In this document: piece after piece, positions 1 through 64,000 of the stretch
Layout: each line of letters opens with the position of its first letter
How positions within the stretch are numbered: position 1 is the first letter of the stretch
Assembly (NCBI RefSeq): GCF_964275005.1
Contig: NC_092705.1
Span: forward strand, 9,846,641-9,910,640
Direction of reading: 5' to 3'
Length of the DNA stretch: 64,000 nt
Source of the DNA: Diadema setosum
Taxonomy: Eukaryota; Echinodermata; Echinoidea; Diadematoida; Diadematidae
Made by a program: the position numbers and the translations under genes
The notes under the pieces: model-generated
What the model was told of the DNA's origin: nothing
Database searches by the model: none
What the model saw: only the letters and a program-made list of their open reading frames with translations

Positions 1-59
1 CGTAGGCCTATAATATACCAAGTGTATGGACATTGAGGGGGTGGGGACTGTGTGGGAGA

Positions 60-1320
60 GGGTAGTACCCTCCCACACGACGGAGTTTTTGAATTTTGAA
101 ATTTGAAGATACACGTAGTACGATCTGATGCACACTTTCGTGGAATATTCAGGAAATTGTCGATCCCAAAGGGTGCCGAGTTTAATTCTATGGATGGGAA
201 CCGCGTGGGGAAAGGGTTAATTTAAAAAGGATGAGGGAATTTATTAGAATTGAAGTGACAGAATTGATGAAATATTCTGCACTTGCCCAACTCTCCAAAG
301 TGTATAGGGGACGAAATGGCCGGAGGGTGTGGGAAGGGGTATCCCCCTCCTAAGCGAGGAAGATTTTGCATTTTCAGAATGGAAATTCAAGCATCTGGTG
401 CATAATATGGGTGAAATATTTGGACAGTTTTCTATCAAAAAGCAAGAAAATTTTCCTCATTTCGGGAACAAATTGGGGACAAAATGTTTGCCCTCTAGTC
501 CTCCAGGATCGACACCCGTGCATACGAGGAAGCTTTTGCATTTTTAGGATTATGATGAAAATATCTCGTAAACACATTTATGATGGATTTAGAAAATTTC
601 CAATCCCAGAAGTGCACAAAATCTAAGGAGAGAACCAAGCGGTGGGAATTAAGGTTAATTGAAAGTATGTACATATCCCTTCCCACCCTCCCGACGGAAC
701 TTTTGCACTTTTTTTTATCCGAATTGACAGACCTGGTGCACACAATGAAACATTTGGAAATCTGTCAATCTAAAAGTGAATCATGGTAAGAACCGAACGG
801 GTAGAATATGAAAGGGGGCAGGCCGATCCCCTCTCACGCGAGGGACATAATGCATTTTCAGAATTGAATTTAAGCTATATCTCGGGAATTACGAAGGGCG
901 GCAAAATGATACATTAGCCCCCAATACATGGGAGGAACTATCCCTTGCCCCCCCCCCCCCCCCCCATCGACGCCTCTGCATATGAGGGAAATTGTGTCAG
1001 TAAAATATCTGCTGCACACTCTTTGATAGAATATTAGGAAACACGTCAATCTCAAAAGTGTATGTAAAGTCTAATGAGAGGGACCACGCGGGGAGCTTTT
1101 GCATATTTATGATTGCAAATAACGATCTGGTGCATACTTCTTGTGGTATTTGGACAATTTTTCATGAAAAAAAAATATCGAGATTTATCCTCATCTCAGG
1201 AATTTTTTGGGGGAGGGGGACAAATGATTTGTTTGCCCCCAACATTTTCATGGGAGCGGGCCGAATGCCCCCCCCCCCCCCTTGGATCGACGCTGATCAT
1301 CCTTGTGTACGCCGATAGAT
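60..1320. repeat. Decayed tandem array, units about 115-175 bp
   Basis: About eight diverged units start near 78, 222, 355, 528, 690, 836, 980 and 1093. Each recurs with a core like GAGGAAGCTTTTGCATTTT, then a stretch like ATCTGGTGCACAC, then a 'CAATCCCAAAAGTG' block and a C- or G-rich block that often precedes 'GGATCGACGCC'. Open frames here differ from unit to unit and run through the repeats, so no gene is supported. The array may continue left of the window. Confidence 0.7.
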
Positions 1321-2693
1321 GTATCCTAACTGAGTCATCAGAGTCATCGTTTGATCAATGATTCCGGAAATGGGTGAGTGGTTTCAATTATGGCGGTATC
1401 GTTTTTTTATTTGTTTGTTTTCGTACGTAATTTGCAGATGGTCCCCAGTTGTGCGCGTCATGGCATTATACACGTAGGCCTTCACTATTTGACGTTTCCG
1501 AAATGTGGACCATGCCTTATGTCGATATTACTATATTCACGAGCGAGCAAAGCGAGTGAGCGCTTGAGAAAATTATGTAGGCCCTATACATATCCCAAAA
1601 GATAGATTACTGTTAAAGGGGACCTCCGGATGATTTTCAGACTTTTACATTTGAACAACTATAAATCACTTAAATTGAGTACAGAGTTTCAGAATTTATA
1701 GTGATTGGGATGAGGAATGAGAATGTTTTCAAAATTTATAACAAATTGCAATGAACAAGGATCTTGACATGGAAGCCTCACGACAAGAATGCATGAGTTG
1801 GGGCTCACGGAAGCAGAACAAAAGAAGAAGGCATGCATATGATTCTTCACAGGTGAACTTGTTGAGCACAGTGGCGTAACTACGGGGGGCATGGGGGGCA
1901 CGTGCCCCCCCCCCCCCCAAATCCGCTGGTTAAAAAAAAAAAAGAAAAAAGAAAGAAAAAAAAACTACCAAAATGGTAATTCAAGGGTTAGTAACCTGCT
2001 TTTGAAATCGACATGAAAGGATGATCAAGAAAAAAGATATTTTTCTAAGATTTCTTTTAACCATATAATAATTAAAGAGGTATTATAGTGAAACATTGTT
2101 CAAAAAGCCCGGAGACGACAAAAGATTGTGATTCAGCGTGATTCCCGGTTGGCATTTTGAATATAAGCAGGATGTGCGCAGTGTACTCAGAACATCGGAA
2201 TGGCAAAAAGAGTCGCTGCAATGTTACGCAATGTGATGTTGGATAGGTTGTGCACATTGTTTTGCTATCAAAGCTTGATCATTGATTTTGCAGTGTTGCT
2301 TTACATACTAGTCTATATTAAAATGCCTTGCATTGCCAATAACAAGACTTGACCTTGGCTATTTCCTAACTTTTCCATCTTCATGAAACACACACACTCA
2401 CAAACACAAACAAATTAGGGGATGCTCTATATAAAGTGCAGATTTTGGACATTTTAACCGTTGTATGTCATTCTCCTGATGTTACTGCCAATAATTGCCA
2501 GCAGTTGCGCCCGGTACCCCCCCCCCTGAATTTCCAAAGCGAAAAATATAGCTACAAACGGCAGTTTTGGGACTGCAAAATGTCAAAATTTTCAAGCTCG
2601 CTCACTTCGCTCGCTCGCATTTAATCGTTATGCCATTCTCCTGATGTTACTGCCAGCAATTGCCAGCAGTTGCGCCCGGTGCGCCCCCTCTCC

Positions 2694-3261
2694 TTAAAGG
2701 ACAAGTTCACCTTCATATACATAAGGATTGAAAGAATGCAGCAATATTAGTAGAACACATCAGTGAAAGTTTGAGGAAAATCGGACAATCCGTTCAAAAG
2801 TTATGAATTTTTGAAGTTTTTGTGCAGTCACCGCTGGATGAGAAGACTACTGCAGTGTATGATGTCACATGCGTACAACAATATAAGGAAAATATAAAGA
2901 GAATTTCACAAAATTTCATCTTTTGAAAAAAGTACACATTCCCTTGACTCGTTACTGACATATGTTATGGGTAATATTATTCCCATTGCCTTTAGAAAGA
3001 GGCAAGTCAAGTGCTCTTTTATTATGCGAAAAAAAGTGAAAATATGTTGAATTTTCTTTACATTTTCTTTATACTGTTGTACTCATATGACATCACGAGC
3101 CTTAGTAGTCTCCTCATCAAGCGGTTCCAACACAAAAGTTTTGAAAATTCATAGCGTTTGCATCGATTGTCCAATTTTCCTCAAACTTTCACTGATGTGT
3201 TCTACTAATATTGCTGCATTCTCTTAATCCTTATGTTAATGAAGGTGAACTTGTCCTTTAA
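2694..3261. mobile_element. MITE copy 1, TTAAAGGACAAGTTCACC ends
   Basis: This element has long terminal inverted repeats: TTAAAGGACAAGTTCACC on the left and its complement on the right, with the match extending inward. Uninterrupted cassettes nearby read CCCCATAATTTCC where this one is split, so they act as an empty site. They indicate a TA duplication, or TTAA if one base has changed. There is no coding capacity. Confidence 0.85.
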
Positions 3262-3593
3262 TTTCCAAAGCGAAAAAATATAGCTACAAACGGCAGTTTG
3301 GGGACTGTAAAATGTCAAAATATTCAAGCTCGCTCGCTTCGCTCGCTTGCATTTAATCGTTATGCAATTCTCCTGATGTTGCTGTCAGTAATTGCCAGCA
3401 GTTGCGCCCGGTGCGCCCCTTCCCCATAATTTCCAAAGCGAAAATATATAGCTACAAACGGCAGTTTTGGGACTGTAAAATGTCAAAATTTTCAAGCTCG
3501 CTCACTTCGCTCGCTCGCATTTAATCGTTATGCCATTCTCCTGATGTTACTGCCAGCAATTGCCAGCAGTTGCGCCCGGTGTGCCCCCTCTCC

Positions 3594-4163
3594 TTAAAGG
3601 ACAAGTTCACCTTCATATACATAAGGATTGAAAGAATGCAGCAATATTAGTAGAACACATCAGTGAAAGTTTGAGGAAAATCGGACAATCCGTTCAAAAG
3701 TTATGAATTTTTGAAGTTTTTGTGCAGTCACCGCTGGATGAGAAGACTACTGCAGTGTAAATGATGTCACATGCGTACAACAATATAAGGAAAATATAAA
3801 GAGAATTTCACAAAATTTCATCTTTTGAAAAAAGTACACATTCCCTTGACTCGTTACTGACATATGTTATGGGTAATATTATTCCCATTGCCTTTAGATA
3901 GAGGCAAGTCAAGTGCTCTTTTATTATGCGAAAAAAAGTGAAAATATGTTGAATTTTCTTTACATTTTCTTTATACTGTTGTACTCATATGACATCACGA
4001 GCCTTAGTAGTCTCCTCATCAAGCGGTTCCAACACAAAAGTTTTGAAAATTCATAGCTTTTGCATCGATTGTCCAATTTTCCTCAAACTTTCACTGATGT
4101 GCTCTACTAATATTGCTGCATTCTCTTAAGCCTTATGTTAATGAAGGTGAACTTGTCCTTTAA
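3594..4163. mobile_element. MITE copy 2, product of the 900-bp duplication
   Basis: This copy is almost identical to the one at 2694-3261 and lies at the same place within its unit. It was therefore copied by tandem duplication rather than by a second insertion. Confidence 0.85.
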
Positions 4164-4327
4164 TTTCCAAAGCGAAAAAATATAGCTACAAACGGCAGTT
4201 TGGGGACTGTAAAATGTCAAAATATTCAAGCTCGCTCGCTTCGCTCGCTTGCATTTAATCGTTATGCAATTCTCCTGATGTTGCTGTCAGTAATTGCCAG
4301 CAGTTGCGCCCGGTGCGCCCCTTCCCC

Positions 4328-4546
4328 ATAATTTCCAAAGCGAAAATATATAGCTACAAACGGCAGTTTTGGGACTGTAAAATGTCAAAATTTTCAAGCT
4401 CGCTCACTTCGCTCGCTCGCATTTAATCGTTATGCCATTCTCCTAATGTTACTGCCAGCAACTGCCAGCAGTTGTGCCCGGTGCAACGCCCTTAATTTCC
4501 TAAGCATATATATATATATATATATATATAATTATTATTATTATTA

Positions 4547-4593
<47 letters not shown>

Positions 4594-4700
4594 GCTACAA
4601 ACGGCAGTTTGGGGACTGTAAAATGTCAAAATTTTCAAGCTCGCTCGCTTCGCTCGCTCGCATTTAATTGTACCGTTATGCAATTCTGATGTTGCTGCCA
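4328..4700. repeat. GCTCGCTCGC cassettes with AT/ATT microsatellite
   Basis: Cassettes of about 165 bp contain 'AATTTCCAAAGCG', 'CTACAAACGGCAGTTT', the tandem GCTCGCTCGCTTCGCTCGC and 'CCAGCAGTTGCGCCC'. They recur near 2526, 3260, 3426, 4162, 4328 and 4590. The last is interrupted by (AT)n then (ATT)n at about 4506-4592. Confidence 0.85.
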
Positions 4701-5401
4701 TGAGGTGCCCCCCCCCCAATGTCTTGACCCACGGTACGCCACTGGTTGAGCAAGTGGTAATGGAATTGCATGCTACATTTCTGAAATATATGAGGCACTA
4801 CATTTCTGAAATATATGAGGCTCTGATGTCATCAACTGTTCAGTGTAATTTGTTTAAGATTTTCAATTTATTGGTTTCCCTGCTCAAGGACCACAACAAA
4901 TTCCACGAATCTATACATGGAGCTGTTGATTTATGTACTACATGGTGTAAAATTATGAAAATCGTCCGGAATGTCCCTTTAAGCTCTGTTTAGCTTTCTG
5001 AAGGCGGGCGTAAGAACGTCATGCAATATGCTGAAAATGATAAATCACATTTCTGCATGCTTCTTCCACTTTCCCGAAATTTTAAGGGCGGGGTGGGATG
5101 ATTGTACAAATTATGAAAAGTTGCCAACTTTTTTTTCTGCTAACCTGTCTGGTTATATATGGCATTTAATGATTAAAAAACGTTGGTATTGTACTGCTGA
5201 AATACATATGACTAAAATATATAAATCAAATATATTTTTAAAGAATACCTGTACATGATTTCCTAATTGAGCTTGACTTTCATCTGGTGAATCAATCTGA
5301 TTTGTCCCCTGATTCCATATTAATCTGGCCTGTGGAATAATCGTTTGTGCCCAGCCTTGTCGAATGCCCTACTGGTCTCTCCCTCTTTATTACAAACCAA
5401 A

Positions 5402-5436
<35 letters not shown>

Positions 5437-5593
5437 CCATAAACTAGAGCACTCGGCTGGGGGACCAGTTCGAGCACATTGTATCCCCGAACATGTCCCC
5501 AATATCCCATTTGCATGACTTTGTATATAGGCCTATTGTATAATATGCATGACAACTGTTGATACAATGCAATCCGGAGACGAGAAATGAGGC

Positions 5594-5885
5594 TGGTATA
5601 GCACATACAAGAAATAATATATGACATAGCATCCTATAAAAGTGGGAACAAAGAGGGTGCTGTAAATACAAAGTTATGTTTCCTATAAAAAAAAAAAAAA
5701 AATCCCATGAACCTCCACAGCAAGTTTGAATAAAGTCCCACAATGAATGTGGCTGACAGAGCATAAACAAGACATGTGACATGGCATCAAAGTCAGAACA
5801 CTGAGGGAGGGCATCGTCACCACAAACAGTTATGTCCTACAATGACCGCCCATGCACCTCCTAAACAAGTCTGAATAAAGTCTGT
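5594..5885. repeat. Two diverged tandem units of about 155 bp
   Basis: 5594-5745 and 5749-5885 share the order 'GCTG..AGAGCA..ACAAGA', 'GACATGGCATC', 'GGGAGGGC', 'CATGCACCTCC' and 'TTGAATAAAGTC'. A poly(A) run at 5404-5434 and another at 5686-5701 lie beside or within them. No gene is seen. Confidence 0.6.
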
Positions 5886-6031
5886 GAATAACAATCAAGT
5901 TTACTGCATAAATAAGCATTTTCGCAAATTTTGACCTGATGGGGATAACCTTTATCCTTGTAAAAGGTGGAACAGTGGGGGCAGTATTACCAATAGGTAT
6001 AGGCCTGGTGTCTAGATTTGACTATAATACA

Positions 6032-6184
6032 CAGTGGCGGATCCAGATGGGGGCGCACCGGGCGCACACCCCATTTAATTTTTGTTAAAACAAAAGAAAT
6101 AAAAAGAAAAAATGGACGGGGGCGTGCGCCTCCTTTAATTTTATAAGTCGCACCCCTTTTACGGAATTCCTGAATCCGCCCCTG
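6032..6184. mobile_element. Short hAT-like MITE (CAGTGGCGGATCCAG ends)
   Basis: This 153-bp element begins CAGTGGCGGATCCAG and ends GAATCCGCCCCTG, an imperfect terminal inverted repeat with hAT-like CAG/CTG ends. No convincing 8-bp duplication is visible, so the class rests on the ends alone. Confidence 0.65.
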
Positions 6185-6221
6185 CTTACATATCAAACTA
6201 GAAAATATTCATGTCGATATG

Positions 6222-6970
6222 GCGACTGGTTTGCCTCCGCTATAATGCATGGTTCTCCTAATAGTTCTATACTACAATGTCTTGACCATGTGTGATGACA
6301 GTTTCACATAATTGGAAAACTATCAAATGACAGGTTTGTCACGAATGAGTTGAATGTTCACTTTCCTTGAATTAGGTTTTATTGGATGAATAGCCATAAC
6401 TGTCTAAGAGTGCAGGGATTTGGGGATTTGAGGATTCTTACTTGACTTTTGACCCTTCTATAAGTTTATGTATTGAATAATTTTCAAGGTATGAAGACAA
6501 AGTATAACTTTAGTATTAATAAGGAAAATTTAACATTTTAACCGATCCTTTCACCCTTGACCTTTGACCCTATGATCACAAAATTCCCAAGAGAATCACT
6601 GTCAGGTAAAACATGCATAAACATCTACTAAGTTCCAAGATGATACCTTGAGTCACTTTTGAGAAGGAAAAAGTGAAATTGAGCACTTTGACCTTTTGAC
6701 CTTTGATCTTTTGGAGAGAAATTCCCAGAAAATCTCTATTGGTTAATACATGTATATATTAAGCTTTAAGAAAAATCCTGCAAAGATTGCATAAATATGA
6801 GGGAAGAAGTGAAATTCTGAGGAGTTGACCTTGACCTTTGACCCTGACCATTGACCCATGACCCCCAAATTCCTTGGATAATCACTGCCAGTCAGTACAT
6901 GCATATGTACGAAGTTCCATGAAGATGTGTCAATGGTGTCAATTTCTGAAAAGTGTGACCACACTCTTTC
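6222..6970. repeat. Dispersed GACCTTTGACC-rich repeat, copy 1
   Basis: This copy matches 49137-49900 over most of its length, starting at 'GCGACTGGT..GCCT' and 'ATAATGCATGGTTCTC'. Internally it has about 150-bp subunits, each with 'ACATGCATA..TACTAAGTTCCA' and a cluster of TTGACCTTTGACC motifs. It lacks the GGAGGCATAA end seen in copy 2. The family is not assigned. Confidence 0.75.
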
Positions 6971-7377
6971 ACAGGACTGGTATGCCAAACATTCGCCAAA
7001 GTGTCGAGATCTGTCACTATTAGTACTACAATAAATCATGCGCATATGACGGAGTCTTAAAAAACAAATTAAGAACAAATTAAATGCAAATCACGATCCG
7101 GACTGCTGGGAACGTACGGGAGAGCTTTCTTTTTTTTCTCTCTTTTTTTTTTTATTTAATTACCGCCGAATTAAAAACAACGCCAGCGAACAATGTTGAC
7201 GACGCTTCCCCGACGCGCTCGCGCGGGTATGGGGATCTTTGTTGGAGCTGATGTTATCTCCAAAACAGGAAATCAAATTTGAACCATAAAAAACAACTCC
7301 TGGTACCATTAACAACTTCAATAAGAGCTTGTGTCTCGCAAGCACTTAAATCGGCATCATCTTTTGAAAAGGGTTTG
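6971..7377. other. 3' flank of the NLR gene
   Basis: There is no coding signal. On the minus strand an AATAAA hexamer lies at 7151-7156, about 225 bases past the NLR stop codon. It is a candidate polyadenylation signal in an AT-rich stretch, so support is modest. Confidence 0.4.
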
Positions 7378-8978
7378 TCACAAAGTTAGATGAAGATACT
7401 CCATCACACTAGCCCCACTGTTGGCTATACTTACCACTTGGTCATGATGAATCATGAATAACGTTCCTGATATTGTATGGTATGAATCATAACATTGTGA
7501 TATGCTGTATTTCTTCCATTGTTTTCCCATTCTTCTGGTGGCCTCCACCGTAAGACATTCAAACGCAACATCAATGCAGTAATATTTGTCACCACATTCT
7601 ACTAATCCATCGATGATGTCAAGGCCAAGTTCTTTCCGTAAATACGAGGAGAAGTAGAGTAGGTAACGAAATTCCTCACGGTTATGAAGAAGTCTTTCTT
7701 TAAGTCGTAAGTACTTGGAACGATCCTCATCAAATAAAGTCTTAACGTAGATCCCCGCAATGTATTCCTGGAACAATTTGTGGGGGAACGACACCATTGA
7801 CTCAACGAAGGATGAAATGCCAATTTCGCGCCGACGCTCCCTGCTGATGATATCTGTCTCTAATGTCAAAACCCCGACTTCGCAGCATATTTCCATGGAC
7901 TTCTCACATTTGTTGAATTTTTCTACAGGAAATGATAGTCTCTTGTTCAATAAACCTTCAAGCGCCATCTCACCGATGTCTTGAATTGCCTTACCAGCAT
8001 TCCTAAAAAGTTCAGCTGTCTTCGGATGCTTCAGATGTTCACACATTTTTGATGTATAGTGCTCTTTTAGAAAATCTATCATGTTTTCAAAAATCTGTGA
8101 GAAAGTTTGCAATTTCAGCATTTCTTTTCGTTTTTCTTCACTTGTAGTAGCATTCCACATAAGACAAAGCATCGCACAGTAGATTGGAAACAAGGACATG
8201 TTCGACCGGATGACATCATTGTTTTCCATGAAAAAAATCAAATTTTCTGCAACAGCATCCTTCCCTATAATTCCAAAGTATCTCTTGATGTAATTTTGAA
8301 AATTATCCTTGTCAAATCCTTCGACGCTAATGAAAGTGTAGGTTTCAGCAAGTGCTCTTTCCATCGTTATTACATCTTTTTTCCATGGTCTTGTGGTGAC
8401 AATTACCTTGCATAACCTGTACTGCTCTAACTTTAGAATGCGCATGACCTCACTGCTGCACTTCTCGTCAAACTCGTCGAAACCATCAAACACGAGGAGA
8501 ACTTTACCTTGCTCTCTTGAGATATAGTCATCTATCTGGTTTGCCGTTGCTTCATTTGAATCAGAGAGATACCTTTTCACAATACCACCAATGGTTGACG
8601 TGTCATGGACTTCCCGAAGAGGAATTAAAATCACCAGGTTTATATCGTGAAGAATCTTTTCGTTGCACCAGTCCAAGGCGATCTTAGCGCAAAGTGTTGT
8701 TTTCCCGGCACCTCCCTCTCCTTGAATTAGGATGCGTTTTGAAAGACTTTTATCTTCACCACCGGTCAAAAGATCCTCGTACGTAATTGTTTTTTTATGT
8801 TTGCCACTTTGCTCTGTAAGACTGAAATTGGTATAAATTTCATCAAACTTTACACTATTCATGAAATCGAGAGGGTCCACATTGATCTTGCTTCTTGACA
8901 AACGGTAATGCTCCTTCAGTTCTTTTTTGATTTGCTTTACCTGTTCCTCCGTAAGCAAAGATACGCGAGTCGATGATC
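7378..8978 (-). CDS. NLR exon 3: NACHT NTPase domain
   Basis: The exon starts after a pyrimidine-rich acceptor (CTCTTCCTAG|GA) and runs open for 532 codons to TGA at 7378-7380. It encodes Walker A (GEGGAGKTT), Walker B (LVFDGFDEFDE), a VTTRPW sensor-like segment, and helical NACHT-associated regions including SFPHKLFQEYIAGIYV, which resembles the winged-helix end of the module. The open frame extends upstream of the acceptor to 9162, but that stretch is intronic. Typical NLRs continue into leucine-rich repeats; this exon does not reach any. Confidence 0.9.
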
Positions 8979-10692
8979 CTAGGAAGAGAGGCAAAAAGAA
9001 AAGAGACAGATAGTCACTGTGTGAATTATGTATGCATATATCAGGGCTCAACGCTAACTTTTTAAACTGGTGGTCCGTTAGAACCACTAAAATCTTTAAA
9101 TCTGAAATATTGGGGGTCTGGAAAAGATATTTAGTGGCCCGAAATAAAATCATAAGTAGCAATCTATTTAAATCTCATGGTCCAATCGCAATTTCAGATA
9201 CAGCAAAAATCCAAACAATAAAGAAACAGAGTTTCACGAAAAAACAAAAAAACAAAAAACGAGTTCACAGTCTATTTGTTTGTTAGCATTAGAGATCAAA
9301 TGTGCTTTTGAGGTAACGTCTTAGTTGTTATTTTTTTCTGCCAATTCGAGTAACTGAAATTAAACAGAGCATATACCATCATCCTCATTAAAAACACATG
9401 AACGAAAAATGTTTTAGAGACTATTCTTGGATCTTAAAAGCGTCAAAATCTCTCCAGTCACATTGTATAAGCACAATGCATCAAAGCATCAGACTAAACA
9501 GAGATTTTGAGCATCAAGATTCGCTATGCGTATTATAGCTATAGAAACTATAAGTGCCCGACCCTCTCGCTTTTTAGCAAAGATGAGATAGGCCTACAGC
9601 GTTTTCTAAAACAAATTTCAAATATTCTTCTTCAACGTCAAATCGTTCTGTTTTATGTGATGGTAGTCTAGACATGATATTCTGTGCAACAAAACAACAT
9701 TAACGACAACAACAACAACAGTAGAAACAGCACATTACATCAATCATTATCGCATGTACCTCCAGTATATACGCATATTGATAAGAAGTACATAATTATA
9801 ACTGTATATTAATATGACTGATGTAATGTGTATTTAATTCACCACTGCCGACAAACCTGTGCAAATCAGAAACGGGTCCACCGCATTCGAGAGAATGTTT
9901 ATAAAGCTACAGTTGATACACCTAATGAAAACTGTATGACAGTGGCATGATTAGTGGCACAGTTTGGACAAAGGAATAAGAATCCAGTTAACATCCCCCC
10001 CCCCCCTCCTGACAATAAACGAAAATATATCACATTACCTGGTAGTTTGGAGTGATCTGTTATTATGTCAGTCAAGCCGTCCAATTTGCATTCTCGAAGT
10101 TTCTCCTTAAGAACACTGGCGATATCGGTACCAGGAGGTTGTTTATATCTCCATTTGCAGAGCATCTCCATCAGAGCTTCAAGAGTGTCCGATTGATGCT
10201 TCAATTTGGCATCGTTTAATTCCGCATACGTGAACCCAAGAGAGTTTCCCAAATCGCGGTATGCTGAGGGATCTATTTTTCTACGCAAGTCTAGAAACAT
10301 CGTCTCATAGTATAATGTGCTGCATGAAAGAAGGTGAAAGGTTGTAAAGCGTATGAATACAAAGAGATGTACAGCTGTACAAATGTTTTGGTAAACGTAT
10401 ACATCAAAAGAGCATAATTTCATTCAAGGAGATCTCTTCTATCCAGAAATAAAATTAACAAAGAAATGCTTGAGACGGACGGATATAGGTACACATGTAA
10501 TCAAACGAGGAAGACAGCAGGACACACTAAGATCACATGTCTCAAAATACATAAATACTGGAAGCCGTATAATCCTATAGCTACACACTACCTGTCAGAG
10601 GAAGCATCCTTCGGACCTGGGTTGGATTCGATGTCGCCCGCCCTCATTAGGCGTATGCGTGCCATGTAGCTTCCACATAGTAGCGCAACCAT
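7378..10692 (-). CDS. NLR immune sensor: 2A-like leader, Death domain, NACHT NTPase
   Basis: This is a three-exon gene: 10692-10592, 10319-10039 and 8978-7378. Exon 1 ends with two bases (AG) completed by C of exon 2. Exon 2 ends with one base (G) completed by GA of exon 3. All introns are GT-AG. The spliced protein is about 660 residues: a 2A-like leader with DIESNPGP (residues 20-27), a Death domain (about 41-122), and a NACHT domain with Walker A GEGGAGKTT (214-222) and Walker B LVFDGFDEFDE (289-299). NLRs are cytosolic sensors that oligomerise on nucleotide binding and recruit adaptors through Death-fold domains. Leucine-rich repeats are absent before the stop. A strong donor (GTAAGTAT at 7434) just before the stop could instead lead to an LRR exon, but none was seen in the window. 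The family call is firm; the 3' end is not. Confidence 0.88.
8979..10038 (-). other. NLR intron 2, with a transposon-end fragment
   Basis: This GT-AG intron of 1,060 bp separates the Death and NACHT exons. Near 9042-9150 it holds CAGGGCTCAACGCTAACTTT followed by TGGTGG and AGTGGCCCGAA. These resemble 26276-26345 and suggest a degraded hAT-like element end. Nothing else is recognisable apart from a short (CAA)n near 9705-9721. Confidence 0.55.
10039..10319 (-). CDS. NLR exon 2: Death domain
   Basis: The exon has 281 bases between an acceptor TGCAG (10323-10320 side) and a donor CAG|GTAATG (intron begins at 10038). It carries 2 bases in and 1 base out, so the frame matches both neighbours. The roughly 90 residues show Death-domain spacing: LRRKID, YRDLGNSLGFT, TLEALMEMLCKWRY, then TDIASVLKEKLRECKLDGL and TDII. 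Death domains pair with other Death domains in signalling complexes, here presumably downstream of nucleotide-driven NACHT oligomerisation. Confidence 0.85.
10592..10692 (-). CDS. NLR exon 1: 2A-like N-terminal peptide
   Basis: The ATG at 10692-10690 has a good context (A at -3, G at +4) and follows an in-frame stop further upstream. The 33 complete codons begin MVALLCGSYMARIRLMRAG and continue DIESNPGP then KDASSD, ending at a CAG|GTAGTG donor. D-x-E-x-N-P-G-P is the 2A consensus, at which ribosomes skip the bond between the final G and P. Such peptides at the N-terminus of sea urchin NLRs are reported to act also as signal sequences. Skipping here would release a 26-residue peptide and start the NLR at proline 27. 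The leader is only weakly hydrophobic. 5' UTR and promoter were not located. Confidence 0.85.
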
Positions 10693-10933
10693 TGTGGCAG
10701 TTTGGTATGACCGATACGCAGTTTACACCCAGGAAATGAATAAGGGCTATTGAAGAAGACACGAGAAGAGAGGGAAAGAGGAGGAGAGGCTTTTTCATGT
10801 GATCATAAATCTATAAGATATAATAACATACTGAAAAACGAGGAAAGTTCGCGTGCATGTTTGAGTGATGTTAATGTGACTTAAAAAAGACATGGCGAGG
10901 GAACATGCAAGTTATGCTGAGTCGAGGGGAAGG

Positions 10934-11095
10934 TGCATTCCAATGTCTTTTGTTAAACATTTCAGTACTTTAGCAATGGTTGACAGATGAGATCATCTGA
11001 GGAATATTGGTTTGGTGGGATTTTTTGTTTTTTGTTTTTTGTTTTTTGTGGGCGTTCCCAAGTAATCTGAAGAAAAATAGAAGAAAAAAAAAATC
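10934..11095. repeat. Dispersed repeat also present at 55839-55985
   Basis: Both places share 'TGCATTC.AATGTCTTTTGTTAA', 'CAGATGA', 'TTTGG' and 'TAATCTGAAGAAAAAT' in the same order. This copy contains a (TTTTTTG)n expansion at about 11021-11048. The family is unknown. Confidence 0.6.
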
Positions 11096-11160
11096 ATTAA
11101 AAATGTGTGGAATTTTTCTGGATATTCGTTTCACCGCAAAAGTGATGTTGAGGGTATCAT

Positions 11161-13590
11161 AAATAATAATAATAAAGGACATTTATATTGCGCAGCTACT
11201 ATAATGATATGATCTACTGCGCATTACAAAATGACATGCCTACAAGAAATTCAAACAGAAAATACATGACTTCAAAAGATGACTTTTGAACATGGCCTTA
11301 AACTCATTAATTGTAACTGCTTGTCTTACAAACAAAGGGAGATTATTCCATAATTTTGGTGCAGCGTACAAAAAATGCCCTGTCACCAAGAGTAACTTTT
11401 GATTTCCCCGTTGGATATTTCAATAATGTTTGATCCCGTGAACTTCGAAGATAATAAAATGTTTGAGATTATGTTTTTAATTCTACAAGTTCTTGTATAT
11501 ACGCTGGTACTGTACCATGAATAGCTCTATATACAATTAGAGTTTTAAATATGATTCTCTGCTTTACAGGCAACCAATGTAATGCACGTAGTAATGGACT
11601 ACAATGAGAAAAACGAGGAGAGTTACAAACTGATCTAGCACATGCATTTTGCACCCTTTGTAGTTTACCTAATTGATTATCAGGTAAGCCATAAAATAAA
11701 CTGTTACAATAATCCAATCTGCTTGTGACAAACGCATGGATGATTTTTTCAGTACTTTCCCGTGCCAAATGCTTCCGAATGGATGTGCAATATTAAACAA
11801 ATGATAAAATGAATTTTTACATACTTCAGAGATATGTCTGTCAAAGACTAGGCGTGAATCAAACCACACTCCCAGATTCCGTGCAGAATCAACAGGATAA
11901 ATATCAACATCAATCACTTTCAGGCTTTCATTGCGTAATTTGGAAATTTGCTGTTGAGTTCAACATATTACAAATTCGGTTTTCTTATCATTAAGTAAAT
12001 TTAGAAAATTGTTGGATAATAACCATTTGTGAAGATGCACAATACATCGCTCTGTAATGGTCACAGAATAATTCTCATCTGCTGCAGTAGGTGAAAAAGA
12101 TATGTACAGCTGTGTATCATCCGCATAGGTATGACACATTACTTCTGGGAAATTGTGTTGGATTTCATGAAATAACCTACAAGCATACAAAGTAAAGAGA
12201 AAGGGACCCAGGCAGGAGCCTTGGGGCACACCCCAGGGTACATCAAACTCCTTGGACATACTGGAATCGACCTGAACCCTCTGTCTCTTATCATTTAAAT
12301 ATGACTCAAACAATGACAATGCCCTGTCAGTTATTCCACAATGTGCTTGGAGAACATTCACAAGAATGTCGTGTCTAATTAAATCAAAAGCTGCATTCAT
12401 GTCCAGTAGAACAAAAAATACCACCTGTTGCTTATTCATCGCTAACAGCAAATCATTTTTCACCTTTAATAGGGCTGTTTCTGTGCTGTGGTTTTGTCTA
12501 TATGCTGACTGCATAAGCCAGTTCGTAATTAGCTCATGTACACATTGGTACAAATGACCTTTCTTTTTTTCTTAGTTGGTTAGGCACTTCCCTCGTTTTC
12601 AAAGCGACATAATGCATAAGCTTGCCCGACCAAACAATTTATGGAATTCATGTTCAAACAAAGAATGAGCTTGCTTTAAGAACAGGTGATCAGAATACTC
12701 CATCAGTTGACAATTTAACAGGCATCCATTTCATATATCTTTTTTTGTTGTTGTTGTATTGAATGCAATAACAGTCTATTTCCTTTTATACTGCAAAATA
12801 CCATTCTTGCTGTTAGGTGGATATCTATGGCAAGCATTATTTAGATAAGGATCACATGAATAATCATCGCATCACAGATGCTTATCTCAGTGAATTTACA
12901 AACCCAAATGCCTGTTGATACAAATGACCTTTTTCTGCTCATGCGCAAAGTTGAATTACGAACTGGTCTATTGGTGGTAATAAATCATTGGTTACAAGAT
13001 GTTTGCTGAATTTGACCTGCTACTGCTGCTTCAACCAGTTTGGACACATATTGCAAATTACTAACGGGTCTACAATTTGAAAACTGTAAATCTGCATCAG
13101 GCTTTTTCAATAATGGTGTAACTACAGCCAACTTCCAATTCCTGTGAAAGTGTCCACTTGTCAGAGACAGGTTGATAATTTTTTGTAAGAACTGGCAATA
13201 GAATATCAATGTTCCTTACAACCAGCTTTGTGGGTATTGGATCCAATATACATGTCTTCTTGTTTAACTTCAGAACCAATTTTTGCACATCATATAGTAT
13301 GCACATAATGGAGAAAACTGTGACAACTTATTTTGAACTTCTGAATAAGAAGATGGGTTGGGGAATCCATCTGCTCTTTTCGACTGAATGTCTTCACACA
13401 TTTTCACTACTTTCTGCTCAAAATACATACCCAACTCATTTACAAAATTTTGAGTATCAATGTGTGATGGTAAATCAACTATAGACTTCTTCATATTTAA
13501 CAAAGACTTTGCAATATGAAACAACTTTTTCTGATCAGCAGCATTCTCAGTTATACATCCATTATAATAATCTTGACAATCATATAAAAT
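11161..13590 (-). mobile_element. CR1/L2-group LINE, 5'-truncated, split by a MITE
   Basis: Read on the minus strand, the pieces follow ORF2 order. 13593-13270 and 13306-12985 give the connector and RT entry (CILDPIPTKLV, WKLAVVTPLLKK, NCRPVSNL). 12500-11960 carries SAYRQNHSTETALL, VPWGVPQGSCLGP and TYADDTQLY. 11917-11469 is the C-terminal part, with RLDYCNSLFYGLP. The tail is an (ATT)n microsatellite at 11161-11176 behind a 'GCGCAATATAAATGTCC' end. Several frame changes make it inactive. No endonuclease domain remains. A 453-bp element at 12516-12968 interrupts it. Confidence 0.85.
12516..12968. mobile_element. Tc1-type MITE (GCCAGTTCG ends) inside the LINE
   Basis: The ends AGCCAGTTCGTAATT and AATTACGAACTGGTC form imperfect inverted repeats flanked by TA on both sides (12514-12515, 12969-12970). 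Its relative at 17914-18348 shows the same layout. Subterminal copies of ACAAATGACCTTT lie at both ends. No coding capacity is seen. The TA duplication suggests Tc1/mariner mobilisation. Confidence 0.75.
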
Positions 13591-13734
13591 CACATCATAT
13601 AAAAATCAACACAAATCAACTTGCATTTGGATTTCAGGGGCCCTTGAAAAGGCTAACGTCCTCTTTTGAGTAGTCCTGGGTAAGATTCAAAATTAAGGAA
13701 CATAGGCTACTTTATCACGTCCTCGTCTGAGCTT

Positions 13735-14030
13735 TTACCGAGAAATTTTCCCCCGTGCAAATTTCTTCTTGTGTGCCTTTTTAAAAGGGTGAATTGCTGT
13801 AGGAAAAAACGGCGCCTGCCTCGCAAACCCAGATCCAACCACGCAGGAACCAGTGGAAAGACCCCCAACCCGATTATCGCGCGGTATATTTCGATGTTTG
13901 ATAGGAATGCCGTTCTTCAGGCTTTCGAGACCAAACATTGTTCACCTGAGACCCGGCCATGCTTCACTGTGAAAACAGACCTCAGAGCCCGCCGCTACGA
14001 ACTTGAATCCGCCGCGCGTTGACAGACTCC
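13735..14030 (+). pseudogene. L1/Tx1-type LINE ORF1 fragment
   Basis: Frame 13771-14022 reads NPIIARYISMFDRNAVLQAF, followed by FTVKTDLRARR. This matches the layout of the better-kept ORF1 at 24997-25300 (PRAIVAKFVYIRDRN, then ITVRTDVSPALNARRSL). It is the RRM/C-terminal part of an L1/Tx1-clade ORF1, which binds RNA as a chaperone. No ORF2 follows. Confidence 0.65.
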
Positions 14031-14459
14031 GACAGCATCACGGAGAATCTACCCGAATCCGCTTGGTAGGAACCAAACTTATCATGGAATCACACGATAA
14101 GGGCCAGAAAACAGCGCCATAGGACCGATATATTGAATAAGTGGTGAGATACTTTCATTTCTAGTTAGTTATCAAATTTACATTGAGTCTGATGGGTCTA
14201 TGTGATATCACAGCTATCTCTTACAGCACTCTGCTTTTATATCAATCCGACGACATTTTGTTGCTTCTGTCGTTCAATGGAGGTGCACATTGATTTTGAT
14301 TTCAGTACTTATCACATTTTCGCTTTTATAAACTGTATCTATTTTTCTTTTATGTATTTTTGTATTTCTATCTTTTTATTATTTTGGACCAAATATTAAT
14401 TTCCGGTAACTGTGATAATAGAAACATCCGTATTAAGTGCCTTATAAATGTATTGTATT

Positions 14460-14460
<1 letters not shown>

Positions 14461-14516
<56 letters not shown>

Positions 14517-14529
14517 ATTATTATTACTG
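14461..14529. repeat. (ATG)n microsatellite with (ATT)n tail
   Basis: About 18 perfect GAT/ATG triplets pass into ATT triplets. The apparent methionine-rich reading frame here is an artefact. Confidence 0.95.
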
Positions 14530-15352
14530 TATTTAATTCAAGTTATGCCAGTTTCAAACGTCATACTTCAGGTGAATTTAATAACCAGCTGATAACTGAA
14601 AACTACTTTCGTTCAACATTTCAGGTACACTGTATATGTTACTGATATTAGCGTCTTGTAAGCACAGTTATTTCAATTTCCCAAAATGGCAGCATATAAC
14701 GCACATACTTTGCTGTAGTTGTTGTTTGTGGAAAAAAATTAACAGCACAATATCTTGATATAGGTGGATTGAACCTCTCCTGTTAGCTTAGTCAGTGCCT
14801 AGTATTAAAGCCATAGTTTTGTGCGTTTATATCGTGTCGGTAATTTTCATTTCATTCTGCGAATCCCGATGTCATACAAATTTTGAGATTGTACCTGGAG
14901 ATTTATCTCGTATACAGGGTGACGATATGGAAAAGTTCCATCTCTTTATCCTTTAGTGATAGTAAATTACATAAAAATGTGTGAATTATTTTCATTGAAA
15001 AATGGCAAGGTATCATTACTTGCGCCTGTAATACGATATGTGATTGCCAATCGCTATAATCACAATTCATGAAATCATGTCAAGCCCGAGTAACCCGAAC
15101 AACCTACTTTCATTTTTGTCATCACTCGATTACGTAACTCTGATTGTAAACAAGCTTTGATATTAGTCATGCATACTGAATACTTGTTGGTAGTGTGCAT
15201 TGCGTGGCAGTCATGGAGATGAAATTCTTTACATTTTTTCGATCCGTTGTGTTGATGTCCAAATCATGCCAATAGTTCATCATAATGGATAGTCTTCCAA
15301 TGTAGTCACTGTCCAATGAGGATTTTGCAGAAGCAGTTCTTGCAAGTACGGT
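14530..15352. other. No recognised gene or repeat
   Basis: AT-rich sequence without a coding signal. It forms the left flank of the foldback element that starts at 15361. Confidence 0.5.
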
Positions 15353-15555
15353 GATTATACGGGTGCACGTCACGAGACCGACACCCACGAGTCATACAGC
15401 CCACATGTCATACAGCCCACTAGTTATACAGCCCACGAGTTCGACACTGAGTAAATAAAGCCCATGAGTTCGACATCAAGTAAAATAAGCGCACGAGGTA
15501 TACAGCCCATGAGTTCGACACTATACACACAAAAGGCTCACGAGACCGACACTAA

Positions 15556-16698
15556 GGCCCCCATCTCACTAGGAAGGCGACCATGGCGACCATGGCGACC
15601 ATGGCAATCTGTGACAATTTAACAAATCGTGGCGCGATCGCCGTCCGTCTCCATTTTTTGCCTCCGAGGCGATTACACTACGGTTTCTCCACGCTCAACC
15701 TGCGCTGTAGGCGATAGCGCCACGATGATAATACGACTCTGCCACGTTGTTGCCGCATTTCCAGGGCGACGAGATGCGCTGCTTCTGCGATCGAACCGAC
15801 TGTGTTGCGATATTCGTACGCTTATCAAGACCTCGCTACAACAGTGATACGATCGGAGCGACAGTGATACGTTTACGCCAGGCTCATGCTACGATCTCAA
15901 GCGATCGGGGTATAAAATGGGTTTCATGATTGAATTTCTTCAAACAGGTGTCAGTGTCAAACCGACATGGATATGCAGAATAATGGTTTTACCCTTACAT
16001 CTAGCATTCTAGAACACACCAGTTAGAACATGATGTGAAATTGCACTATTAGTTAAGTCATCCATTCAATTAAAAGGGTAAAGTATGTATAATACTAAAG
16101 AACCGGCTTACGAGAAAACTATAAATCGTATCCTACAATGAGAAAATTTCTTGAAGATATATTCGAAAAGATTACAACTTAATTTACTTTCATTGACTTA
16201 GAATGGTATATGACAAACAAACAATTTAATAAACAGAGTAGATTCGTACTGAGTATACGTGGAAAATGAATTTTATACGTTTTTCTCCATGTCCACCTTC
16301 CTGGTCTGTGCATCACTTTACATCGTTCATGGTTGGTTCCTGTTACGTAATACTGTAAAAGTGGTAGTTTTCATGGGGCGATGGGGGCCGCTTTCGATGC
16401 GCTTGAGTTACGCCTAACGCGTTGCTACCCCGTCAGAGTTACGAATGTGGCGCTTTTAATGCGCTCGTGAGGCGATTGTGATACGCTCTACAACCACGGC
16501 GACCTCGCTACGGAAGTTTTGGACATGTTCAAAACTTCCGTAGCGAGGTCGCCGACCATGGCGATGGTGGCGACCCTCAGCGCTTCTGAACCGCTCAAGA
16601 TACGATGGAGAAGATTTAAAGCGATCAAGCCACGATCCGCCGCGCTTTGTCGATTTTTGATGATCGTAGCGGAATCGCCGTCTAGTGAGATGGGGGTA
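15556..16698. mobile_element. PIF/Harbinger-type MITE nested in the foldback arm
   Basis: The termini GGCCCCCATCTCACTAG and, reversed, TACCCCCATCTCACTAG are flanked by TAA on both sides (15553-15555, 16699-16701). A TAA duplication is typical of PIF/Harbinger. The interior is rich in GGCGAC/GCGATCG motifs and direct GCGACCATG repeats. It is 1,143 bp long and lacks a transposase. Confidence 0.75.
16497..16554. repeat. Perfect 25-bp inverted repeat with 8-nt loop
   Basis: The left arm 16497-16521 begins CGGCGACCTCGCTACGG and is exactly complementary to 16530-16554. The spacer is GACATGTT. It lies inside the Harbinger-type MITE. Confidence 0.95.
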
Positions 16699-17913
16699 TA
16701 AGCAAAGACAGCCCACGAGACCGACACTAGGCAAAAGAGGCTCACGAGACCGACACTAAGCAAACAAGGCCCACGACACCGACGGGATGAACAGGTGGCG
16801 CCACCTATAGACCAATTAATTGTATAGGGTGTCCAGAAAAGGAGAGTTGCTAGGGTATTACTCGTCAATTGCCCTCCCTCACCCCCTGAACGGTTCAAAA
16901 TCTTTAATTGTGTTTGCGAATGTGAGTGTTTGTGAAAAAATAAACAAAATTCAGTAAAAGTGCATGAGATGGTTCAACATTACTTTCGAAAATGCCAAAA
17001 CACCATTGTCCCCCAATCTGCAAATCCCATACCGGTATACACCTACTTAGAAAAAAATAAATAAAATGGTGTGGACATTCAAATCAACCAACTACAAAAA
17101 TAGCCAGGTATGAAATGAAGTTCACTGCAAGAAAATTATTGACAAAATGGTCAATGTCGCAGTAATAAAATGTACCGTTATGAGAAGAAAAATTTTACAA
17201 ACACAAGCCACTGAAATCGAGGTGAATCGCTGCGATTAAAAAAAGAAAGAAAACGTTTTCATCCGTTGAATTTCATACATTACAGTTAAAGAGAAAATTA
17301 CAAATTGAACTCTTAGCAGGCGGGCATAAGCAGGCAGATAGGATTTATAATAAGGCCTACTTAACCTGTGAAGCGAGAAAGAAAAGGGCGGAAAAAATAG
17401 AACTTAGAGCCTGTTCACCGTCTAATTAGAAATTAGGAAAGCCTATCTAATATAGCACGATGTCATCTAGAACTAAACAATTCACCGTTCTTATCCTCTA
17501 TCATTTTTCATACATTTTTTTGAGGGGGGTCCCATGAAGAGGACAATTTTATTTTTTTTTAAAAGACGAACAAAAAATGGTAACAATGTCGCTCCCCGTA
17601 GCGTGCAAGAACTGCCCCCTAAACGCCACACATGTCGTGTAGAAATACATACTTAATGTCGTTTATCATTAAGTAGATGGTGCTGTTATTAGTTAGTTAC
17701 AATATCTCGCTCGACAGAAATTTCACCCGCCAGTATGTAACTTTCCCCTTAATGGAACAACCTATACAGGGTAATTGACAAGTGAGCCTTCTTTGCCTAG
17801 TGTCGGTATCGTGAGCCTTCTTTGCCTATAAGTGTTGGTCTCGTGGGCTTTTTTTGTCTAGTGTCGGTCTCGTGAGCCTCTTTTGCGTACTGTCAGTCTC
17901 GTAAGCCTTAATA

Positions 17914-18348
17914 AGCCAGTTCGGGGTTCCAGTTTGAGCATGAGCAGAAAAAGGTCGTTTGTACCGAGAGACAGGTTGGATTTTAATTTCACTGAGATAA
18001 GCATCTGTAATGCTTTAATTATTCATGGAATCCTTATAAATGGTGCCTGCCAGCACATCCACCTGACAGCAAGCCTGGTATTCGGCATTGTTAACAGAAA
18101 AAGTTTGTTAATGTATTCAACACAGCACAATGAAATAGATGCTTCCCAAAGTGTTGATTGACGAACCATTCTGGTCACTTCATCTACACAGGTTCATTCT
18201 TTGTTAGAATACAAGTTCCATATCAAAATTGCTATGTTGGACAAGCTGCTGCATTATGTCGCTTTGAATTGAGTGAAGTGCCTAACTAACTGACAAAAAA
18301 GAAAGGTCATTTGTACCCATGTGCACATGAGCTATCTCCGAACTGGCT
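17914..18348. mobile_element. Second copy of the GCCAGTTCG-ended MITE
   Basis: The ends AGCCAGTTCGG and CCGAACTGGCT are flanked by TA (17912-17913, 18349-18350). It is an opposite-orientation relative of 12516-12968, sharing GAGCAGAAAAAGGTC, ACTGAGATAAGCATCTGT and the GCCTAACTAACTGA end. It sits within the right arm of the foldback element. Confidence 0.75.
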
Positions 18349-18559
18349 TATTGTGTAGTGTCGGTCTCGTGGGCTTTCTTTGCTTAGTGTCGTTCTCGTG
18401 AGCCTTTTGTGCCTAGTGTCGAACTCATGGGCTGTATGAATCGTGAGCCGTATAACGCATGGGCTGTATGACTTATGGACCCATTTTTTATATCAGTCTC
18501 GTGGACCGTATGACTCGTGGGTGTCGGTCTCGTGTGATGACCCCGATTATACTACGTCT

Positions 18560-19700
18560 CTAAAAACAAATAAGGTCTATTTTGAGTCTGATGTTATTCA
18601 TCGTTTACATAAGGAAATGCCTGACTTACATTAATATATGACGAGAATAATGCAGCTGTGCCTCATACAACTACTGAATATGTTTCACCACAACAACTTG
18701 TACACCGCGAGACATTTACTTCATGAAATAATTTACTGTAATGCATCTCAATGCGAGAAGTTTAAGTACAAATATTGACCAATTAAAATTACTTTTAAAT
18801 TTTGCATCTGTTACTTTTGCAGCCATTGGTCTTTGCGAAACGTGGTTATCTAATCATGTCCAGTTGTACGCTGATGACACTGTTCTTTATTTCTCACACT
18901 CATCGACCAAAAAAAAAAAAGAAAGAAATTGAGGCAGCTCTTAATTCTGATCTTCAGAATGTAAACAACTGGATGAGCAAAAACAAGCTAACTGTCGATT
19001 GTAAGAAAACAGAATGCATGCTGATTGGAAGCAAACACATGCTAGCTAAACAAAATGTTTTAAATGTAGTCTTAATTGAATCCCCATTATAAACCAAGTA
19101 CGGAAATGTAAGTACCTAGGTTTGATCTGTGATGAAACCTTGGGCTGGAATCACCACATTGAAACTTTACTTCAGAAAGCTGGTAAAATGGTAGGATTTC
19201 TTGGACGATTAAGACGTTCGTTGAATGAATCGGTGGTGAACTCAGTATATAAGGCCTTTATTCTACCACATTTTGACTATGGTGACATAATTTATGGCTC
19301 AGCCTATAATAAATATGTTGACAAACTTCAAAAATTACAAAATAGAGCGGCTCGTATTATACTCAGAGTAAAGCCAGAATCATCTGTATCTACCGCTGAA
19401 ATGCATAATGCACTGGGCTGGAAATTCCTCGAAAAGAGAAGACATCATCATTCTGTTATATTTATGTACAAGGTTATGCACGAACTAACTCCCTCGTATT
19501 TACGTAGTGAATTCGATCTTGCTCCCTAACATTACTCTTCCCGACTAGCCGAAAAACTGCTTTTACCGAAACCACGAACAGAATCTCTAAAGAAGTCATT
19601 TAGATACCGAGATGCGAAGGCGTACAACGCCTTAACTTCTAATATAAAATCTTTTACTACAATTGATGTTTTCAAATCCAAAATAGCATCAGATCCGTAA
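18560..19700 (+). mobile_element. LINE remnant with endonuclease-to-RT internal deletion
   Basis: Frame 18741 starts HLNARSLSTNIDQLKLLL and AAIGLCETWLS, the start of an AP-type endonuclease. It runs straight into VQLYADDTVLYFSHSS, the RT catalytic motif C, so the rest of the endonuclease and the RT fingers are missing. Downstream frames (18802-19092 and 19122-19529) continue the RT thumb and C-terminus: KYLGLICDETLGWNHHIE, NSVYKAFILPHFDYGD and LQNRAARIIL. Frame shifts and a stop near 19527 confirm it is dead. CR1/jockey-type by motif order. Confidence 0.8.
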
Positions 19701-20860
19701 GAGTTAAATTTTAATTTATTTATGGTTTTTTTTTTCTCGGTTTTTTTTTTTTTTTTTTTGGGGGGGGGGATGTGTTTGTTTTTATTCTTTCAGCCCTTGA
19801 GGTATGTGACATGCACAAATGTCAGCCCAATTATTTTGTGGGAAATACCCCATGCGTATAGTAGTGTCCATTTCACATTTAAATGTATAGCACTGTATAG
19901 TACATCCCCCATCTCCAGACCACAACAGGTGGCGGTCCCCAGGAGCTTAATGTAAGATAAATCCCCTGTCCAGGGACAAACATCTCAAAGGTCAGGCGGT
20001 CCTAACCCTTAGGGTAGGAGGCTAGCAGGAAATAGAGATATACATTGCTGGTCCAGACAGAGAGATGATTGGTTAAAAGTAATTTCTTTTGTGTTTCTTT
20101 GAATAGATTTTCAGACAATGAATAACATAAGTTATGTAAGAATGACCTTCTTTATGATTGGTCAAAAGTGTAGATGCTATACAACTCTTTATTTCTCACT
20201 CCAGACAAGAAGTAACATAAGTTATGTAAGAAGGGGTAGTGGTGTTATTTTCCATGTTATTTTCCATGTTATGTCTTTGTGTGGAATCGAGACAAAACAA
20301 AAGTTAGTAGCAGCAATGTGCTGACTTGACCAAGGTAGTATTCTTTTTGTTTCCCTTAATGTACCCTTCCCCTTTCGTAAATGGCTGACTTGTCCAAATA
20401 GGACTATTTTACTCTCCCTTTATTCATAGTGGTTTTTCATAGATCAGCAATTTTGTATGTAAATAGGAATATTGTCTTCAGTCTTCAGAAGATATCTAGA
20501 CGTCGCTGAGTGCAGACCTAGGAGCTGCTAGGCACCTCTGTGTGAAAATTCTTCTCGCAATAATGTCCATGTTGAAAGAACTCTCTCAATAAAACCTGCA
20601 GGAATGGGCACCTAAAATCATGAATGGATTTTGCGTGTACTTTATTCTCTGTGCCTATGGGCTTAATGGTGAGAGCGTTTTGGAGTGGCATCTCTTTGTA
20701 CTGCGACGAAACAAGTTAACTCGAACAGAGCTATAGTTTTCGTCACAAGGTAAAATTTTCAAGCTATCCAACTACTGTGCAAATCTTGACCATAACCACT
20801 TTATATTTCCCACTCGCTAACAATTGTTATTCAACCCTCGTATTTGATTTTCTAATTGCG
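19701..20860. other. Low-complexity and unassigned sequence
   Basis: A T-run then a G-run occupies 19728-19770. Near 20110-20240 'ATAACATAAGTTATGTAAGAA' occurs twice, about 100 bp apart. No gene is visible. It could be the 3' UTR of the LINE to the left. Confidence 0.4.
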
Positions 20861-21909
20861 TTTTTATTGTTTTCAGATATATGTCATACTTGTTATTCAA
20901 GTTTCATTCAATTGTTTTCTTGAAGTTATCCTTTGATTTTGGATGCGTTCTTACTGTTCCTATATATATTTCATACTTGTTATTCAAATCTCACTCAATT
21001 GTCTTTCTTGAAGTTATATACAATGTGAAGCAATCTGTTTTGGTGTAGCGTTTTTCTAAAATTGTTTTTTTTTTTTTCATTTTAATGCTGAGATTGCATG
21101 CCCAGTATTAATTTTCAATTGTTTTATTTATTCTTTGGATTTGCTCATGAATTTTTGTCATTTGTTTATGATTTGAACCCCATGTAAACGAGTATTAATA
21201 TGCAATCCGTATCAGTTAATGATATCTTATTATTTTTTTCTCACAACTCATGACATCTGAAATTCTGAATCAGCTTTCCAACCCATTCCATATTTCAAAA
21301 TATTTCTTTAAAACTGTTTACAAATTGTACCTGTTTTTATCAATTGAATTATTATTTTTTGATTTCGATACCATTATTTTATACCTCACCTTTAGTTTTC
21401 CTTGAAATATCACTTGCCACGAATTTTAGTTTTCTTATGTTGTCATAGATCCATCCAAGCATTTTGCACAAGTCTCCAGTTTCTTTTTCATTCGTTTACT
21501 ACGTATTTCTATCTGAATTCATCAAAGTAACTATTTTACAACAATCTGGGTTTTTTTTTTTCTTTCACTGCATAGATATGATTGAGGATCTTTATTTCCA
21601 AACACTCCACTTTACAGGTATATTTAAACATATTTTGATTTGTTCATTATATCTTATTGCCTTTAAGACTTTTCAATTATCCGTTGTTGTTTTTTTTTCT
21701 CTCTCTCTCATTTTACTGTATGTGTTTCCACCTGCATGTTTGTATAAACGTTGGTTTCATTTTGTACGTGTCCATTAAATTGTATATTGTATTCATTGTG
21801 TGTGGACCCCATGGAAGAACAGCTTTGCCATATTGGCAACGCTGAATATGGGCAATCCACCCGTTTTTATTGTTTTTATACGGAAATAAATACCATACCA
21901 TACCATCAG
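20861..21909 (+). repeat. T-rich LINE-like 3' region ending in (ATACC)n
   Basis: This T-rich stretch contains a diverged tandem pair (about 20875-20935 and 20955-21017, 'TCATACTTGTTATTCAA' to 'CTTGAAGTTAT'). It ends 'GTGGACCCCATGGAAGAACA', then GGAAATAAATACC and three ATACC repeats. The end matches the sequence at 22523-22612, as expected for 3' ends of one LINE family, and it abuts a different LINE fragment. Confidence 0.55.
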
Positions 21910-22197
21910 CTTCATTTGCTTGTGTGTATTGAAGGTTATACTTTAGTTTCAAAAGATAAAACACGTAATCATGGTGGTGGTGTTGCCTTGTTTGTTAAAT
22001 ATGATTTCAAGTTTAATGTAATTTAAAATCTTTGCCAAATCTCTGATGTGATTGAGTGTGTCTTTATAAAATTTGTTATACCAGTTATGAAAAACTTTAC
22101 AGTTGGTGAGGTCTACACGCCACAAAATAGTAATTTCGACGATTTCATTGATGTTTTGCAATCTATATTTGACTATTCCTCTTTCATGAAAAAACAT

Positions 22198-22612
22198 TTT
22201 ATTTTATTTTAGTTTAGCGTTCGCTTTTGAAAGTTTGTTTTCAGTTGTGTAATTTTTTGCGTGATTTTTATTTACATTTTTGCTTGATTTATTTATAATC
22301 CATTTTTCTTAGGGATTGTAATGGAATCAACTGTTTTTACTGTTTCTTTTATTCATTTCAAGGTGCAACTGCCAAAAATTTGTTGTTACAGTTGTGTTAC
22401 GTGTATTTGACTTTTGAATCTAAGCTTGTTTTATGAGTTTAGTATCGTTCTGTTTGTATTGTTGCATATACATGATTTTTGTTTTAATTCTACATGTATG
22501 TATTCTTCGCTTTTTACCATTATGTATGTATGTGGACCCCTATGGAAACCAGCTCTGCTGATCAGGGTGTTCCACCTCATGAAGAGGAAATAAATTCAAT
22601 CAATCAATCATT
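22198..22612 (+). repeat. LINE 3'-tail insertion ending in (CAAT)n
   Basis: The T-rich sequence ends TGTGGACCCCTATGGAAACC and GAGGAAATAAATT, then CAATCAATCAATC. It interrupts the endonuclease frame between FMKKHFIL and YTHGDFDI and shares its end with 21785-21909. Confidence 0.65.
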
Positions 22613-22835
22613 GTATACTCATGGAGACTTTGATATTGATTTATTTCATTATAATGAAAAGCCACAGTGTCACCAAATTTTAGATACAATGATGTATAAC
22701 TCATTTATTATTTTGTATCACGGAACCAATACGTGTTTCTGATACAACTACGTCACTATATTGTCAAATTTTTACAGACTTATCTCACGTTGCCCATGAA
22801 GGAATTATTGTTTCTGATATATTTATCGGATAATT

Positions 22836-24115
22836 TCCCTTTATTTGTTTTTTTTATTGTTCCATATTCCACATTTCAAGAAATACATAAAACATAGACA
22901 TCACAATACAAAAGCCTGGATGAATTGTCAAGTACAGCTTATAAGACAATAAAACATGTGAAATATGAGGAATCTACATAGAAGCATTGCTTGTAGGGTG
23001 TAGATTCCCAGATGCGGATGTGAGATTATTTCTTACTTGGTATATGTAATTAAAGGAATGACAATTTGTGAATTGGAGAAATATAAACGCCAAAAAGTAA
23101 AAAGAAAAAGAAAAAACAAAGAAAACAATGTCCGCGGCACAAGACTTCTTGAGAGTTGCGTGATCACCCGAGCGAGGTATACAAGTCAGATGCAGTGTAC
23201 AATAGCAGAGATACCAAATGTGTACAAAGGAAGTTCAGGAGATAATACAGAAATCACGAGCGAGGCACATGTTACATAATCGATAATGTCAGTAATGTGA
23301 AGTATGATCAGAGAATGTCGAGGAGGATTGAAGAATAGCTATAGATATGAATTCAGAAAAACTAGTTTAAGTTTATGCTTAAATGAATAGAGAAACTGGG
23401 ATTGGATTATTTCTCTATCCAACTCATTCCAAAATTTAGGTCCTGTCGTGGTTATTGTTTTTAAAGCAGATACGGTCCGTACAGGAGAAAGATGAAAAAA
23501 ATCTTTTTGTCTAGTAGGGTAAGAATGAACTTCAGTATTTTTGACGAACATCGAAGAAAACACATCAGGGAGACCACCTGAGTTTAACTGATACATAAAT
23601 GACCCGATATTGAAATGATATAAATCCTGGATCTTAAGTGTTCTACTGGAAAAGAATAAGACATTAGTGTGTTCCAAAAATGTGGCGAAGTTAATTATCC
23701 GTATAGCTCTTTTCTGTATCAGTAATAAAGAATTGAGTCTAGTTGTACAACAGTTTCCTCATGCCAGGATTCCATAACCTATATAAGGCAAAAATAGAGT
23801 AGAATACAATGAATGGAGAACATGTTTAGGAAAATACTGTTTTAACTTATACATAACACCTACATTTTTGGATAGTAATTTACGCAATGAATCAACATGA
23901 ACTTTCCATGTCAACTTACAATCAATATAAAGACCAAGGAATTTTATATATTCCACCTGGTTCAATTCCACGTCGTTAACAACCAACTTACCCGGTAAAA
24001 TATTGGTTATATTGATAAAAACCATAAATTTTGTCTTGGTCAAAATTATTATATCTTGGTTATTTGTGACGTTGGTCAAAGATTATTATATCTTGGTTAT
24101 TTGTGACGTTACATG
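22836..24115 (-). mobile_element. Minus-strand LINE 3' half inserted in the plus-strand LINE
   Basis: Frame 24079-23759 reads ILTKTKFMVF, KFLGLYIDCKLTWKVHVD and SLYSTLFLPYIGYGI. Frame 23677-23339 reads KIQDLYHFNIGSFMY, VHSYPTRQKDFFHL and TTGPKFWNEL. These are the RT thumb and C-terminal domain of a CR1-type LINE. It is 5'-truncated, starting just before the thumb. A direct repeat 'ATTATATCTTGGTTATTTGT' occurs twice at the 5' junction (about 24047 and 24085). Confidence 0.8.
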
Positions 24116-24249
24116 ATATATTTGTGAAAGTAAAGCAAATTATGATAAAAAGGCATTTCGAGTAATATCGCAACGTATGGAAAGTTTTAAATCGAGTCTT
24201 GACCATATCGACTGGTCTGTTATTTATTGTGTTACACTATAATACCAAT

Positions 24250-25350
24250 ATAGCAATAACAAGAAAGCGCTCGATGGAGACGGACGTGTCGCCATAGCTC
24301 TCTTGGTTCTGCAGCCACCGCCCCAATCCCTCACCACCACTTCATGGATCATTTTCTGACTCTTCCTGCATAACTTTTCAGCTCCAGCTCCAGAACAACT
24401 TTGCTTTCAACCTGCTGTAACGAACTTTTTGGAACTTAAGCGGTGAAATTCATTAAACTTGGAATTTGTTTGAAATTTGTGAACGCGCATCATCAGTCCA
24501 AATGGCGACCCGCCTTACTCGAGCTACCAGCAAAGACCGGTCTGTTCCCACCCAACACCCTCCGCAACCCAGCCGTGCCGACGCTAGCCAGTCTCACTCA
24601 AGGAGCGATGATGGCGCATCTAGTGACCTGACTTTGGCGGACATACAACAAAGTATAACTCGTTCTTCATCTACAGTATGTGCAAAGCTCGATACTCTTT
24701 CGCAAGAGGTCGCTTCAATTAACACCAAACTGTCAGAACTAGAAGACTCCGTAACCATGAACTCTGACAAGATAATCGAGATTGAGAGCAAGAAGCTTCC
24801 AGAAATGGAAAGCAAGATGGCAGCCGAAATTATCAAGCTCAAAAACAAGCTCACGGCAATGGAGATTTACTGCCGTCGCGCAAACCTGCTCTTTTACGGA
24901 GTGAAGTAAACGCCAAACGAAAATGTTGAGAGCACACTTCGTGACACGTTTTGCTACCTCGGAATAAGCGCAGACGATGCTGCCAATATTGCCCTCGTGA
25001 ACGTTCACCGGCTCCCCCGGCGCGACAACGCCAACGCTGCTTCCGGCCAAACCAACGGAGTCCCATCTCGAGACCCTGTTCCGCGAGCCATAGTTGCAAA
25101 GTTCGTCTATATCCGCGACAGGAATTGTGTTCTTGAATCGTTCGAACAGCGCCAGCGCCAAACAAGTCAGCCGCGAGCCAGCATCGGTCCCGGTCAGGAA
25201 TCCAAACGGATCACGGTCCGCACGGATGTGTCCCCTGCCCTCAATGCCAGGAGAAGCCTTATCGCGAAAACGGCCTACGACCTCAGAAAGCAAAAAAAAA
25301 AACAAAAAACCAAAAAAAAAAAACAAACAAACAAACAAAAAAAAAAACAC
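24250..25350 (+). mobile_element. L1/Tx1-type LINE 5' end with ORF1
   Basis: A short leader precedes ORF1 at 24502. The protein (MATRLTRATSKDRSVPT...) has a Ser/Gln-rich N-terminus, then a coiled coil (STVCAKLDTLSQEVASINTK to EMESKMAAEIIKLKNKL), then YCRRANLLFYGVK followed by one stop. The same frame set resumes VNVHRLPRRDN, PRAIVAKFVYIRDRN and ITVRTDVSPALNARRSL, the RRM and C-terminal parts. ORF1 proteins trimerise and bind the element's RNA. It breaks off in an A-rich tract (25291-25349) without ORF2. Confidence 0.8.
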
Positions 25351-26051
25351 GCTTCTACCATGATATACCTAGCTGGCACAGAAGTACTCCTTACATGGAA
25401 AGAAAAAGGCTGCGCGACTTGGAACCTGTACCGTGACTGAATCTGTAAGCCGCGAGTCTTGTGTTATCTCCAGCTCCTATGTGCACCTTTAAGTTAGAAT
25501 ATCTCTTGCGACTTGATTGGTAGGCAAGTACCCAAGTTGTTATCGTTTACATTAGTGTTTCTTCCTTTCTAACTTACCCAGCCATTGCTATGAATTCTGA
25601 ATAACAATTCCAAATCTTCTGCCAACTACGTAAATTTAGTCTGACTGATGTAACCTCACTCTCAAATCTTTAAAAGGAAGTCTTGCCCAAATGGGTACCA
25701 TTAGTGTTGATGACTTGTTCTTTTCCCTTCCTTTTTTTGTCATTTATATTAGTGAAACATAACACTTAGCTATCATACTAAGTGTATAAAGCCGAAGCCA
25801 CGGCTCAGACAGTCATTCGGTTGAAATGAATTTTGAAGTATAAACGTAGTTGTATTTAACAGTGCGCTCATAATACGTTCATGTGATCGAATAGCAATGA
25901 TTTAATACACTGTCCAACAAATTTGCTCTTTATACTGACAGGAAGAAGGTGTCTCCCTCTTTTTTTCCACATCTGTTCTAATATTCAGCAATTGCAACCA
26001 AAAAAAAAATGCAAAACGTCATATTCTTTCTTTTGAAGTCTTTGACTACTA
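25351..26051. other. No gene seen; flank of the pogo-like element
   Basis: AT-rich. The block 'ATGCAAAACGTCATA..CTTTCT' at about 26009-26035 recurs on the far side at 28411-28435, so the target probably carried a short tandem repeat before insertion. Confidence 0.5.
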
Positions 26052-26399
26052 CAGTTAAACTCGCATAAGTCGATCTTCTCGGGACTGAGCAAAACACATC
26101 GACTTAGGCGAGTTTCGACTTGTACGTAAGTCGAAAAAAATCGACTTAAAGTTACACCACACGTACATAAGCGTGTATAATGTACATGTATGTTGTCTAC
26201 TCTGGAGCCGAGAGCTGGAGCGGTGTGCCCGATATTTGCCCTTCAGCAAGACACTTTATCCACATTGATGCAGGCCAGGGCTCCACACTAACTTTTATTT
26301 TGGTGGCCCCAAAATGATTGATTTTTATTTTTTGGTGGCCCGAACAAAAAAAAAAAAAAAAAAAAAAACAAGCAAAACTAAATCGGTCCTACGTTCGGT

Positions 26400-27575
26400 C
26401 CGAAAGTTACCGTTATTTATTTCTGATTGTAAAAGCAATCATCCACCATTTACAAGTATTTTAACACCTTCCGGAGCCGAATGTTGCCGTTAATCATTTT
26501 CAAATGTAAAAACAAGCAACCGACATTCATTCTAGGATCTTACGGAGCTGAATATCATCCTTATTCATTTCCGAACGTAAAAAGCAAACATCCGCTTTTT
26601 ATTTCATCATCTAAATGAGCCGATTGATACCGTTAATCATTTCCAAATGTAAAAGAAACAATCTGTTACTTATTTTAGCATCGTACGGAGCAGAATATTA
26701 CCGTTATTCGATCTCCAAATTCAAAAGCAAACACCCGACATTTATTTTATGATCGTAAGGAGCCGAATGTTACTGCTGTCCACTTCCGAAAGTGAAATGA
26801 ATCATCTGACATTTATTTTGGCATCTTCAGGAGTCGAATGTTACATGCTATTTACTTTCGAACGTAAAAGCGAACTTTCGGCAATTATTTCATCATCGCA
26901 CTGAGTTGAATACTATAGTTGTTCATTTCCGAACGCCAAAGCAAACATTCAACATTTATTTTAGCATCTTCCGGAGCTGAATGTTACTGCTATTTACTTT
27001 CGAACATAAAAGCAAACATAAGACATTCATTTTATCATCGCACGGAGTTGAATACTATTGTTATTCATTTCCGAACGTTAAAGCAAATTATCAAACATTA
27101 ACTTTACCATCAAACGCAGCTAAATGTTACTGTTATTCATTTCGAAATTTAAAAGCAAACATCCGACAGTTATTTAGCATCGTATGGAGAAGAATATTAC
27201 TGCTATTCACTTACGAACGTAAAAACAATCATCTGACATTTATTTTAGCATCTTCTGGAGCCGAATGTTATTGCTATTTACTTTCGAAAGTAAAAGCAAA
27301 CACCCGACATTTATCTCATCGTCGTACGAAGTTGATTATTATTGTTATTCATTTTCGAACGTCAAAGGGATAATTCGACATTTACTTTAGCATCTTCCGG
27401 AGCTGAATGTTAATGTTATTTACTTTCGAACGTAACAGTAAACATCCGACATTTATTTCATCATCGTACGAAGTTGATTATTATTGTTATTCATTTCCGA
27501 ACGTCAAAGGGATAATTCGACATTTACTTTAGCATCTTCCGGAGCTGAATGTAATTGTTATTTACTTTCGAAAAG
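26400..27575. repeat. 71-bp minisatellite, about 17 diverged units
   Basis: Units begin with a GGAGCCGAATGTTA-like core near 26404, 26474, 26547, 26617, 26690, 26762, 26833, 26903, 26977, 27047, 27117, 27188, 27259, 27330, 27402, 27472 and 27543. Each continues with TTATTCATTTCCGAACGTAA and CCGACATTTATTTTA. The last units form a near-identical doublet of about 142 bp. Confidence 0.9.
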
Positions 27576-27894
27576 TAGTTACATGTGTACGTGTATGTGT
27601 ACGTGTGCAACGTGGACAAGTTATTAATTTCAAAGCCTTGTATTGTTTAAGGTATTGTGATATACTGATCTTATGTAAGCCTGAGGTTGAGACTATTTTA
27701 TTATTATATCCGTTCTCGCTCTCACCCTCTCTACTTTCAGAGAAAGGCAAACATTCGGCTTTTTTGGTGGCCCGGCGTGCGTTTTTGGTGACCCCGGTCG
27801 CAAATTAACCATTCGCGAAATCGTGATTCGATTCGCGAAAAGACTCCGCTAAATATAAGGCATAGATCGCTACACTCGGCAGGGGCTACGTCGT

Positions 27895-28100
27895 CCTTTC
27901 ACCAGGTCTCGTTACAAAACCAAAATCTCGCGTGAGTTCTTGCGTTACCTATCGTTAATGTTAACGAAACATCGTTAATTTGCGCTAGGGATCGTTACTC
28001 ATCGTTGCTACAAACGTTAATTTTTCCGATCGTTAGTTTGCGTTACTAACGATTCAGGTGAAACCGCTTGCGTTAATGAAACGTTAATGTTTATTTACGC
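27895..28100. repeat. CGTTA-rich direct-repeat block
   Basis: The motif CGTTA, often as ATCGTTA or GCGTTA, occurs more than ten times in about 200 bp, with the inverted form TAACG between them. It has no reading frame and lies inside the pogo-like element. Confidence 0.7.
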
Positions 28101-29088
28101 AGTTTCTTTTGGTATATACTGTATGTAAACAAAAACTGGCGTCTCGTGATTTTGACAGTGATTTATTACACAATAAAATCTTATTCGACTTAGGCACAGT
28201 GAATTCAATGGTTTTTCCGTGAAAGTGTTCTTGGAATTTCATCGACTTAAGCGAGTATTCGACTTAAAAAATTCGACTTATGAGTGAATTAATACACGTA
28301 AGTCAATGGGGAAAAATCGGGACTTTTTAAAATTATCGACTTGCGCGATTATTCGACATATGCGATGTCGACTTAGGCGAGTTTAACTGTATATCCGACA
28401 TGAAAAAAGAAATGCAAAACGTCATACGCTTTCTGTTGTAGTAATTGATTACTATATCCGACATGAAATAGTTCGTGTACTTCGTTAAGACTGAATTAAA
28501 CATAACCTCTGTCTTCTTTTTTTCACAACTTCATAAAAATTATGATATTATTATATTTCATATGTAATGAGAACAGACGTAAATTGCAATGACGTTCATA
28601 TTTTGACTGCAAAGGATTTTTTTTTTCAAGAGTGGGGGAAGGAGGGGGTGGCTGCGGGTAATATCTGGAGAAAGCGGTTTATAGAAGACATGTATGTAAG
28701 CAATTTCTTACTGATTATGTATTTTTCTGTGTGCTTCGAGTACGCACACGACACAGCGTTTGATCTTCGTTTCTACTTAGATTTTGTTTTGTGCTCAGTA
28801 GTGTTTGCTTTTTGCCTTGACATACATTCCTTGTACGCTACACCAAAATCGATCTCACCTGTGCGTACCAACAATTTGATTTTTCACAATTGTGCATACT
28901 TATGAACGTACGTATAGCCGCATGTATGTTAAGACCTAAACAGAGAACTGGATTGCCATTTTCATTATGTAAAGTACCAGTACTCAGTATACCTGTCTAT
29001 ATTGCTCTTTTCACGCCCACTGTGCTGTCTCTCTTAGCGAAATTCACAAAAATTTACATAACAGTGTTAATGAAATTCCTATTGCGTA

Positions 29089-29480
29089 TGCAAAAATGTG
29101 TTATGCCGGTGCTCTCGACAGCTACCAACTTGTCGTCAGCTTTCAGTAATCTGCCGTTCTTATGTATGCAAAAACGTGCTATTCCGGTGTCTTTGACCGC
29201 TCAAACCAACTTACTACCTGTTCTCAGCTATTTGTTATTGTATATGCAAAGATGTATTACCACGGTGCTTCTGAATTTCTAAATTTGTTATCAATGTTTA
29301 TGCAAAAATGTGTCACCCTGGTGTATCTGACTCCTCTATGTAAGTTGCCACTTACCCTCAGGAAACTGTTATCATTGTGTTTACACAAATGTGTTTCTAC
29401 GGTGTTTTCGACCACTCTCAATAATTTATTGTCTGTTTGCCTTTGCAATTACCTCTCTGAACTGTTCAGTGCAATTTTGC
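29089..29480 (+). repeat. Tandem repeats of about 75 bp in the LINE leader
   Basis: Units start ATGCAAAAATGTGT or similar at 29089, 29164, 29243 and 29300, with a more diverged one near 29381. Each is followed by GGTGC/GGTGT and a 'GAC.GCT' segment. They keep long frames open in two phases, but the peptides are repeat products. Confidence 0.65.
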
Positions 29481-31071
29481 CCTCCTATAGACTAGTAACA
29501 ACCACATTCCCTACGCATTATGCTCACGCAGTTACCGTTGAATTTTTGACATGCCTTGTTTTGCGTATGGAAACTGAACATTCCTTAACCGTCTATCATC
29601 AGGGTAAATGTTCTTTCACTTAATCTCCTTTAAAACCTAACAACAGATGTATTCTTGAGCAGCTATTTTCTGTAAACAGCCTATCTTTATATTCACCTAT
29701 TTTGTATCATGCACAATAATGAATCCAAATACCACTGTTAACACGAACGCCGCTGCTCTTAGCATGCTTTATCCTCAGTCATTTGCTGATATGACACCAA
29801 TAATCTCAGTAAACAGCGAAGAGAGCGCAGATTCCGACATCGTCACTTTCTTAAATACGCAAACTCCTGAATTAAGACTAGATTTCGACTGTAACGACGC
29901 CGCAGTCCAAAATGTATTCACTCACTATCACACAGAGGATGAACGTCTTTCACTCACTCACAACGACGTAACTCAACTTTTTATTTCACATTTTAATATC
30001 AGAAGCTTAAATAAAAACTTTGATTAATTTCTTTCTTTTGTGAGCACGTTAAAAACCGAATATAATGTTATCGGGCTTAGTGAAACTTTGCTAAAGGAGA
30101 CATCACCCTCTTCGCTGCTTACAATAGACGGTTTTAGACTCAGAACAAATAATAGAACATGGAAGAAAGGAGGAGGAGTCGGATTTTATGTGTCACAGAA
30201 TTTAGATTGTGGTGTTTTGTTTTTTTTTTTTGGAAAAATATAGCGTGATGTCAGAAGTTTTTGAGAGTGTGTTTATCGAGGTCAAAACTTTAAATAAGGT
30301 AATATTATAATTGGGGAGATTTATCGACCACCAAGCTCAAACCCTGCTGAATTTTTAGAGTTATTCTGCGGCCTTATTTCGAGCAGATATTTTGATAGTA
30401 AGACATGTTTTGTCATGGGTGATTTTAACCTCAATCTTCTTAATTACAATGATAATCTTATATGCGCAGATTTTCTTAACCTTATGTTGTCGAAATCATT
30501 TATTCCCCTTACGAGAAAACCGACTCGAATAACCGATGATGTATCTACTCTTATTGATAACATTTTTGTAAATGACTTATTTTCTGACATCACATATGGC
30601 ATAATAGTTTCTGACGTCACTGATCATTTTCCAATCTATGCCCTTGTGTCCAATTTTATGACTGCTAATGTTTTTCACACCCATAATCCCGGTATTCGTG
30701 TAATGTCTGAATCCAACTTTAATAAACTTAGGGAGAAATTAAGTTCAGAAGATTGGTCCACCGTATACACTCAAAGCGATATGATTTAGCATTTGAAAAT
30801 TTTATGAATATTTTGATTACTAACTATGAATCTAGTGTTCCTCTCCAAAGGCCTCGCCATTCAAATTACAAAAAAGTACCTCGACAACCATGGGTAACAA
30901 TATCTCTTCTCAGGTCCATTAACCGCAAGAATATTTTTTTTTTTTCATAAATATCGCAAAGATCCATGCCCTCGAAATAAATCAAGATATACTCGATATC
31001 GGAATATATTGACATCCTTAATACATGTTGCTAAGCGGAATTATTTTTCGCGACAGTTTGTTAAATATAAA

Positions 31072-33097
31072 TGTAACACGGGTATGTTGGAGAACATACT
31101 GTTGCTCTAGTCTAAGTTCAAGTTCCATCCTTGGTAAACTCTTTCGTTTCCTGATGAAAAGGCCACCAGGCGACCACCTTAGCACCCGGCGTTTGTTTTG
31201 TAAATAAATCCCTTTCTTACCTGAGAGCTGAATGAACATCATCGGGCGTGGGTCAGCACAAGTTCTTCACTTTGCAGAACTGTGTTGACCAAGCCAAATG
31301 TGTTCTCCCCCTGCTCTCTATACAGGTAAGAATTATTCTACTTCATATACTCTATTGCTATCTCTGTATGTTTCACACATTGACACGTCATTAATAAGTA
31401 TGTTGTGTTTTGATAATCACAGGATTACCAAATTATAGATATGGTTGAGAATTCGTTATATCAAGTTATAATATATGAAGTTATGATTTTACCAACTGCA
31501 GTTAACTTCTGGTCGCTGTCCTGCAATAGTAGTTTATTCCAGTTGTTGAAAACAACCGATGAGATATATACATTATTCTCACTTTTCTATATAGCCTTGA
31601 TATATTCAAGGAGTTAGGGATTGACCTGTAGTTATCTTTAACAAATTTGCATTTGGTAACTGGCTCAGTTGCGAGATACAGTGGCGGTAAGCCCCATTGG
31701 TAAGTTAAGCGTTAGCGATTATGATAATGCTGTCATATTATCGACAGCTTAATTCATTTATATGTCGATGAATATTTTATGAGATAGGTCCGTAGCAATA
31801 TTCAATGTATATAGAGTGTCAAAATCAAAGTACATGCTGTATATAGTGGATAGCTTTTCGTTTAATACTGAACTTACATTGCATGTGAAGGAACACGTGG
31901 CTTTTCTTAGCATATCATACAATAATGTTATGTAGAGGGTAGCATCTGTGTGTGTGTGTGTGTGTGTGTGCGTGTGTGTGTGATTGTGTGTGATTGCTTG
32001 TGTGTTGTGGGTGTGTGTGTATGTGTGTGCGTGTATGTGTTATCTGTGCCCCGTGTTAGTCACTAGCATATAGAAGAGGTAGTTGGTTCGATGTAGAGTA
32101 TATAGGACGCTAGTTTTCATGTTCAGGCCCGCTCATATTGTTTAAGTAAGTTTTGTATACAAGGCAGTGGACAGGGTGTGTATTTGTATGTTATAGTACG
32201 ATAGGTGAATGGGGTCTGCGCGAGTAGACTATGCCGGCTGACCACGGCTTTTTAAGACCACACTATGGCGGAGGGCCATTGTCAAGTTTCTTTGCCCCTG
32301 TGGAGGCCGGAAAGATGTGCTGGTAGCTCTTTTGTTTCAAAGTCTTAATGGGAGAAGTCTCTCCCCATCTCCTTTTCTCTAGGCCTGGAATGGGGCGCAA
32401 AGAGGTGATAACTTTTTGTATAGTATATGCTCAGCGCACACGCTGGTTAAAACTTCCTTTGTATATTTTGTTGGCTTTTTACACGCTGGGGAGCCCAGCG
32501 TGTCCTCGCCTTAGCTTTATTTTAGTTTGTGAGTTTACAAAGTGCTTAATCCATCTCAGGGTTCTGTATGGGGGCCTTTCCCATGCGTTTTGTTGAGTGT
32601 ATTTGAGAGCGTGTATGTAATCTATATAGAGAGAGATAAGTTAAGTCAATGTGTACAGAAATGAAGTTTGAGTTAATGGGAAATAGTAAGTGTAATAGGA
32701 TATCTGGTGATAGAGTAATATGTAGTTAATAGTACTAAGGGGTAGTTTGGATATTATGTTGTATGTAATATGTCAGTGTACATAGTGAATGTGAAAATTG
32801 TGATTGTTATGTTTTTTGTAAACTGAAAGTATTATGTATCATGTTGAATGTGAATAAAGACTTCGCAGAACTGTGTTGACCAAGCCAGATGTGTTCCCCC
32901 CCCCCCCCTGCTCTCTATACAGGTGTCATATCTCGCGAGGTCAGGGACCCATTCTTGCATCGTCACCCCCTTTTTCTTGTTTTTTGTTGCGTGAACGCCC
33001 CCTGCAACCCCTTACCCACAAGCAGGCTACGACTATACACAAAGGAAAGCAAGTGCGCTGTTAGCTGTCGCGCTTGCAACAAAACACGGGCGTTACA
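31072..33097. mobile_element. LTR-type fossil (Ty3/gypsy-like), inserted in the LINE
   Basis: The element begins TGTAACACGGG and ends CGGGCGTTACA, a TG...CA pair with inverted ends typical of LTRs. It is flanked by a 4-bp duplication TAAA (31068-31071, 33098-33101). A (GT)n tract lies at about 31948-32040 and an AATAAA near 32851. A block of about 53 bp starting GCAGAACTGTGTTGACC occurs twice inside (near 31275 and 32866). No pol-type coding is seen, so a solo LTR is the likeliest reading. It is younger than the LINE it interrupts. Confidence 0.55.
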
Positions 33098-35569
33098 TAA
33101 ACATGATGTGAAGAGTACGTGGAAGGTGATTAACGAGACACTCAAATACAAAACCAATACCGATCCTCCCAAATATATTTCAGCGGACGGCCGGCAGATT
33201 AACGATCCGGTTATCATGGTAGAATCTTTTAATGATTATTTCGCAAGTCTTGGTCCACATCTTGCCAGTAAAATCCCGAAATCCCCAACTGAATATTATA
33301 GATATCTAGGTAATAGGAATCCTCAATCAATACTTTTTGAACCTATTATTGAAGAAGAAATTGTTGATATCGTCAAGAATTTAAACGATAAAAAAAAGTT
33401 CAGGATATGATGGAATTACAAATTTTCTTTTAAAAAGTGTTTTGAATCAAATCATTTCTCCTTTAACATACATTTTTAATCAATCTTTATTTAATGGCAA
33501 AGTCCCCAATAAAATGAAAGTTGCAAAAGTTGTCCCTATCTTTAAGAAGGGACAGAAAGATTTGGTGAATAATTACGGACCAAATTTCTTTATTGACTTC
33601 AATCTCTAAAATCCTTGAAAGGTTAGTTTACTCGCGATTATTGAAATTTCTCACAAATCATAATATTTCATCAGATTCTCAGTTTTGTTTCAGAAAACAT
33701 AACACAACCCATGCTTTACTTACTTTTATAGACAAGGTAGCTCATGCTATAGATAATTTTGAGCATATAATGGGAGTTTTTCTTGATTTTTCTAAAGCTT
33801 TCGATACGATAGATCACCAAATTTTATTTTCTAAACTGTCATTATGGAATTCGCGGGACACCTCTCGAATGGTTTAAGAGTTACTTAACCGATAAGAAGC
33901 AATTTGTTAACATTAACGGCTATGATTCGCAATTAAAACTTATTTCATGTGAAGTCCCACTGGGCTCCCTCTTGGGCCCACTTTTATTTATCTTATACAT
34001 AAACGACCTTCAAAAATCATCGCCAATTTTATCATTTATTTGTTTTGCTGATGACACAAGTTTGTTTTGTTCTCATCGAGACCCTAATACATTAATTGAT
34101 ATGATGAATACTGAGCTTAGGTCTGTGCAATCCTGGATTTATGCAAAACAAAATATCCCTGAATATAGAAAAAACTTATTATATGGTATTCAGTAATTCT
34201 TTGAATGTTGTTCCAAATGAGATCAAAATAAATGATATATGTTTAACGCATGTCAATAACGCAAAGTCTTTAGGGCTTTGGATTGACCGAGAATTATCCT
34301 GAGAAACTCATATTAATTCTGTAAGTAAAATTTTGTCCAGAAATACTGGAATTTTAAATAAGCTTAAACATTTGTTCCCTGTTTATATTTTGCAGAGTAT
34401 ATATTCTTCTTTAATATCTCCACACTTTAATTATGGAATTTTGGTGTGGGGAAATGCAATTAATTTACTATTAGATTCCCTTCGTCGTATTCAAAAGCGT
34501 GCAATAAGAATTATAAACCACGCCGGATATTTTGCTCATACCAATTTTTTTTTTTTTCATCAAAACAGAATTCTGAAAATTCCAGACCTATTCTATTATA
34601 ATCTTGGAATTTTCATGTATAAACTAACAACTAATGAATTACCATCTTTTTTATGTTCAAAAGAAATCGCTCTATTCATTGCTACCCCACTCGTCAGAGT
34701 GACGCTTATCACCTTCCCCGTACTCGCACTGTTTTTGCAAAGAAAACAATTATGTTTACTGGACCCAGATACTGGAATGACCTCCCTCAAGATATTACTT
34801 CTTCCTTATCTTTATTCACCTTCAAACGCAAATTAAAACGGCTATTACTTAGTGGATACACACTACCCGGCTCTTAGCAACATTTTTTTTATACCCCCAG
34901 TCTTTTGTCTTTGTCCGCAGCTCCAAGTTATTTAACGATACCGTTATAGCACTTTTTCTATAAACTCGGCGAAATATGTACAGTCTCGTTTAAGCGATAC
35001 TAAAGTATTCATGTGGTTCGATATAGTTCGTTCTTAATACTGATTTTACACTGGTACAATTTAAGTTGGTCGAGATAAACATGTCCGTTCTCCGTATAAT
35101 TTCACGCCTATAATTCGGGAACCTACAGTTTTTACAGGTATCATTGCTTTTATGTAGGCCCCATCATATTTCCGATATTGATTTGTGATATCCTCAGATG
35201 ATAATGACCACTTATATTTGTGTTTAATGTTTGTTTGTCTTTTTTTTTCAAACATAAGATATGGTTCTATATATTTTGTACTTTTGTTTTATTGTCAATC
35301 ATTTTGTAATCCCATCACTGAGAAAGTGGAAATATAAAATAAACTTGAAACTTGAACTTGAAACTTGAACTTGAACACTGATATGGCTTTCAACGTATTT
35401 CATGAAATTGTTTTTGCGTTTTTATGATGCTCATTTCCCAGTTTTTGTGGTCAAATCCAATTTGAAAAAAAAAAAATCTGAAGAAGTCCTTGGATCAATA
35501 CATCAATTTTGAGATCTATTTCTAGTAAAAAATAATTGTTTTTATATAAACATAACATCTAATTCTAAT

Positions 35570-38500
35570 AGCACTGAAGAAGCAAAACGCAAATACTCAG
35601 CTTACCGACATCAGTACTTCCGTGGTACGTAAAGCTAAGAAAAAAAAAGTTATTTTTTTCCTCAAATTCAAATCCACAAAATGACATCAAGTGTACTTGG
35701 AAAGTTATAAATGAAGTATCAAAAAGAACGATGGAAAGAAACTGGGAATTGATAAAAATCATTCAAAATGGGATGATATCTGATGACTCCCATATAGAAT
35801 TGCTGAAGCTTTTAACACGTATTTTGTAAACATTGGGTCAAATTTGGCCAGTAGTATTCCAGTACAGGAAAAATAAATGCATTCATTTCTAGAGAGTCCC
35901 AGTCCTATTTCTATGTTTTTATGCCCGTAGATGAATTAGGTGTTGATATTTTATTAAAGCTAAAAAAGTTCAGGTTCAATTCAATTCAATTCAATCATAA
36001 TTTATTTCCAATCAACGAAAATCACAACATAGTACAAAGTATCACATGTCATGAAATGATATTGTTCAAACATTTGCAAAAGATTCATGTAGTATACGAG
36101 ATAAATTATATAAGAACACACACATATATATATATATATACAATAATTAGGAGGAACAATGCATATATACTTCGTGGGCGTGCGGAAAATAAATTCGATT
36201 ATGGAAAATAGTGATCCACAAAAAAGCAAAGCTTGTTGGACGTGGATCGCTAGATAAATAATGAGTGAATGATTTTTTATAGCTATTGTATTTGATATAG
36301 ATTATTCAAGTCATTTGTAAAAATATTCATGTAGTTACTCTGAGATACGCAGGTCGGGAAAAAAATAAAAAACAAAAATAGAGTATCAATGCTAATGCCC
36401 GGACACTGTTCACTGAACCACGTGAAAATATGACAAGGACAACACACTCGTACACACATTCAATTACCCACACACATATAAGACGCTAGACAGTACCGAG
36501 AGGAGAGAAGACGGTAACAATACAATGTACAAGTCTACGAAGAACAAAAGACAGGAAAGAAAGAGGAGAGAAGAAAGAAGAGAGGTCTGCATACAGAACA
36601 CGCCAAGTGCTGCGACATCAGGACAGGTGAAAGCTCAAGCATGAATTAAAGCAATTCAAATTATCTAGAATTATAAGTAGAGAGTAGGTGTTTTCTGAAT
36701 TTGTATTTAAATGTGACGAATTTGGGGGAATCTTTTAAGCTATTATCTAGATTATTCCAAAGTCTGGGTCCGGTATAAAGAAATGTATTTTGGGCATGTG
36801 CGGTTCTCATTAATGGAAGATGGAATTCGTCGGATCGTCGCGTGGGATACTTATGTACATGACTGTTTCGATGAAATGAGTCGTGAAATATTTTGGGTAA
36901 GAAGTTGCTGTTATAATCAAACATGAACTGGCCAAGTTGAAACACATACAAATCTTTTATTTTTTAGTATTTTTTGGTAAAAAAACAAAGTATCTGTATG
37001 TTCTCGGGTATGTAGGTTAAAAAAAAATCTGAGCGCTTTCTTTTGCAATACAAAAAAAAAGTTTATCAAGTAATTTCTGATATGTATTACCCCAAGCAAG
37101 AATCCCGTAGTTTAAATATAATGAAGGAAGATAATATTTAGTCTATTCATTACGCCAATGTAACGTGAAATAGTTTTACATATGTTATCAATATGATTCC
37201 TCCATGAAAGCTTGTTATCAACGCAAACACCAAGAAATTTAAAGGAAGAAACTTCTTCTAGGGGAGTAGTATCAAATGTTATATTGCCTTGGAGGCTATC
37301 TAAAGAGTTACTAAAAAGCATAAATTTTGTTTTTTGAATGTTTAGTGACAATTTATTTACGTATATCCATTGTATGACCTTTATCAATTCTTCATTTACT
37401 GTTCTTGTTACGATATTTGGGTCAGGATGGGAAAAGAAAAGGTTAGAGTCATCAGCGAATAATATGAACGATAGTTTCTCCGAGGATCTATGAAAATCAT
37501 TGATATAAATAATGAATAACAATGGGCCTAGTAAGCTCCCTTGTGGGACACCACATGCAATTGTTTTATTTTGAGAGTCAAAGCCGTTGACATGTACAAA
37601 TTGGGATCTATTTGATAGGTAACTCGTGAACCACTCCAAGGCCTTTCCACGTATGCCATAATGGGATAATTTGGCGAGAAGTATTCCATGGTTAATCGTG
37701 TCAAAGGCCTTGGAGAAGTCCAAGAAGATACCTATTGTGTGTGAAAATGTGTCGAGTGCGTGTGAGACTTTGTCGATGAGGGCGAGTAGTGGGTGTGTTG
37801 TGCTGTGATTTTCCCTGAATCCAAACTGAAAGTTTGAAAATATGTCGCAGGTTTTAAGAAAACGTACTGTCCTGATGTAAACTATTCTTTCGAGAATCTT
37901 AGAAATAGAAGTTAGTAAAGATATGGGTCTATAGTTATTGACATCATCCTTCTCCCCTTTCTTATAAATAGGAATTACTTTCGCAATTTTCATGCTATTT
38001 GGCACATGGCCAGTTGTAAGCGATGAGTTGATATTGTGTACTAAGGGATCCACTATTTGGGGAATTATGTTTTTTATCAAGTGGTTATCAATTCCGTCAT
38101 GACGGTATTCCGTTATTCCGTTATGCCGGTATTTCAATATCTCTTCTTTAAAAGAAAAAAAAATATTTATGAAGGAGCTGCGCCTTTGACCAATGTATTT
38201 AATTTGCCTTTTGTTGTTTTTCCAAGTAAAATGAAATTTGCCAAGATTATTCCTGTTTCCAAGAAGGGCAGTCAGGATGATTTGGACAGTTACCGACCTA
38301 TATCTCTTTTGAAATCATTTTCCAAAGTACTTGAAAAAGTTGTCTACTTCGAACTATCAAGTTTTTAAATGATCATAATAGTTGACACACAATTTGGTTT
38401 TCGGAAAAAAACAACAACATTCGACTACTCACACCATTTTGTTGCTAATAGATAAAGTTATTAAAGATATTGAAGCTAAAGCACACACTGTCGGATTTTT

Positions 38501-39535
38501 TGTGGACTACTCCAAGGCTTGACACAATTGATCATGAAATACTACTGTACAAACTGTATCATTACGGGATCCGTGGCACAGCCTTGGAGTGGTTCGGAGC
38601 TTACCTCACAAATCGATCACAATTTGTACACATTAATGATTCCAATTCAAGCACAGCAAATATAACATGTGGTGTTCCACAAGGCTCCCTGTTTGGGACC
38701 ACTTCTTTTTATTGTGATTATTTGTCCAAGTCGTCCACACTCCTTTCTTTCATCTTTTCTGCGGACGATTCAAGTCTTTTTTTTTTTTTTGACGCACCAA
38801 AATCCTACTGTGTTACTTGAAATGCTTAACTCTGAGTTAAATCATGTTACTTATTGTATTCAACACGACAAATTATCCCTAAATCTCAACAAAACTAATT
38901 TTATGGTGTTTAGTCATAAAATTACTTGTTAACCTGGTTCAATCTTAAACGAAGGGGTAACTAACAACAGACAAATTCAGTTAAATTTCTTGGTCTTTTA
39001 ATTGATTGTAAATTATCTTGGCAGGAACAAACAAATTATTTTTGTAAGTTACTGTCAAGAAATTTGGGTGTTTGGGTACAGAAGCTTAATGAAGCATGTT
39101 TTTCTAATACATAGGCCTATTTTACGTACTTTATATTCGACGTTATAGCATACTGGAATGGGGGAATTATTCCAAAATACGATTTGAATGCAATAGCGAG
39201 CTATAAGAATTATCAATTGTACAAATTATTTATCACCGACAAGCCAAATTATCAAAAGTAATAACCTATCAAAGATTTAAATAGATTATACATTATACTT
39301 ACTCCCTTGGGATATTTATGTACCAGCTAACCAAATATGAATTACACGATGCTTTTACTCCCATGTTTTAAAAAAAAATATAAGTTATACATTCCTACCC
39401 TACAAGAATGCATTTAGTACATACAGGTCGGAAATTCTGGAATGGCCTTGACTCGAACATCCCTGAATCGTCGTCAATAAATTGTTTTAAATGCAAATTT
39501 AAAAATTCCCTTTTGCAGTCCTATTTTTAGAGGCA
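35570..39535 (+). mobile_element. CR1-type LINE, degraded, split by a minus-strand LINE
   Basis: 35570-35965 carries the endonuclease-RT connector (TWKVINEVSKRT, then an ELGVDILLKLKK-like segment). 38155-39535 resumes with PSKMKFAKIIPV, SYRPISLLKSFSKVLEKVVY, EILLYKLYHYGIRGTALEWF, TCGVPQGSLFG and a damaged RT core. It then passes into a C-terminal remnant (SGRNSGMA-like region near 39420-39500). Many shifts; inactive. A 'CAGATGAAACAAAAATC' pair follows at 39550-39585. Confidence 0.75.
35966..38150 (-). mobile_element. CR1-type LINE with best-preserved RT domain, inserted antisense
   Basis: Frame 38137-37112 (341 residues) covers the RT from fingers to palm: AKVIPIYKKGEKDD, NNYRPISLLTSISKILE, FLDFSKAFDTINHGILL (motif A), ACGVPQGSLLGPLLF (motif B), LFADDSNLFF (motif C) and FKFLGVCVDNKLSWRNHID. 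37099-36661 carries the C-terminal part (HKYPTRRSDEFHLPL, FLYTGPRLWNNLDN). The tail is (TTGAA)n at 35972-35992. It is 5'-truncated, with no endonuclease. Its better preservation than the surrounding LINE agrees with a later insertion. Confidence 0.85.
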
Positions 39536-39585
39536 TTATTTACCATTTCAGATGAAACAAAAATCCAGATGAAACAAAAATCCAG

Positions 39586-39955
39586 CTTTAGTGCTTCAGT
39601 ATAGTTCTAAAATGGGCGTAAGGGATAGAAACAACCAATGTAAAAAATCGAGTCAGTAAAATTAATTGTATTGTTAGATATACAAAATTTGAGCAATAGA
39701 TAGAAATGTTTTTAGACTAAACCGTCTACAGTTATGGTTTAGTGAGAAAAATAATGATATCTCCTACATGGCAGGATTTTTTTTTATACAACTGACCTAC
39801 ACATATGCATCAAATGTGATATCTTGAACATTCTTTAAATCACTACTCCCAAAGGTAAACTGTACCTTTTATCATTGCATGCAGTTTTATTCCAACTTCC
39901 TTTTCTTTATCAGATTCGTTGTCTATTAGGTATTCCGGGTTTGCTTTTCGTTCGT
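39586..39955. other. No gene seen between two LINE remnants
   Basis: AT-rich with a T-run near 39777. No open frame or repeat core was recognised. Confidence 0.45.
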
Positions 39956-41145
39956 GTTACAGGTTTAAGCAAAACTACAATTGTAAGTATCAGGAAATGA
40001 AAAGGAGAGTCAAGAGAAAAGCAAGAACAGATAAAAGGAGCTACCTGTAGATGGTCTAGCATCTCAAGCAGAAGATGTCGCGAAGAAAGGGGAGAAGGGT
40101 AAATTTATCAAGATAATTAGATGATTATTTATTAAGTCTTCAAGAAATGGCAAATCTCCTGGACGGTACAACCTCAATGCAGAATTGAAGGGGTCGGTGC
40201 AATATAGTGCTAACCTACACAATGGTCATTTTGAGATAATCGCTGTTGAGTGTTTGGAAAGCCTATACATTTTACATGAATAAAACATGAATGCATGCAT
40301 TTTTTTGCCATCTTATTGGTTGAATTCAAATATGATATTTTCACGGAGGTTAGAGTGAAGGATAAGGATCATGAAAATGCATGTAACTCAATTTTGACAA
40401 AAGTGTGGGTTAGCACTTTATTGCACCGACCCCTTCAATTGTTTAAAGTAGAACCAGTGATAGCAGCTGGATATCTTGGGCCACTCTTCAGAGCTATGTG
40501 GGAAAGGAAACAAATTCCAGGAGATTGGTCCGACGGTGTAATTGTCCAAATTCCAAAGAAAGGAGATCTGAAGGACAGTAGAAACCGTCGTGGGTCGTGG
40601 ATTTACCCTTTTATCGATACCTTGCAAGATTTTTTTTTCAAAGATCATTGGAAAATGTCTGACAGATGCAGTCGACCAAAAGCTCAGAGAGGAACAGGCA
40701 GGATTCCGCAGAGGAAGGGGGTGCATCGACCAATTTTTTGTACTGCGTAATACCATCGAACAGTGCACAGAATGGCAAAGACAGAGTTACGTTAATTTCG
40801 TTGATTTTGAGAAGGCGTTCGATAGTATCCACAGAGAGAGCTTGTGGCAAATTCTGCGTATGTATGGAATACCACGCGATATAGTTCTTGTCATAAAGAG
40901 CTTTTTTACATTGTTCATGTAGTGTAGGAAGCAGTGGTATAAAGTTTGAAGTGAAATCTGGAGTAAGACAAGTTTGTGTCATGTCTCCACTTCTCTTCAT
41001 AATTGCCATTGAATGGGTGAAGGGAACAGCTGTAGACCACTCAAGAGATATCAGATGGTCCATTTTCTCAGCATTAGATGACCTTGTTTTCGCTGATGAT
41101 CTTGCATTACTTTCTCATATACACCAGCAAATACAGGTTGCTTAA
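39956..41145 (+). mobile_element. RTE-like LINE fragment, split by a 250-bp element
   Basis: The connector (RTDKRSYL) leads to LNAE, the inserted element, then LFKVEPVIAAGYLGPLFRAM, PGDWSDGVIVQIPKKGD and LSIPCKIFFSKIIGKCL. The palm follows in another frame: AGFRRGRGCIDQFFVLR, NFVDFEKAFDSIHRESLW (motif A), KSGVRQVCVMSPLLF (motif B) and FADDLALLSH (motif C). The RGRGCIDQ and VDFEKAFDSI wording fits RTE-like enzymes. Several shifts; no endonuclease and no 3' end. Confidence 0.75.
40187..40436. mobile_element. 250-bp MITE with AATT duplication
   Basis: The ends GAAGGGGTCGGTGCAATA and, reversed, GAAGGGGTCGGTGCAATA match over at least 30 bp with few differences. AATT lies on both sides (40183-40186, 40437-40440). 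Taking the element and one AATT out leaves the LINE reading LNAELFKVEP in one frame, which confirms the 4-bp duplication. Superfamily not assigned. Confidence 0.85.
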
Positions 41146-41150
41146 ATCAG

Positions 41151-41308
41151 TTCATGAAAGAACATTATCTCGTCAGACATAATACTCCAAAACAAAAGAA
41201 TCCATGACTACATACGATTTTTAAAAGATGTTCATGAAAGAACATTATCTCGTCAGACATGTACTCCCAAACAAAAGAAACCATGACTACAAACGATTTT
41301 TTAAAAAG
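41151..41308. repeat. Tandem duplication of about 79 bp
   Basis: 41151-41229 and 41230-41308 both begin TTCATGAAAGAACATTATCT and end ACGATTTTTTAAAA, with few differences. It abuts the end of the RTE-like fragment. Confidence 0.9.
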
Positions 41309-43340
41309 ACATTTTGATCCCCTGTAGGCGATAAATAGGGAAGTCCACGCTCATTCTACAATTCCTAGGTCTAGCTTTTCATGTGGCATATCTGATCAGA
41401 CAAAAAACTTACACACTTGTATTTAAAGTGACTTTTTTCTGTAACTACTTCATGTCTTGAGCAGGTTAACACGTTATCTCTTACCTTATATATTCACCAC
41501 TCGTTGGTCAGTCAGTGTAGACAATCGTCAGCTTGCCAGTCGCTGAAACACATCATTTATACAAAAGGAGGAAACAAGACACCTTGTCTTTCTTACTGGA
41601 TGCAATGGACTCGAGTTAATCCTTTCACAGTGTTAGTACTCTGAAGGCAGGTCACTGTATATGGCGTGCAGCAACACTGATCTATGGGTGTGATTTTCGT
41701 ATGGCAAACACCCATGCCATGATTGTACAGTTCGCGGAGAGAAAGAGATATCACGAATGCGAAGCCGAGCCTTCCTGCATGATTTTCAGGCATTAAACGC
41801 TGTGGTAAACATCGCCAGATAGACTGACCTAATTATGAACCTCGTTTCCAATTGGAACGAATAAGTGAAATATGGCGCCTTCCAGTTCGCACTTGTTCGT
41901 TCTCCAATCAAGTGGTGATGAGCAACTTACTGTCTAGTGTCGTCATCGGTCGCTTCAAATATGGCGCACATTTTCATGTCGCACACCAAGTTTACTCTAA
42001 CATTAATCAAACATAGAGTGGCGGGAAATCTCAACGGGTGTAAAATGCGGTACAACGTTTTGTCCAAAGTCCAAAAGGTTGCACTAATATTGACAGTTAA
42101 AGAGGGCGGTTTGCGCAACATAGATCATACCATGTGACCGTACATCACAAAACCAACAAAAAGTCACACGCACTATTTTTAGTGAGGATCGAAATAGGTG
42201 AAATGGATCAACCTAGCCAGTCTTGAGTTTTTCACACATTCTGAAAGAGAGAGTCTTCTTCTACATTATGCCAAAGTTTGGGATCATAAAATGAACAGGA
42301 AATTGTGTTTTTAACAGTTTTTTTTTCTCGAACACTTTTGGAATAGTATAATTACATGTGTCTTATACAGAGTCCCCCTTTTATTTTTTTTTTAACCCCA
42401 AAAAACACTCTTCACTTCCAACTGTATATGTTTAGAAAGGATGCTGCTACTGTTTTGAAAGTTGGCATCAATCATGGAAAGAATTTGTTAATAAAGCACG
42501 CTCAATTCCAGCTTAATTTAAAAATCTCTTCAATGTTGTTGCTTCTGTGGTTTACATCCGTTTTTCCTCCATCCATAGCACGTCTTGGTTAAGAGTAAGC
42601 GCTTGAATAAACCCTGTACTACAAAGCCTCTTTTCTCAGTTCACACTTTCCCGGAGACTGGGAGTGTGTATATGTTTTTTCTTCTTCTTCTTTCAATATT
42701 GAGATAGGTAAGAGGAGTCCATTTTAATCGAGTTATATATCATTTTTAAAGTTTAAAGTCAGCTCTTTCAGAATCTGCTCTTAACTAAAAGTCCATGTCT
42801 GGCGGCTTATTGTTGGTCTTGTGACGCAGGGTCACATATACAATATCATCACAGGAAAGTTCCTTCAATCAAGTTCATTCTGTCATAGTTCGCAGCTTAA
42901 GAACACTGGGAATACTAACATTAGTTTCAGCGGACCTTGTTATGCCCCTTTAAGGAACATTTGATGTACATCACATCCTGTGTACAACGGCAGTTTGGAA
43001 TGTGCTTTCGGAAGATACTTAAGTCAACCTAGGGCGAGCAGGTTTTCGGAGAAATTGATAACTTTTCAAGGACTGTACAATATTCTGGAATAGAGAAACC
43101 AGACTGAGTTAATTCATTTTCACCACATGGAATTGAATGAAAAAGGAACATAATCCATTCAGTTTTATTCGATTCAATCCAGTTCAATTCAGTTCAATAC
43201 AACGAAGTTTGATTCAAAAATGTAAATGCTAAAAAAGAAAAGAAAAAAGTGGAATGGTTACACTAATAATGATGGTAAAATGCAGACCAAGAAGAAAATA
43301 ATAATACACCAAAATAAGACTGATTGATACATCGACTCAC
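41309..43340. other. Unassigned sequence
   Basis: No coding signal or recognised element. The imperfect (CAATTCAGTT)n-like stretch at 43160-43205 resembles a LINE tail but no LINE body adjoins it. Confidence 0.4.
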
Positions 43341-43349
43341 ATAGACGAC

Positions 43350-44970
43350 TTCTTCTTTTTCTTCTTCTTCTTCTTCTTCTTCTTTTTCTTCTTCTTCAAG
43401 TCACAGGGACTGTGGCTCGGCCTCTATGGGCAGATCGTAGCGACAAACCCCTTGGATTTAAATGGAACAACGAGGGGCTTGTCATCCTCGGAGTACATTT
43501 GGATAGTAACAACAGAACAACAAACAGTTCACATCAATGTAACATGATTAAATGTAAGGAAAATTAAACAAACTCTGTCCCGTTGGAGTTCACTCTAAAA
43601 AAGTCTGCCCTTAAGGCGAAGATTAGTTGCCAACCAACTAGCTGCCTCCAAAATATTTCATTGTTTTGACATTTTTTTACCACACCAAAGTGCTTTGAAT
43701 GGATTACAAGAGATGCTTGTTAATTTTATTTGGTGTAACAAACTTCGTGAGACACTTATTAAAGAAACAAATCTTGTTTCAGGAATGTGGAGGTGAGCTT
43801 GTTTCCAAGCACGAATCCTTATGGCGGTTTCTGAACCTCTTCCCTCAGCCCGCGTACAAAATGTGATTATACAATCTCCAAAAGTACAGAACCTTGCATT
43901 AGACTCTCATCTCATCCTCACTAACTCAGAACAAAAATATGATTGTAGCCTGCCCCCATTTTACGCTGAACTGCTAAGTTCTTGCAAAACATTAGGAGCC
44001 CATATTGAAACGTCGTCCTCCCCCCTCAGCAATGTGATGAACACGTACTCCCCTGAACCATCCCCTTCTAAACCCAAGTCCAATAGTAGGTCACACGGCT
44101 CTCCCTGTTAGACTCTTCGCAAGTGGTATCAACTCGTCAAAGATCTCATCAATCCGACCAGTGACAAGTTGCTCTCAGCTAGCGACGTCAAACCCCCCCC
44201 CCCCCATTCTACGACGTTCGTCACTATGCCTCCTTGATCATGAACTTTCCCACCTACACGAATCCCTCATCGAACACTTCCCTACCTTCTTGACTACTGA
44301 CGGACTTCGATCATCCACACATCCCCTTCATCACATCTCCGCAGGCATCGTCTCACCCCTTTCGGCCAAAATCAATGGCAATCGAAATCTATTCATCATG
44401 CCTACCCTCTCCATATATCATGTATATCGCATCCTACACAAGTCAGTGAATTCTTTTCCGTCATTCACGTCAACAGCCTGGGAAGAAAACGATGTGCTTT
44501 CACCAACAACGACAATTCACTGGTCTGACATCCATCGTTCCCTCCTCCAAAAGAGACGGACACATCCAAAACAAACTTTTGCATAATGTCCTGCCGCCAC
44601 TCACACACAGTCCTCGATCACTTCAATCCAGATATCTCACCAATGTGTGGATGGTGCGACGAAGAGGGGGGGGGGGGGACCATCCTACACCTGTTTCTCA
44701 CATGCAAGGCCATACAACCTGCCCTTGACATTTCCACAATCTCCTATAACGTCTCCTGTCTACGGTCAAGCCCAACTTCGACCTCTTCTGGACACTGGTC
44801 CCACACGCGCGAGGTCGAAGCAGGGAAGCCGTGTGCCTATCAAATTATCTGATCATCAGCTGAAAGAGCACCCTCTTTTGGCTCTATCAAACCTCTCGGT
44901 TCCTAAATCCGACCCCCTTCTGGACAACAAGAATAAAGAACAGGGTCATTCTCGAACATAAATTTTACAA
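43350..44970 (+). mobile_element. L1/Tx1-type LINE ORF2 C-terminal fragment
   Basis: After a (CTT)n tract (43350-43398), the frames read PLGFKWNNEGLVILGVHLD, then ALNGLQEMLVNFIWCNK. They continue IYHVYRILHKSVNSF, TTIHWSDIHRSLLQ and finally PDISPMCGWCDEE, followed by ILHLFLTCK. The last part is the C..C...H....C zinc-knuckle-like end typical of L1/Tx1 ORF2. Poly-C (44190) and poly-G (44667) runs and several shifts break it. Only the region after the RT core remains. Confidence 0.7.
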
Positions 44971-45374
44971 GTTACGGAACAACATATTATGAGCACCATC
45001 ATGAAACGACGGTCTCACAACTCACTTTTTCACGATTGACGGGGAAAATATCACGTGGTTGATATAATATCATCGTCAGTATTATGACGCTTATTTTGCT
45101 TTAAGGTCACGCTTAGCTTGGTACATTTAAATTGAACGCATGAAGTGTGTAGAGCTTATTGCCTCCCAAAATTTGCTCTTCGTTGCTGCTAGAGCAGAGC
45201 ATGCACTCTATAACCTGGCCACATTAGCATATCTGAGCTAATCATGTATATCCGTTGAAAAAAAAAAATCATTTAGTCTTTCATTTATATTATTATGTGT
45301 AATTTGTAATCAAGCTGATTGCGCATTTTCGAAAAACCTCTTTTACATGTTGTAATAATGCAGTCATGTCCAAG

Positions 45375-45765
45375 TATCATTCAAACACGGATCCTCAAGG
45401 ATCTACACGATGATCCGGGGAGATCCGGGATAGTTTCGCCCTGGATGGAGCATCGACGAGCGTTGATGACTCTACACACGGTATGAACACGACAGCTACA
45501 CGGATAAGGCCTGAACATAATGGTACCTACACAGCATCTACTAGTACATGAAAGGCTCTTACACGGACCAACACGGCAGCTATACGCAGTGGCCACATGG
45601 ACCATCCCGGATTGCTCTGCCAACACGGCAGTCCCCGGATGACGCCAGATGTTTCTGACCTCCAGAAGTTGCCGTGTTGGCCTCGCGGATGTCCAAGGAT
45701 GCCCAGGCGTCAACATGGATCTCTCTCCTGATCACCCTGGATCATATTTGGGATGATCAGGCATG
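45375..45765. repeat. GC-rich structured block, probable repeat
   Basis: The block is clearly richer in G+C than its surroundings and full of GGATC, ACACGG and CCGGATG motifs. An 11-bp inverted repeat CCAACACGGCA / TGCCGTGTTGG lies at about 45619 and 45671, and 'CCAACACGGCAG' occurs twice. A 111-residue minus-strand frame is open here but has no recognisable domain. Confidence 0.5.
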
Positions 45766-46559
45766 TCTATTGTTTGATTTGACGGCCATATCATAAAACC
45801 AGTTCATTTGCACTTACTATTGATAGAAACCCTGATTTGCATCCAGTTTACTGTATATAGAAACGGTAAGCCAACCGTGATGTATTAAATGCAAAAAAGA
45901 AAAAGAAAAAAAGTCGAGGGCGAGTATATTTCCCCCTTTTAAAAATAATGTGAATGTAAGCACTACATATTATGCACCAATGTGAAAGGTGTGCAAGTGT
46001 GATGAAAGTATCATTTTGAAAAGTCAAAAGTCTTCTTCTTCCTCTTCTTCCTACGGCTCAAATTTGTCTGGTTGATACCGTTTGCTGGCTACAGCTAGTC
46101 ACCTGGCATGAACCAGGAGAGGTCGGCATCATTCGCCCGTTTTCTGGTGTGGCATCTGGGGATTTGGGGAACCATTTCACCAAGGAAGCACCCTACTCTT
46201 TGCGATGAATGAATAAAGCGGGACTTTTTACGAGCACGAACCGAATTAGATTGAGATGGTTTATTCAATAAAACAGTCAAGCATATAGCAGTTATATAAA
46301 TGGCGAGACTGTGTTCAACTTACAAAGCAAGCTAAGTTTAAAATACATGAACTACAGTAGAATATGATAGGGCTTATCAAAGGACAACAAAGGAAAACTA
46401 TACATAAAACAATCCCATTTTTATCAGCTATTCAAACATTGAAGTGACTCTACGTGTTCCAAGTATCAAAACATGGAGGAAGACTTTTGGTGAAATAAAC
46501 TAGTATGTATCAGAGAATCATCTTGCAGGACATTGCAGTCATGAACACTCAATGTGTGA

Positions 46560-47160
46560 AAGCGGTGGAACAATGGTGTTAACGGAGCAAAATATTAGAA
46601 GCAGTCTTGACATTCGTATTCGTAACTCCAACAATCCGGAATATTCTGCCGCAGTATTATATGAGAATCCCACGTCAAGCAGTCATCGAGTTGTACCCCA
46701 AGGTATGTGACAACAGAGCATTGCTCTATCAAAATATTGTTGATATTTAATTTGACATTATCAAGATCTTGTATTTTGCTTATTTCTATAAACAACAATT
46801 TTTTTTTTGCAAAATATTCAAAGATAATTTATTACAAACAAGCTGATTATAAGGTCTATACTGTATTCAAATCAATAATGATCCTGCTGACCAAAGTCTC
46901 AAAATTTTAGTGAGAGGCAATCAAAGTCGTATCATCAGCGAATAGAATAAACGCAAAAAAAAAAATTGTTAACAATTAACCGCATCATCTATGCATATCA
47001 AAAATAACAATGGTCCTGGGATGAAACCTTGACATACACCTGATGAAATGATTCTGGGATTGGATTAGTGCCCTGGATACAGAGATGACTGTTTCCGGCT
47101 ACGTAGATAACATTTAAGCCAAAGATTAATCACATTGTAGTATATTTTACAAAACAAAAA
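46560..47160 (-). mobile_element. LINE RT fragment
   Basis: On the minus strand, 47060-46960 gives CQGFIPGPLLFLICIDD (motif B) and near 46940 LFADDTTL (motif C). Frame 46798-46595 gives VKLNINNILIEQ and VVTYLGVQLDDCLTWDSHI, the RT thumb. Frames are broken. CR1/L2-type by wording. Confidence 0.65.
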
Positions 47161-49136
47161 CAACAGCAAAAAAAAAAGAGTTTGCATTATTTACTCATCT
47201 ACAAGTATACTAGGTATGAGCTTTAAGTATTACTAAGTATTGTGGGATAGATAACATCAAACAAATAATGTTATCAGGCATGATATACAAAATTTTGCTG
47301 TGACTATAAAAAATAGCAAAAAAAAAAATCGGTCGGGATTAATGGAGGAAGAACTATGTAAATGCTTTCCCTTGAAGTCATGCACAGCCTCGTCGTTAAG
47401 TTGTGCGCTGAACTACAGGTGGTACTCGGGTGCATTGACAAAAGAGGGTATCAGTGATAAGAACTAGCATCGCATCCCCCCCCCCCCCCCCGCAGTTCGC
47501 TGTCCTTTTCAATGTGCTGGCAACAATGAATGTGTATGCTTTGAATTGAAGCAGCGAATTAAAATCCAGAACACGTTGCAGAAGACGCTGTGTTACTTTA
47601 TTTAAAAGGTCAAATATGCCAGATTAAAAGATATGGAACTACCATGCCCAAATAATTATGCGCGTCATGGACAAAATATCAAGTGTTAACGGGAACCTAA
47701 TTTGCATTTCATTCCGACTTGCGCATTGCCGAGGAAACCAGAAATACATGTGTAGGCGGATACCTATGAATTCCTTCCTAAACTGTTCTGAACTGTTCTA
47801 AATTCTAGTATTTCTTTGATAATTTTACATTGACATACAGTTTGTAATTTAATGAAATGTGAAACTTTCAATTCTTCTCCACATTTCGTCTTGGACATGT
47901 TGGAGATATACATAGAGCGGCGCTTGGCACGACTTCATCCCATTTTAATGCTTTAGAACCAAAAAATTGTATTTGCATGGATTATGAAGTTTTGCCTCTC
48001 TATTCATAGCACCTCCCAGCTGAAATAAACAAAATTACCATTTAGCCTTAGCATTGACCTATATATTGTTCAAAGTTGTAATTGCGATGAAGTAAAATAC
48101 CTAAAATGTAAGCGTGAACACTAAAGCGCGATTGAGGTATCAAATTGAATGTAATAAGATTTCAAAATAAGAGCTTTATATTACAGGAGGCGAAGTGCCG
48201 TATTTTTCCTTGCTAAATGGTTGACATTGATGTTCATGCCTCATGCCCTGACTGGTGCCAAAGGCATTGTGATTTTAGATTGTCCAACTGTCTGACCGTC
48301 CCGAGTCCCACAACATGATAATAACATTCACCATGAATGGCCAATACAGTAATATGAGTTAGTAGAATAGAAATTAATCACGCGCTCTTTTCCATGAGAT
48401 GATGGGGTAAAGGTTACGGACAAAAGTCACTGATATGATTTTGCAAATGTTATTTTCCAGCCATAATCTCAGCTAGAAATTGTCACATTGTAATATTACT
48501 TGGTTTGGATTAAAGCTGTTAAAAAACACGGAAAGATAATTAGCATGAGGTGACTGATAAGTAAAAGGTCAAGGGAGGTGTTTCCCATGAACTTTAAGCA
48601 CCGGACAAGTTTTGAATGGAACATGATGAGCTTTTTTGGCTACAGATGGAAAACCAAACAAAGGAATGCATTCATGTATTCTTTACAGCTATAGTTCATG
48701 CATTTGTCTTTTTTTTTCCGAGCTTTAAAACACCGGACCAACTAACAGTCTTGCTGCTCAAAATTAAACGTGTTTTTTTTTTTTTTTTTTAGAACGTGAC
48801 TCACAAGTAATCACAGTCAGAGGTAATGTAATTCAGTCATGTATTTTATACTTCTGGAATCTGGGATCAAAGTAAACAGAAATTTTATAGATTGAAAACC
48901 TTGATTCTGAATTCTGACGTTGCATTGTTCATCGCCGTGTCAAATCGCAAGGTTCCTGTAGTGGTAGCAGCCTCACACGTTGGGTGGTTTGTTGTTGTTG
49001 TTGTTGTTGTTGTTTGGGGGGTTTTGTGTGTGTTTGTTCTGTAATCTATCATCAGAAATGTTACGATGTACCGTAACTTATAGTTTCATGGAATTTCAAA
49101 GCCAATTATGGAAAAAAGGAGAACGTATCTTGTCAA
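47161..49136. other. Unassigned sequence with simple repeats
   Basis: Poly-C at about 47475-47491, a T-run at 48773-48790 and (GTT)n at 48990-49013. No coding signal. Confidence 0.45.
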
Positions 49137-50133
49137 CTAGAAATGTCGTTACGGCGACTGGTGTATGCCTTCGCCATAATGCATGGTTCTCTTAATAGGT
49201 CTATAGTACAATGTCTTCACAATATGTGATGACAGTTTCACACAAATGGCAAAATATTAAAATGACAGGTTTGCCACAAATGTGCTGAATGTTCACTTTC
49301 CTAGAACTAGGTTCAATTGGATGAATAATTAAAACGTCAGAGTGCAGTTATTTGGGGGAACTGATGATTTTTACTTGACTTTGGACCCTTTTATAAGTTT
49401 ATGCATTGAGTAATTTTCAAGGTATTGAGAAAAAGTATAATTTCAGTATCAAATGGTAAAATAGTATTATCTAAACCTGGCCTTTGACCTTTGACCTCAC
49501 AGTTCCAAAGAGAATAAGTGTTAGGTAGAACATGCATAAATATGTAAGTTTCATGATAATACCTTGAGTTACTTTTGAGATATGGAGGAAGAAGTGCAAT
49601 TTAGCACTTTCACTTGACCTTTGACCTTTCGACCTTTGACCTTTTGGCAAGAAACTTCCCACAGAATATATATTGGGTTATACATGCATACATCAAGTTA
49701 AAAAAAATCCTTCAGCCATTGCATAAATATAAAGAAGTAGTGATATTTTGAGGAGTTGACCTTGACCTTTGACCTCCTGACCTTTGACCCATGACCCCCA
49801 ACTTCCCTAGATAATCACTGCCCATCGGTACATGCATATATACTAAGTTCCATGAAGATACCTTGAACCATTTGCGAGATATTGAGAAAAACATGAAATT
49901 TCAACTTTTTTCACAAAATAACCTGTGACCTTTGACCTTTGACCCCGTGACCCTAAAATCCAAACAAAGTATCATCCCCCCAGGATATGCCCTCATACCA
50001 AGTTTGATGCAAAACCACCTCACGGTTCTTGAGATATCGACAAAAACAAAACGGGACGGACGTACGGACGGACGTACGTACGGACGGACGGACGACCCGA
50101 AAACATAATGCCTCCGGCCACTTCGTTGGCGGA
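49137..50133. repeat. Dispersed GACCTTTGACC-rich repeat, copy 2 (longer)
   Basis: The left part matches 6222-6970. The right part adds another subunit with 'CCTTTGACCCCGTGACC', a (GGAC)n/(CGTA)n tract at about 50056-50096 and an end 'GCCTCCGGCCACTTCGTTGG' then GGAGGCATAA. GCCTCCGGC / GCGGAGGC form a short terminal hairpin. Nothing coding. Confidence 0.75.
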
Positions 50134-51026
50134 GGCATAAAAATATCCCGCTCTTGGGTTTGTTTTTCACTCCAGCCGCTGAATACCCGAATGTCAGACC
50201 ATGAGAATAGCACGCTTGGGTTACAGGTCTAATACTCTCTGGTGCTATAGTAATCTATATTATACATACTATACATATCTATACTGATATGACAACACCA
50301 AAGAGAAAAAATGCTAAATCTTGGACGAATGAAAATATATCTTAAGCGGGAGAAACATAGAGTTAGAGATATTCAAACTCAAGCGAGAGAGCGGGAGATC
50401 TTGCAAAAATGGCTTCAAAGAGGGAGATCTGTCGCTTTCGGCTGGAGACTCCCATGAAACCTCTTTCTTCTTCAGAACTACCATCATTAACAAAATAAAC
50501 AATTTACCTGCCAGAATGCCACGACTGTCATTCATAATAATATGTTAATATTTTCACATATTGCACGAAGGTCTGAGACACGTAAATCAATGGGAACAGG
50601 CTCATCACAAACATTTATTTTTCTCGCGCCTTGTTTCACCTGCTTTTAGTGCAGCCATTGAAATGATCGGGACTGGTTGAGCTTGCTGATGCCTTGCAGT
50701 ATATGTGTAAGTATGGGCTATCACTGTTAAACTGATGAAAGTAAAGAAAATATTCACACCCCTTTACTCTCCTATGCAAAGTAATGACTTGTTCAAAGTA
50801 TGCCTTGTCCCTATCTCGTCTTCAATTTACATCTATCAGACCACGTACAGGCTTACACTACATTAGGGTGTAACGCACACACACACACACACATACACAC
50901 ACACACACAAACACACTTCAGTAGATTTCGTTAAACGGCATATTTTGGAGTGAGATGCGATTTTTCAAAGGTTCTTTATTCCGAAGCACACAAATTGCGT
51001 ATACCTAGATGTCGGTTACACCCAAA
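50134..51026. other. Unassigned; (CA)n at about 50876-50909
   Basis: No recognised element. A short minus-strand ATG frame (50535) meets a GTAAAT donor near 50508, but no partner exon was found. Confidence 0.4.
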
Positions 51027-51280
51027 ATAATAATAATGATAATAATAATACGGTCTTATTTACCCAGGGTGGCCTCTTCAGTGTTACCACTGCTCTACCA
51101 GAGGGCCCTGCCATTATTATCACCCTAGAGTTGCCAGGTATCCATTTATACACCTGAGTCGAGAGGGACATGGTGGGTAAAAGCATCTTGTCCAAGGACG
51201 TAAGCACTGGGCGGGATTCGAACTCGGGTCCTCCGACCAGGAGTCGGGAGTCTTATCCACTATGCCACAGCGCCCCCACT
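51027..51280 (-). mobile_element. tRNA-derived SINE
   Basis: Read on the minus strand, the head starts GGGGGCGCTGTGGCATAGTG with a Pol III A-box-like TGGCATAGTGGATA. About 35 bases on there is a B-box-like GAGTTCGAATCCC, as in a tRNA gene. A body follows (GTCCTTGGACAAGATGCTTT, ACCATGTCCC) and an (ATT)n tail lies at 51027-51048. The tRNA head, body and microsatellite tail define a SINE. It needs a LINE for mobilisation. Confidence 0.85.
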
Positions 51281-51454
51281 TAAAATGAAAATGTGAGTTC
51301 GTTAATCTGAACATTATTTATGGCGTTATTCCGAAGATTCGTAAGTCCGAAAATGAATTGAGGTTGGTAATGTCGAAGGTTCGTTAATCCAGCAAAGTAA
51401 TAAAATTAAACACTATAGCAATGTTTTCAACGTAAAGAAACAGATTTACATAAA

Positions 51455-51490
<36 letters not shown>

Positions 51491-53590
51491 TATATTTTAT
51501 ATCAAATTTTACCATCATTGATTTCGTCTGAAGTATTTGCTTGTTACTTATACGTTATTTGATATACGTTTTTCAGTTTATTCGTTGGTCTCCTGGTTTG
51601 TTTGTTTTTTTCCCTGAGTTCTATTTGCTTTTATGGCCCCTTTTCTTCGGCTTTAAAAATGTTTTAGAAATGGTTGTTCCTATCGGAGATGAGTCATCCG
51701 AGAAGAAATTCGTGTTCAGATGTTAAAGTGCCACCGGGAGGACTAGATAAGTTCTCGTCCCGACCTCCGACTTTGATTCCGAAAAAGGGAGACGTGATAT
51801 CGTCTTCTCCAATGATATCGCCTCTCACGAGACATTCTCTACACCATTCATCTCCCATAGACAACTCACAGTCATGGCATTCCTTGTTTAAGGGAATCAA
51901 TCTTAATGTTACACCCATATACCATGCAATGCAGAATGTGATTAGAGGCCGCATACTTGCCAACTGAATATTCACTGACAGGCATATGCAGTTGATTTGA
52001 GTTATTGAACTGGACCGACAATTTTTTTTTTTTTTTTTTGGGGGGGGGTGGGGGGTGGACGGGATACAACACAGACAGTGAAAGTAACATAATAATTATG
52101 TTCCTTTAATGCCATGGTATAAACAATAATTATGTCCAAACAATTAATGAAAATGTTTTGCATCCCTGTGTTAAAGATTGTTACATAATAATCATGAAAA
52201 ATAATGAGTCTGCTTTGAGAAGAAACTGCATCTGAGTTTACTACAATACGTACGGTTTTCATGTATTTCATTTTCCACATTTTAAACTACATGTGCATAC
52301 GTGTGTCCATCTCCTTCGTGGCAAGGAAATAAGTGACTGGTTTGAAGGGATCAAGCCAAGTTTCATCCACGTTTATAACGAAGGAAATTTTGCTATACTT
52401 CAAAACCATGTCAGCATAAAAAAAAAAATATCTAGTCTTGTCAAAGTCAAAGTAACCCATTCTAATGGGTATTTTCACCGGAACATGAAAGTAAATTTTG
52501 CGCGAAGATAAACCGAATGAGTAGCTAAAACGACATTGTGCTTGCTATAACCTCGATCGTTCTTCCATTGCTGAACATTGTGCTTGGTCCGACCAAGGAG
52601 GTACAAGGTGAGCTCGCCTTGTGCTTCATTGGTTCAATAACTAAGGTACTGGGAATAGATTAAAACTGTTAGATACTCTCAAACAAATAGTATTGATATA
52701 CATGTATCTCAGAGTACAGGAGGATATCTGTATCAATACTTTAACGATAGTGTGTCCGATTGGTTGATGTCAACTCATCACATTACGCCGAAACGTGCCA
52801 TTGCAATTTTTTGCTGTAGTATTACAATAAATTGTAATTGAGCGTGCATACACCTTCGAACAGTAATATGGATAGCGCATGATGACGTGAGCATATAGGC
52901 GTACAATATATTGTAGGTCTGTATTAGTCCCACGGGATCTTTATCCAATTTGCTGTTTCATACTATCCTTGCTGTTGTTGTGATTAGAGACATTTGGGAA
53001 TACAACTCTATAATGCGAACGTAACGCCGTTCAGGTCGACCGGAAACACACGTCAACGTATAGTGGGCTACTCCTGTTGACTCCAAAGAACCTCCCTAGG
53101 ATTTCAGTCGAAGTGGCAGGAATTGGACGTGATGACGTCATAAACGTTGCTCCAAATTTCAAGCTTGCATCTGGTTATATCCCGCACTAAGATGGTAACA
53201 GCATATTTATGTCAGAGGTTTTTTTTTTTTTTTTTTTGATAAAACAGATAATGAATAGTCTTCACTCGTGCAATGGAACAACTTTCGAGTTAGGTATAAT
53301 TAGTGAGGCTCTCTTGTGCAAAGCCGAGTTGAACGTAGCATCCTAGCTCTTTCCCCTAGTGCTATTGAATCTGGTGCCTTATCGCACAACAAACCTTTAA
53401 CTTGTCATTATTTTGTACACTAAAGCCTATAGGGTGGCAGCGTGTCAATTGCTAGTTTAGTTTTGGATAACTATACGCTGTTATTTCATTACGAGTGTTA
53501 TTTCATGGCTATACTATGATCATTGTCAAAGCGTGCTTGGCTTCGAGCTTCGGGGATGGGAAGAAGGCCCACTGTTTACCTGAAGTTAAA
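51281..53590. other. Unassigned; simple repeats and a hairpin
   Basis: (CT)n at 51460-51487, T/G-runs at 52021-52052 and a T-run at 53219-53237. An inverted repeat AGTATTGATA ... TATCAATACT spans about 52688-52740. No convincing coding exon. Confidence 0.45.
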
Positions 53591-53595
53591 CAAAT

Positions 53596-54603
53596 TCAGA
53601 CGTGAATTTTAGTGCGGACGAATAAATGTCTGCTTGATGATTTGAATTTAGCGAAGGCGTTCCGATACGTGCTGTCTTTGACGCAGTATACAAACGGATT
53701 TATCAGGGAGCCGAGGCTAATCGTTACTGTCACCACGTCTATGGCAACAAGGTTCTGCAGGGGGCTGAATTGCATCGTCGCTTTCAAAAGAAAGCGAATG
53801 GCGGTCGGAAACCAACAGCCGCAGAACACGCAAACCATGAAGGTAATTACGCGGATCGCTTTGACTTGTCGCATGCTCTCCGGGATGAAAGCTTTCTTGC
53901 CGTTTGTAGCTACTGCATTCTTCTGCCTCATCTCACGTCGAGACTGTTTCATGGCAATGCGAAGGATACGCAGGTTACAGAAACAGAGTAGAACGCCAAG
54001 GATTAAAATGGCCATGCCGGATATGACGTAAAACTGTACACTGAAAGTCTTCGTGTAGCGCCATACGGAGCAAAGTTGAAGGTCCGCATCTCCGCTTTCG
54101 ACAGAGCCAACATTTACGACGGCAACGACACCGTAGATGATGCCGGCCAGCCAGGAGCAGGTGATCCCTACGACCTTCATCCTCGGTGTCACCACGGTCA
54201 CGTACTTTAACGGTTTCGTGATGGCGAAGTGGCGGTCGGCCGTGATCGTTATGAGATGCGACAAGGACACGCCGGAGAAGACGTATGATGAAAGAAACAA
54301 GAGGCGGGAGCTTGCGAAGGAGCAGGTTAGGGGACTCAGTACTACGAGGAAGTACAGAGATGAGGGCACGCCGACCAGACCGTTCACGAGATCCGAGAGG
54401 GCGAGGCTGTTGAGGTAATAGTAGTTTAGATGGCGAAGTTTTGACTCGCTCAGGACCACCAGCAAGACTAGAGCATTGCTGACGACTGTCAAGCAAATTA
54501 TTGGAATAATGACAGAGAGCATGACATGTCGGTGCGTATTGTAGTAGCTATCGTACAGAGAGTAGTTCGACATGGACGCCTGTGCTGGTTCAAGAAGAGA
54601 CAT
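53596..54603 (-). CDS. Class A (rhodopsin-like) G-protein-coupled receptor, orphan
   Basis: A single intact exon of 335 residues. The ATG at 54603-54601 is chosen because the frame upstream has no other ATG before it meets non-coding sequence. Seven hydrophobic segments are clear. Landmarks: N43 (TM1), LALSDL with D71 (TM2), C94 (start of TM3) pairing with C178 in loop 2, DRH 123-125 in place of DRY, W151 (TM4), CWFP 263-266 (TM6) and NPFVY 302-306 (TM7). N13 (NYS) is a possible glycosylation site. The usual TM5 proline is not seen. Such receptors sit in the plasma membrane and activate G proteins. The ligand cannot be told; amine- or adenosine-like groups are the nearest by feel only. Confidence 0.92.
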   Translation of the reverse strand: MSLLEPAQASMSNYSLYDSYYNTHRHVMLSVIIPIICLTVVSNALVLLVVLSESKLRHLNYYYLNSLALSDLVNGLVGVPSSLYFLVVLSPLTCSFASSRLLFLSSYVFSGVSLSHLITITADRHFAITKPLKYVTVVTPRMKVVGITCSWLAGIIYGVVAVVNVGSVESGDADLQLCSVWRYTKTFSVQFYVISGMAILILGVLLCFCNLRILRIAMKQSRREMRQKNAVATNGKKAFIPESMRQVKAIRVITFMVCVFCGCWFPTAIRFLLKATMQFSPLQNLVAIDVVTVTISLGSLINPFVYCVKDSTYRNAFAKFKSSSRHLFVRTKIHV

Positions 54604-54724
54604 TTTTCTGGCACTTTCTGTCAACCGTAATACACAATGTACTGCTATAGTCGCTCAATCGCGGCAGTAGCACCCTGAACAATAAAAAGTACACGACCGG
54701 AGACGTTCCATGCAAAGACGATCG

Positions 54725-54734
54725 CCTTTTTATA
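54725..54734 (-). promoter_or_regulatory. TATA box upstream of the GPCR
   Basis: TATAAAAAGG on the minus strand lies about 122 bases before the GPCR start codon, a normal distance for a short 5' UTR. A TTTGCAT octamer-like site lies just downstream (about 54710). Confidence 0.55.
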
Positions 54735-55264
54735 TCACCAGGGAACCTGAGGTTGTATCTTATCGTGAAACACTCTTTGAAGAATTCTGTATGATGACAG
54801 TGATTGTGGTTTTACAAGACAGAAGACGATACACTTTCATCGAGAAGATATTTAAACCTTGACCCAGACGAAGTTCAGCCTCGCTGAAGACGGAATTGTG
54901 AACGACCGTCAGACATGATATCATGCGTAATAGCAATGGTGATAGTGAGCTTCGAGTATCGGTGTATCCACGGTAAGTACTGTATAAAGAGAGGAAGAAT
55001 TGATATAACCAAAGAATGGCGACAAGTCATTTTCTGTCATTCAATGCCAACTGCCAAGCTAATAAACCAATCACGGTGGCAACATGTCGAACAAAACTAA
55101 ATGCGACTAAATTAACAAGGGCCGCCACGCATTGTGGATTGCAAATGTAGAGAAGAGTGTCAAGTCGCCAATCTTGCTGCTCGTGGTGAGGTCTAGATGT
55201 AGAGCCATAAACCGGGGAGGCTAGGAGGGGGGAGGGGGATGTAGCATTTTCCTCCAGTTACCCA

Positions 55265-55302
<38 letters not shown>

Positions 55303-55835
55303 ACATATATATATATATATATATGCGACATATAGGGATGTGTATGTGTCTGTGTCTGTGTCTGTGTCTGTGTGTGAATGTTTGCTTGCAGGGAGTGCCG
55401 CCTCAACCCCCCCCCCCCCCGTGCCGCTTCTAAAGATTAATGAAGCTAGCACGATCAACACTCTCGTACACTGTCACTTGACTGTATCAACAAAATCTTC
55501 TAATAGCGTATCGGCGATTGCTGTGCAGGTAATACCCTCTATCCACATGGAACTTAAAGGACTTAGGCATGCAATTCAAATGCATGTTGACTTGTGTGGA
55601 TTCATGATACCCTCAACACGCACTCTGTATAGATCTAATGAATAGCTGAACGCGTGCCATATTAAATTTGTTCTATTTTCCACAGATTACTTGGACACAT
55701 CAACAAAAAATAACTTCCAAAATAAGATTCTGCCAATGACATCATCTGACAATCTGTAAGTCAGGTACTTTTACATGTACGTATACTCATAATCAGCAAA
55801 ATTGTACATCGCATGGAATGCTCAGTCTAGATGCA
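54735..55835. other. Unassigned; AT and GT simple repeats
   Basis: (AT)n with embedded ATGCGACAT at 55266-55335, (TGTGTC)n at 55336-55376 and poly-C at 55410-55421. Open frames here are made of these repeats. Confidence 0.6.
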
Positions 55836-55838
55836 TTC

Positions 55839-55982
55839 TAATGTCTTTTGTTAATCATATTAGTGCTTTTAGCAGTTATCAGCAGATGATGTCGTTGACA
55901 GAATCTTGATTTGGAATGTCTTTTTTCGTGGTCGTATCTTAATAATCTGAAGAAAAATGCAAAGTAGAAAAACAGTCCTAAA

Positions 55983-55985
<3 letters not shown>
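55839..55985. repeat. Second copy of the repeat at 10934-11095
   Basis: It shares ordered blocks with 10934-11095, as listed there. A (CA)n(TA)n tract follows at 55984-56031. Confidence 0.6.
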
Positions 55986-56037
<52 letters not shown>

Positions 56038-56396
56038 AATACTATATTTGTCAGAGAAGTGATGATCTTGGTATTATATCTAAATACAAGTCAACATACA
56101 TCTGCATTACATAGTCCCTTTAATGTCATGATTCGTGACATGCAGGCTCGGAGACAATTTGCCTTAATTGCGTACTATGTACTAATCACTCATGACGTGG
56201 CTACTGATGGCTACCTGTCGGTCAAACTCACTTCTAATTTGAAGTTGATTCTTTGACATTTCTCAGTGTACAGACGCGATCATTATTCATCATGTATACT
56301 GCGATATTGGAAGCGTGGATTGAAGCATGTATTAATTACACTAGTACTTGAATAAATACGCAGTACACCCGCTGCTACTAGTGATCAGGACCAACT

Positions 56397-56480
56397 GGCT
56401 GCAGCTCAGTAGTCTAGTGGATATGACGCCCTTGTAGAAATCAGGGGATGATCGTTGGTTCAAGTGTGACCCGAGTATAA
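56397..56480 (+). repeat. tRNA-like head, probable decayed SINE
   Basis: GCAGCTCAGTAGTCTAGTGG resembles a tRNA 5' half with an A box. GGTTCAAGT about 40 bases later resembles a B box. No clean cloverleaf forms and no body or tail is evident, so this is more likely a SINE relic than a tRNA gene. Confidence 0.4.
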
Positions 56481-57915
56481 TTTCTATGATTTTTATCATG
56501 GCTACCAACACCGAATGATGTGTTTTTGATTTACGACCATGTAGGGCAATTTGTCAATCAGTCGCAATAGAAACAACGAATCACATACTAATGACGAAAC
56601 ATAGAAATAAAAAGAATAACTTCCGCAATATATACTCATTGAATGCAGAGCGCAATGTTATGATAGAGGAAGACATAAGGCAGGTTTATTCTGTCACATT
56701 GATTCATCAGGGATAAATACATTTGTATGTTTCATGATGGCCACCATTTTACTCAGGTGTACAATGCATAATATTTCCATTATTCCAGTTGAATAAAGAC
56801 AGGAGAACACATTTGATTCAGTGCAGTCATTAACATTTCATTCTGAAGTGGCATAAAATTGGAATAAAAAACATGGATATAGGCTATAGAAATTTCTCTA
56901 AAACACTTACTTTTTTGGCGGAAGAATATTTCTTAAAAGCGGATGAAGTGAATGTGAATAAGTGTTGCGGCATCTTGTTACTCTGCTTATAATGTAGTGA
57001 ATCCTCGTAAGACCATGTGCAGAAAACTCGAATCCTTTCAAAGTGAGAGGTAATCATGGAAAACACCAATCTTGACGATATGGGACTTAGGATACCCACG
57101 TTATTTGCATTCTGCATTTGAAAATAGGGAAAAATGATTGGATTCCATCAAATTGGCTCTCTTCAACTGTATATGAATGAAAAGGGTAACCACACAATTT
57201 TGAATTTTGTACGCATACAAGTACACATACGCACGCACATATGTTTGTGTACTGTTTGTGTATGTGTGTGTGTGTGCTCGCGCGCGATAGAAAGAAACTG
57301 AATATACTTTCCCTTGTGTACATCCAACGCGGACAATGTAAAGCTATTTCAATCGATTGACAAATATGAAGTTAGAAGCAAACCCTGAAGACTGTAAGAC
57401 TACTTCACAATGTAAAGCTATTGTCATGTGCATGTCAAGATGTGGTCTGGAACCTCTTGCATGAAAAGATGTGCTTTAAATCGAACGCAAACACCAAACA
57501 TAAAACTTTCAACAAAACACGATTTAGCATTTTGGACTTGATTTGAGTCGGTCAAGTTTTATTTCCAGCATATATTTGACGTAAAAAAGTCTGTAAGATG
57601 ACTAGTGTAAAGTGTCGGATGCTCAAAGGACATTTAAATGGCTATAACTTATCCCTCTTCTGTCATAAAGTGGCTCGAAATCATCACTGGTTTGCTTTTA
57701 CAAGACTAAGTGTCAGAACGTCTTTGTTAAAACATCTTTAATTTCGCCAAATTAAAACGGGACATTACATTTCAAAGTGTCGCCCCATGCACACCATAAG
57801 GAAGGCTATGCGGATATGATGTTACGTTTTTTCTTTTTCTGGCATAATTATGTAGGCAATTTCATACTCATCTTTAACCAACTGATGACCGTTCTAGTGC
57901 AGGGCGAAATTTTTA
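56481..57915. other. 3' flank of the sulfotransferase gene; otherwise unassigned
   Basis: On the minus strand AATAAA lies at 57558-57563, about 350 bases beyond the sulfotransferase stop. (GT)n with CGCGCG at about 57239-57288. No other gene. Confidence 0.45.
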
Positions 57916-59256
57916 TCATTTCCAGTCAAACCTTCTTCCTATTTGTTCAAACAGCTTTTCATTGTGAGGCCTGAAAAATTCACGTAGTCTTTGCTCAACG
58001 CGTTTTCCGATCACTGGGTGTGTCCTTCCCTTCCCGTCGCCCAGACATGTTTGTTTGGGCTTATAGCCCCGTCTGCAGAAGAAACCTTTCGATTCATCAA
58101 AATAAACGTGGGAACCGTCAAAGAATTTGGGCAGTTGAAGAAAAGATTCGAGCTCTTTGAGTATCGGCAGAGGGTCGGCCTGAAATTGGTCGCCATCGAT
58201 GACGAAGAATCGTTCCCGCGGGAATACGCTCAGCCATCTAGTGAACTTCTGGTGGTATATGCCACCAGTCAGTATGCAGTTGTAATCCATAAGAGCACCA
58301 TTTGGTCGCACCACAGTCGTTTCGAAGGTGTTATTTATAAAACAAAGACTAAGCTGACCAGGCTTCAGGGGACGGTCCACAAAGTGTTCCGGATTCTTTA
58401 TTTTGACCTTCAGGTGGACGTAATGTGACAAAGCGCGTACTACGGGATCTCGCACCACGAGAATGAACTTTGTGCTGTCCGGCATCATTCGCTGAATGTC
58501 CCTCTGAATAGTGGAGCTCGTGAAGTAGTTTGGGGTCTTCTCCATAGTGAGCTGGTATTTGGACGACACGGGCATACGGTTCCGGTACCAGTCCATTCCT
58601 TTGTACATGTGCTTAGTCCAGAAATAAACCTCGAAGGGGTATGCATGGACGAGGTTCGGATGCGTAGACAGAAGAAACGACACCGCTGCAGTGCCGCACT
58701 TTTCAACACCGATCCCGATGACTTGCGGGAGTCGCCGTTTACAGTCTAATTTCATCCTTGCAGTGTCGTTCGGTCTCTGGTTGCTAGGACACTCGACCAA
58801 GCCCGAAGGAGGTACCGTTAGGTTGGGCTGTATGGGCGGGTTGTCGCGTATTGCTCGCGCCCCTTCCTCTCTGACCTCCATCAGTCTGCGTTCGCGTTTC
58901 GTCGGGACGGTCTTCGGTATGCTCGGCTTCGGCGGAGATTTCGGTTCCAGCTCGGTGCCCGAATTGGGCGGTGAATTTGACTGTGACTTTGGTGGTGACT
59001 TAAGTGGTGACGTTGGCTTCGATGGCACGCCCCCATCGCTACGGATAGGATGACTCGCTGAAGATGACTGAGGAGATACCACTTTGGCAAGTGACGGTGC
59101 TGGGCCAGTGTTCTGCAGGCGTGGTAGAGGTGCTCCTATCACCTGCTGGGACCGGCTAGTGTCATGGAAGAGTAGACTGATTACAATGAGGGTAACCGAA
59201 GAACCAAACAGCGCCGCCAACACAAAATTCTTCACTCGCTCGTTGCGTCCCACCAT
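57916..59256 (-). CDS. Heparan-sulfate 3-O-sulfotransferase-like enzyme (type II membrane)
   Basis: An intact 446-residue frame. Residues about 10-30 (FVLAALFGSSVTLIVISLLF) are a signal anchor, and 40-145 are a Pro/Ser/Lys-rich stem. The sulfotransferase domain follows. It has the 5'-phosphosulfate loop GIGVEKCGTA (181-190, K186), MEKTPNYF (239-245), the 3'-phosphate segment VVRDPVVRALSHY (267-279), the C394/C404 pair and KGRTHP (409-414), in the order of HS3ST enzymes. These move sulfate from PAPS to glucosamine 3-OH of heparan sulfate in the Golgi. By family alignment the catalytic Glu is kept (E209), while the neighbouring His and Asp are Tyr211 and Thr214 and the loop Arg is Ala190, so the acceptor may differ. 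The exon begins at 59287 after a T-rich TACAG acceptor, implying an upstream leader exon. Confidence 0.9.
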   Translation of the reverse strand: MVGRNERVKNFVLAALFGSSVTLIVISLLFHDTSRSQQVIGAPLPRLQNTGPAPSLAKVVSPQSSSASHPIRSDGGVPSKPTSPLKSPPKSQSNSPPNSGTELEPKSPPKPSIPKTVPTKRERRLMEVREEGARAIRDNPPIQPNLTVPPSGLVECPSNQRPNDTARMKLDCKRRLPQVIGIGVEKCGTAAVSFLLSTHPNLVHAYPFEVYFWTKHMYKGMDWYRNRMPVSSKYQLTMEKTPNYFTSSTIQRDIQRMMPDSTKFILVVRDPVVRALSHYVHLKVKIKNPEHFVDRPLKPGQLSLCFINNTFETTVVRPNGALMDYNCILTGGIYHQKFTRWLSVFPRERFFVIDGDQFQADPLPILKELESFLQLPKFFDGSHVYFDESKGFFCRRGYKPKQTCLGDGKGRTHPVIGKRVEQRLREFFRPHNEKLFEQIGRRFDWK

Positions 59257-59286
59257 CTTGAGAATTGGGACCCGGAATCGGGTCTA

Positions 59287-59316
59287 CCTGTAAAAAAAAA
59301 AAAAAAAAAAAAAAAT
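59287..59316 (-). promoter_or_regulatory. 3' splice site before the sulfotransferase start
   Basis: On the minus strand a run of more than 20 T followed by TACAG ends at 59288, and the exon GTAGACCC begins 31 bases before the ATG. This is a strong acceptor for a non-coding first exon, which was not located. Confidence 0.6.
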
Positions 59317-59489
59317 GGTCAGGGAACAAGAAGACATGATAATTTACACATCACAAGATCGATCGAGATTCTCTTCAACGACAAGGACGAAGCAACTCTT
59401 CTTTTTTGTATTGTTTTGAAATATACAACTTTGTGATATATTCATTTTGAGATGCATAACGTGATATGTGATACACTAATTATAACATG

Positions 59490-59499
59490 CTACAAATGC

Positions 59500-59540
<41 letters not shown>

Positions 59541-59600
59541 TATATCATATATATAAATATACATGTATATATGTGTGTGTGTGTGTGTGTATGAATGCTA
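59490..59600. repeat. (TA)n and (GT)n microsatellites
   Basis: (TA)n at about 59500-59560, then (GT)n at 59573-59590, within the presumed sulfotransferase intron or 5' region. A (GA)n tract follows at 60297-60315. Confidence 0.9.
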
Positions 59601-60464
59601 TGCTGACAGTAGCATTGCAAGTACAAGATACGTATCTTTCACTACAAAGACTGAGGTGTACCGAATGAAAGGGGGAAAAAGTCGTCTTTAAATCAAATAA
59701 ACAGAACATCGATTGAAAAATTTTAAAATGCTATATATATTCTGGACGATTTCAATAAAATTGACAGTGTTCTGTCTGCTAGATTTTATCTTATTTAGGA
59801 CGCTAAATTGAACATATTTCAATCTTTTCGATATAGTTGTCTTCCCAAATTATCTCTGTCACACCTGGGACCTTCTAATACACAGCATCTTTCTTCTTGT
59901 AGTAGTTGGTTTTTTTTTTCTCCAGAACATCTTAGAAAAGGGTGTAAAGCTTATTTAGTAAGCCCAGCTTTTGCTGATACTGTCTTCCACACTACCAAAA
60001 CTATTGAGAGATCGTAATTAAGAGTACTGAGGTCCCTGAATGACTATAGCTTGTAAGGAATTAATGTCATTCCTTAAACTTTGTTCAAGTTGACTTTGAT
60101 TTTCAAAAAAAAAAGATACTAGTAGTAAAAGACCAGCAAAACTATAACATTTCACTGATCAAAATCGAACGGAAAATTTAAAGTTTCACATGCTTTCAGT
60201 GAATACACGCAGATTGGTAGAAACAATGATGTCATCACAGTGCAACACATATATCCACACACACAGAGACACACACATTATAGATAATATATAGCAAGAG
60301 AGAGAGAGAGAGAGATGATATACATGATATACGAGCAATGTATATGCACGTGTGTCATCACAATAACATGTCACAATTATCATAAAGTCTGTCACACACT
60401 AAATTTTGAATATCTTCCATTTCCAAGTTTCAGAATGTAATGTTACATAATGATCCTTTCTGGT

Positions 60465-60855
60465 TTAAAGGGACTGTACAGTACTGGTTGAGGTGGGGAT
60501 TCATGTTTTAAACATTCCTAAGTGAGATAATGAGAAATCTCTTATGAAATATGAAAGAGCACGTAATTTTAAGAAGGATTCAACGTTTATTTGATGAAAA
60601 TTGGTTTTCAAATGGCTGAGATATCCAAAAAAGTGATAATAATAAAAGGCGACAGGCCACGCCTTTATTAGGATCTCTTTGTATCACCTTGTTTTTGGAT
60701 ATCTCAGCCATTTCAAAACCGATTTTCATCAAATAAACTTTTGATACCGCTTAGAATTGCATGCTCTTTGACATCTCATAGAGTGGTTTCTGAATATCTC
60801 ACAACACGTTAAATGCTAAATCCTCACCTCGACCAGAACTGTACACACCCTTTAA
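60465..60855. mobile_element. Palindromic MITE, copy 1
   Basis: The ends TTAAAGGGACTGTACAGTAC and, reversed, TTAAAGGGTGTGTACAGTTC continue as GGT.GAGGTG.GGATT. The interior is also largely self-complementary (GATATC..AAAAA, GAAAATTGGTTTTCAAATGG), so the whole can fold into one long hairpin. No coding. Confidence 0.8.
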
Positions 60856-61227
60856 AACCACATTTATTCAAGACAAGATAAATCGTTAGTATTGTTGATT
60901 TGAAGCGCAAAACAAACAGGGCTAGAAGCCTTCAGCCATTCAAGTCTACAGAAATAAACAACACTTGAGCCTATTTTGAAGAAAGACTTCATTATGTCCT
61001 ATCAAAGAGGTGACTTTCGTCTCACCTCAGTGGAATTGTATCCTACCCTTCCGCTGCCCTTGTTAGCTCGCACACATGCATTCGCACACATTTTGGCAAG
61101 TGGTGGGGTATGAATGATATTCCAGTGTATAAAAGGGGGACTTACGGAAGTCTTGCCCATTTGGAATCACGTTTTGCGTGTTGACATAGCATTAACTTTC
61201 CTCTGCCCTTCCTACATTGTATAAATC

Positions 61228-61495
61228 GAACTTTTTGTTGATAATATCAGAACAAAATGGGGACTAACAGGTGTTCAATAATGATATTAAAATATGAGAT
61301 CAAAAATACAATCTTTAAATTAAAAAAAAAAAGCATTTCTGATGCATGTACGTGCATATTCTAGTATTCACAAAAAATCAGGACTTATTCTTGATAATAT
61401 CAGAACACATGGGAATAAATATGTGTTCCAACATCCAAGAAAACCACAATTCCCCAAGAAAACAAAAACATTGTTGATGCACGCACGTGTAAATA
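61228..61495. repeat. Diverged tandem pair of about 150 bp
   Basis: Both halves contain 'TTGATAATATCAGAACA', 'GGTGTTC/TGTGTTC', an A-rich stretch and 'TGATGCA(T/C)G(T/C)ACGTG'. No gene. Confidence 0.55.
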
Positions 61496-62555
61496 CACGT
61501 TATATTAAAAACGAATTGGGGCAGCGTTCTTCAAATTTATGTTTCGTTTTACCCGTGGAATGGACTGGCACGATATGAAACAAACCCATTGCAATGACAC
61601 GTCATGACATACACAGCATACTTGCAGATCACGGGTATATCCCGATGGATATTTTAAAATATATGAACACTGGTTTTCATCTGAAACTTTTACATAATAA
61701 TAGCATAATTCACATTTACGAGATAAGAGGTGCATAAAGTGAAAAGAACAAAATCATCAATTATAGTGTACAACTCTACATGCGTGTACAGACTTACCTC
61801 TGATCTACAGATCAAGGAAACATCCTTAGATTAAAGTATTGGGCGAGAAATTGGCATGGCCGTTGAAGAAAACCATTTAATGTGGTATCACTCTCATTGT
61901 AGATGCACATAGAAAGTCAATTCGTAACGCACATTACGACCCGCAGAAAGCGGAATAGAGTGGGACCTACAAGTCGTCAACAGGAAGCTATCATGAAGGA
62001 ATGTCAATGGATTCACTTGTATGGGGTGCTTTATCACGCAACTTTTGCCTTGCTATTTTGTACCCTTTCCGACCTTAGTGAAAGGTCTCTGAAAAGAGGT
62101 TTACTGGGGTGTGCATATTATTCACGGCGCCCTTTTGAGTGGGGGACTTTCTGCACCATTGATGACGTATGACGTCAACTTTCTTGAAAGCGAATTGTTA
62201 TGGGCGTAGTCTGGGTTTCAAGACTATTTTACAGCTATGTGGTATACATATTTTACGAAATGGCATGCACAGAACTCGCCAACAAGCGGCAGCGACAATG
62301 CTTTCTTTCCTTTGTAAATATTCAACATCTGATACAACATATAAACTGACTCCACAAAGGATGTCATGAAAATCATACACGTCTGGAAACAGGACTAGGG
62401 TCTGTTCAAGGAGGTTAATATCTTCTTGGGTTGGGCATTCACTGCGAGAATTACCTGCTGGTGTTAAGGCTGATTATGTAACAGTGAAAAGAGGGGAGTA
62501 CAATGTCATCGTACGTGGAGCTGAACGAAACACAAACCCGGCCTATACGATGAGA
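61496..62555. other. No recognised gene or repeat
   Basis: Mixed-composition sequence. Small frames (for example 61903-62172) lack domain features and splice context. Confidence 0.4.
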
Positions 62556-62559
62556 GGAA

Positions 62560-63010
62560 GGAGGACTAAATATTTGTCACACCTTTCCGGGCAAGCCTTG
62601 CGTGCGACTTGCGAAGAACAATTTTAGATACCCGGATGTCCCCGCAGATGACCCGCACATGACAGTACCTAGCACGTATCTCACCCGACCGTAGTTCGAT
62701 GGGCATGTTGGGAGGTCCGGGTAGCAAAAATTTTTCCCCGCAAGTCAACCCGCACGGCTTCCCAAGACACGGTGTGACAATTTAAGGCTTTGAGCATGCT
62801 CAAAACTCGTTCCGGATGAGTTGCGGGGGTTTGCTCGCAGAGGTACACGCAGAACACTTGTAGGGGGCCCTTATAGGGGCAGCACCTCGAAGGCAACTCC
62901 CACGCAGGTACTTCGCAGCTGTAACGCAGGTACTTCGCAGTCCCCATTTTTGTCACTCGTAACTGAAAACGGATCGGTTTCGAAACTCTCACGCGGGTCG
63001 CAAGTAGATA
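62560..63010. repeat. GC-rich block with ACTTGCG/CGCAGGTACTT motifs
   Basis: This stretch is richer in G+C than its surroundings. 'CGCAGGTACTTCGCAG' occurs twice (about 62903 and 62925), 'CCCGCA' and 'ACCCGCAC' recur, and GAGCATGCTC is a perfect palindrome near 62793. It resembles the block at 45375 in style only. Probable mobile-element remnant. Confidence 0.45.
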
Positions 63011-63281
63011 GTAAGTAGCACGCGTCTATACAGCAGGTAATACATAAGACGCAAGAACGGAACTCGCCAATTTAACATCCTTGTCCGCCCGCTGAAAATT
63101 CTCCTGCCTACTGGAAAATGACGGACATTACTGAAATGACTAGAAATCTGGTGATTAGGATGACTACAATACCAAAGCAAACAACACGTGGAACTATCTA
63201 ACAATGATCACAATGAGAAACTGACAACGACGATCGGAAGAATATCAGGGGAAAAAATCGTCTGGTCATCACTCGCGAATA

Positions 63282-63650
63282 GTATAGTTTTGGTTTAGAT
63301 GGGGCTTCGGGTTTCCAACTTTTTTTGTGTGTGAAATAATGAGAAGCCTCTGTAGGAAATATGAAAAAGTATAAGCTAAGAGGAATTCAGAGTCTTTTTG
63401 ATGAAAATCGGTTTTGAACTTGCCGAGATATATATAAAAAAGAGGTCCTGATAAAAGGTGGGATCCACATTTATTATGACCATTTTTTTATACTTTACTT
63501 TCAAATATTTCAACCATTTGAAAACCGATTTTCAACAAATAAACTTTAAAATTCCGCTTAAAATTGTATGCTCTTTCATATTTCATACGTGGTTTCTAAT
63601 AATCTCGCAAAAAGTTAAATCTGAATCCTCCATCTCAGCCAAAACTAAAC
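63282..63650. mobile_element. Palindromic MITE, copy 2 of the 60465 family
   Basis: The ends TAGTTTTGGTTTAGATGG and, reversed, TAGTTTTGGCTGAGATGG form the inverted repeat. Internal blocks GATGAAAATCGGTTTTGAA, GAAAACCGATTTTCA and AATTGTATGCTCTTTCAT match 60465-60855. Confidence 0.75.
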
Positions 63651-64000
63651 CATCCCTCGAAGATGCAAAGTACACATCTTCGTCGAGGTTCAGCCTGTTA
63701 GTCGCTCGCTTAAAAGACATTCTCAAGTATTACAATGGCTGAATTAAAAATGTTGAATCTATACAATGTTACAAGGTGCTGAGCAAAATATTTCCAAAAA
63801 ACTGCAAGCATGGGGGTTACCTAATCATTTCCGATATTAGTGTCAAACAAAAATAATGGAACTCGAGGCTCTTTCTCTAAGCGCGAAATTCACAAAGATA
63901 TACGGTCTGAATCGAATCCACGGTTTAATAGTAAGTCAATGGACTTTCACCGAACATTTGTTGTAGATAAATTGTTTTCCAATCACATGTAGCTTCTTTT
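63651..64000. other. No recognised feature at the right edge
   Basis: AT-rich, no open frame of note. The window ends here. Confidence 0.5.

What the first reader, a model, noticed from the sequence alone, without database searches (positions are those of the whole stretch)
10592..10692. NLR begins with a 2A-like ribosome-skipping peptide on its own exon
Exon 1 encodes DIESNPGP (10635-10612), an exact match to D-x-E-x-N-P-G-P, 19 residues after a well-placed ATG. It joins the Death exon in frame (AG+C) through a good donor. 2A-like N-termini are established for sea urchin NLRs, where they are reported to double as signal sequences and so allow two destinations for one gene product. Here the preceding 19 residues are weakly hydrophobic and positively charged, so dual targeting is uncertain.
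Basis: partly seen in the sequence, partly recalled or inferred. Interest (0 to 1): 0.85.

Follow-up and report, generated by a model that had tools for sequence, protein, structure and literature searches.

The report
2A-like leader exon on an NLR
In what looks like a sea urchin genome, a small first exon gives an immune-receptor gene a virus-like peptide that probably makes the ribosome skip one bond and release the receptor without its leader, a trick already known from another sea urchin and seen here in a small, conserved gene group.

Summary
Exon 1 (10692-10592, minus strand) encodes MVALLCGSYMARIRLMRAGDIESNPGP and joins a Death exon and then a NACHT exon in frame. The window's own 912.7-Mb genome has 96 sites encoding D-[V/I/M]-E-x-N-P-G-P against 0 for the reversed pattern. 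I read 68: 48 precede LINE-like protein, 8 are a separate short-exon class, and 7 form one leader class (window gene, four close relatives, a distant pair). In those 7 the core varies only at the two positions known to tolerate change. Among five close relatives the last 14 codons are under strong purifying selection, the first 13 much less. An acceptor in matching phase exists in 7 of 7 tested genes. The leader shares R11-M12-L13 with the functionally tested Strongylocentrotus NLR leader; R11 is in 0 of 61 other sites read. It lacks that leader's long hydrophobic stretch and has R14 where leucine matters. I read it as a ribosome-skipping leader, perhaps weaker, with little ER targeting. Only 4 of 145 listed NACHT loci have such a site upstream. 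Transcription, splicing and skipping are not shown. New member of a known kind.

The parts
10592..10692 (-). Exon 1: 2A-like leader, 33 codons plus AG; 27 residues to the last Pro of NPGP
   Evidence: Direct reading; relatives on C4, C76, C2, C6 and C10
10612..10635 (-). DIESNPGP core; predicted skip between Gly and the last Pro
   Evidence: Direct reading; genome pattern scan; selection pattern
10039..10319 (-). Exon 2: Death domain
   Evidence: PF00531 E=2.1e-7; eight close copies in the genome, this one included
7435..8978 (-). Exon 3: NACHT, up to a candidate donor GTG|GTAAGT after 7435 (the frame stays open to a stop at 7378)
   Evidence: PF05729 E=4.2e-21; relatives at 56-64% identity; donor score

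Best explanation
The exon encodes an inherited, selectively maintained N-terminal 2A (StopGo) leader of a small Death-NACHT receptor lineage. While the 27-residue leader is still inside the ribosome exit tunnel, its core and the RLMRAG stretch prevent peptide-bond formation at Gly-Pro. The leader is released and translation resumes, giving a receptor that starts with Pro-Lys-Asp and lacks the leader; some product keeps the leader. Because the leader is short, charged and only weakly hydrophobic, the main effect is probably to make leaderless cytosolic receptor and to set its amount, rather than to send part of it to the ER. Shown here: sequence, exon order, fitting intron phase, family conservation and selection pattern. 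Inferred: translation, skipping, its efficiency, and destination.
For: 96 motif sites against 0 in the reversed control. Leader, Death and NACHT in the same order and strand in the window gene, C76, C4 and C10+, and with the NACHT further downstream at C6:6.9 Mb and C2. Acceptor in matching phase in 7 of 7. pN/pS 0.038/0.234 in the last 14 codons against 0.349/0.483 in the first 13, five genes, ten pairs. The core of 7 of 7 intact leaders varies only at M12 and x; M12V is an active natural variant in SpNLR2A6 (PMC4981915). R11 in 7 of 7 leaders and 0 of 61 other sites read. The leucine equivalent to L7 of F2A and an (A/S/C)G before D fit the L-rich upstream motifs (PMC12846837).
Against: No expression or translation data. 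R14 stands where L14G and L14D lowered activity in SpNLR2A6, and R replaces two residues of the Leu-rich stretch of F2A. The donor is moderate. C76, C2 and C6:6.9 Mb have CTG, CTG and ACG at the window's ATG; C2 has an in-frame ATG ten codons upstream, the other two have none before the leader, so there the start must lie in another exon or be non-AUG. Two further copies have broken cores. One of the eight close Death exons has no leader detected. The Death exon has its own early ATG, which could serve a leaderless transcript.
Confidence: 0.72

Rival explanations
1. Dual targeting as reported for Strongylocentrotus: skipped receptor stays in the cytosol, unskipped receptor enters the secretory pathway through the leader.
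For: SpNLR2A6 does both in HeLa and plant cells, and 12 of 14 Sp leaders were predicted signal sequences (PMC4981915). The window leader has a short hydrophobic start, MVALLCGS.
Against: Best 8-residue hydropathy is 2.10 in the window leader and 1.30 in C4, against 3.25 in SpNLR2A6; the arginines follow rather than precede the hydrophobic part; the C10 leaders reach only 0.70 and 0.56. No trained signal-peptide predictor was available.
Confidence: 0.17
2. The exon is not used: the protein starts inside exon 2 and the motif is never, or rarely, translated.
For: The Death exon has an ATG five codons in, also present at that place in C2, C76 and C4 but not in C6:6.9 Mb or C6:1.2 Mb. The exon 1 donor is only moderate. 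Two copies have decayed cores.
Against: Purifying selection on the leader core in five genes and a fitting intron phase are not expected of an unused exon.
Confidence: 0.08
3. The exon is a piece of a LINE retrotransposon captured recently.
For: 48 of 53 other motif sites read are followed on the same strand by protein like the LINE frames of this genome; 5 of 5 long frames scanned have endonuclease and 4 of 5 reverse transcriptase domains. A reverse-transcriptase fragment lies at 11960-12571 on the same strand.
Against: 0 of 7 leaders have LINE-like protein downstream and R11 is in 0 of 61 other sites read. The RT fragment lies 5' of the exon and is absent from the fetched flanks of the eight relatives checked (L032-L039). 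An ancient LINE origin is not excluded.
Confidence: 0.03

Closest known systems
SpNLR2A leaders of Strongylocentrotus purpuratus NLRs (Roulston et al. 2016, PMC4981915)
   Same: N-terminal, 27 against 26 residues, ahead of Death and NACHT domains, same R11-M12-L13, G9 and core. The SpNLR2A6 peptide was translated by me from a primer printed in the paper.
   Different: D-I-E-S instead of D-V-E-T; R14 instead of L14; max 8-residue hydropathy 2.10 against 3.25. Rarer here: 4 of 145 listed NACHT loci have a motif site upstream against 14 of 87 NLR entries with the leader there; the two counts were made in different ways.
Viral 2A/StopGo elements (Li et al. 2026, PMC12846837)
   Same: Core D(V/I)ExNPGP; the critical D12, E14, N16; a leucine at the L7 place of F2A; (A/S/C)G before D12 and S at p15 as in the L-rich motifs 2 and 6
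   Different: N-terminal on its own exon of a host gene; arginines at the p6 and p9 places, leucines in F2A
2A at the start of LINE frames in the same genome
   Same: The DxExNPGP core
   Different: Followed by LINE-like protein, with PHD finger and/or endonuclease and reverse transcriptase in the frames scanned; no R11

Membership tests
2A/StopGo element | D(V/I)ExNPGP core | tested here: met
   DIESNPGP at 10635-10612
2A/StopGo element | Permissive upstream context | tested here: inconclusive
   L13, R11, (A/S/C)G present; R14 in place of L14, whose change to G or D lowers activity in SpNLR2A6; R14 was not among the mutants listed there
2A/StopGo element | Skipping activity | not testable with these tools
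   Needs translation assay
SpNLR2A-type leader | N-terminal leader of about 26 residues on a Death-NACHT gene | tested here: met
SpNLR2A-type leader | Hydrophobic stretch giving signal-sequence activity (12 of 14 Sp leaders predicted) | tested here: not met
   Hydropathy 2.10 against 3.25; simple scale only, no trained predictor. Two of 14 Sp leaders were also not predicted, so this is not required of every member.
NLR | NACHT domain | tested here: met
   PF05729 E=4.2e-21
NLR | C-terminal LRRs | tested here: inconclusive
   No LRR motif or Pfam LRR in the 7.4 kb downstream inside the window; beyond the window edge not read

The most novel reading that the evidence does not exclude
In this lineage the leader is a pure recoding element: skipping has been kept by selection while ER targeting was lost or never gained. 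Its job would then be to make receptor with an N-terminal proline in place of methionine and to tie receptor output to the state of translation (for example elongation-factor activity under stress), not to split one receptor between two compartments.
Probability: 0.35. Interest if true: 0.65.

Novelty: new member of a known kind. Interest (0 to 1): 0.45.

Why it matters
Host genes with 2A-type recoding are described as very rare (PMC12846837), and the only tested animal-gene case I met in the held library is Strongylocentrotus NLRs (searches; most subscription papers are not held, and long listings were seen only in part). A gene group in what looks like a second sea urchin, with selection concentrated on the skipping determinants and without the long hydrophobic stretch, makes it testable whether skipping is kept for its own sake or for dual targeting.

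Tried and rejected
LINE capture: rejected as the recent source. Chance motif: rejected. Mitochondrial-type leader: considered because of the +3 charge. The best 11-residue hydrophobic moment of the window leader is 0.32 and of C4 0.29, about that of SpNLR2A6 (0.31), so not pursued; against this, C2, C10-, C76, C6:6.9 Mb and C10+ reach 0.78, 0.63, 0.59, 0.57 and 0.50, so it is not excluded for them. LRR search downstream: nothing. The C3 class as NLR leaders: none of its 8 sites lies within 30 kb of a listed NACHT and I saw no Death match within 50 kb; left open because the NACHT lists are incomplete. Species: bindin match E=2.9e-54 (three pieces, one with an in-frame stop) suggests a sea urchin. 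Not S. purpuratus, since the only DVETNPGP sites are two on C13, and the one read (L072) resembles the LINE frames by eye, though it was too short to match.

Rows dropped: two partial rows (second pieces on C16 and C17) were left out, and overlapping loci were merged; two broken leaders were added to the 96 sites. In one search the C10 pair and the two broken copies were left out.

Full report
Observation. The minus strand reads ATG at 10692, DIESNPGP at 10635-10612, donor after 10592, Death exon 10319-10039 and NACHT exon from 8978. The frames join as AG+C and G+GA (read by eye). An in-frame TAA is the 11th codon upstream of the ATG, with no AG between, so in this frame the ATG is the only AUG start before the leader even if a further 5' exon exists. 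It is the only NPGP in six frames of the window.

Genome context. The window lies in a 912.7-Mb genome, C22:9846641-9910640. A bindin match (E=2.9e-54) suggests a sea urchin; that is an inference. The DNA pattern for D-[V/I/M]-E-x-N-P-G-P matches 96 places and its reversal none. I could read 68 of the 96 at peptide level: 7 are leaders with R11 (window, C76, C2, C4, C6:6.9 Mb, two on C10), 8 are a separate short-exon class on C3, and 53 are others. Of the 53, 48 are followed on the same strand by protein similar to the LINE frames of this genome at E<1e-3; the five misses are sites where fewer than 90 bases were held. None of the 7 leaders and none of the 8 C3 sites gave such a match. For some short stretches the match may rest largely on the 2A region itself. 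Of five long frames scanned, 5 of 5 have endonuclease and 4 of 5 reverse-transcriptase domains.

The leader family. A protein search with the leader finds seven places at E<=1.5e-4, two of them with broken cores (C6:1.2 Mb ESDPGP, C6:0.15 Mb NPCP), and a weaker C10 pair (E about 0.5). A Death-exon search gives eight matches below 1e-20 and then nothing until 2e-6. Six of these eight have a leader 0.3-2.3 kb upstream on the same strand. One of the other two (C6:175860) lies 23 kb downstream of the broken C6:0.15 Mb leader, and one (C6:225273) has none detected. NACHT exons follow in the window gene, C76, C4 and C10+, and at C6:6920773 and C2:39860392. No NACHT was found in the stretch held for C10-. 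In 7 of 7 genes with an aligned Death exon there is an acceptor in the phase that fits the leader's AG end; several offer more than one AG, so this is supporting, not conclusive.

Selection. Among five intact close relatives (10 pairs, not independent) the last 14 codons show pN 0.038 and pS 0.234, the first 13 codons pN 0.349 and pS 0.483. The C10 pair and the two broken copies were left out of this count. In the seven intact leaders the core RLxRAGDIExNPGP varies only at the two x positions (M/V/L and S/T/C). Identity to the window gene in the best tblastn stretch is 64-76% for the leaders of C76, C2, C4 and C6:6.9 Mb and 52-56% for their Death exons.

Mechanism. In the published cases the core disables peptide-bond formation at Gly-Pro and upstream residues pack in the exit tunnel (PMC12846837, parts 1-4 of 7 read). 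The window leader has the leucine equivalent to L7 of F2A and the (A/S/C)G-D pattern, but arginines at two places of the Leu-rich stretch. In SpNLR2A6, R11A, L13V, L13A, L14G and L14D lowered activity while the natural variant M12V did not (PMC4981915); R14 was not among the mutants named there. With 27 residues the leader would still be inside the tunnel at the skip (from general knowledge of tunnel length), so the skip decision would come before a targeting factor could bind.

Targeting. Best 8-residue hydropathy: window 2.10, C4 1.30, C76 1.44, C6:6.9 Mb 1.12, C2 2.14 (counted from its upstream ATG), C10 0.70 and 0.56, SpNLR2A6 3.25, C3 class 3.56. The window leader has net charge +3, with the arginines after its hydrophobic part. 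This argues against a strong ER signal but is no trained prediction.

Rarity. Merging the top NACHT lists (102 rows, 83 of the 85 rows) gives 145 distinct loci. Four have a same-strand 2A site within 30 kb upstream, none has an antisense site upstream, and one has a site downstream (C3:24319001, LINE type). The lists are truncated (about 240 candidates), and the C4 and C10+ NACHT exons are not in them, so both counts are lower bounds.

Against. There are no expression data. C76, C2 and C6:6.9 Mb have CTG, CTG and ACG at the window's ATG; C2 has an in-frame ATG ten codons upstream. In C76, C2, C4 and the C6 copies the frame is open upstream to an AG in phase 0 (read by eye), so in some relatives the 2A may follow a further coding exon and not be N-terminal. 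The donor is moderate. No LRRs were found within the window, so the 3' end of the gene is unknown.

Verdict. The gene carries a leader of the kind known from Strongylocentrotus NLRs, kept by selection in a small Death-NACHT group. The missing long hydrophobic stretch and the arginine at position 14 are the points worth an assay. Literature seen: PMC4981915 (parts 1-4 of 6 and a term search), PMC12846837 (parts 1-4 of 7), passages of PMC11512398 and PMC8623073; all other papers as search listings only.

Noticed in passing
L005, L006, L008, L010-L014 (contig C3; eight copies): A second short-exon 2A class, MDILCVGVERDPPNPQAACRQKLSQDHLTALFLLLLVCGDVESNPGPNTD (composite of copies), with a GTAAG donor right after and a strongly hydrophobic stretch. 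The gene downstream is unknown; no conserved exon was seen in the 1.5 kb held.
   Followed up: partly
L064 (C6:1.2 Mb) and L065 (C6:0.15 Mb): Two leader copies with broken cores (ESDPGP and NPCP), apparently decaying relatives; the first still has a Death exon 2.3 kb downstream, the second has none within the 4.3 kb held.
   Followed up: partly
L060, L061, L063 and other relatives, upstream of the leader: The reading frame is open upstream of the leader to a possible phase-0 acceptor, so some relatives may have an extra coding exon before the 2A.
   Followed up: partly
window 11960-12571, minus strand: Reverse-transcriptase fragment of a non-LTR element just upstream of exon 1, not found in the fetched flanks of the relatives.
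   Followed up: yes
window 1-7377, minus strand: No LRR exons were found downstream of the NACHT exon within the window; the gene's 3' end is unknown.
   Followed up: partly
window 53596-54654 and 57916-59283, minus strand: A rhodopsin-type GPCR in one open frame and a sulfotransferase frame.
   Followed up: no
genome-wide, e.g. L041, L049, L050: Several LINE-like families carry 2A motifs directly ahead of PHD finger and/or endonuclease and reverse-transcriptase frames.
   Followed up: partly
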